A DNA stretch of 36,574 bases, taken from the NCBI GenBank assembly GCA_938001915.1, contig CALLBD010000094.1, forward strand, positions 1 to 36,574, read 5' to 3'. The position numbers and the translations under genes are program-made. This stretch comes from an uncultured Caulobacterales bacterium (GTDB lineage Bacteria; Pseudomonadota; Alphaproteobacteria; Caulobacterales; Maricaulaceae). The first letter of the stretch is position 1, and every line of letters starts with the position of its first letter. Under the pieces are notes generated by a model that saw nothing but the letters and a program-made list of their open reading frames with translations, made no database searches and had not been told where the DNA came from. Below, piece by piece: positions 1 through 36,574 of this stretch.

Positions 1-392
1 CATTCCGCTTTTTCGTCAATACAGACAACAAAACGGTCATTGGCCGTATCGCCTGCGAGTACGAAGGGATAGCGGCGTGCGAAGGCGGGCAGGTAAAAAT
101 CGACGTCAAAAATGCCGTCTGTGACGAAGAGGTTTTCGCCAGATCGAATGCCCATAACGGCGAGGGGTGATCTTTCGTCTCCCGCGAAAATGATTGGCAT
201 CGAGGCGCTGGCCGCTCCGAACTCACCTGCGGTAAGTGGAACAAAGTGCTGCTTTTCCATAAATGCGAAAGGCTTGGTGACTTGTTTGACGCCAAATTTT
301 GCGTGATTGTCTTTGGTTAGCGGCACAGGCTTTTCGTAAAACATCACATTACCAGAGACTGTTGTCGTGTTGGCATCATCTTTTTTGGCCAT
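1..392 (-). CDS. SapC family protein, 3' end cut by window edge
   Basis: The open frame starts at the ATG whose complement lies at 390-392 and runs off the left edge without a stop, giving about 130 residues. The start is supported by a purine-rich AGAGGGA ribosome site a few bases upstream. The translation contains segments such as FYEKPVPL, FVPLTAGEF and YPFVLAGD, which I recognise from the SapC family (named after a Campylobacter S-layer-associated protein). These proteins are widespread in alphaproteobacteria, often near TonB-dependent receptors and tryptophan halogenases, and their biochemical role is not settled. It is divergent from the zur-like gene. The family call rests on remembered motifs, and the C-terminal part is not visible. 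Confidence 0.8.
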   Translation of the reverse strand, partial: MAKKDDANTTTVSGNVMFYEKPVPLTKDNHAKFGVKQVTKPFAFMEKQHFVPLTAGEFGAASASMPIIFAGDERSPLAVMGIRSGENLFVTDGIFDVDFYLPAFARRYPFVLAGDTANDRFVVCIDEKAE

Positions 393-486
393 GATTTTTC
401 CCTCTTTGGCAGACTTTACACTGCGCTTTAAAAACTAGGGTGCGCCCATAGCGGACTGCATACCCAACATCAACGCCGGATTGCTG

Positions 487-516
487 TTGAACCCGCGCCC
501 CGCCTTCTTCTATAGA
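487..516 (+). promoter_or_regulatory. Sigma-70-like promoter of the zur-like gene
   Basis: TTGAAC (487-492) and TATAGA (511-516) are separated by 18 bases. The ATG of the Fur-family gene begins at 524, seven bases after the -10 hexamer. Predicted transcription would therefore begin at or next to the start codon, giving a leaderless mRNA. No Shine-Dalgarno sequence lies in the short gap. Confidence 0.55.
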
Positions 517-523
517 GACGGAC

Positions 524-1012
524 ATGGAGACTGAAGCACAACATACCTATCCTGAATTTTCCTTAGCTGAGAGGATAGCTCAAGCCCGTGCAATTGTGGA
601 AGGCGCAAATGAGCGTTTTACACCCTTGCGCGCGCATGTTTTAGAGCTCGTTATTCAGGACGGGAAAGCCGTAAAGGCCTATGATCTTTTAGCGCGATTG
701 AAACCAGATGTCGGCAGTCCGAAACCGCCGACAGTTTACCGCGCGTTAGATTTTCTGTCGCGCCATGGTCTCATTCACCGCGTTGAAGCGTTGAATGCCT
801 TTATTGCCTGCGACCATAATCATGTGCATGACCATCATCATGACCATGGGGATGGGTCTCACCGACATCTCGCCGAGTTCTTCATTTGCGAAAAATGTCA
901 TAACGTCGAGGAACGTCATGCGCATGATCACGCGGACTGTAAGCCTGATGGATTTGTTATCACGCGGTCTGTGGTTGAACATTACGGCCTGTGCCTCGGC
1001 TGCGCGGGCTAA
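524..1012 (+). CDS. zur: Fur family metal regulator, Zur-like
   Basis: A 162-residue Fur-family repressor. The winged-helix part (about residues 20-95) carries the family pattern TVYRALDFL of the recognition helix. The C-terminal half has two cysteine pairs, C122/C125 in CEKC and C157/C160 in CLGC, which form the structural zinc site in Fur/Zur proteins. Between the domains, residues 97-115 are a histidine-rich stretch (about nine His in nineteen residues) much denser than in ordinary Fur, which favours zinc sensing. In related alphaproteobacteria this type represses zinc uptake genes when zinc is plentiful. It precedes a thioesterase gene by three bases and is divergent from sapC. The alternative assignments (Fur, PerR) fit less well because of the His-rich hinge and the overall similarity to Zur. 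Confidence 0.85.
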   Translation: METEAQHTYPEFSLAERIAQARAIVEGANERFTPLRAHVLELVIQDGKAVKAYDLLARLKPDVGSPKPPTVYRALDFLSRHGLIHRVEALNAFIACDHNHVHDHHHDHGDGSHRHLAEFFICEKCHNVEERHAHDHADCKPDGFVITRSVVEHYGLCLGCAG

Positions 1013-1015
1013 GCT

Positions 1016-1954
1016 TTGTCACAAGATAGGCTAGCGGGTTTTACCCTTACCTGGGCGGGCGAGTGCTCGGCGTGGGAGTGTGATGAATTGGGGCATATGA
1101 ATATGCGCCACTACACCCATAAAACAGACGAGGCGCGGCGGGGTTTAATTATAAGGCTAGGGTTGCCGCGTGCCTATCATAAGGGCGTTGTGAGTACCGT
1201 TCGGGTCCGGGACTTTCATATCAAATATCAAGGTGAAGCTAGGCCTGGAAATCCCTTACGCATTGACTCGGGCGTTTTAGAGCTCGGCGAGTCAACCGCG
1301 CGGCTGTGCCATATAATGACCCATCGCGATGGCCGCATTGCCGCAACCATGGTGGAAACAATTGAGCATGTTTACCTCCCCGAAGACCGTATCTTTGGGT
1401 GGCCGAAACGTGTGCGGGAAAATATTGCGAATTTCACGGTCAGTCTACCCGCCCCCGCGAAACCGAGAAACATAGCTGCGGAGGAACCCTTCATCGGCAT
1501 GAGCTTATCGGAATTGGAAGCGGCAGGCGTAAAGCTGGTCGGGGCCGGTGTTTTTGGCGCAGATGAATTAGATATTACAAACCGGGTGACTATGGGCAGT
1601 TTTTTTGGCCGTACCACGTCAACTATCGGCTGGTTCCGCGAAGGCTGGCCAGAATTTGAAGACCCCACCTATCATGAAAGCGGTAAAAGCGCCGCAGTGC
1701 TCGAAATTCGCGCGGTTATTCACCGCTATCCGAGGCGCGGTGATGCCTATGCCTATCTACCCGGATTAACGCAGGCGAATGCCTATACGCGTGAAATCAT
1801 CCATAATCTTGTCGACCCCGTCAGCGGGTTGAGCTGGGTCTCCATGCAGGCTAGCGGCTGTAAATTCGACCTCAAAACCCGTAAGTTAATCAAAGCCACC
1901 GAGGCTGAAATTGCCCTGTTGAAAAAATCCTGTCTGAGCGGGGTGATCGCCTAG
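1016..1954 (+). CDS. Thioesterase-like double-hotdog protein
   Basis: A 312-residue protein starting at a TTG three bases after the zur stop, so it is probably co-transcribed and translationally coupled. Residues about 10-120 contain a hotdog thioesterase-like pattern, WECDELGHMN followed by a Tyr, matching the D-x-x-GHMNN active-site region of 4HBT acyl-CoA thioesterases. The second half (about 180-300) looks like another hotdog copy with LTQANAY. The substrate is not identifiable, though hydrolysis of an acyl-CoA is the family expectation. The TTG start is the first in-frame start after zur; no better ATG exists before the conserved region. Its 3' end overlaps the convergent hydrolase gene by four bases. 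Confidence 0.65.
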   Translation: MSQDRLAGFTLTWAGECSAWECDELGHMNMRHYTHKTDEARRGLIIRLGLPRAYHKGVVSTVRVRDFHIKYQGEARPGNPLRIDSGVLELGESTARLCHIMTHRDGRIAATMVETIEHVYLPEDRIFGWPKRVRENIANFTVSLPAPAKPRNIAAEEPFIGMSLSELEAAGVKLVGAGVFGADELDITNRVTMGSFFGRTTSTIGWFREGWPEFEDPTYHESGKSAAVLEIRAVIHRYPRRGDAYAYLPGLTQANAYTREIIHNLVDPVSGLSWVSMQASGCKFDLKTRKLIKATEAEIALLKKSCLSGVIA

Positions 1955-2838
1955 CGCGTATTGAGGACGGCTTTCAAAATCTGAGCCGCATAGTCCGTCT
2001 GAATGAGCGGAAAAAGATGTCCAAGCTTGGGCTTAAATTGCACATCAATATGGGGCTGCGCTTTTTGCAGCGCGGCCCGCGAGCTTTTTGTTGAGACTGG
2101 GCGGCGTCCTCCTGCGAAGATGATTTTCGAATTATCAGGCAGTGCGCGGGCGGCCTTGAAGGCATTATGCCATTGGGCGGCAAAGATGGCTTGTTCCCAT
2201 TTGGGCGCGCAGGCGAGCTCCCATGTGCCGTCCGCCCGCTCTATCAAACCGCCTTTGATATAATCGCGCAGCACCTCATCAGGCATGCCTTTAAAAGCGC
2301 CGCGACCCTGCCAACGCGCAAAGGCGGCATCAGGGCTTTCAAATTCAGATTTCCGCCGGCCTGCATTGCGCGCAATGGGGAGTCGTTTTTTCATATAGGC
2401 CTGCCCGCCAGGTAATGCGGATGCCAAGCGAAAGATAAAGGGCACCATTACGGGATCAAAACAAGCAACGCCTGAAAGGCGGCCTTTGAGATGCGGCGCA
2501 GCCAATAGGCTCGTCACTGCACCAAAACTATGTCCCGCCAGAACGACGGGATTGTCCGTGAGATCGGGGAGGTAACGCTCGAAAAATTCGAGGCAATCCT
2601 CTCGGAATATATGCCAATTGGGGAGGTTAGACGGTTGCGGTAAATCACGGCTCTGGCCATGGCCGCGCATGTCAAACACGGCGGCATGTACGCCGAGCGG
2701 CTCAAAGAGAGCGCGGTAACTCTGCGCGTTAAATCCATTCGCATGCAGGAAAACAAGGCGAACGGGCTGGGACATATTCCCAAAATGCAAAGCAGAGAGC
2801 GCGCCGTCTCTTATCTTATAGCTACGTCTTACGCTCAT
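1951..2838 (-). CDS. Alpha/beta hydrolase
   Basis: A 295-residue alpha/beta-fold hydrolase. It shows an oxyanion-region motif FLHANGFN (about 30-37), the FDMRGHGQS strand-loop (about 55-63), the nucleophile elbow AGHSFGA with Ser104, and a C-terminal GHLFPL whose His is a plausible catalytic base. No signal peptide is visible, so it is probably cytoplasmic. It is the last gene of the minus-strand acyl-CoA block, 14 bases after the crotonase gene. The reaction is not predictable from sequence; esterase or thioesterase activity fits the operon context. Confidence 0.8.
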   Translation of the reverse strand: MSVRRSYKIRDGALSALHFGNMSQPVRLVFLHANGFNAQSYRALFEPLGVHAAVFDMRGHGQSRDLPQPSNLPNWHIFREDCLEFFERYLPDLTDNPVVLAGHSFGAVTSLLAAPHLKGRLSGVACFDPVMVPFIFRLASALPGGQAYMKKRLPIARNAGRRKSEFESPDAAFARWQGRGAFKGMPDEVLRDYIKGGLIERADGTWELACAPKWEQAIFAAQWHNAFKAARALPDNSKIIFAGGRRPVSTKSSRAALQKAQPHIDVQFKPKLGHLFPLIQTDYAAQILKAVLNTR

Positions 2839-2852
2839 GGCCGGGGCGCCTA

Positions 2853-3551
2853 TTATAGCGCATGGACTTTCTCTGGGTCCAAATCATCTTCAATGGCTTG
2901 ATCTAGAATAGCGAAAATCTCTTTGCGGCTGCGGAGTTTGGTTTCGCGGAAGGCTTTGGGGTTTAATTGCCCGAACATTTGCCCCGCCATGGGAATAGCC
3001 ATCGGCCATTGCTCCTCAGGGACAACGCGGTCAAAAAATCCCGCATGTACCGCGCCTTTCGGATCAAAAATTTCGCCGTTAATCACGCAGCGATTAAAAT
3101 GACTATTCGTCAAGTGATAACGGCCCATTTCAATACCGAAATTATGCATGGTCATGCCGATAAGCGTTTCATTTAGTCCCACTTTGAAACTCCCCGCTTT
3201 GATCATGGAATAATCACAGGCGAGCGCAAGGAAGGCTCCCATGGCAATGGTGTGACCCGTCGCTGCCATAATCACGGGGCGCGGATGGGCCATGATGCGG
3301 CGTGCAAATTTGGACCCTTTGGAGGTCAGCAGGAGAGACTTATGCGGACCTGCACCCATTTCTTTGAGATCAAATCCGCCAGACATAACGCCTTCGCGGC
3401 CCGTGATAATAACAATGGCGTCGTCTTTCTCAGCCATATCAAGAGCTTGATTTAATTCCGCCCACGTTTGCGTGCCGAGCGCATTGGCTTTGCCATCATC
3501 CATAGCGATAACGGCGACGCCGTCTTTGAATGTATAGGTGAGTTTTTCCAT
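2853..3551 (-). CDS. Crotonase/enoyl-CoA hydratase family protein
   Basis: A 232-residue crotonase-fold protein. The N-terminal strand pattern, the SGGFDLKEM oxyanion-hole segment (about 57-65) and GHTIAMGAFLALACDY (about 98-113) are typical. By remembered alignment with rat mitochondrial hydratase, the first catalytic glutamate is kept (NETLIG), but the second appears replaced by Asn near HFNRCVING, so hydratase activity should not be assumed. It is somewhat shorter than the usual 255-260 residues. It lies one base after the PaiB-like gene on the same strand and belongs to the putative acyl-CoA operon. Confidence 0.82.
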   Translation of the reverse strand: MEKLTYTFKDGVAVIAMDDGKANALGTQTWAELNQALDMAEKDDAIVIITGREGVMSGGFDLKEMGAGPHKSLLLTSKGSKFARRIMAHPRPVIMAATGHTIAMGAFLALACDYSMIKAGSFKVGLNETLIGMTMHNFGIEMGRYHLTNSHFNRCVINGEIFDPKGAVHAGFFDRVVPEEQWPMAIPMAGQMFGQLNPKAFRETKLRSRKEIFAILDQAIEDDLDPEKVHAL

Positions 3552-3552
3552 T

Positions 3553-4167
3553 TTATCTTTTCCTTATCAGCTCGATTTCATCGGCGAGCGCGTCATTGCC
3601 TTCCGCGCGTAAAGTTTCAATAATGCGGGCTTGCGTCTGCGCATCTTTGTTTTGACTGAGCTTACGAATGCCGCGCAAAGAGTCCATACGCATTTCGAAA
3701 TAGAGGATATTCGAGAATAGCCGCGAGGCATATTTCGCCGCCTCCTCCATAGCCCAGCCACCTTCTGGCTCATAGGTCTCTGTTAGCTCCGCCATACGGT
3801 CGACGCTCTCTTCTGCAGACAGCATCCGCGTTGTACCGTGAACATGCACGCTGACATAATCCCAAGTCGGCACGGATTTTTCAGGGTTCGTATAAAGCGT
3901 GGGCGAGATGTAATCATGCGGCCCATGAAAGGCGGCAAGGAAAATCATGCTCGTCCCAATGAAGGCGGTCATCGGATTATTCGCTGCCAGATGCCCATAT
4001 AAAAACTCGCCGTCGCGCACCATCGGCAGATGCGTCGCGAGCGGCCCGTCAACATTTGACGAGGCGAGTAGTGCAAAGCCATGGGTGTCTATGATGCGGT
4101 TTATGTAGTCGGTGCTGTCATCAACATAATAGGGGGGCGGGTAGGACATATCGGAAGTTACGAACAA
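3553..4167 (-). CDS. FMN-binding PaiB-like protein
   Basis: A 204-residue protein of the split-barrel flavin family usually annotated as FMN-binding negative transcriptional regulator (PaiB). Visible landmarks are the N-terminal tract YPPPYY, ATHLPMV (about 44-50), YGHLAANNP (about 57-65), SVPTWDYVSVHVHG (about 98-111) and the C-terminal KLSQNK typical of PaiB. In Bacillus PaiB is linked to repression of sporulation and protease genes, but most family members have no tested role. An alternative start six codons further in would remove the ten-base overlap with the upstream lipoprotein gene. Confidence 0.82.
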   Translation of the reverse strand: MFVTSDMSYPPPYYVDDSTDYINRIIDTHGFALLASSNVDGPLATHLPMVRDGEFLYGHLAANNPMTAFIGTSMIFLAAFHGPHDYISPTLYTNPEKSVPTWDYVSVHVHGTTRMLSAEESVDRMAELTETYEPEGGWAMEEAAKYASRLFSNILYFEMRMDSLRGIRKLSQNKDAQTQARIIETLRAEGNDALADEIELIRKR

Positions 4168-4607
4168 ACAAAAATCGGTTCATGCACTTCATTGTCACTG
4201 ACAATGTAAAACGAACCCATTTTTTTAGAACCGAAAACAAAATAGCTTAAGTTCGTTAGGTTTCCATTAGTAGTGCAGTTTTTCACTTTATATTCTATTT
4301 CAGCAGAGCCGAGGTAAACGTTTACACCGTCTAGATCGCATGTAGTTGCACCTACGAAAACCCTCTTATTTTCTGAGTTTATTTTTGTAGATTCAGTACA
4401 GTCTGAAGACAAATTAAAGGCCTTTTTAGTCAAGGCATCTAAGATTGGTGCAAGTCTCGCTTCGGCTTCTAAGTTCGGAGTAGCTTTATTTAATGCGATT
4501 TGCTCTTCGCTATTGGGTTTTGACATTGTGGCTTCATCAGCCGTCTCTACAACGGATTCGCTGCATCCCAATAAGACTACAGCGAAGCTGGATAAAGCTA
4601 TTCTCAC
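4158..4607 (-). CDS. Small predicted lipoprotein, AT-rich
   Basis: A 149-residue protein with a short N-terminal hydrophobic stretch ending in VVLLGC, a plausible lipobox with lipidated Cys15, followed by an acidic Ser/Glu/Thr linker. Four further cysteines (in CTES, TTCDLD, VKNCT and FVCS) could form disulfides in the periplasm. I do not recognise the fold. The stop of the upstream acyl-CoA dehydrogenase overlaps its start by one base, so it is built into the operon, yet its base composition is clearly more AT-rich than its neighbours. This suggests a later insertion or relaxed selection. Confidence 0.6.
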   Translation of the reverse strand: MRIALSSFAVVLLGCSESVVETADEATMSKPNSEEQIALNKATPNLEAEARLAPILDALTKKAFNLSSDCTESTKINSENKRVFVGATTCDLDGVNVYLGSAEIEYKVKNCTTNGNLTNLSYFVFGSKKMGSFYIVSDNEVHEPIFVCS

Positions 4608-5764
4608 TAAAGACTCCGCGCAATCACCATTTTCATAATTTCATTTGTGCCGCCGTAAATCTTTTGCACGCGGCTGTCGCGATACATGCGGCCAATGCGA
4701 TATTCATTCATGAACCCATACCCGCCGTGAAGCTGTAGGCAGCGGTCAATGACTTCGCATTCCTTATCTGTCACCCAATATTTCGCCATGGATGCCGTGA
4801 CGGTATCCAGCTCGCCGCGCAAATGTTTCTCGGCGCAATCATAGACAAAAGTCTTGGCGACTGTGACGAGGGTTTTACATTCCGCGAGTTCGAATTGTGT
4901 ATTTTGGAAGTTCAAGATAGATTTACCAAAAGCTTTGCGCTCTTTCACATATTCGATTGTGTCGGCCAGGGCTGCTTCCATTTGCGCGACGCCTTGTACG
5001 GCGATGTTGAGGCGCTCTTGCGGGAGTTCTTGCATGAGCTGAATAAAGCCTTGACCCGTATCACTCCCCAGCAGCGCATCGGCTGGCACTTTCATATCAT
5101 CAAAGAACAGCTCGGCTGTGTCTTGCGCATCCATCCCGACCTTGTCGAGAATACGTCCGCGGCGGAATCCTTCCAAATCATCCGTCTCAACAACGAAAAG
5201 AGATTTCGAGAATTTCCCTTCGCCGCCCGTATCGGCTACAACAACAATAAGGTTCGCCGTGCCGCCATTGGTGATGAAGGTCTTAGAGCCATTAATCACC
5301 CACCCATTACCGTCTTTTTTGGCATTGGTTTTCACATTTTGAAGGTCGGAACCAGTGCCGGGCTCGCTCATGGCAATCGCGCCGACCAGCTCGCCAGAGG
5401 CCATGCGGGGCAGCCATTTTTGCTTCTGCTCTTCCGTGCCGTAATGCAGGATATAGGGCGCAACAATCGCATTATGGAGCGACAGACCAAAACCGTCGAC
5501 ATTGGCCTTCACCAGCTCTTCCATGATTATCATTTCATGGCGATAATCGCCGCCGCCTCCGCCATATTCTTCAGGAATAGCGCAGTTCAGCAGACCCATC
5601 TCGCCCGCCATATTCCAATATTTGCGGTCGACTTTTTTATTCTTACGAAAGCTTTCCGAATGCGGCGCCATTTCACGGTCATAAAAGCCGTAAACAGCTT
5701 CGCGGAAGATATTGATGTCTTCCTCATCATACCAATCTGGGTTCTTAAAATCGATTGCGGTCAT
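4607..5764 (-). CDS. Acyl-CoA dehydrogenase, long-chain (LCAD-like) type
   Basis: A 385-residue FAD-dependent acyl-CoA dehydrogenase covering N-terminal helical, middle beta and C-terminal helical domains. Landmarks are AMSEPGTGSD (131-140), GSKTFITNG (159-167), ERKAFGK, LHGGYGF and YGGTNEIM near the C terminus. The C-terminal position used as catalytic base in medium-chain enzymes is Gly here. Instead LPQERL carries Glu250, which aligns with the base of isovaleryl-CoA and long-chain enzymes. It would oxidise an acyl-CoA to the 2-enoyl-CoA and pass electrons to ETF. It is the third structural gene of the merR-headed minus-strand block. Confidence 0.93.
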   Translation of the reverse strand: MTAIDFKNPDWYDEEDINIFREAVYGFYDREMAPHSESFRKNKKVDRKYWNMAGEMGLLNCAIPEEYGGGGGDYRHEMIIMEELVKANVDGFGLSLHNAIVAPYILHYGTEEQKQKWLPRMASGELVGAIAMSEPGTGSDLQNVKTNAKKDGNGWVINGSKTFITNGGTANLIVVVADTGGEGKFSKSLFVVETDDLEGFRRGRILDKVGMDAQDTAELFFDDMKVPADALLGSDTGQGFIQLMQELPQERLNIAVQGVAQMEAALADTIEYVKERKAFGKSILNFQNTQFELAECKTLVTVAKTFVYDCAEKHLRGELDTVTASMAKYWVTDKECEVIDRCLQLHGGYGFMNEYRIGRMYRDSRVQKIYGGTNEIMKMVIARSL

Positions 5765-5778
5765 TTTGTTTCCTCTAT

Positions 5779-6045
5779 CTAAGAAATACGGATTTTAAGT
5801 CCGGATTGCATTTGAATTTCTATTTTTGAATTCTCTAATTTTGTTTCTAAAACTGAATTAGATGGTCCCCAGTCTTCATCAGAGTTTATGGTAATTTCTG
5901 TTCCAAAAAGTTCAAATTTTGACGACCCTTCAGAATTTTTCACTTCAAGTTTGGGAGGCACAGAGAGCACATCTAATTTGTTAATTATGGCGTCGTGATG
6001 CAACGCCATAATTAGTTCGTTTTTTAATGTATTATTCAAAGCCAA
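5779..6045 (-). CDS. Small hypothetical protein, AT-rich
   Basis: An 88-codon frame beginning at a TTG one base beyond the stop of the 596-residue acyl-CoA dehydrogenase; an ATG twelve codons in is an alternative. No Shine-Dalgarno sequence is obvious at either start. The product is soluble and charged, has no signal peptide or cysteines, and ends in a beta-like alternating pattern (KIEIQM, LKIRIS). I do not recognise it. Its base composition is much more AT-rich than the flanking dehydrogenase genes, like the small lipoprotein gene downstream. It could be genuine, or a chance frame in an inserted spacer. Confidence 0.45.
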   Translation of the reverse strand: MALNNTLKNELIMALHHDAIINKLDVLSVPPKLEVKNSEGSSKFELFGTEITINSDEDWGPSNSVLETKLENSKIEIQMQSGLKIRIS

Positions 6046-7836
6046 TTAAAACGCCGCCGCATCAAGCGCCATCAATGGCTCTGCGCCTGTCTTAATTTTC
6101 GCAAGATGTGCGTCGAGCATGGGCAGCATGCGCAGGACGAAATAGCGGCCTGTGATGATTTTATTTTTGTAAAACTCATCATTGGTGCCCGCATCAATTT
6201 GGGCTTGGGCCACAAGCGCCATTTTCGCCCACATATAAGCGAGCGTGGTGAGGCCCATCATATGCATATAATCGACAGAGCCTGCGCCTGCATTATCCGG
6301 ATTTGTCATGCCGTTCTGCATCAGCCACATCGTGCCTTCGGTGAGTTTTTGCTTTGCGTCTTTTAGGCCGTCAATAAATTCGGAGACATTTTCGGCCTCT
6401 GCATTTTCACCCAAGAACGCATCGATTTCAGCGTTGAGCGACATGAGGGCGCGGCCACCTTTACGGGCGAGTTTACGTCCCACGAGGTCAAGCGCTTGCA
6501 CGCCATTCGCGCCTTCATAAATTAGGGCAATCCGCATATCACGGACAATTTGGCTCATGCCCCATTCTTCAATAAATCCGTGACCGCCAAAAACTTGCTG
6601 GCAATCGATCGTCGTCGCCATGGCTTTGTCTGTCAGATAGCCCTTAATAACGGGCGTTAGCAGGCCAAGATAATCATCGCACTTCTCGCGGAACGCTTCG
6701 TCTTCATGGACATGCTCCATATCTTCCAACAGCGCGGCCCAATAGACGAGAGCGCGAGCACCTTCATTGAAGGCTTTCGTTTCTAGCAACATGCGGCGAA
6801 TATCAGGATGCACGATAAGCGGGTCGGCGGGACCGTTTTCATTTTTCGGACCCGTAAGGGAGCGCCCCTGCAGGCGGTCTTTCGCATAGGCCGCCGCATT
6901 TTGATAAGCGACTTCGGATTGCGCGAGGCCCTGCATACCCACATCGAGGCGCGCGCGGTTCATCATAACGAACATGACGCGCAGGCCTTTATTCTCTTCA
7001 CCGATAAGATAGCCTTCCGCCTCGTCATAATTCATGACGCAGGTCGAGTTACCGTGGATGCCCATTTTGTGCTCGAGCGCGCCGCAGGTGACAGGATTAC
7101 GTTCGGCAGGATTGCCGTCCGCATCTAATTTAAATTTCGGAACGATGAAGAGAGAGATACCTTTCACGCCCTCAGGTGCGCCTTCAATACGGGCGAGGCA
7201 GAGGTGAATAATATTTTCGGCCATATCATGCTCACCCGCCGAGATGAAAATCTTCTGACCTGTAATTTTATAGGACCCATCCGCATTGGGAACGGCTTTG
7301 GTTTTCAGCAGGCCTAAATCTGTGCCGCAATGCGGCTCAGTTAGGTTCATGGTGCCTGTCCATTCCCCTGAAATCATTTTCGGTAAATAAGTGTTTTTCT
7401 GCTCATCCGATCCGCCAATTTCAATGGCCTTACTCGCGCCATTTGTCAGGCCGGGATACATAGCAAAGGCCATATTAGAGGCAGATTGCATTTCGCCCGC
7501 TGCGATATGCCAAACGCCCGGCATGCCCATTCCGCCATATTCTGGATTATGCGCCAGGCCCATCATGCCATTTTCAACAACTTGCTTATAGGCCTCTTTG
7601 AAACCTGTCGGGGTTGTGACAGAGCCGTCCTCATTGCGAATGCAGCCTTCTTGATCACCAACAACATTGAGCGGGGCGAGAACTTCTGACGAGAATTTTC
7701 CGCTCTGCTCCAAGATGGCATCAAGCGTGTCCGGGTCCGCTTCTGCAAAAGATTCATATTCTGTCAGCTGGCCGACATTTAGAACTTCTTGGAGAACAAA
7801 TTTCATATCGCGAAGCGGGGCGGTATAACTTGGCAT
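6046..7836 (-). CDS. Acyl-CoA dehydrogenase, large FadE/DmdC-like type
   Basis: A 596-residue acyl-CoA dehydrogenase of the long class with an N-terminal extension and an extra C-terminal domain, as in the 3-methylmercaptopropionyl-CoA dehydrogenase (DmdC)-like group. Landmarks are NLTEPHCGTDLG (FAD/substrate loop), GQKIFISAGEHD, HKMGIHGNSTC, FGGHGFIEEWG and IYEGANGVQA, where Glu441 sits at the position of the medium-chain catalytic base. The substrate cannot be read from sequence; DmdC-like annotations often cover ordinary beta-oxidation enzymes. It is 29 bases downstream of the merR-type gene on the same strand, so it is the first structural gene under that regulator. Confidence 0.92.
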   Translation of the reverse strand: MPSYTAPLRDMKFVLQEVLNVGQLTEYESFAEADPDTLDAILEQSGKFSSEVLAPLNVVGDQEGCIRNEDGSVTTPTGFKEAYKQVVENGMMGLAHNPEYGGMGMPGVWHIAAGEMQSASNMAFAMYPGLTNGASKAIEIGGSDEQKNTYLPKMISGEWTGTMNLTEPHCGTDLGLLKTKAVPNADGSYKITGQKIFISAGEHDMAENIIHLCLARIEGAPEGVKGISLFIVPKFKLDADGNPAERNPVTCGALEHKMGIHGNSTCVMNYDEAEGYLIGEENKGLRVMFVMMNRARLDVGMQGLAQSEVAYQNAAAYAKDRLQGRSLTGPKNENGPADPLIVHPDIRRMLLETKAFNEGARALVYWAALLEDMEHVHEDEAFREKCDDYLGLLTPVIKGYLTDKAMATTIDCQQVFGGHGFIEEWGMSQIVRDMRIALIYEGANGVQALDLVGRKLARKGGRALMSLNAEIDAFLGENAEAENVSEFIDGLKDAKQKLTEGTMWLMQNGMTNPDNAGAGSVDYMHMMGLTTLAYMWAKMALVAQAQIDAGTNDEFYKNKIITGRYFVLRMLPMLDAHLAKIKTGAEPLMALDAAAF

Positions 7837-7865
7837 GGCTAAGGTCCTTTGTGGAAAATATTAAA

Positions 7866-8369
7866 TTAGACGCGCGAGAGATTTGGCGTCGGTTGAAATT
7901 CATCAAGCGTTTCGCCGATGAAAGGCGTTTGTGAAAACTTAGCCTGATAGGCTTGGGCCAAGTCAAAGACTTGGTCTTGAGCGGGTGTCTCTTCGAGATA
8001 GCTGTCAATGACCTCGCATATCTCCGCCATGTCCTTGGCGAGCCTGTCAACATCGTCTCGGCGTCGTTGGAGCGAACTGATAACGGTCTCAAAATTTTTG
8101 CGGCGGCGCAGTAATTCGCTGTGATCTGTAACATGTCCATCCGTAACGTCTAACACCTCTTTAATATCATCCAGGGTGAAGCCCAGCCGTTTACCGCGCA
8201 TGATCTTTTCAAATCTTACACCGTCCTGAGGGGTAAATATGCGCGCGCCATTTGCCCGATTGGGCGTCAAAAGGCCCTTGTCTTCGTAAAACCGTATGGT
8301 TCGCGGCGTCACATCAAACATTTCGGCAAAAGCCTTAATGCCCCATTGAATGTTGTGCATTTCCGTCAT
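7866..8369 (-). CDS. MerR family transcriptional regulator
   Basis: A MerR-family regulator of 167 residues from the preferred start. The N-terminal winged helix (about residues 5-70) has the family signature TPRTIRFYEDKGLL, followed by RGKRLGFTLDDIKEVL, then a coiled-coil dimer helix (about 80-125) and a short tail. No cysteine effector site is visible, unlike metal-binding MerR proteins. A longer in-frame ATG exists at 8432, but the extra 21 codons coincide exactly with the -35/-10 promoter and operator, so I choose 8369 (8360 is the next ATG). MerR proteins of this type beside acyl-CoA dehydrogenase genes, such as LiuR of branched-chain amino acid catabolism, repress until an acyl-CoA binds. 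By position it should control the downstream minus-strand operon and itself. Confidence 0.88.
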   Translation of the reverse strand: MTEMHNIQWGIKAFAEMFDVTPRTIRFYEDKGLLTPNRANGARIFTPQDGVRFEKIMRGKRLGFTLDDIKEVLDVTDGHVTDHSELLRRRKNFETVISSLQRRRDDVDRLAKDMAEICEVIDSYLEETPAQDQVFDLAQAYQAKFSQTPFIGETLDEFQPTPNLSRV

Positions 8370-8375
8370 TTTTTC

Positions 8376-8404
8376 AGTATAGATCAGGTTAACGTTCACG
8401 TCAA
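8376..8404 (-). promoter_or_regulatory. Promoter of the merR/acyl-CoA operon
   Basis: On the minus strand TTGACG (8399-8404) and TATACT (8376-8381) are separated by 17 bases, close to the sigma-70 consensus. The merR ATG at 8369 begins six bases beyond the -10 box, so the transcript would be leaderless or nearly so. The palindromic operator overlaps the -35 box and spacer. Confidence 0.7.
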
Positions 8405-8410
8405 CGTAAA
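8389..8410 (-). promoter_or_regulatory. Predicted MerR operator palindrome
   Basis: A 16-base core (8392-8407) reads ACGTTGACGTGAACGT on the minus strand and is palindromic except for one mismatched pair. Flanking bases extend the symmetry to about 22 bases. It covers the -35 element and most of the spacer, the usual place for MerR-family binding, and resembles the ACGT-containing palindromes described for LiuR-type regulators. This implies autoregulation. Confidence 0.6.
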
Positions 8411-8516
8411 GGGGGTTGCGCGTCTGTGACATTTTGTCGGGCTTTGTGTGTTACGGCCCAGCTTTTAGGCCTAGCGGCAAGAAATATCAGATATCCTCCG
8501 TAAAAAGGTTAACGGC

Positions 8517-8531
8517 TTAACGCGGCGTTAA
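8517..8531 (+). promoter_or_regulatory. CtrA-type box upstream of the podJ-like gene
   Basis: TTAA (8517-8520), seven bases, then TTAA (8528-8531) followed by CC matches the CtrA consensus TTAA-N7-TTAA(C). The site lies inside a larger symmetric element in which GGTTAACG (8507-8514) and CGTTAACC (8526-8533) are perfect inverted repeats 11 bases apart, with a third TTAA at 8509. A CcrM-type GANTC site (GACTC) is at 8577-8581, just before the coding start. Confidence 0.55.
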
Positions 8532-8588
8532 CCACGTTCGGGCTCTAACGGTTCAAATTATAGCCGAAATTGCGTCGACTCACGGCCA

Positions 8589-11228
8589 ATGGAGCAATGC
8601 CTTTATGGGAATACCGCGCTGATGCCGAGTAAATCTGCGAAAACATCGAAGACTGACCTCAACAGTGCCTCAAAAACGGCTGTCGCTAAGGCTGCGGCAA
8701 AACGTATGACTGTGGCCGAACTCGCGAAAAACCTGAAATCCATTGAAACTCGCTTGAAGCGCGCGGATACGAAAAATCGAAATGCTCTCAGAGAGTTAGA
8801 GCGTGTTGTAGAGGGTGTGAAAAAAGCCTCGAAAACCAGCACAACCGTGCAAAAGTCGGCCCTTACAAAAGGCTTAAACCGCCTTGAAGTCCGTATGGAA
8901 ACCTATCTGGAGCGCGCCGCCATGCGTGCCCGGAAGGAGGTCCGCTCAGAACTTGCGACTGTGACCGCCGCGGGTGCAGATTTGACCACGCTGCAGACAG
9001 TTATTGAAGCTGCGCATGCCCGGCTCGATAGTTTAGAAAGCACGCAACGCGACGCCTTGGCGCGTCTCAACCGCCATATTGCGGGCCTAGCGACGTCTGT
9101 CGAGCAGCGTTTAAAAGCCGAGGCCGAAGCCCGCATCGAGGCGTCGAAAGCTTTAGACGCAAAAATCGACTCCGTCCGGGACTCTTTTGAAACACGCGTT
9201 CAGAAAGTCGAACAAGAAACGGCTAGCGCTTTGACAGTCGTTGGCGACAAAATTACCGAATTTGCCGCTGTTTTGGAAGAAAGAGCCAATAGTTCTGACG
9301 CTGAAACTGCGGAACGATTGGCCGACCTCGCTGAAGCCACAAAAACTGACTTCAACGCGGTGCAATCCGATATATCCCTTCGGCTCGAAGCTTTAGAAAT
9401 GATGGCGGCAACGCGCGCGCGCGAGGACGAGGCCGCCGCGTTGGCCCAGAGATATCAACCCGCCAATGCCGATGATCCGCGTATTGAACAAATGGGCGAT
9501 ATGATTGAGGGTTTGCAGCGTGAGCTCAGCCGCATGCATGCCCGTATGGCAAATGTGCAGGCATCAACGCCGCGGTCTATTGATGGGCAGCCCGCGCTTT
9601 CTCACGCTAAACCTGCGCCAACAAATATCGTATCTTTATCGCCTGTTCCTCAGGCACTGTCTAATGCTACGCCAGAAAATCCATATGAGAACCCCTATGC
9701 GTCGGCGGCCCAAGCCTTAGGGCGTACAACCCATGAGACAGACATATCTAGTGGGTCTTCACCGACTGAAAATCTGGTAACGCCCGCGCCAAGCGCGGTC
9801 AAATCTGACAAAGGGCCTAACTCTCATTTTCCGCAAGAATTTGACCCAAATCTTTATAGTGCCCAACCCGCTCAAGCGCCCCACTTGAATGTTGCGGTGC
9901 CGCCGCCAGCTGTGTCGCCGCCTCCGCCGCCTCCGCCAATGGCGGGGCCAAATAGTTACGATCCAGCGCCCGCAGATAGCCTGGGGGATTCCCTAGGTGC
10001 CGAGCCACTCATGCCGGCCCCTCTGCCGATTACGACCTACGCCGATCCTGCCTATGCGGAAGAAGATGACATGCGGGCCGAGCGTATTGGCGGAGAGACT
10101 GGCAAACGCAAACCTCCGAAGACGTCCAGTATTTCGAACCGCAATCTGCGGCTTGGCGCCTTGGCGGTCGGTGCGGGTGTGATTGGCGTCTTTGCTGTGA
10201 AAACTATTTTAGGCGGCGATGGCGGTGAAGCCGTCCAAGTCCGCAATGAGGTGCCTCTCCTCTCTTCTCCAGCAACCGCACCAGCTTCAGGGAATACACA
10301 AATTGCGGCTTTGGAGTTGCCTAGTTCGTCAAATGCTCCGACACCTCCACTGGGTCAATATTCAGATATGCGGGCGCCAAAATTAGGGACAACGTCGCTA
10401 AGTTCCTTGGACGAGGCGGTAGAGGCTGGAAATCCTATCGCCCAATTCCAAAAGGGTCTTGTGCTATTACAGGCGGGGCAAATGGAAGAGGGCGCGCGCC
10501 TTATTCGTTTGTCGGCTAATCGGAATCAACCCGCCGCACAATATAGGCTGGCAAAATTATATGAGTCGGGCACAGGCATTGCGAAAGACCCAATCACCGC
10601 GCGGGAGCTGATTGAACGCGCAGCCGCGGGCGGAAATCGCATCGCTATGCATGACCTCGGGAATTACTATGCTTACGGGCAAGGCGGCTTGGACCGGGAT
10701 ATCAGCGCCGCGCTTGATTGGTTCACGAAAGCGGCTGAACGCGGCGTAGTAGATAGCCAATTTAATGTCGCCTTCTTGCGTGAAGGAAATGAGGGCATCC
10801 CAGCAGATTTAAACACGGCGCTCTTCTGGTATCACATCGCGGCCCGCCAAGGCGATCAAGGCGCGCCCGATAGAATTGCGGTTTTGAGCGCACAAGTTGA
10901 GGCCAGCACGATGGCTGATATAAAAGCCCGCGCCGACAGATTTAAACCCAAACCCGTCGATGAAGCGGCCAATGGCGTATTCCGCAATGTGCCTTGGTCA
11001 AAGACGGATGGGGCGCAAAAACAAGCCTCCGTTGCTGACGTGACGCGTATTCGCGATGCACAAACCCTTCTTGGATCTTTGGGATATGACGTGGGGACAC
11101 CAGACGGAATTGCTGGGGCGAGAACCCGAACTGCCGTGAAACTGTTCCAGGCCGTAAATGGTATGGCTGAGACGGGACAAATTACGGATGATTTGGTAGA
11201 TAGATTAGAGACCGCAAGCGGCGCTTAA
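8589..11228 (+). CDS. PodJ-like polarity protein: coiled coil, TM, Sel1 repeats, peptidoglycan-binding domain
   Basis: An 879-residue protein with the domain order of Caulobacter PodJ. It has a long charged, heptad-like cytoplasmic region (about 40-330), a Pro/Ala-rich linker with a run of prolines (about 345-500), and one transmembrane helix (about 519-538, LGALAVGAGVIGVFAV). Outside the membrane come Sel1/TPR-like repeats (about 609-760, with GNPIAQFQKG and GNRIAMHDLGNYYAYG) and a C-terminal PG_binding_1 domain (about 811-875, LLGSLGYDVGTPDG). In Caulobacter PodJ organises the new pole for pili, holdfast and flagellar development. Sequence identity cannot be judged here and other Sel1 localisation factors share this plan. 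An alternative ATG lies at 8622. The CtrA-type box upstream agrees with cell-cycle control. Confidence 0.72.
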   Translation: MEQCLYGNTALMPSKSAKTSKTDLNSASKTAVAKAAAKRMTVAELAKNLKSIETRLKRADTKNRNALRELERVVEGVKKASKTSTTVQKSALTKGLNRLEVRMETYLERAAMRARKEVRSELATVTAAGADLTTLQTVIEAAHARLDSLESTQRDALARLNRHIAGLATSVEQRLKAEAEARIEASKALDAKIDSVRDSFETRVQKVEQETASALTVVGDKITEFAAVLEERANSSDAETAERLADLAEATKTDFNAVQSDISLRLEALEMMAATRAREDEAAALAQRYQPANADDPRIEQMGDMIEGLQRELSRMHARMANVQASTPRSIDGQPALSHAKPAPTNIVSLSPVPQALSNATPENPYENPYASAAQALGRTTHETDISSGSSPTENLVTPAPSAVKSDKGPNSHFPQEFDPNLYSAQPAQAPHLNVAVPPPAVSPPPPPPPMAGPNSYDPAPADSLGDSLGAEPLMPAPLPITTYADPAYAEEDDMRAERIGGETGKRKPPKTSSISNRNLRLGALAVGAGVIGVFAVKTILGGDGGEAVQVRNEVPLLSSPATAPASGNTQIAALELPSSSNAPTPPLGQYSDMRAPKLGTTSLSSLDEAVEAGNPIAQFQKGLVLLQAGQMEEGARLIRLSANRNQPAAQYRLAKLYESGTGIAKDPITARELIERAAAGGNRIAMHDLGNYYAYGQGGLDRDISAALDWFTKAAERGVVDSQFNVAFLREGNEGIPADLNTALFWYHIAARQGDQGAPDRIAVLSAQVEASTMADIKARADRFKPKPVDEAANGVFRNVPWSKTDGAQKQASVADVTRIRDAQTLLGSLGYDVGTPDGIAGARTRTAVKLFQAVNGMAETGQITDDLVDRLETASGA

Positions 11229-11242
11229 GTTTAACTGAACCA

Positions 11243-11710
11243 ATGCCAAATCTAAATGTCTTTCAGGCCAAAACCCCCAAAGACGTCGCGGCCGTTCGCA
11301 GTCTCTTTGTCGAATATCTCCAATTTGTAGAAGCCTATCTCGGGCAAGATTTATCCTTTCAAGGGACCGATAAAGAGTTTGCGGATTTCCCGCAGACCTA
11401 TGATGCGCTTTTCTTAGCACGGCTTGATGGCGCGCCCGTTGCAGCGTGCGGGGTGAAACCCTTCCGGCCCGCGATCTGCGAACTCAAACGCTTGTATTGC
11501 CGCCCCAGCGCCCGCGGCAAAGGCATCGGGTTAAGCTTGAGCCAAGCCGCCATTTCCAAAGGGCGAGAGCTGGGCTATCGGCATATGTATCTAGATACGG
11601 ATTATGGTTTGACACATGCAAATGCGATCTATGAAGCCTTGGGGTTTCAAGACATCGAAAAATATTATGACAATCCGATGGAGAGTCGGTTTATGAGCCT
11701 AGCTTTATAA
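11243..11710 (+). CDS. GNAT family N-acetyltransferase
   Basis: A 155-residue GNAT-fold protein. The acetyl-CoA binding motif A is visible as RPSARGKGIGLSLSQAAI (about residues 86-103), preceded by the beta4 strand ELKRLYC. The C-terminal motif B region contains YLDTDYGLTHANAIYEALGF. The acceptor is unknown. It starts 14 bases after the podJ-like gene and may share its transcript. Confidence 0.85.
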   Translation: MPNLNVFQAKTPKDVAAVRSLFVEYLQFVEAYLGQDLSFQGTDKEFADFPQTYDALFLARLDGAPVAACGVKPFRPAICELKRLYCRPSARGKGIGLSLSQAAISKGRELGYRHMYLDTDYGLTHANAIYEALGFQDIEKYYDNPMESRFMSLAL

Positions 11711-11722
11711 AACCCAGCCTAT

Positions 11723-13123
11723 CTAGCTCCCGCCAAGCACAGATCTTGGCGCAGGGTCCACAACGACGAAACGCCCATTTATGATTTGATATACGGCCAA
11801 GCCCCGGTCAGGCTTTCCGTCAGCATCAAAACTTACAAGACCGTCGACGCCGTAGAACCCTTGCGGGTTTTCAACACGGCTATATCTTTGCTGGGGATTT
11901 CCGTCTGCGACGAAAGCGCCCATCGTCACCGCATCATAAGCAAGGCTGGCCAAAGTCGTCGCTGTCTCGCCATAGGTTCGATCATAGGCGTCAAGGAAAG
12001 GCTTTTGCGTGTCTTTGTCGGGACCCGCAAAAATTCCGCGGTTCAAAGCGGGTTCGCGGACTGTGTCAGGGGCGGCCCATCGCGACGTACCCATGAATTG
12101 TACGCGGGAGGGATCGACTTCGTAATAAGGCAGCAACGGCGCGAGCGACCTTAGGGCCGTTCCGCCTTCGGGTAGAAGGATGGCTTCAAAACTCATGGGC
12201 GTTGGGTCGTCACTGGCTTTTGCGAGCGCCTCGCCTTCGGCGTAAAAGGCTGCCAGTTTCTGGGCAGGGCTTTGCATGACGCTAATATCATTACCTTGAT
12301 AGGTTTCAGAGGCGGTAACCTGTCCGAAATTCTCTCTGACTTTACTTTCATAAGAAGATTTCACGCGTCGGCCATAGGCGCTTTCGGGTCCGAGAAAGGC
12401 AAAGCGTGTCGCGCCCGTCGCCGAGACATAATCCACAACACGGGCGACCTCTGCCTCAGGCGGGAAGGATAATAAATAGGTGCCATTTCCTGCAACCGTC
12501 TGATCGGTAGAAAACGCGATGAGAGGTGTTTTTGTACGCCGCGCCTCGCGGGAGGAGGCTTTGACGTTATTCGCCAAAATAGGGCCAAGAATAACATCGG
12601 CGCCCGCTTTAATCGCGGCCTTTGTTGCTGAGCGCGCGCCGGCTTCTGTACCCTTCGTGTCGAGGGCAATGAGCAGAACATCCGTATCTTGGCGGTCAAA
12701 TACGGCCATCTCCGCCGCGCGGTACATAGACTGGGCTTCCTGTGCGAGCCGGGTAGATGTGGTGGAGAAAGGGAGCAATAGCGCCAATCGTTTCGTGTCT
12801 CGGCCGGCCATGTGAGGCGGTGTTAACCCGTCACGATTATTGAAATAGGGACCGGAATCTGCCGTTTGAACGGGCTCAGGCTCCGATGTCTCCTTCGCGC
12901 CAGGCGGCGGAGTTTGGACCTCGACCTCTTTTTTCTCTGGCGTTTCGACTGCCGGGTTCTCTGTTTCAACTGGCGTCGTTTGAACGGGGTCCACAGGACG
13001 CTGTGCAATGGGCGCGCGGTCTTGTGGCGCTTGTGTGGTCGTTGCGCAGGCCGTCATGAGCATCGCGCATCCGGCAAGGAGCGCTATTTTTAAGGCATGG
13101 CCAAACGGTGTAGGGTTAGGCAT
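11723..13123 (-). CDS. Penicillin-binding protein activator, LpoA-like lipoprotein
   Basis: A 466-residue outer-membrane lipoprotein candidate. The signal peptide ends in the lipobox LMTAC with Cys26. A Pro/Glu/Thr-rich linker (about 30-100) follows, then a periplasmic-binding-protein type I domain (about 108-460) with LALLLPFST, DVILGPIL, TPLIAFSTD and FLGPESAYGRRV. In gammaproteobacteria LpoA (YraM) activates PBP1a. The alphaproteobacterial proteins lack the N-terminal TPR half, as here, and the activator role is inferred. Divergent rsmI and the yraN and BON lipoprotein genes beyond it match the rsmI-lpoA-yraN-yraP neighbourhood of E. coli, which supports the call. Confidence 0.82.
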   Translation of the reverse strand: MPNPTPFGHALKIALLAGCAMLMTACATTTQAPQDRAPIAQRPVDPVQTTPVETENPAVETPEKKEVEVQTPPPGAKETSEPEPVQTADSGPYFNNRDGLTPPHMAGRDTKRLALLLPFSTTSTRLAQEAQSMYRAAEMAVFDRQDTDVLLIALDTKGTEAGARSATKAAIKAGADVILGPILANNVKASSREARRTKTPLIAFSTDQTVAGNGTYLLSFPPEAEVARVVDYVSATGATRFAFLGPESAYGRRVKSSYESKVRENFGQVTASETYQGNDISVMQSPAQKLAAFYAEGEALAKASDDPTPMSFEAILLPEGGTALRSLAPLLPYYEVDPSRVQFMGTSRWAAPDTVREPALNRGIFAGPDKDTQKPFLDAYDRTYGETATTLASLAYDAVTMGAFVADGNPQQRYSRVENPQGFYGVDGLVSFDADGKPDRGLAVYQIINGRFVVVDPAPRSVLGGS

Positions 13124-13196
13124 AGAGGTGTAACCTTTTTACTTTTGTTGTAAGGGCGCGGCCTTTACGAACAAAAATCTGCGGAAAAATTTTATC

Positions 13197-14087
13197 GTGT
13201 CTACGGCAAACTCTAAGGCGGCGCAGCCCATCCCGCAACACCTAAGGGGGGAATCTTCCTCACAACTTACACCTGGTTTATATGTTGTTGCGACGCCAAT
13301 CGGCAATTTGCGGGATATAACCTTGCGGGCTTTAGATGTTTTAGGCGGTGTTAATCGTGTCCTGGCGGAAGATACACGGCAAACAGGAAAACTCTTAGAA
13401 GCTTTTGACATAAAGAGCTCTCTAACCGCCTATCATGACCATAATGCGGCAGCCCGTATTCCGCAGGTTTTGGGCTGGCTAGAGGCGGGGCAATCGGTGG
13501 CTTTAGTATCTGACGCGGGCACGCCGCTTGTGTCTGACCCTGGATTTAAGTTAGTGCGCGCGGCCCTCGCCGCAGGGCATGAGATATTTCCGCTGCCGGG
13601 CGCGTCTGCCGTTTTGGCGGGGCTCGTTAAATCGGGCCTACCGAGTGATAAATTTCTGTTTGCTGGGTTTCTACCAGTGAAATCTGCAGCGCGAAAGCGC
13701 GAAATAGACCGTTTAAAGTCTGTACCCGCCACACTTATTTTCTTTGAAACGGGCCCGCGCATTCTGGCTTGCCTGACAGATTTAGAGTCCGTTTTGGGCC
13801 AGCGTCAGGTCGTGTTGACCCGCGAATTGACCAAACATTATGAGGAGGCCCGCTATGGCAGCTTCACTGATATTATCAAATCCGTTGAGACGGATATCCC
13901 GCGCGGCGAATTGGTCTTACTCATTGGCCCCTCGGGCGCAGAAGAACACTGGGACGAAGCTCGGGTCATATCCGCCCTGTCAGACCGTATTCCCGATGCC
14001 GGCGTAAAACGTGCCAGCACAGAGATAGCGGAGCTCGCGGGCTGGGCAAAACGTGATGTCTATGCACTCGCTTTGACTCTGAAATGA
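13197..14087 (+). CDS. rsmI: 16S rRNA (cytidine-1402-2'-O)-methyltransferase
   Basis: A 296-residue SAM-dependent methyltransferase of the tetrapyrrole-methylase fold that modifies C1402 in the 16S rRNA decoding centre. Family blocks are clear: VATPIGNLRDITLRAL (about 32-47), LAEDTRQTGKLL, VSDAGTPLVSDPG (about 102-114), PLPGASA, FFETGPRI, and LTRELTKHYEE. The start is a GTG, and the first roughly 25 residues are a variable extension. It is divergent from the LpoA-like gene across 73 bases and is followed 13 bases later by yraN, the usual pairing. Confidence 0.95.
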   Translation: MSTANSKAAQPIPQHLRGESSSQLTPGLYVVATPIGNLRDITLRALDVLGGVNRVLAEDTRQTGKLLEAFDIKSSLTAYHDHNAAARIPQVLGWLEAGQSVALVSDAGTPLVSDPGFKLVRAALAAGHEIFPLPGASAVLAGLVKSGLPSDKFLFAGFLPVKSAARKREIDRLKSVPATLIFFETGPRILACLTDLESVLGQRQVVLTRELTKHYEEARYGSFTDIIKSVETDIPRGELVLLIGPSGAEEHWDEARVISALSDRIPDAGVKRASTEIAELAGWAKRDVYALALTLK

Positions 14088-14100
14088 TGGAGCGCTTGAT

Positions 14101-14478
14101 ATGAAAGATAGGCGCGCGCGAGAACGAGAGGGGCGTAACGCGGAAACCCATGTGGCGCGCTGGCTCAAATTGCGGGGATGGAGGGTTCTCTCTGAGCGCT
14201 TTAAAGTGCCAGAAGGGGAAGTTGATATTATTGCACAGCGCAAAAATATCGTGGCTTTTATTGAGGTGAAACAACGCGAAAAGCTTCCGCAGAATGAGGA
14301 TATTTTATCACAAACGAACATTGCGCGCGTGATGGATGCGGCTGAAATTTGGGTGAACCAAAATTTTGAAACGCTGGGGCCGGAGTTCGAAATTCGCTTT
14401 GACTTGGCTCTGATTGAAGGGCGCGTCCATCCGCTGTCAAAGGTGCGATACATAGAAAATGCTTTTTCTGGCTTTTAA
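14101..14478 (+). CDS. yraN: YraN family (UPF0102) nuclease-fold protein
   Basis: A 125-residue protein of the YraN family, with a PD-(D/E)XK-like fold. The characteristic core is GRNAETHVARWL near the N terminus, EGEVDIIAQ (about 39-47) and FIEVKQR (about 55-61), giving Glu/Asp/Glu-x-Lys in the expected nuclease order. Its biological function is unproven; a link to DNA processing has been proposed for relatives. It is probably co-transcribed with rsmI. Confidence 0.92.
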   Translation: MKDRRAREREGRNAETHVARWLKLRGWRVLSERFKVPEGEVDIIAQRKNIVAFIEVKQREKLPQNEDILSQTNIARVMDAAEIWVNQNFETLGPEFEIRFDLALIEGRVHPLSKVRYIENAFSGF

Positions 14479-14536
14479 GCCAAATAATTAAGGGTGTGGT
14501 AACTTTCCGTTCACCCTGTTCCTTTACATTTGCGGT

Positions 14537-15580
14537 ATGAAACATCTTGTCAAACCTACGATTTGCCTGTTTTTGGCGTTAACTTTGTCTGGCTGTGCGG
14601 TCGCGACCGCAGGTGTCAAAAAAGGTGATGAGCGAAATCTCGTTCGCTCGGTGAAGGATATAAATGCAGGCCGTGTGATTGAAGCCCGCATGACCCGTGC
14701 GCTGGATTTCAAACTTAAAGGCGTCGATGTCGAGGTGGCTGAAGGCATTGTTTTGCTTTCGGGCAATGTACCGACACAAGAAGATAAAATCGAAGCCGCG
14801 CGTATTGCCTGGTCAGCGCGCGGAATTGAGCAGGTTGGCAATGAAATTCAAATCAGAGGGAAACAGTCTTTTGTCCGTAACACCAAAGATGGGATATTAG
14901 AAAAGGCCGTGCGCACGCGCTTGACCGCAGACCGCTATGTGAAAGCCCGCAACTTCAATATCGAAACACATGATGGTATTGTCTATGTTATGGGCGTGGC
15001 GCGGACCCAAGGCGAATTGAAACGCGCTGCCGAAATTGCAGCGACAACCCGCGGCGCGAAACAAGTGATTTCTTATGCGCGTGTTGCGAATTTATCCGCC
15101 CAGCAGCCGTCAGTGCAGCAACCCTCGGCTCAATACCCTTCCGCCCAATACGCCCCCGATGAGTACTCTTCAGATCAATATTCTTCGGCGGGACAAACCA
15201 TTCCAGCGCCTTCAACGGCGACGCCGCCAGCCGTCCCGACACAGCGGGCTCTGCCGAGCATATTGCAATCCGCGCCAAGCGGCCCGCTCCCGCAAGTGCC
15301 CAGCTTTCAAACTCAGGCGCCAGCCCCCATTAGCAATGCGCCGATCAATGAGCCAATTCCATTTGCCGGGCCAACTGCGCCAACAGAGCTGGTTATGGGC
15401 GATCGTTTGGGGAAAGAATTACCTTCCGATGAAGATTTAGGGGCTTTCCGAACGGGGCAGGCAGGCGAAGCGGTTTCTGTCATTGAGAGTGCGCCGTATT
15501 ATTTGGATCCGGATACAGGCAAAGAAATCCCAATCCGCTTCGACGCAGATGGAAATATTGTTCCGCTGATTGTCAAATAA
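14537..15580 (+). CDS. Two-BON-domain lipoprotein, DolP/YraP-like with long tail
   Basis: A 347-residue lipoprotein. The signal sequence ends in LTLSGC with Cys20. Two BON domains follow (about 40-110 and 112-185); GVDVEVAEGIVLLSGNVPT and FNIETHDGIVYVMGVART are typical BON strand-turn segments. Residues about 190-347 form a low-complexity Gln/Pro/Ser/Ala-rich tail with repeated QPSAQ/YPSAQ/SSDQY units, absent from E. coli DolP (about 190 residues). DolP helps maintain outer-membrane integrity. The position after yraN matches the yraP context, so an outer-membrane role is a reasonable inference. Confidence 0.82.
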   Translation: MKHLVKPTICLFLALTLSGCAVATAGVKKGDERNLVRSVKDINAGRVIEARMTRALDFKLKGVDVEVAEGIVLLSGNVPTQEDKIEAARIAWSARGIEQVGNEIQIRGKQSFVRNTKDGILEKAVRTRLTADRYVKARNFNIETHDGIVYVMGVARTQGELKRAAEIAATTRGAKQVISYARVANLSAQQPSVQQPSAQYPSAQYAPDEYSSDQYSSAGQTIPAPSTATPPAVPTQRALPSILQSAPSGPLPQVPSFQTQAPAPISNAPINEPIPFAGPTAPTELVMGDRLGKELPSDEDLGAFRTGQAGEAVSVIESAPYYLDPDTGKEIPIRFDADGNIVPLIVK

Positions 15581-15681
15581 ACTCAGCTTAACACTGCGTG
15601 ACCCTCTGATTTAGCTAAATATTACAAGACCTTCATTCATGCGCTAGTCATTCTGATTGGCGTTAATGGGGCTAGTTTTCA

Positions 15682-16266
15682 ATGAGATATCCTATGACAT
15701 TTTCTAAAAATATTTTTCTTGGCCTTGCGGCCCTGTCCCTCTGTGCCTGTCAAACTACATCGGCCATACCGACCCCAAGCGACATTTTATTATCGGGACT
15801 GGAGACGTCAGCTATTTCACCAGATGGTATCAAGAAAGTCTTGAGCGCAACTGATCCGACCTGTCAGGCATTTTATAAAAATACGACAGAATTTGTTTCT
15901 CTGCCAGCTGACCTTGGAGCCGGCGACGCTTCAGCACCTTCTTTTGGGGGCTCTCTGATGAAGACTGTAGTGCTTGGAACTTTGGCTGGTGTTGCGAGCG
16001 GCGGCGTGGCCTCCCTCGGCATAAGCAATAATTTTCTTGAAGCGGCCCTCATTGGGACGGCGAGCCAGGTCACATATAATGCGGGCGGGTCTGTTTATGA
16101 TAAGATTGTCACGCCGCAACCCGATGCTGAGAGGCAGGCTGAAATCCAAGCCATTGCAGCGATGGATCCTTTCCAGGAAATTCAAAAAGCCGCGGCGCTA
16201 TTAGGCTGTCCTGCTCCTGACCAAGCCGCAATCGCGGCTTTGAATTTGGCCGACGCCGTAAAATAA
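15682..16266 (+). CDS. Predicted lipoprotein of unknown function
   Basis: A 194-residue protein with an N-terminal hydrophobic stretch and a lipobox LCAC (Cys23 from the first ATG; a second ATG four codons in is equally possible). A Gly/Ala-rich hydrophobic segment (about 92-135, GTLAGVASGGVASLG) may associate with a membrane, and a conserved-looking Cys pair (CQAF, LLGCPA) could form a disulfide. I do not recognise a named domain. It is monocistronic by spacing, about 100 bases after the BON lipoprotein gene, and converges on the ArsC-like gene. Confidence 0.7.
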   Translation: MRYPMTFSKNIFLGLAALSLCACQTTSAIPTPSDILLSGLETSAISPDGIKKVLSATDPTCQAFYKNTTEFVSLPADLGAGDASAPSFGGSLMKTVVLGTLAGVASGGVASLGISNNFLEAALIGTASQVTYNAGGSVYDKIVTPQPDAERQAEIQAIAAMDPFQEIQKAAALLGCPAPDQAAIAALNLADAVK

Positions 16267-16272
16267 ATTTGG

Positions 16273-16614
16273 CTATACGCCGTAATGGGTTTGCACGGCT
16301 TTGCTCCATCCGATTGTGAACGTCCCTTTGGTTTCGATAACGGGGCGTTTCATGAGTGTCGGATGCGCCCCTAATAAGCTCAGGGCGCTATCTCGGGAAA
16401 GCTCTGATTTTTCCGCCTCAGACAGCCCGCGCCATGTTGTACTTTTTTTGTTGACCAAAGCTTCATATCCGAGCGCGGCCTCTAAAGTTTCTAGCGTAGT
16501 CCCGTCGAGGCCTTCCGCGCGAACGTCATGGAGGGCGGGATCATGCCCTGCGGCGCGCAAGGCCTTTATGGCTTTTCGGCAGGTGTCACAGGTTTTTAGG
16601 TGATAGATTTTCAT
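16273..16614 (-). CDS. ArsC/Spx-family thioredoxin-fold protein (YffB-like)
   Basis: A 113-residue ArsC/Spx-family protein. The N terminus reads IYHLKTCDTC with Cys9 and Cys12 arranged as a CXXC, unlike classical arsenate reductase ArsC, which has a single Cys followed by Arg. TLMKRPVI (about 85-92) is the conserved family loop with the Arg-Pro. The protein is most like the YffB-type group, for which arsenate reduction is not established. It overlaps the start of nothing but lies four bases over the end of the upstream hydrolase gene, implying co-expression. Confidence 0.85.
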   Translation of the reverse strand: MKIYHLKTCDTCRKAIKALRAAGHDPALHDVRAEGLDGTTLETLEAALGYEALVNKKSTTWRGLSEAEKSELSRDSALSLLGAHPTLMKRPVIETKGTFTIGWSKAVQTHYGV

Positions 16615-17429
16615 GAGGCGTGCTTTAAAATAAAATCGGACATACGCGTATAAACCTCTGTCCGACAGAGGTCATTATGCATTTCATGTTGAGGGGTTTC
16701 AAACCCTTGGAACTCTGTTTGTTTTGCCGCTTTGGCAAACGCTTCTGAGCTCTGATAATTCGTTAATTGGTCGGCTTTCGAATGTAATATCAGTAGCGGT
16801 CGATCCCAATTTTCCGCGTTTTCTGCAAGGGTTTCTCCCGTATTCACCATGGCTTCAGCGAGTCGAAACCCCAATGTGCCATGGTTCAAAGGATCGTCCA
16901 TATATAGCGCTTGTTCGTCCTCTAAGTTGGAAATTTTGGTGCCATCAATGGGTTGGCTCATGCTACCTCTGGGCAGGATACGTCCCATCAATTTGACTAT
17001 AAAACTCAAGGTGCTCGGAATTGGGTCCGTTAAAGTAATAAAGGGGGCGCTTGCGATAATGGGCACGGTATCAAGATTGCGTGACCCATGGTCCAAGACT
17101 AGCCCGCCGCCCATAGAATGCCCGTAAACCACCTGCGGTGTCTGCGGGTAAAGTTCACGTGTTTTCTCTAGCAACACGGCGAGATCGGCATGAAATTCAT
17201 CATAGGATTTAACGACGCCTCTGCGGCCTTCGCTTTTTCCATGCCCGCGTAAATCCAAAGAGACAACGGCGATAGATTGGCTGTTTAAATAGGCGGCCAT
17301 GGGGCGATATCTCCCGCTATGTTCGCCAAAACCGTGAACCAGAGACATGACGGCCTTCGGGTTTTTGGCGGGCCAGTGATAGCCGAAAAGCGCGGTTCCG
17401 TCCGCGGATAAGGTTGAAATGTCATTCAT
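16611..17429 (-). CDS. Alpha/beta hydrolase, monoacylglycerol lipase/lysophospholipase-like
   Basis: A 272-residue serine hydrolase. It contains VHGFGEHSGRY (31-41), LDLRGHGKSEG (59-68), the nucleophile elbow YGHSMGGG with Ser105, LILHSKADQLT with the probable catalytic Asp, and PQHEMHND with the probable His. The HGFGEHSGRY plus GHSMGG combination is typical of monoacylglycerol lipase/lysophospholipase L2-like enzymes. No signal peptide is seen. It overlaps both neighbours by four bases, giving a tight four-gene minus-strand unit with the two YbjQ-like genes and the ArsC-like gene. Confidence 0.88.
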   Translation of the reverse strand: MNDISTLSADGTALFGYHWPAKNPKAVMSLVHGFGEHSGRYRPMAAYLNSQSIAVVSLDLRGHGKSEGRRGVVKSYDEFHADLAVLLEKTRELYPQTPQVVYGHSMGGGLVLDHGSRNLDTVPIIASAPFITLTDPIPSTLSFIVKLMGRILPRGSMSQPIDGTKISNLEDEQALYMDDPLNHGTLGFRLAEAMVNTGETLAENAENWDRPLLILHSKADQLTNYQSSEAFAKAAKQTEFQGFETPQHEMHNDLCRTEVYTRMSDFILKHAS

Positions 17430-17851
17430 ATGATCGCGGTTCCGTAAGCCAGTAATTCTGCGCCGCCCTTTGTTGTATGCCCCACACGAGAAAATTCATA
17501 CCGAACATTATGTACTTCGCGTGCGCCCGCAGCCTCGGCTTGTTCCAATAGGCGGAGCAGGGCTTCACGCCTCGCGCGGTCAAGCATGGTTTCATACATC
17601 GTAATCCGCCCGCCAACGAGCATAACAAAACCTGCGATAAACCGGCGAAAATAATCAAAGGCGATGACTACAGAGCCTGTCACGAGAAGAGGCGGCTTCT
17701 CTGTTGCAGGCAGCGTCCGTAAATTCGTCACGAACATGTGTGACAGGGCGGCCTCTCTCGCCGCCAAATTAGCCACATGTTTCTTTTGCGCGCGCGAGCC
17801 AAAAAACACGCCGATGATAAGTAGGAGCGCCGAAAAACCGAGACCCGTCAT
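17426..17851 (-). CDS. YbjQ-family-like protein with N-terminal membrane helix
   Basis: A 141-residue protein with one N-terminal hydrophobic helix (about 2-19, LGFSALLLIIGVFFGS) followed by a soluble domain resembling the YbjQ/UPF0145 fold: VTGSVV, a central FRRFIAGFVMLVGGR, a DRARREALLRLLEQA helix, and AREVHNVRYEFS ending in ELLAYGTAI. Its downstream paralogue shares the same order of elements. The function of the family is unknown. It overlaps both neighbours by four bases. A membrane-anchored copy beside a soluble one suggests a hetero-oligomer, which is inference only. Confidence 0.7.
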   Translation of the reverse strand: MTGLGFSALLLIIGVFFGSRAQKKHVANLAAREAALSHMFVTNLRTLPATEKPPLLVTGSVVIAFDYFRRFIAGFVMLVGGRITMYETMLDRARREALLRLLEQAEAAGAREVHNVRYEFSRVGHTTKGGAELLAYGTAII

Positions 17852-18165
17852 TGGGCGATTACCACACCCGTTCCGTACACATAAAGCTCGGAGGCGCCTG
17901 CGGTTATCGCACTGGTGGAGAAGCGGACATTAATGATGGCATTCGCGCCTTTGGAGTGAGCGTCGGCAATCATACGGTCTGTGGCTTCTTTCCGCGCGTC
18001 CTCTAGAAGTTCCGTATAGCCTTTAAGCTCGCCCCCGACAATGTTCTTCAGGCCGGCCATAAAATCCCGTCCCACATGTTTGGCGCGGACGGTGTTGCCT
18101 TGAACAAGGCCAACATGATTGGTGACCTTATAGCCAGCAATCATTTCTGTATTTGATAAAATCAT
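17848..18165 (-). CDS. YbjQ (UPF0145) family protein
   Basis: A 105-residue protein matching the YbjQ family, whose known structures are homopentamers. Segments are GYKVTNHVGLVQGNTVRAKH, FMAGLKNIVGGELKGYTELL, a helix EDARKEATDRMIADA, and GANAIINVRFSTS ending in YVYGTGV. Family members are sometimes labelled heavy-metal binding, but no metal-binding cysteines are present here. It is the first gene of the four-gene minus-strand unit. Confidence 0.9.
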   Translation of the reverse strand: MILSNTEMIAGYKVTNHVGLVQGNTVRAKHVGRDFMAGLKNIVGGELKGYTELLEDARKEATDRMIADAHSKGANAIINVRFSTSAITAGASELYVYGTGVVIAQ

Positions 18166-18321
18166 AGCGCTCTGTCTCTCTTTGTCTGTGTCTTCTGTTC
18201 ACACCAATTTGCGCTTTTGTGCAAGTGGGTGGGCGATCAGATGCAGGTGTAACGTAATTGAAGGATTGATTTCATGGCTGCAGCCCTTCACTTGTGAAGA
18301 AACAATTCCGGAGTGCCCCAA

Positions 18322-19266
18322 ATGAGACGAAATGTTGCCTTCCAAATGGACCCAATGGAAACGGTCAATATTGACGGAGATACGACCTTTGCTTTGGCTG
18401 AAGCTGCGCAGGCGCGAGGCTGGAAGATGTGGGAATATGGGCCAGAGCATCTAACCTATGATAGGGACCGTATTCTGGCGCGGGCTCGCCCAATGACCGT
18501 CCAGCGCAATCAAAACCAACCTGCGATTTTTGCCGAGCGGGAACTCATTGATTTAGCAGAGGATATGGATGTGGTGTGGATGCGGCAGGATCCGCCATTC
18601 GATATGTCCTATATTACGGCCACACATTTACTGGAGCGCTTGGCGGGCAAAACCCTTGTCGTAAATGATCCGAAATGGGTGCGGGCCTGTCCTGAAAAAA
18701 TTCTACCGCTCGATTACCCAGATCTGATGCCGGCAACACTTATATCTCGGGACCGTGCGGCGATTGATGCTTTTCGCGCCGAATATAAAGATATCATCCT
18801 AAAGCCGCTTTACGGCAATGGCGGCGCAGGCATTTTTCGCGTCAAAGAAAATGATCCGAATTATAGTTCAATCTTTGAGATGTTCATGGAGAGCTCTCGC
18901 GAACCCCTCATTGCTCAAGCCTTCCTGCCCGCTGTGTCCAAAGGGGACAAACGTATTCTCATCATTGACGGGGAGCCTGTTGGTGCGATTAACCGCGTAC
19001 CGCAACCCGGTGAAACCCGAAGCAATATGCATGTCGGCGGTGAAGCGCGCCCGACCAATTTGACCGAGGATGATTTACGTATCTGCCGCGCCATTGGCCC
19101 GATGTTAAAAGAGAGAGGTCAAATCCTGGTAGGGATTGATGTCATTGGCGATAAAATGACAGAGATAAATATTACCTCACCAACGGGCGTCCAGGAGCTC
19201 AAACGGTTCAGCGGAATTGATGCTGTGGCGGCCTGTTGGGATGCGATTGATATGCGGCTAAAATGA
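18322..19266 (+). CDS. gshB: Glutathione synthetase
   Basis: A 314-residue ATP-grasp enzyme joining gamma-glutamylcysteine and glycine. The N terminus FQMDPMETVNIDGDTTFAL, WMRQDPPFDMSYI, VNDPKWVRACPEK, the nucleotide loop PLYGNGGAGIFRV, QAFLPAVSKGDKRI and the C-terminal NITSPTGVQEL are all diagnostic. A GTG three codons upstream is possible, but the GGAG at 18310-18313 is correctly spaced (8 bases) for the ATG at 18322 and overlaps the GTG, so I choose the ATG. It is divergent from the YbjQ unit. In many alphaproteobacteria gshB also follows the rsmI-yraN cluster, which is close by here. Confidence 0.96.
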   Translation: MRRNVAFQMDPMETVNIDGDTTFALAEAAQARGWKMWEYGPEHLTYDRDRILARARPMTVQRNQNQPAIFAERELIDLAEDMDVVWMRQDPPFDMSYITATHLLERLAGKTLVVNDPKWVRACPEKILPLDYPDLMPATLISRDRAAIDAFRAEYKDIILKPLYGNGGAGIFRVKENDPNYSSIFEMFMESSREPLIAQAFLPAVSKGDKRILIIDGEPVGAINRVPQPGETRSNMHVGGEARPTNLTEDDLRICRAIGPMLKERGQILVGIDVIGDKMTEINITSPTGVQELKRFSGIDAVAACWDAIDMRLK

Positions 19267-19395
19267 CTGCCTTAAATTCCGGGAAGAGCGAAAGTCCGTA
19301 AGGCCAACATCTGCAAATTGTTCGGCGAAACTTTGACAGATTTTTGGCGGGTACAAACCAACCAGCTCATTCAACCCCCGTTCATGCACCGTAGA

Positions 19396-19421
19396 TTAAC
19401 GCGTCGTTAATGTGACATTAA
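19396..19421 (+). promoter_or_regulatory. Tandem CtrA-type boxes before the mscS-like gene
   Basis: Three TTAA blocks at 19396-19399, 19407-19410 and 19418-19421 are each separated by exactly seven bases, giving two overlapping matches to TTAA-N7-TTAA. A fourth TTAA lies at 19424-19427. The cluster ends about 28 bases before the preferred start codon, so it would overlap the promoter. Strong CtrA targets in Caulobacter look like this; whether it activates or represses is not readable. Confidence 0.6.
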
Positions 19422-19448
19422 CTTTAACTTATGGTGGGGGATACTTCC

Positions 19449-20270
19449 ATGGAACAAATTACTGCATTTTTAAATCCTGAAAGGGTCAATAGTCTGGTTG
19501 GCTTTGGGATGAACGTCCTATTGGCCTTGGTCATTCTTATTGTGGGTCTCTGGATTGCGAAACGCGTTCAGAACTTCATTATCAAAATGGGCGCGAAAAG
19601 CCCGCATCTAGATAATACGCTTTTCAAATTCTTGGCGAGTATCGCGCGCTTCGTTATTATGGCGTTTGTCTTCATCGCGGTTCTTAACCGTTTTGGCGTT
19701 GAGACAACGTCAATTGTTGCGCTCTTGGGTGCGGCGGGTTTGGCTGTTGGCTTGGCCCTACAAGGCGCGATGGCGAACATGGCGGCTGGCGTTATGTTGA
19801 TGCTTTTCCGCCCTTACAAAGTTGGTGACTTCGTCGAAGTTGCGGGCAAGTTTGGTAACGTCGAAGAGATTGACCTGTTCACGACAATCCTTCAGACATT
19901 TGACAACCAGCAGATTGTTATTCCAAATGGAAAAATCTGGGGTGAGCAAATCATCAACCACAGCCATCACCCAGTTCGTGGTGTCGAGATGAAATTCAAT
20001 GTTGCTTATGGTGATGATCTGGACAAAGCTCGCGACACAATTATGGGCGTGTTAAATTCACATCCGCATGTTAAGTCCGACCCTGCGCCCTTCGTTGAAG
20101 TTGAGACACTTAGCCCGCGATCTGTTGAGTTCTTGGTCCGTCCATTTACAGATGGCGCGCATTATTTCGATGTCCGCTATTCACTCCCCGAGCAAATTGC
20201 GAAGGCTCTCGGCGGTGCAGGTTTTGATACACCTTACCCAAGCCAAAAAATTATCATGGTCAAAGAATAG
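19449..20270 (+). CDS. Small-conductance mechanosensitive channel, MscS family
   Basis: A 273-residue MscS-type channel, close to the length of E. coli MscS (286). It has three transmembrane helices (about 13-35, 50-70 and 78-105) with the Gly/Ala-rich pore helix AAGLAVGLALQGAMANMAAGV, followed by the beta domain FRPYKVGDFVEVAGKFGNVEEI and the QQIVIPNGKIW loop. It opens under membrane tension to release solutes in hypo-osmotic shock. An ATG six codons upstream (19431) is in frame, but 19449 has a G-rich ribosome-binding stretch seven bases ahead. The upstream CtrA-type cluster suggests cell-cycle-linked expression. Confidence 0.93.
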   Translation: MEQITAFLNPERVNSLVGFGMNVLLALVILIVGLWIAKRVQNFIIKMGAKSPHLDNTLFKFLASIARFVIMAFVFIAVLNRFGVETTSIVALLGAAGLAVGLALQGAMANMAAGVMLMLFRPYKVGDFVEVAGKFGNVEEIDLFTTILQTFDNQQIVIPNGKIWGEQIINHSHHPVRGVEMKFNVAYGDDLDKARDTIMGVLNSHPHVKSDPAPFVEVETLSPRSVEFLVRPFTDGAHYFDVRYSLPEQIAKALGGAGFDTPYPSQKIIMVKE

Positions 20271-20292
20271 GCCTTGCATGATTTGAATTGAG

Positions 20293-20324
20293 AGAGGGGT
20301 TGGTTTTCCAGCCCCTCTTTTTTT
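20293..20324 (+). terminator. Rho-independent terminator after the mscS-like gene
   Basis: An 11-base stem (20293-20303 with 20308-20318, one G-T wobble) closes a TTTT loop and runs into seven T residues ending at 20324. It lies 22 bases after the stop codon. Confidence 0.9.
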
Positions 20325-20409
20325 ATGCCTCATTACAGGACGTACAACCAAGAGGTGAATGTGGGAGTATTTACAACACCAATGTCATCTTTTTAAGAGA
20401 ACGTGAACG

Positions 20410-20438
20410 TTGAGCCCTCTCAAATTAACCATTTATTA
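20410..20438 (+). promoter_or_regulatory. Candidate promoter of the amt-kinase fusion gene
   Basis: TTGAGC (20410-20415) and TTATTA (20433-20438) are 17 bases apart. A partial CtrA-like pattern, TTAA-N7-TTAC (20425-20439), overlaps the -10 box, and a GANTC site (GACTC) is at 20458-20462. The -10 match is weak. Confidence 0.3.
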
Positions 20439-20481
20439 CCCATATTCTCCAAATTAAGACTCTCTATTTAGAGGGTGAGTT

Positions 20482-23400
20482 GTGACAGATAGTTGGATTG
20501 TAATTGCTGCGTTTTTGGTCTTCTTCATGCAAGCAGGCTTCTTGCTCGTCGAAGCGGGTGAGGTTAGGGCGAAAAATTCAATTAGTGTCGCGCAAAAAAA
20601 CATCTCAGACATGCTGATTAGTGTCACCGCCTATGCGTTAGGTGGATTTGGCATTATGTACGGTTTGTCTTGGGGCGGCTTTTTTGGCCTAGGCGGCGTT
20701 AAAGAAGCGCTCATCCAAACGGGTGAATGGCCGCAGCTTCTCATATTTAATCTGGCCTTTTGTTCTGTGGTCGCCACCATTGTCTCCGGCGCTATTGCCG
20801 AACGCATGCAAATATTTGGCTATTTTGTCAGTACTGCTATTATTGCTATTCTGGTCTATCCGGTTTTTGGTCATTGGGTCTGGGGCGACACAATTATTAC
20901 ATCAAACTTGGCCTTTTTGAGCAATTTAGGCTTTGTTGATCATGCAGGCGGAATCGCAATCCACGCGTTAGGTGCTGCCTATGCGCTAGCCGCAATTATG
21001 GTGCTCGGACCTAGGAAAGATAGGTTTGATGAAGATGGGAATGTTATGCCAGTGTCTGGCTATAGTCCCGTCCTATCAATCGCCGGCGCACTGATTCTCT
21101 TTGTCATGTGGATCCCTTTTAACACGGGCGCCATGACGCCGGGCACCGAAGCCTTCTCTAATGTGGCCCTGGCTACAATTTTGGCAGGTGTGGGCGGCGG
21201 TATTGGCGGTAAGGCGATAGGGTTTTATTTGCATGGGCGAGTCTTTAACCCAACTTCGAGTTTCAATGGGTTACTAGGCGGGCTGGTGGCTGTGACGACC
21301 GGCGTCGCCTATTTAGGTCCAATGGGGGCATTCGCCATTGGTATCGTGGGGGGTTTTGCCGCTGTTTTTGGGAATTATTTCGTTCTGCACAAAGCCAAGC
21401 TGGATGATCCGGTCGGGGTTGTGGGTGTCCACGGCGTTGCCGGCATCATAGGCGCGCTTCTCTTTCCATTTTTTGCCATTCAGGCGCTCCCAGCGGGCGG
21501 CGTGATGCCGCAAGTTGCCACCCAAGCCATCGGCGCGGCGGCCTGCGTAATATGGGCTATGGGCACGGGTTTTGCAGTCTTTCTTTGCCTGAAAGCAGTG
21601 GGTTTATTGCGCGTAACGCAAGCTCAAGAGCATCTTGGGCTGAACATTGGCGAGCATGACCCAACTGTGACGCATGAGATGTTGGAAGCGGCTTTCGAGA
21701 AAACGCCTGAGGGTGCAGCGACAGCTCTAACTGGCGGCGTTAAAAAAGTGTCGCGGGCCAAAAGTCTCAAAGGTATTGGCTCCGAAATCGGCCTCGCATT
21801 ATCCGAGTTCTCTTCACAAAATAAAAAGCTTTTGGAAACGCAACAACAGACGATGCAACTGATTTCCGCCGCGGCAGAAAGCCTAACAGATGGCATGTTG
21901 GTCTATGATGCAGAGTCGAGAGTCATAGTGGCTAACTCATCTTATAGAGACCTAATGAGTACCCGCGGCATTCGTTGTGAGATCGGTATGTTTCGCCATG
22001 AAATCGTTCAACAGCTTGCTGAGAATGGGGAAATCGACCTAAAAGGCCTGAGAATTGAGGACTATTTGAGTCAAAATGCGCTGACGGTACCGCAAGAGGC
22101 GAATTATAAGATTGGAGAAGACTTCTATATTCGCCGGCAAAGCCCAATCCCCTCTGGTGGTCAGGTCGTGACCATAACAAATGTTACCGAAATGCAAAAG
22201 GTCATCGAGAAAGCCGAGAGCGCCGAGAGAGCTAAGTCAGAGTTTTTGGCAAATATGAGCCATGAAATCAGAACGCCTATGAATGGCATTTTGGGGATGT
22301 CTGAGCTGCTCTCCTATTCGGAGTTAAACACAGATCAACGTGATTTCGTGAAAACCATTTCGAGTTGCGGCAATGCTTTGATGACAATCATCAATGATAT
22401 CTTGGATTTCTCTAAAATCGAAGCGGGTCAGGTGGTTCTAGACCCTATTCCCTTTATGCTCGTTGAGAGCGTTGAAAATGTCACGGCCATGCTCTCGAGC
22501 GCGGCGGCGGATAAAAATATTGATCTCTTATTGCGCGTCCAACCTGATCTGCCGTCGACCTTTATCGGGGATGTGGGCCGCATTCGGCAAGTGCTAACTA
22601 ATCTCGTCGGCAACGCGTTGAAGTTTACGCATTTCGGTCATGTATTGGTGGATATTACCGGGCAGCAGTCGGGCGATAAATATGATCTAAAAATCAGAGT
22701 AGAAGACACCGGCATTGGAATTCCGCAAAATGAGCTGGATAATGTGTTCCAAAAATTCAGCCAAGTCGACGGCACGAACACGCGCGAATATGAGGGAACG
22801 GGTTTGGGCCTCTCGATTTCTGCAAATCTCGTTGAGCTTATGGGCGGGACCATCAAGGTGGAAAGTGAAGTCGGCAAAGGCAGTGTCTTTACTGTCAGGT
22901 TGCCGCTTATGTCTCATGCCGATTTAAAACCCATAAAAACGGTTCCGATGGAGATTATTGGGGCGAATATTTTGATTGTCGATGACAACCAAGTGAACCG
23001 CAACATTTTGCGTGAACAAGTCAAACATTGGAAATGCCGTAGCGTTGCGGTTGAGAGCGGCGCGCGCGCTATGCATGTCCTGAAAAATGCAAAAGCCAAA
23101 GACATCGGTATAGATCTAATCATCTCAGATTACCAAATGCCGGGCATGAATGGTGCTGACTTATATCGGTCCCTACAAGCCCACGCTGATTTTGCGGACA
23201 TTCCTGTTATTCTTCTGACCTCAGTCAACGCCGACGTGCAAATCCACAGCCTCAAGAAGGAAGGCTTAGTCAATATTTTGACTAAGCCGGCGCGAGCCTC
23301 TTTACTGCTCGACACAATCGCAAAATGCCTTTTCGACTCTCAAAATTCGAAAATTTCGGTGAATGTTGAAAAGCCAGCCGAGACCACGCCGCCTGCTGAA

Positions 23401-23877
23401 GCCGTTTCCGTGACACCGAGACGAAAGCAATTCAGAGATATTGAGCGCCGCGTCAACCCGCGTCAGGAAACGCTGCCGCCCGGTCATTTGGATATTCTTA
23501 TCGCAGAAGATAATGAAACGAATCAAATCTACATAAAATATTTAATGGAGCAATTAGGGGTGAGTTTCAAAATCGTCCCGAATGGCCGCGCCGCCGTTGA
23601 TTATTGGCGGAGTCATTCTCCCGCTCTAATTTTGATGGATGTGTCCATGCCCGAGATGAACGGCTATGAGGCCACTCACGCTATTCGGCAGGCCGAAAAA
23701 GCGCAAGGCAAAACCCGCACGCCAATTATTGCGCTGACGGCGCATACGCTGAAAGGCGATGAGGACCGGTGTTTGGAGGCCGGTATGGATGATTTCGCCT
23801 CAAAGCCCATATCGATTGTTGGCCTCAAATCCAAAATTTCGAGATGGTCAACATTTGAGATGAAACAAGTCGGGTAA
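20482..23877 (+). CDS. Ammonium transporter-sensor histidine kinase fusion (Amt-PAS-HisKA-HATPase-REC-REC)
   Basis: A 1131-residue fusion. Residues 1 to about 395 are a full Amt/Rh transporter: FFMQAGFLLVEAGEVRAKNS at the N terminus, the pore histidines kept in FVDHAGGIAIHALG and GVVGVHGVAG, the gate phenylalanines in FNLAF, and the usual NIGEH end. After a linker come a PAS-like domain (about 455-570), HisKA (about 584-650, NMSHEIRTP with phospho-acceptor His594), HATPase_c (about 697-809, NALKF, DTGIGIP, GTGLGLS), and two receivers with Asp883 (SDYQMPGMNG) and Asp1053 (MDVSMPEMNG). Amt-kinase fusions have been described in Shewanella denitrificans and Candidatus Kuenenia. Here the two trailing receivers make a hybrid kinase without an Hpt domain, so a separate phosphotransfer partner is expected. 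No glnK lies beside it. It starts at GTG after GAGGGTGAG. Confidence 0.93.
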   Translation: MTDSWIVIAAFLVFFMQAGFLLVEAGEVRAKNSISVAQKNISDMLISVTAYALGGFGIMYGLSWGGFFGLGGVKEALIQTGEWPQLLIFNLAFCSVVATIVSGAIAERMQIFGYFVSTAIIAILVYPVFGHWVWGDTIITSNLAFLSNLGFVDHAGGIAIHALGAAYALAAIMVLGPRKDRFDEDGNVMPVSGYSPVLSIAGALILFVMWIPFNTGAMTPGTEAFSNVALATILAGVGGGIGGKAIGFYLHGRVFNPTSSFNGLLGGLVAVTTGVAYLGPMGAFAIGIVGGFAAVFGNYFVLHKAKLDDPVGVVGVHGVAGIIGALLFPFFAIQALPAGGVMPQVATQAIGAAACVIWAMGTGFAVFLCLKAVGLLRVTQAQEHLGLNIGEHDPTVTHEMLEAAFEKTPEGAATALTGGVKKVSRAKSLKGIGSEIGLALSEFSSQNKKLLETQQQTMQLISAAAESLTDGMLVYDAESRVIVANSSYRDLMSTRGIRCEIGMFRHEIVQQLAENGEIDLKGLRIEDYLSQNALTVPQEANYKIGEDFYIRRQSPIPSGGQVVTITNVTEMQKVIEKAESAERAKSEFLANMSHEIRTPMNGILGMSELLSYSELNTDQRDFVKTISSCGNALMTIINDILDFSKIEAGQVVLDPIPFMLVESVENVTAMLSSAAADKNIDLLLRVQPDLPSTFIGDVGRIRQVLTNLVGNALKFTHFGHVLVDITGQQSGDKYDLKIRVEDTGIGIPQNELDNVFQKFSQVDGTNTREYEGTGLGLSISANLVELMGGTIKVESEVGKGSVFTVRLPLMSHADLKPIKTVPMEIIGANILIVDDNQVNRNILREQVKHWKCRSVAVESGARAMHVLKNAKAKDIGIDLIISDYQMPGMNGADLYRSLQAHADFADIPVILLTSVNADVQIHSLKKEGLVNILTKPARASLLLDTIAKCLFDSQNSKISVNVEKPAETTPPAEAVSVTPRRKQFRDIERRVNPRQETLPPGHLDILIAEDNETNQIYIKYLMEQLGVSFKIVPNGRAAVDYWRSHSPALILMDVSMPEMNGYEATHAIRQAEKAQGKTRTPIIALTAHTLKGDEDRCLEAGMDDFASKPISIVGLKSKISRWSTFEMKQVG

Positions 23878-23895
23878 GACGGGGCAAAGGCCTGG

Positions 23896-23930
23896 CTATG
23901 AAACAGGGGTTGCAAATCCCTATTTCATAG
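23896..23930 (+). terminator. Hairpin after the amt-kinase gene
   Basis: Arms 23896-23908 and 23918-23930 pair over 13 positions with one mismatch around a 9-base loop. It begins 19 bases after the stop codon. No T-run follows directly, so termination would be inefficient; it may instead stabilise the 3' end or be part of the rimP leader. Confidence 0.5.
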
Positions 23931-23972
23931 CATATCTACCGATTAACAAAAATAATACCCACCGCACGGGAT

Positions 23973-24004
23973 GCGGATCGGGCGGCCCTCGGGTCGCTTT
24001 TTTT
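23973..24004 (+). terminator. GC-rich hairpin with T-run in the rimP leader, possible attenuator
   Basis: GCGGATCGGG (23973-23982) can pair, with wobbles and one mismatch, to 23987-23997, followed by seven T residues (23998-24004). It lies 35 bases upstream of the rimP ATG. It is either the real terminator of the kinase gene or an attenuator controlling the rimP-nusA unit. Confidence 0.55.
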
Positions 24005-24038
24005 ATTGCCTAAAACAGGCAGAAAGGTGCTTCAGTCA

Positions 24039-24611
24039 ATGAAGACCAAGACGAATATAGATGAGCGAATTCTCGCGCTCGCCGAACCGATTGCGGTAGA
24101 TTTGGGTCTGCATATTGTGCGCATTCGCGTTATGGCGGGAAAGCGGCGCACCGTGCAAGTCATGGCCGAGCGTTTGAGTGATGGCTTGATGAATGTCGAA
24201 AATTGCGCGGATCTCTCCCGTGAGCTCTCTGCAATTATGGAGGTCGAAGACCCGATTGCTGAGGCCTATATGTTGGAGGTCAGCTCTCCGGGATTGGACC
24301 GCCCTTTGACGGACCTCGAGGATTTCACGAAATATGAAGGCTATCTTGCCCGCCTCGAACTCGACCGCCTTGTTGAGGGGCGTAAACGCTTTCGCGGCGT
24401 TTTGGCCGGCGTTGAAGAGGGCCATGTTGATATTAACCTCGACGGCGAGACGGATAGCACGGCCTCCATTCCCTTTGAGTGGATTGCCGAAGCCAAACTC
24501 CTCATCACCGATGAGCTGATAAAAAAGGGCCAAGAGGCCAAAGAGGCCGCTCAAAAAAAGAGCGTAGCTGACAACCCAGAGACGACACCTGAAAAAGAAG
24601 GAGACGCATAA
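24039..24611 (+). CDS. rimP: Ribosome maturation factor RimP
   Basis: A 190-residue RimP, needed for 30S subunit maturation. Family landmarks are AEPIAVDLGLHIVRIRV near the N terminus, VENCADLSRELSAIMEVEDPI (about 58-78) and LEVSSPGLDRPL (about 84-95), followed by the SH3-like C-terminal barrel and a Lys/Glu-rich tail. The frame is open from a TTG at 24006, but the first ATG (24039) begins at the conserved length, so it is preferred. Its stop overlaps the nusA ATG by one base, the classic rimP-nusA coupling. Confidence 0.95.
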   Translation: MKTKTNIDERILALAEPIAVDLGLHIVRIRVMAGKRRTVQVMAERLSDGLMNVENCADLSRELSAIMEVEDPIAEAYMLEVSSPGLDRPLTDLEDFTKYEGYLARLELDRLVEGRKRFRGVLAGVEEGHVDINLDGETDSTASIPFEWIAEAKLLITDELIKKGQEAKEAAQKKSVADNPETTPEKEGDA

Positions 24612-26275
24612 TGTCCACAGCAGGAATTTCCGCCAATAAGCTAGAGCTTATCCAAATCGCAAAAGCGGTTGCGAGTGAAAAATCAATCGATGAATCCATT
24701 GTTTTGGAAGCCATTGAAGAAGCTATCCAAAAGGCCGCGCGCCTGCGTTACGGCGCTGAGCTGGATATTCGCGCGAAGATTAACCCCGCCACCGGCGAGC
24801 AAACTTTGCGCCGCGTCATCTCTGTTGTGGCCGACGAAGAGGTCGAAAATGAGTCAACGCAGATTGGTATTTCAACGGCCAAGATGGATAATAAGCTGAT
24901 GGAAATCGGCGACGAAATTTCTACCACGCTCCCGCCGCTAGAATTTGGCCGTGTCCAAGCGCAAATGGCGAAACAGGTCATTATGGGCAAAGTGCGCGAC
25001 GCCGAACGCGCCCGTCAATTTATGGAATTCAAAGACCGCGTGGGCGAGATTATCAATGGTATCGTTAAGCGGGTCGAATATGGACATATCATTGTTGATC
25101 TCGGTCGCGCCGAAGGCGTTATTCGCCGCGACCAAGCTCTGCCGCGGGAAAATGTCAAAGGCGGCGACCGTATTCGCGCCTATATTATGGATGTGCGCGA
25201 AGAACCACGCGGCAGCCAAATTTTTCTCTCGCGCGCCCATCCGCAATTCATGGCGCAACTCTTTGCCCAAGAAGTGCCAGAGGTTTATGAAGGCGTGATT
25301 CAAATCGTTGGTGTTGCTCGTGATCCGGGCTCCCGCGCAAAAATCGCTGTCTTCTCAAATGATAGCTCTATTGATCCTGTCGGGGCCTGTGTGGGTATGC
25401 GCGGTTCTCGCGTTCAGGCCGTTGTCAATGAGCTCCAAGGCGAGCGCATCGATATTATTCCTTACACAGAAGATATGGGGACATTTATTGTTAATGCCCT
25501 CCAGCCCGCCAATGTAACCAAAGTTGTCATCGACGAGGCCAATGGTAAAATCGAAGTCGTAGTCCCCGAAGAGCAGCTGTCGCTTGCGATTGGCCGCCGC
25601 GGCCAAAATGTGCGTCTCGCTTCACAGCTCTCTGGCTGGGCGCTCGATATTCTCACCGAGGAACAAGAATCTGAGCGTCGTCAGCAAGAGTTCAAAGAAC
25701 GCTCTGAGCTCTTTATGGCGGGTCTCGATGTGGACGAAATGGTCGCCCAACTTCTTGTCTCGGAAGGCTTCGAGACGATGGAAGAAGTCGGCTATGTCGC
25801 CATTGAGGACTTAACCTCTATTGAAGGCTTTGATGATGAAACGGCCGAAGAGCTTCAGGCGCGCGCCCGGGAATATCTCGAGCGCATTGCGACCGAGCAA
25901 AATGACAAACGGATTGCGCTGGGCGTAGAAGATGAAGTCCTCGAAATCGAAGGTGTCACATTACCGATGGCTGTGCGCTTTGGCGAGAACGAGATTAAAA
26001 CCGTCGAAGATGTCGCGGGTCTCGTGCCGGATGATCTGAATGGATATTCTGAATATAAAAACGGCGAACGTATCCACGAAGAAGGCATGATTGAGGATAT
26101 GAAACTCACGGATGATGAGGCTACGCGCCTTATCATGCAGGCCCGCGTCGCCGCAGGTTGGATCGAAGCCTCCGCCCTTGAGCCCGAAATCGAAGAGGGC
26201 GAAGAGGGAGCCGAAGGCGAAGCGGCTGCCGAAGAGGCAGCGGCAGAGCCAACAGCAGAGACGCTCTTTAATTAG
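24611..26275 (+). CDS. nusA: Transcription termination/antitermination factor NusA
   Basis: A 554-residue NusA. In order: the RNA polymerase-binding N-terminal domain (1 to about 125), S1 (about 135-200, [16 protein letters not shown]), KH1 and KH2 (about 225-345, [16 protein letters not shown] and [16 protein letters not shown]), then two acidic helix-hairpin-helix repeats (about 370-520) of the long alphaproteobacterial/gammaproteobacterial form, and a very acidic Glu/Ala tail. It controls pausing, termination and rRNA antitermination. The gene is followed directly by a strong terminator, which is unusual because ylxR and infB normally follow on the same transcript. Confidence 0.97.
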
Positions 26276-26328
26276 TGCAATTAGCAGAAATGCACCGAGC
26301 AATTCTGATCTAGACATTAAATTTGAAA

Positions 26329-26358
26329 GCCGTCGCCTCATTAGGTGGCGGCTTTTTT
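26329..26358 (+). terminator. Rho-independent terminator after nusA
   Basis: A 10-base stem (26329-26338 with 26343-26352, including two wobble pairs) with a CATT loop is followed by six T residues (26353-26358). It lies 54 bases after the nusA stop. Confidence 0.9.
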
Positions 26359-26488
26359 AATGTTCTTTTTGTAGCTTCGGTTGTTTTGCCGTTTTGTTCA
26401 TCTCTCTATTTAGAGTTAAAAGGGATGTTCGTTTGCGTGGTCAGGTTCTGGCGGAGCAACAAATAAAGGTTTTGAGCTTTCCCGATCC

Positions 26489-26516
26489 GTGCAATTCCTG
26501 CAAACAGGAAATGCAC
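26489..26516. repeat. Inverted repeat 1 of the nusA-ylxR spacer
   Basis: Arms 26489-26500 and 26505-26516 are 12 bases each with one mismatch around a CAAA loop. The tip, TTCCTG-CAAA-CAGGAA, resembles the next palindrome about 65 bases further on. Confidence 0.75.
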
Positions 26517-26565
26517 CAATTGTCAGAAAGCTCCACGCGGCGACGCCTTTTTCCGCTGAGGGTTC

Positions 26566-26592
26566 GTTGATTTCTGCAAAGCAGAAATCAAC
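26566..26592. repeat. Inverted repeat 2 of the nusA-ylxR spacer
   Basis: A perfect 12-base inverted repeat (26566-26577 and 26581-26592) with only AAA between the arms. No T-run follows on either strand, so it is not a conventional terminator. Confidence 0.85.
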
Positions 26593-26698
26593 TGACGAGC
26601 CAGTCATAGGGTAAACAGCTCACGCCAGGCCGCCCGACTATGCTTACGTTACCCAGCATCGTCCCATGACAAGCGCCGCTTCTCTCCGAACCTTGCAT

Positions 26699-26775
26699 TT
26701 CCTGATAAAATTACCAAACAAAGCCCTTCAAAATGGGCGAAAGAGGCCCAATTTGAGAGCCTTAGCCATCAGGAA
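26699..26775. repeat. Nested inverted repeats, possible structured RNA or mobile remnant
   Basis: Outer arms TTCCTGAT (26699-26706) and ATCAGGAA (26768-26775) are perfect complements. Nested inside, 26728-26738 pairs with 26746-26756 over 11 positions with one A-A mismatch around a GAAAGAG loop. The whole would fold into an interrupted long hairpin of 77 bases. Confidence 0.6.
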
Positions 26776-26981
26776 TTACACTGACTAAACTGTTCGGGTA
26801 AGATAATTTTTTTATGAGGTGTACTATTTAAAAGCTAGAGGCTCTTTCAGAGGAAAGAAATTGGATGTTCCATGGGTTTTAGCGGTACCGGGAAGGCGAG
26901 GAAGTTACGGTTCAACCAAAAAGGGGTTGCGGTTTGTACAAATATGAATTCAAAAGTGTATCTATCGAGGGAGACGGGAAA

Positions 26982-28247
26982 ATGGCTGAACCAATTAATC
27001 AAGGCTTTAAACCAACGCTCTTTCCCATGATGTCTTCTGGCGAAGATCAAGCAACGTCGATTTTATTTGGTATGCTTGCCTTAGTATTTCCGTTTAGGGA
27101 TATTATGCTGAGATCAATTGGAAGATCGGCATACAAGTCAGGCAATGATTTCTCAGCATTTTTGCATCCATCATTTGGCGGCAAATATTCGAAAAAAGAC
27201 GTTCCAGACGGAGTTATTCACCTTGACCAAAAAGACAAGTGGAGCGCACTTGTTGAAGTTAAAATAAAAACTCAAGACTTGTCGAATATTCAGCTAGACA
27301 ATTACCTTCAAAGAGTTCGTGACTCTAAAATGGATGCACTTGTTACCATTTCAAATGAATTGTGTGCTCAACCAAACATGCCGCCGTTGAGATTAAAAAG
27401 TGGAAATAAGACTTTGAGAAGAATTCCGCACTTTCATTGGTCTTGGCAGTTCATTCGTTTTCAGGTCAAAAAATTATTGAGAACCGATAAAGAAATGACC
27501 TTGATTGAATTTGAGCTACTAAATCAATTTTTGGGTTTCCTCGAGCACCCAAAATCGGGTGTGGCTGGGTATGTAGCTATGCCAAAAGATTGGAAGAAAC
27601 TCGTTGATAAGTTACGAGAGCGCGGCAAGCCTAATCAAGATTTACTAGAAGAATCTGTTACAGGATGGTTTCAGGAGACTGCTGAGCTTGCGCTTATTTT
27701 AGCAGGAGAGTTGAATGTCGAAGTGGAAGAAATTATTGACCAAACTTCGGTAGAAAGGCGACGAGAAGACGGTGTTAGTCGGTTGCAAAACACCGGAGAT
27801 TTGATTGCGAGTTTTAAAATTGAGGGCTGCAAAAACCCCCTAAATGTCAGACTTGATGTCGATAGGAGGAGCATTCAATTTTCGGTAACTCATGATGTTC
27901 CAACATCAGCAAAAACTCCTTTTGTACAAATCCAACATTTTTTAAAAAAGTTTCATCAGGATGATGAACATAATCAATGGGGTTCGCATGATGATGTTCG
28001 TCTGTTTTGTCGTTGGCCGAGAGCAAAAGATAAAACGGATATGACTTTGTTTGATGCTATTCAGCATTCGTTGGACGATGAAATGAAAAACGCGCCTATT
28101 ATCAGGCAAGACAAAGACAAAATTATGGATTTAGAATTGCGTTATACTCCGTCAAAGGTCTCTGGCAAAATTTCAAGTCGGACACAGGTCATTACTTTGC
28201 TAGAGGAAGAAATTGTATTCTTTGCAAGAAATTACTTACCCGCCTAA
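26982..28247 (+). CDS. PD-(D/E)XK nuclease-like protein, AT-rich orphan
   Basis: A 421-residue protein from the preferred ATG, which has a GAGGGAG ribosome site 8 bases ahead; a TTG at 26934 would add 16 residues. The N-terminal part has the order of a PD-(D/E)XK nuclease: an early helix with Glu in SGEDQATSIL, then PDG with Asp76, then ALVEVKIKT with Glu92 and Lys94, and a following helix with Gln in NIQLDNYLQ. Residues about 150-421 are not recognised. Base composition is clearly more AT-rich than nusA, tdk or infB, and the gene splits a normally continuous operon, so horizontal acquisition is likely. A DNA-degrading defence role is possible; no methyltransferase, helicase or other partner is adjacent. 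No family name can be assigned from memory. Confidence 0.7.
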   Translation: MAEPINQGFKPTLFPMMSSGEDQATSILFGMLALVFPFRDIMLRSIGRSAYKSGNDFSAFLHPSFGGKYSKKDVPDGVIHLDQKDKWSALVEVKIKTQDLSNIQLDNYLQRVRDSKMDALVTISNELCAQPNMPPLRLKSGNKTLRRIPHFHWSWQFIRFQVKKLLRTDKEMTLIEFELLNQFLGFLEHPKSGVAGYVAMPKDWKKLVDKLRERGKPNQDLLEESVTGWFQETAELALILAGELNVEVEEIIDQTSVERRREDGVSRLQNTGDLIASFKIEGCKNPLNVRLDVDRRSIQFSVTHDVPTSAKTPFVQIQHFLKKFHQDDEHNQWGSHDDVRLFCRWPRAKDKTDMTLFDAIQHSLDDEMKNAPIIRQDKDKIMDLELRYTPSKVSGKISSRTQVITLLEEEIVFFARNYLPA

Positions 28248-28267
28248 ATTTTAGTAAGGGTAAGTAA
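28232..28267. terminator. Inverted repeat spanning the nuclease-like stop codon
   Basis: TTACTTACCC (28232-28241) and GGGTAAGTAA (28258-28267) are perfect 10-base complements with a 16-base loop, itself partly symmetric (CTAAA-T-TTTAG). It covers the end of the nuclease-like gene and the short gap to the convergent tdk. On the minus strand TTTCTT follows, so it may serve as a terminator for tdk and a weak one for the plus-strand gene. Confidence 0.5.
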
Positions 28268-28272
28268 AACAG

Positions 28273-28863
28273 CTATCCCGCCCCCCGCACCTTTTTCGCC
28301 ATCCAATGCTTTCGGCACAATGTCACATAGCGGTCATTACCGCCTATCTCGACTTGTTTGCCGCGCGTCACCGCCGCGCCGGATTTATTGACGCGCAATG
28401 TCATGGTGGCTTTGCGTCCGCACCAGCACAGCGTTTTAATTTCTTTGATTTTATCGGCAATCGCCAAAAGGGCGGCGCTGCCGGGGAAAAGTTTGCCTTG
28501 GAAATCTGTGCGCAATCCATAGCACATAATCGGAAGGCCCATGTGATCGGCCACGCGGGAGAGCTGCCAGACTTGGGCTTCCGTTAGGAATTGCGCCTCA
28601 TCCACCAAAACGCAATTCAGAGCGGTGTCATCATGGACGGCTTGGATATGTTTTTCTAAATTTTGCTCAGGAGTAATGATGTCGGCTGTAGCGGAGAGGC
28701 CAATCCGGGACATGATCTGGTCCTCCCCATCTTCGCGCGTATCAATGGCTGGTTTGAGCAAAAGCGTACGCATCCCGCGCTCATGATAATTATAAGAGGA
28801 TTGCAACAGGATCGTCGATTTGCCCGCATTCATGGCCGAGTAATTAAAGTAAAGTTTCGCCAT
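28273..28863 (-). CDS. tdk: Thymidine kinase
   Basis: A 196-residue type II thymidine kinase, phosphorylating thymidine to dTMP in salvage. The P-loop is SAMNAGKST (9-17), the Walker B-like DEAQF is at 88-92, and the zinc-binding lasso region has Cys146/Cys148 and Cys183/His186. Length and composition match the family and the rest of the chromosome. It lies in reverse orientation between nusA and ylxR, and its start is only 42 bases from the proposed ylxR start, so the two promoters must be divergent and overlapping. Confidence 0.95.
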   Translation of the reverse strand: MAKLYFNYSAMNAGKSTILLQSSYNYHERGMRTLLLKPAIDTREDGEDQIMSRIGLSATADIITPEQNLEKHIQAVHDDTALNCVLVDEAQFLTEAQVWQLSRVADHMGLPIMCYGLRTDFQGKLFPGSAALLAIADKIKEIKTLCWCGRKATMTLRVNKSGAAVTRGKQVEIGGNDRYVTLCRKHWMAKKVRGAG

Positions 28864-28905
28864 GTCCCGCCAGTCCTGATTCGACGCCGACTATGCAAAA
28901 TCGGT

Positions 28906-29667
28906 TTGCTCGAATCTAGACGGAAGAGCGCTGCCTTATCAGACCCCTTGCTAATTTTTGCGGAAGGCCCCATATCGCGGCTCTTGAAAGAGCAGCCCGA
29001 TATCATCCTCCCAGCAGAGCTGGATAAGCGCGGACATAAATCGCGCGAACGCAAGTGCGTAGCGCGGGGTGAAGTCCGCGATCCCGCAGAGATGATCCGC
29101 TTTGTCTTGGGACCCGATAATCAGATTTATCCCGATATTTTGGGGAAATTACCGGGACGCGGAACCTGGGTCAGTGCCAGCCGTGAAGATTTAGATGTCG
29201 CTATACAAAAGGGCGGTTTCAAACGCGGTTTTAAAGGGAATGTAATCATAGCTGATGACTTGGTTGCGCAAATTGAGGCAGGGCTCAAAAAGCAAACTTT
29301 ATCGTTAATTGGTATGGCAAAAAAGTCAGGCAAATTATTCATTGGTTTTGACCAAGTCATGGCGGCTGCACGGACCGACGCGTTGGGCTGGCGTATTGAA
29401 GCCCGCGACGGCGCGGAAGGCTCACGCGGGAAAATCCGAACTTTATCCAAAGCCGTTGCTCGCGAGGTCGAGTTAAAACTACCGCGCGTTATTGGATGTT
29501 TCGACAGTACCGAATTGGGCGCTGTTGTGGGACGCGACGCAATCACGCATTGCGCTGTTCCGCATGGACGAATTGCGAAGTCTCTCGGCCAGTCGGCAGC
29601 GCGTTTAAATGGCTTTTTGCCGCTTGTACCAGAGGGTTGGGCCGACGCCCAACACGAAGCTTTCTAA
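28906..29667 (+). CDS. YlxR (DUF448) RNA-binding protein with L7Ae-like half
   Basis: About 253 residues from the proposed TTG start. Residues about 45-125 are the YlxR/DUF448 domain (SRERKCVARGEVRDPAEMIRFVLGPD, then LPGRGTWVSASRE). Residues about 128-215 resemble an L7Ae-like RNA-binding domain (LSLIGMAKKSGKLFIGFDQV, followed by the AREV region). This two-part form is normal in alphaproteobacteria, directly upstream of infB. The frame is open leftwards to 28663, but that part is antisense to tdk and is not credible. No in-frame ATG exists between the tdk start and the conserved domain, so the start is uncertain. YlxR proteins have been linked to regulation and RNase P in other bacteria. Confidence 0.8.
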   Translation: MLESRRKSAALSDPLLIFAEGPISRLLKEQPDIILPAELDKRGHKSRERKCVARGEVRDPAEMIRFVLGPDNQIYPDILGKLPGRGTWVSASREDLDVAIQKGGFKRGFKGNVIIADDLVAQIEAGLKKQTLSLIGMAKKSGKLFIGFDQVMAAARTDALGWRIEARDGAEGSRGKIRTLSKAVAREVELKLPRVIGCFDSTELGAVVGRDAITHCAVPHGRIAKSLGQSAARLNGFLPLVPEGWADAQHEAF

Positions 29668-29853
29668 TGCGCCTATAGCGCCGCAACCGGGGCGGACATG
29701 CCCGGCTATTCGAAATAAAAGCAAACGGCGATTGTATGTTGCCAAATGCGCTAATCTCGTTAAGTTGCGCGAATTCTCCGCGCGAGCAAGGAACATGAGA
29801 CGCAAAACGGTCTGTCGGCTTTATGACCCGGCCCCGATTTGCAGGAAAAAGAT

Positions 29854-32436
29854 ATGACAGACAGCAATAATAATAAACCCGGTGCCAAACCCGGTGCACG
29901 GCGTCCATTGACGCTTAGTCCCAATCGCGGCGGCACGCGCAGAAGCAGCAACCCTTCCGCCGTGGTTGTTGAGAAAAAGAAAAAAGTTATCGTCCGCCCA
30001 GGTGCCGGCAAGCTGGGCGGCGCGTCGAAATCTACAATTTCGCCGCCAAAGACAAATATGGCGCCCAGCAAGCCCAAACCTGCGGCAAAGCCTAAGCTTG
30101 ATCCGAAACCGCCCGCGAATGTGGACGCGGTGGCCGAAGCGGCTCGTAAACTTGGATTGTCAAAGGCGGAATATCTCAAACGCCAAGCCGCCCTAAGTTC
30201 GGCGCAGAAACAACAAGAAGAACGTGCTGCGCAGCGCAAAGCTGAAGAAGATGCCCGGCTCGCCCGCGTCGAAGAAGAGCGTAAATTGCTCGAGAAGAAA
30301 CGCGAAGAGGCCGAAGCCGAAGAAATGCGCCGCCTCGAAGCGGAAGAAGCGGCAAAGAAAAAAGCCGAAGCCGAAGAAGCCGCAAAGCTTCAGAAAAAAG
30401 CGGTGGGCGCGCCCAAACCAAAAGAAGAGGCGCAAGACGCCCGTTCTGAGCTAGAAAAAGCTGGCGGCCGCGTGAAGAAAAAACGCAATACGCCGCCGCC
30501 CACGCGCTCGAAAGGCGAGACAAAACGCCGCCGCGGCAAGCTCACGATTGTTTCGGCGCTGTCCGGTAATGATGAGCGTCAACGCTCGCTTGCGTCTATG
30601 AAGCGTGCGCGTGAACGTGAAAAACAACGTCAACGGGGCGGTGGCCGTAGCAGCGATAAGGTGCAGCGCGAAGTTACAATCCCTGAAGCTATTACGATTG
30701 CGGACCTCGCGAACCGCATGTCGGAACGCGGTGCTGCCGTCGTGAAATATCTCATGCAGCAGGGCGAGATGCATACGGTCAATGATGTGATTGATGCTGA
30801 CCTCGCGCAGCTCATCGTCGAAGATTTTGGCCATACGGTGAACCGTGTGTCCGCGGCCGATGTGGAAGATGACTTCCTGATTGATGATACGCCGTCAGAT
30901 GAGAAAGACCGCAAGCCGCGCGCGCCCGTCATTGCGGTGATGGGCCATGTTGACCATGGTAAAACGTCGCTTTTGGATGCGCTTCGGACAACTGATGTGG
31001 CCTCTGGTGAAGCGGGTGGTATCACGCAACATATCGGTGCCTATCAAATCGCGCTGAAATCAGGTGATAAGATTACCGTCTTGGATACGCCTGGCCATGC
31101 AGCCTTTTCCGAAATGCGGACCCGTGGCGCAGAGGCCGTTGATATCGTTGTTCTGGTGGTCGCTGCCGATGATGGGGTTATGCCGCAAACGATTGAGTCC
31201 ATTAAATATGCGCAAGGCGCGGATACGCCAATTATCGTGGCCATCAATAAAATGGATGCCTATGAAGCCAATGCGCAAAAGGTTGAAACAGACCTTCTGC
31301 AACATAACGTCATTACGGAAAGCATGTCGGGCGATGTGCAGGCCATCCCCGTCTCCGCAAAGGAAAAGACGGGTCTCCAAGACCTTGCCGAAGCAATTGT
31401 CAACCAAGCTGAGTTGATGGAATTAAAAGCGAACCCAAGCCGCAATCCTGATGGGTTGGTAATTGAGTCCAAAGTTGAAAAAGGACGCGGCGCGGTTGCG
31501 ACGCTTCTTGTCAAACGCGGTACGCTCAAGCGCGGCGCTGTGGTTGTAGCAGGTGAATATTGGGGCAAAGTCAAAGCTATGATGGATGAGAAAGGCAAGC
31601 AGATGAAAGCCGCTGGTCCATCAACCGCTATTGAGCTGATGGGTCTGAACGGCGCGCCTATGCCGGGTGAGCCGTTTGCGGTTGTCTCCGATGAGCAGAA
31701 AGCGCGAGAGATTACCGAATACCGGATTCAGAAACGTAAGGATGCGGCGCTTGCCTCGCCATCAGCCATGGCGTCCATGGAACAAATGATGGCTAAGTTG
31801 CAAAACAAAGAGTCCTCAGAATTAAATCTCTTGGTAAAAGCTGATGTGGAAGGCTCTGCTCAAGCTATCAAGTCCTCGCTCGAAGGTCTCGGCAATGATG
31901 AGGTTAAAGCGCGCGTCGTCTATTCTGCGGCGGGCGGCATTTCCGAGAGCGATGTGCATCAGGCCAAAACGGCGGGCGCGCCAATTATTGCCTTTAACGT
32001 TCGTGCCAATCGGCAGGCCAAGGATTTGGCGGAGCGCGAAGGCGTTGAAATTCGCTATTACTCAATCATCTATGAATTATTAGATGAGATTAAAGGCGCG
32101 CTTGAAGGGATGCTCGCGCCAGAGCGCCGTGAGACCTTTATCGGTTACGCCGAAATTCTCGAAGTCTTCGACATTACCAAGCTGGGCAAAGTGGCTGGGT
32201 GTAAAGTCACCGAAGGCCGCGTTGAACGCGGCGCAGGCGTGCGTTTGCTGCGTGATGACGTCGTAATCCACGAAGGTTATCTTTCGACGCTTAAGCGGTT
32301 CAAAGACGAAGTCCCCAAAGTCCAATCTGGCATGGAATGTGGTATGGGATTTGAGGGCTATCACGACTTACGCAAAGGTGATCAAATTGAGTGCTTCACC
32401 GTTGAGATGCTCGACCGCAAATTAGAAAGCGCTTAA
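29854..32436 (+). CDS. infB: Translation initiation factor IF-2
   Basis: An 860-residue IF-2. The N-terminal third is a low-complexity Lys/Glu/Ala coiled-coil-like region, followed by the IF2-N domain (about 275-330), the GTPase with G1 GHVDHGKTS (364-372), G2 [11 protein letters not shown]3 DTPGH, G4 NKMD, and the beta-barrel and C-terminal fMet-tRNA-binding domains ([16 protein letters not shown]). The start at 29854 has AGGA eight bases ahead; a TTG five codons upstream is less likely. It lies 186 bases after ylxR. A perfect hairpin follows the stop. Confidence 0.97.
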
Positions 32437-32464
32437 CTTAAGCGCCGCGCCCTTTACGCAGAAT

Positions 32465-32486
32465 AAAACCTCCATGCGGAGGTTTT
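32465..32486. terminator. Terminator hairpin after infB
   Basis: AAAACCTCC (32465-32473) and GGAGGTTTT (32478-32486) are perfect complements around ATGC. T residues on the plus-strand side and A residues on the other make it potentially bidirectional, serving infB and the convergent XRE gene. A second short hairpin with one wobble is at 32512-32529. Confidence 0.75.
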
Positions 32487-32541
32487 AAAACACGTGTGAT
32501 GGAACCTAATACTCATCCCTTGGGGTGAGATTTAAAGGGAG

Positions 32542-32829
32542 TTATCCGTTCGCGGCTTGCGTGAGCCCCGACTCATTTGCTTTTTCTAGATATTCTTCGA
32601 CGCCTTCAAAAAATGTGTTGGGCGCAACATCGAAAACTTTGCACAATCCCCATAAACGACTTGCACCAATTCGGTTCGTCCCACGTTCGTATTTTTGAAT
32701 TTGTTGAAAGGTAACTCCTACCTTATTTGCAAGATCTGTTTGACTATATCCGGCCAATTTCCGAAGCGATTTGAGTTGGCTGCCCACAAATGCATCCACC
32801 TCTGTCGCTGTCCTAACATGCGATTTCAT
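32542..32829 (-). CDS. XRE family helix-turn-helix regulator
   Basis: A 95-residue protein from the third in-frame ATG (32829); ATGs at 32859 and 32841 would add 10 or 4 residues. The Cro/C1-type HTH covers about residues 17-73: LKSLRKLAGYSQTDLANKVGVTFQQIQKYERGT with the QQIQKYE recognition helix. This HTH_3 type with a short acidic tail (NTFFEGVEEYLEK) is common in alphaproteobacterial chromosomes and not specific to phage. Its targets are unknown. It is in reverse orientation between infB and rbfA, separating two genes that are usually close together. No toxin partner is adjacent. Confidence 0.85.
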   Translation of the reverse strand: MKSHVRTATEVDAFVGSQLKSLRKLAGYSQTDLANKVGVTFQQIQKYERGTNRIGASRLWGLCKVFDVAPNTFFEGVEEYLEKANESGLTQAANG

Positions 32830-33008
32830 AAATTTTTCCATTTTGCTATACGCGCCCAACTTTGTATAACTAAGCGTGTGTCCCTGAAAACGCTCTTAAT
32901 GATATTTTAGTCACCGTGTCTAGGGGGGTCTCTTAACTTTTCCGTGTTCACACCATTCAGTGGTTTGAAGGCTTGGCAATTTTGTTTTCGCGGCTTACAG
33001 CGACGCCT

Positions 33009-33389
33009 ATGGCAAAAAATCGTCCACCCTCCCAACGTCAATTAAAAGCGGGCGAATTGATTCGCCGCGCCCTCGCAGATATTTTGGCGCGGGAACATTT
33101 GCGGGACCCCGATTTAAAAGGCGTGTCAGTGACTATTTCGGAAGTCCGAGCCTCGCCCGATCTAAAACATGCCATTGTCTATGCCGCTCCTCTCGGACGC
33201 GAGCATGATCCTGATGTTGTCATAAAAGCCCTACAACGCTGCGGCTCTTTTTTACGCGGACGATTGGGCCGAGAAATGGAAATGAAATCCACACCGAGGC
33301 TTCGGTTCATGAAAGACGAGAGTTTTGAAACGGCAGAAGCCATGACAAAGCTATTACAAGACCCGCGCGTTCAGCAAGATTTAGATTAG
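33009..33389 (+). CDS. rbfA: Ribosome-binding factor A
   Basis: A 126-residue RbfA with the single type II KH-like domain. Landmarks are PSQRQLKAGELIRRALADIL near the N terminus, DPDLKGVSVTISEVRASPDLKHAIVY (about 35-60) and TPRLRFMKDESFE near the C terminus. It binds the 30S subunit during late 16S maturation and cold adaptation. The frame is open from a TTG at 32973, but the ATG at 33009 gives the usual length. No strong Shine-Dalgarno sequence is visible. Confidence 0.94.
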   Translation: MAKNRPPSQRQLKAGELIRRALADILAREHLRDPDLKGVSVTISEVRASPDLKHAIVYAAPLGREHDPDVVIKALQRCGSFLRGRLGREMEMKSTPRLRFMKDESFETAEAMTKLLQDPRVQQDLD

Positions 33390-33398
33390 GCATTAAAA

Positions 33399-33420
33399 AA
33401 CCCTCTCCGAAGAGAGGGTT
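33399..33420. terminator. Bidirectional terminator between rbfA and the convergent lipoprotein gene
   Basis: AACCCTCTC (33399-33407) and GAGAGGGTT (33412-33420) are perfect complements around a CGAA tetraloop. On the minus strand six T residues follow immediately, making a strong terminator for the lipoprotein gene. On the plus strand it ends 10-30 bases after rbfA with a weak T-tract. Confidence 0.85.
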
Positions 33421-33447
33421 AAAATTATCATTCTACCTGGGGCGGGA

Positions 33448-33957
33448 TTAGCTGCCGACCTCTGATTCATCAGCTGATTTTTCCATCACCTCTTTGACAG
33501 CCAGATTTCTATGGGTCTCGATTCTGACCCCTTTCTTATTTGTCGCAAATGATGTGCCGCCCTTGGGGGCGAGTGTGACTTCGAGATTATTCGGCGTGAG
33601 GTCTTTTGCCGCACCTGTCGCGGCATCAACGCCGGCTCCGATGAGCCCTCCAACCAGAAGATTCCCTGCAAAGGCGGTGCCGCCAGACGTAGAAAGTTTA
33701 GGTTCCATCATAACAACAAAATCTTCATGATTTTCTTTACTGACCGTCGCTTTATATATCCGCTTACGGTTAAGTTCGATTTCGCACGGTGTTTGACACG
33801 TTTGTGGCTGAAGTTTTTTCGCTGTATCCTCGAAGAGGATGGTCGCTTCGCTCGGAATTGAAGTCATTTTGACGGTGTCATTTGACCCCTTTGTTACCGT
33901 CGCACACGCAGATAAGCTAACAGCCACGAAAACAGCTGTAGTAAGTTTGAAATTCAT
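33448..33957 (-). CDS. Small lipoprotein with PEGA-like region
   Basis: A 169-residue lipoprotein from the preferred ATG at 33957 (a frame from 34029 adds 24 unlikely residues). A G-rich ribosome site lies just ahead. The signal peptide ends in SLSAC with Cys18. The mature part begins ATVTKGSNDTV and continues with VKMTSIPSEATILFED, a PEGA-like beta repeat, with two cysteines in QTCQTPCEIEL, and then a Gly-rich hydrophobic segment NLLVGGLIGAGVDAATGA. Related proteins are widespread putative lipoproteins of unknown role. It is in reverse orientation between rbfA and truB. Confidence 0.78.
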   Translation of the reverse strand: MNFKLTTAVFVAVSLSACATVTKGSNDTVKMTSIPSEATILFEDTAKKLQPQTCQTPCEIELNRKRIYKATVSKENHEDFVVMMEPKLSTSGGTAFAGNLLVGGLIGAGVDAATGAAKDLTPNNLEVTLAPKGGTSFATNKKGVRIETHRNLAVKEVMEKSADESEVGS

Positions 33958-34096
33958 TTTGAAGGCCCCCTTTTGACCTGTTCTTGGTAGAAAGAATCTC
34001 ATTACTATGAACACTCGAAAGCGCAACAACTATTGCGTTTTCTGAATAGAAATGCTCGCGTGGGTAACGCATACTTATTGGGAAGTTTGAGCCGCT

Positions 34097-35008
34097 ATGG
34101 ACCCTAATGGCCGTAAAAATCGTAAAGGTAATTCCGTCCATGGCTGGGTTATTTTGGATAAGCCTTATAATGTCGGCTCGACGCCTATGGTCGGGAAAGT
34201 GCGCTGGTTATTTTCGGCGGCCAAGGCGGGTCATGCGGGGACGTTGGACCCGCTGGCGACGGGTATTTTGCCGATTGCTTTGGGGGAGGCGACAAAGACC
34301 GTGCCTTTCATGATGGATGCGGCCAAGTCTTACACATTTGAAATCACCTGGGGAGAGACGCGCAGTACGCAAGATGCCGAAGGGGAGGTGACGGCCTCCT
34401 CTGATGTCCGCCCAGCGCCCAAGGACATACAGGCGGCGCTGCCAGAATTTATCGGCGATATTGCACAAGTGCCGCCCAAATTCTCCGCGATTAAAATTGA
34501 CGGCAAGCGCGCCTATGATTTGGCCCGGGCGGGGGAGGCCGTAGAGATTAAATCCCGCCCCGTGCGCGTAGATAGGTTTGAATTGACCGAGACCACGCCA
34601 CATACGGCGACCTTTGATGTCGATTGCGGGAAAGGGACATATATAAGGTCACTTGCGCGGGATTTAGCGGCTAGGCTGGGGGCCTGCGGATATGTCTCGG
34701 TTTTGCGCCGCACGCGCGTGGGACCCTATAGCCTGAAGCAGTCAATAACACTGGACGAGCTGGAGCAGATGTGTGATAGGGCGCGCGTTACAGAGGGACT
34801 GCTCTCTGTTTCGACCGCTCTGGACGACATCCCGGTGCTGGCCGTTACAGACCAAGGTGCAATCAATCTGAAACATGGACGCGAAATTACCGCGCCGCCT
34901 CATCTTCTAGAGAGCGAGTTTATTCGCGCAGAACGAGACGGCGTTTTGATTGCGCTTTGCCACCCACGCGAGGGACATTTGGTTCCGAAACGTGTCTTTA
35001 ACTTATAA
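34097..35008 (+). CDS. truB: tRNA pseudouridine-55 synthase
   Basis: A 303-residue TruB, converting U55 of tRNAs to pseudouridine. The N-terminal [35 protein letters not shown] with catalytic Asp51, [37 protein letters not shown] and [15 protein letters not shown] are all family blocks. The C-terminal part is the short PUA-like region. It is followed 19 bases later by rpsO. Confidence 0.96.
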
Positions 35009-35027
35009 CTCTATACGGAGAAATACG

Positions 35028-35297
35028 ATGTCGATCACACCCGAGCGCAAAGCCGCTTTGATCAACGAATACGCCGTCAAGCCTGGCGATACAGGCTCCC
35101 CCGAAGTGCAAGTCGCGATCCTAACAGAACGCATCGTCAATTTGACGGAACACTTCAAAACCAACAAAAAAGATAATCACTCTCGCCGTGGTTTGCTTTT
35201 AATGGTCAATAAGCGACGTAGCCTATTGAACTATGTCCAAAGCAAAAGCGAAGAGCGCTATCAAGATTTGATTAAACGTTTGGGTCTGCGCCGCTAA
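35028..35297 (+). CDS. rpsO: 30S ribosomal protein S15
   Basis: An 89-residue S15, the usual length. [12 protein letters not shown] at the start, [29 protein letters not shown] and [24 protein letters not shown] at the end are near-invariant. GGAG at 35017-35020 is seven bases from the ATG. The frame is open leftward into truB, but that extension is not part of S15. Confidence 0.97.
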
Positions 35298-35540
35298 AGG
35301 CAATTCGCGTAAGCGAAATGCCGATAAGGCGACAGCTTAAATCTGAAAGATTTACGCGTGCCGCCTACGCGATAAGCGCCAAGCTATCTAAGAAAAAGTG
35401 CCGCCACGGATGGCGGCCTTTCGTGCATCTGCTGTTCTGTAAAACAGCGGCGCACATTTCCTCCATCTCAGCGAATGACCGCCGATGGACCTGCCATGAG
35501 GCAGACATAGTAAGTACGATGAAAGAAAGACATTACACGT
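35298..35540 (+). promoter_or_regulatory. rpsO-pnp intergenic region rich in hairpins
   Basis: A 243-base spacer with no convincing gene. It holds five short inverted repeats: 35304-35317 (TTCGC, GTAA loop), 35339-35353 (AAATCT, GAA loop), 35400-35417 (GCCGCCA, CGGA loop, followed by CTTT), 35431-35448 (GCTGTT arms) and 35491-35504 (CTGCC, ATGA loop). The third looks like a weak terminator or processing hairpin after rpsO. In E. coli the pnp leader folds into an RNase III-cleaved hairpin used for PNPase autocontrol; a similar role here is inference. Confidence 0.5.
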
Positions 35541-36574
35541 ATGTTCGATAAGAAATCAGTATCAATCGATTGGGCTGGCCGCACGCTGACCCTAGAAACC
35601 GGCGGCATGGCCCGCCAAGCCGACGGCGCAGTCTTTGCGACTTATGGCGACACTAAACTCCTCGCGACGGTTTGCGCGGCGAAATCCGAAAAGCCGGGAC
35701 AGAGCTTCTTCCCGCTAACCGTCAATTACATGGAAAAATTCTATGCCGCAGGTAAAATCCCTGGCGGGTATTTCAAACGTGAAGGCCGTCCGACAGAGCG
35801 CGAGACACTTATCTCTCGCCTGACTGACCGTCCGCTTCGTCCGCTCTTTCCAAAGGGTTTCAAAAACGAAGTTCAGGTCGTTATCACGGTTCTTCAGCAT
35901 GACCTTGAAAATGAGCCAGACATCATTGGTATGATCGCAGCCTCTGCCGCGCTGACTATCTCGGGCGTGCCGTTCATGGGCCCAATTGGCGCTGCGCGCG
36001 TCGGCTTGATTGACGGCGATTATGTCCTGAACCCAACGCTGCAAGAGCTAGAAGAGTCAGAGCTCGACCTCGTTGTTGCGGGTACAGAAGACGCCGTCAT
36101 GATGGTGGAATCACAAGCAGATGAGCTGACTGAAGAGCAAATGCTCGGCGGCGTAATGTTCGCGCATGAGAGCTGTCAGGACGTCATCGATGCCATCATC
36201 GAATTGGCCGAGGAGTCTGCCAAACCAGCGTGGGAATTCGAAGCGCCTGATTACTCTAAAGAGAAAAAGGCGATGAAGAAGATTGCCGAAAAAGGCATCA
36301 AAGCGGCATATAAGAAAACGGATAAAATGGAGCGTCAAGAAGCGCTCCGTGTTGTTCGCACCGAGGCGTCCGAAGCGCTTATTGAGTCTGAAGAAAATCC
36401 GGATGGCATGAAATCCAACGTCTTCTCTGACGTATTCAAATCGATCGAGTCTGAGACGGTTCGCGGAACCGTCATCAAAACCAAGAAGCGTATCGATGGC
36501 CGTAAGCTCGACCAAGTCCGGTCTATCGAGTCCCAAGTTGGCCTCCTGGAGCGTACACATGGTTCAGCTTTGTT
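35541..36574 (+). CDS. pnp: Polyribonucleotide nucleotidyltransferase (PNPase), 3' end cut by window edge
   Basis: The open frame starts at the ATG at 35541 and continues to the window edge, about 344 residues of an expected 700 or so. [72 protein letters not shown] and [15 protein letters not shown] identify the first RNase PH-like domain, the helical linker and the beginning of the second core. It degrades RNA 3' to 5' by phosphorolysis and is part of the RNA degradosome. It follows rpsO, the conserved order. Confidence 0.96.

Follow-up and report, generated by a model that had tools for sequence, protein, structure and literature searches.

Introduction

The described proteins that come closest to the one reported here, P0001, include Can2, Card1 and Cap4, effector nucleases with a fused sensor in which a PD-(D/E)XK domain and a second domain form one protein. 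P0001 is built in the same way, and all three enzymes are among the nearest folds to its N-terminal domain (Z 7.3, 6.5 and 5.3, respectively, all below 8). It differs from them in having neither a CARF or SAVED match nor a conserved partner, and its second domain is C-terminal and finds chaperone-like matches. VRR-NUC (PF08774) is a further point of comparison. Nine of 29 family members give a weak Pfam signal for it across the active site (best E 0.016), and the solved VRR_NUC structure 4qbn is a fold match with a Z of 5.3. P0001 itself, however, scores 14.9 bits, which is below the curated cut-off of 23.8.

Ter systems are related in another way, since plasmid-borne relatives of P0001 consist of TerD placed ahead of the same two-domain protein, whereas P0001 has no TerD. 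Papers on Ter systems consider that TerD may bind a ligand within a response to phages or xenobiotics (PMC7824862, PMC7159879, PMC3710099), a role that fits a nuclease output. Finally, YbjN, type III chaperones (TY-chaperones) and DUF1054 proteins are the leading, weak structural neighbours of the C-terminal domain. Unlike in those proteins, the domain is fused to a nuclease here, and it has no sequence match in Pfam or PDB. In a 2022 survey, such domains are grouped as TY-chaperones, with a chaperone function predicted in conflict-type systems (PMC9503650).

The results below support a conserved two-domain protein of the PD-(D/E)XK type, encoded by a gene that is lone, patchily distributed, mobile, AT-rich and under selection. 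A single-gene defence role is plausible.

Results and Discussion

The gene and its surroundings

The gene for P0001 (421 aa) occupies positions 26982..28247 on the forward strand of the window, by which we mean the whole 36,574-nucleotide stretch of DNA that was analysed. It was delimited by its ORF, its relatives and a 29-row alignment (A3). The frame starts at the ATG at 26982 and stays open to the stop codon at 28245-28247. Purine-rich GGGAGACGGG lies immediately 5' of this ATG and is a plausible ribosome-binding stretch, and the position of the start codon is common to the 81% identical copies in the sister genomes G007 and G009. On the 5' side lies nusA (24611-26275), named from its own sequence and from the original prediction. 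On the 3' side, the thymidine kinase gene tdk (28273..28863, minus strand; PF00265, 3.3e-52) is convergent with the nuclease gene.

Between nusA and the nuclease gene, a terminator-like hairpin was found by consensus match at 26325..26356 (plus strand); the stretch holds five such sites against 3.4 expected, a number near chance. Also upstream of the nuclease gene, at 26422..26701, is an unstranded repeat with palindromic pieces that is 67-86% identical to six other places in the same genome and has no match in the G007 interval. It is a possible MITE- or REP-like element. An unstranded inverted repeat with 10-nt perfect arms (28232..28267) spans the stop codon, between the nuclease gene and tdk. 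A search of positions 26000-29000 against Rfam gave no RNA element at gathering score.

With a GC content of 0.394 and a GC3 of 0.351, the nuclease gene has the lowest GC3 and the second-lowest GC among the 29 tabulated genes of the window, 22 of which have a GC3 of 0.51-0.61. Another strongly AT-rich ORF, possibly foreign, lies on the minus strand at 4158-4607; its GC of 0.391 is lower than that of the nuclease gene, and its GC3 is 0.36.

A predicted PD-(D/E)XK domain at the N-terminus

Alignments, an AlphaFold model and fold matches delimit an N-terminal domain of approximately residues 15-190 (27024..27551, plus strand). In an alignment of 11 sequences, E21, P75, D76, E92, K94, Q104 and Y108 are invariant. 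In A3, which comprises P0001 and 28 relatives that are 21-81% identical to it and excludes L052 and L071, both split, as well as the plasmid fusions, D76, E92, Q104 and Y108 remain invariant, and E21, P75 and K94 are conserved in at least 90% of the sequences. We take the set of E21, PD, ExK and Q104xxxY108 to be the PD-(D/E)XK pattern with its helix glutamate and QxxxY motif. The codons for D76, E92 and K94 are found at 27207-27209, 27255-27257 and 27261-27263, respectively.

The model of P0001 built from the 29-row alignment reached a pLDDT of 89.5 and a pTM of 0.87. It places E21 in a helix (20-34), D76 directly before a strand (77-82), E92 on a strand (86-93) with K94 right behind it, and Q104 and Y108 on a further helix (102-114). 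When the model was compared with known structures by VIA-align, 41 of the 50 rows listed fell on residues 1-194, and about 38 of these 41 are presumably PD-(D/E)XK enzymes (Z 4.4-7.3). They include Can2 (7.3), AspBHI (6.9), FokI (6.6), a Pyrococcus repair endonuclease (6.6), Card1 (6.5), MspJI (6.4) and EndoMS (6.2), as well as Hjc, FAN1 and McrC; all values are below 8, and the tool cautions that 7-8 is typical even of models for which there is no clear match. Foldseek found no match in the PDB at E <=0.001 (best 0.075, a McrB-McrC entry). Among viral models, the two best-scoring ones (E 3.8e-4 and 7.4e-4) carry the name of PD-(D/E)XK nucleases.

The assignment is persuasive because a single enzyme superfamily fills the VIA list and the active-site residues agree with it. 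Since the Z values stay below 8 and the best Foldseek E against the PDB is 0.075, it extends to the fold class only and not to a subfamily. At that level, membership of the PD-(D/E)XK class is well supported by the conserved motifs, the model and the fold matches, and nuclease activity is predicted. By sequence, P0001 gave nothing above the cut-offs in Pfam, NCBIfam, PADLOC, PHROGs or PDB. At E <=10, VRR_NUC was the sole Pfam match, and PADLOC-DB 2.0.0 gave none. All 29 family members taken together matched PADLOC only weakly (best E 0.0015).

A C-terminal domain with weak chaperone-like matches

Residues 196-421 (27567..28244, plus strand) form, according to the model and the fold search, a second domain, for which we propose a sensor role. 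Modelled alone from 29 rows, it reached a pLDDT of 92.0. The top VIA match was the DUF1054-type structure 2a8e (Z 7.6, rmsd 4.3, 170 residues aligned), followed by 1yb3 (6.4), 2plg (6.3), Spa15 (6.2), the DUF1054 structure 3mqz (6.2), YbjN (6.0), AmyR (6.0) and ExsC (5.7), with unrelated proteins appearing from 5.6 on. The rows for YbjN and type III chaperones span Z 4.6-6.3 and are thus all weak (<8). Foldseek gave nothing in the PDB at E <=0.001 (best E 0.28), and a sequence search of the PDB gave no match. When the 29 C-domains were compared with Pfam, 15 weak families were listed, and YbjN and TY-Chap were not among them. A fold like that of type III chaperones, YbjN and DUF1054 is therefore named here as the best lead that the model offers.

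The original prediction had placed D76, E92 and K94 in PD-(D/E)XK order, with a helix Glu (E21) before and a Gln (Q104) after. These residues are conserved in 29 sequences, and the structural comparison recovered a nuclease core. It had also left 270 residues unrecognised. This holds for sequence profiles, none of which matched above cut-off, but most of these residues form one folded domain with weak chaperone-like matches.

Distribution of the family

The nuclease family is patchy in its distribution. Its members occur in 4/18 genomes of the genus and 8/60 of the taxonomic family (the window's own genome included), and in 9 of the 100 near genomes, again with the window's genome counted. Within the class, 22 of 385 genomes are positive (approximately 6%). 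A sample of the phylum yielded 11 positive genomes out of 299, seven of them outside the class; nine extra loci from the phylum were examined by eye and with three PDB searches.

Two family members used as queries found no match among the 50,697 records of a phage collection, and only TerD fusions among the 72,556 records of a plasmid collection. Four scans of IMG/VR, which detect close relatives only, returned one locus (L046). No description of the family was found in the titles and abstract openings covered by our literature search, which did not extend to the work of Anantharaman et al. (2012) about Ter systems.

No conserved partner at the family loci

No conserved neighbour surrounds the family genes, in agreement with the original prediction of an orphan without partner genes. 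A partner gene was considered and rejected: the widest cluster of neighbours occurs at 7/33 loci and is adjacent to the family gene at only one of them, L053, where the neighbour reads as a presumed short-chain dehydrogenase-like protein. Many of the loci sit among genes that read as housekeeping. At L048:5570-9846 (genome G028), for example, the gene lies between what we take to be cobS-like and cobT-like genes, another split of usual neighbours.

To look at the nearest neighbours, 105 of the 154 listed ORFs were compared with PADLOC and counted without a matched random control. No more than a few of these neighbours matched. Matches were obtained for 53 families, 44 of them through one SNF2 helicase at L054; the 25 families listed are matched by one protein each. 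RTasSbcB and PD-T7-4 were each matched by one neighbour protein, the former probably being exonuclease I (L054). Some loci nevertheless have the look of conflict-type or mobile settings. A SIR2 protein is encoded 69 bp downstream at L139 and an SF2 helicase 18 bp downstream at L137, both on the same strand. The remnant at L147 adjoins, on the opposite strand, the gene for a 1570-aa helicase, and the nuclease gene at L065 abuts a gene-transfer-agent-type gene. As these settings were read without a matched control, we give them little weight.

A recurring module lies beside the family genes at L046:1-5167 (an IMG/VR contig) and at L067:124-6355 and L071:12110-15567 (genomes). It comprises a terminase large subunit, a small KGQSGNP-type protein and a ParB-like protein, with a DUF2924-like protein at two of the loci and a serine recombinase-like protein at one; apart from the terminase, these names are our own readings of the proteins. 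The L046 terminase matches phage terminases, and the module may be a phage-satellite-like element.

TerD fusions on actinobacterial plasmids

Eleven plasmids of Streptomyces and Rhodococcus carry the nuclease module. Ten of them have a TerD family annotation, the record of the eleventh being unannotated, and a TerD domain was confirmed at residues 2-172 in the two fusions tested. In the alignment of the fusions, TerD stands in front, followed by the nuclease part and the C-terminal part. Seven of the 11 plasmid loci were opened; all seven fusions entered the tree, where they form one group (100/100).

Genes for ThiF, JAB and DUF6602 were located near the fusion in two of the three Rhodococcus plasmid regions opened. 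One of the Rhodococcus plasmids (L136:1-8248) carries genes for ThiF, Prok-JAB and DUF6602 and two unknown genes, followed by the TerD-nuclease fusion, an island that looks like a conflict system. A TerF-like vWA gene is next to the fusion in Streptomyces sp. CL7 and was absent from the other Streptomyces plasmid regions opened.

Pfam detected TerD neither in P0001 nor in the other members of A3. We also considered a TerD partner encoded elsewhere in the genome, and rejected it: a TerD search was negative in all 100 relatives' genomes (0/100), whereas the control search gave matches in 2/14. A link to Ter is therefore not needed here.

Relocation, AT-richness and selection

The nuclease gene lies 3' of nusA in genomes G000 and G007, and ylxR bounds the interval in G007 as well. 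The G009 copy directly adjoins the 3' end of nth, and the gap between nusA and tdk measures 72 bp in that genome; two sister species thus carry the gene at different sites. When the window is compared with the G007 and G009 copies, similarity begins no more than 10 bp from the start codon, with no flanking sequence in common.

With one gene, nusA, as a proxy for the species tree, the two phylogenies disagree. The nusA tree pairs G028 with G048 (95/92; nusA 85.6% identical), genomes whose nuclease genes are 40.9% identical. The nuclease tree pairs G048 with G046 (99/93; 64.6% identical), and nusA is 74.5% identical there. Besides the split copies, this tree omits L074 and L118 (same genome as L060); it includes the seven plasmid fusions and shows the window's subfamily of seven as one group on a long branch. 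When relatives were ranked only by their identity to the window copy, inheritance had looked vertical, a view that was rejected when the comparison of all pairs revealed the conflict with nusA. Over seven genomes, the pairwise identities of the nuclease and nusA show no clear correlation, 584/5040 permutations reaching or exceeding the observed value.

Composition was measured at 27 of the 28 loci L047-L074, with L052 dropped (no piece >300 aa) and L071 represented by its longer piece. At all 27 loci, the GC content of the gene is below that of its flanks, by 9.1 points on average (mean -9.1), whereas the other 196 ORFs of at least 250 aa have a mean of +1.8 points; gene calls in the fetched loci are longest-ORF guesses, so that false ORFs are included, also in these controls. 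The nuclease gene is the most AT-rich ORF of 250+ aa at 20/27 loci (3.9 expected), and its GC3 is the lowest at 21/27. GC at first and second codon positions is reduced as well (mean -0.067; below the flanks at 24/27 loci), and the AT-richness is therefore attributed to both codon choice and amino-acid make-up.

Among the G000, G007 and G009 copies, pS is 0.80-0.86 and pN 0.12-0.13, with silent sites near-saturated, a saturation that makes dN/dS not computable. Judging from these sequences, the gene is held under purifying selection. Recent arrival as the sole cause of the AT-richness is a weak explanation, because GC3 stays low in these copies (0.34-0.40) despite the near-saturated silent sites; having outlasted this saturation, AT-richness is not a mark of recent arrival alone. 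Elsewhere, copies have decayed: the one at L071 (8870-11520) is broken by a transposase ORF (rve), the one at L052 (8531-9903) is split over two frames, and the one at L147 (9064-9324) is a short remnant. Thus, the AT-rich, foreign composition claimed originally turned out to be a property of the whole family, and vertical inheritance combined with housekeeping-like composition, which would speak against the original prediction, was not observed.

Defence, repair and other readings

We read this locus as a nuclease gene that is mobile and complete in itself, its product including its own sensing domain; defence against mobile elements is likelier for it than repair, and we assign this reading a probability of about 0.5. 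We favour defence over repair because the family is patchy, changes its site, has decayed at some loci and is AT-rich; the ordinary surroundings and the missing PADLOC support keep our confidence at this level. Mechanistically, the C-domain, possibly chaperone-like, would bind a protein, a peptide or another stress cue arising in phage infection or upon entry of foreign DNA. Once bound, it would release the N-terminal nuclease, which would cut invading or all nucleic acid. Harmlessness of the nuclease to its host would then depend on the proposed sensor alone. On actinobacterial plasmids, the TerD domain in front, a possible binder of a Ter-system ligand, would provide one more input.

In a more specific form, which we consider less likely than not, the family would constitute undescribed one-gene immune nucleases in which a peptide-binding sensor, resembling type III chaperones and YbjN, responds to the state of a phage or host protein by setting free the fused PD-(D/E)XK domain, with TerD wiring the actinobacterial module to Ter.

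Considerably less probable than the defence reading is that P0001 is a nuclease for DNA repair or stress, whose C-domain binds a protein of DNA metabolism and recruits the nuclease to DNA that is damaged or stalled. The patchy occurrence would then reflect a dispensable accessory function. The weak matches of the C-domain to YbjN and AmyR folds are consistent with this, as are the resemblance of the N-domain to the repair-type enzymes EndoMS, Hjc and FAN1 and the TerD fusions, which, together with the TerF-like vWA gene beside the one of Streptomyces sp. CL7, hint at a stress pathway. There is also an analogy in Deinococcus, where the YbjN-like protein DR1245 is reported to partner the SSB-like repair protein DdrB (PMC3575483). 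However, genes involved in conflict are the more usual bearers of family-wide AT-richness, a discordant tree, changes of site and decay of copies, and no repair-gene neighbour is conserved.

We consider it rather unlikely that the protein is a type IV-like, modification-sensing restriction enzyme whose C-domain directly recognises invading DNA that is chemically marked, so that the nuclease can cut it, as in MspJI and AspBHI. A nuclease and a second domain in a single gene would suit such an enzyme, and AspBHI, MspJI and McrC are structural neighbours of the N-domain. But among the 50 rows for the C-domain, all weak, we read no base-reading domain, the lead being taken by DUF1054, YbjN and type III chaperones, and the domain order is reversed: in MspJI and AspBHI, the reader domain is N-terminal to the nuclease.

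That the gene is of a toxin or selfish type, with a nuclease that holds back cell growth or furthers its own propagation without any defence benefit, is very improbable. In favour of this reading, it is a lone ORF at differing sites, three copies adjoin the terminase-ParB module and those at L071, L052 and L147 have decayed. Against it, the gene appears to be under purifying selection, the window, G007 and G009 copies have no flanking sequence in common, and the lack of a conserved partner of any kind means that no antitoxin is encoded at a fixed place.

If the gene does serve anti-mobile-element defence, island-based annotation would tend to miss the family because it is solitary. The family is present in about 6% of the sampled class genomes and reaches actinobacterial plasmids, yet P0001 is unmatched above cut-off in Pfam, NCBIfam and PADLOC. 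The TerD fusion is a candidate nucleic-acid-cutting output for the Ter stress pathway, and the strong AT-richness of the family offers a handle for finding similar lone cargo genes.

The interval between nusA and ylxR

The gene was originally described as lying in a broken housekeeping operon. The nuclease gene and tdk do interrupt it, but the break was not caused by the nuclease gene, because six relatives lacking it at the nusA site have tdk there, some of them together with other cargo. Cargo is found on either side of tdk in the relatives, and nusA is closely followed by ylxR in 8/16 of the relatives' regions fetched. By our reading of the sequences, this cargo comprises metalloprotease-like, sulfotransferase-like, PLP decarboxylase-like, xanthine-dehydrogenase-like and dioxygenase-like genes. 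The check suggested originally, whether the site carries different cargo in relatives, thus had a positive outcome, but the cargo does not read as defence-like. Within one branch of the genus, what may stand between nusA, tdk and ylxR seems to be variable, and the idea of a dedicated hot spot for defence genes at nusA-ylxR was not supported. The same housekeeping cluster has a second interruption, an AT-rich HTH_3 gene (1.8e-14) on the minus strand at 32542-32859, between infB and rbfA.
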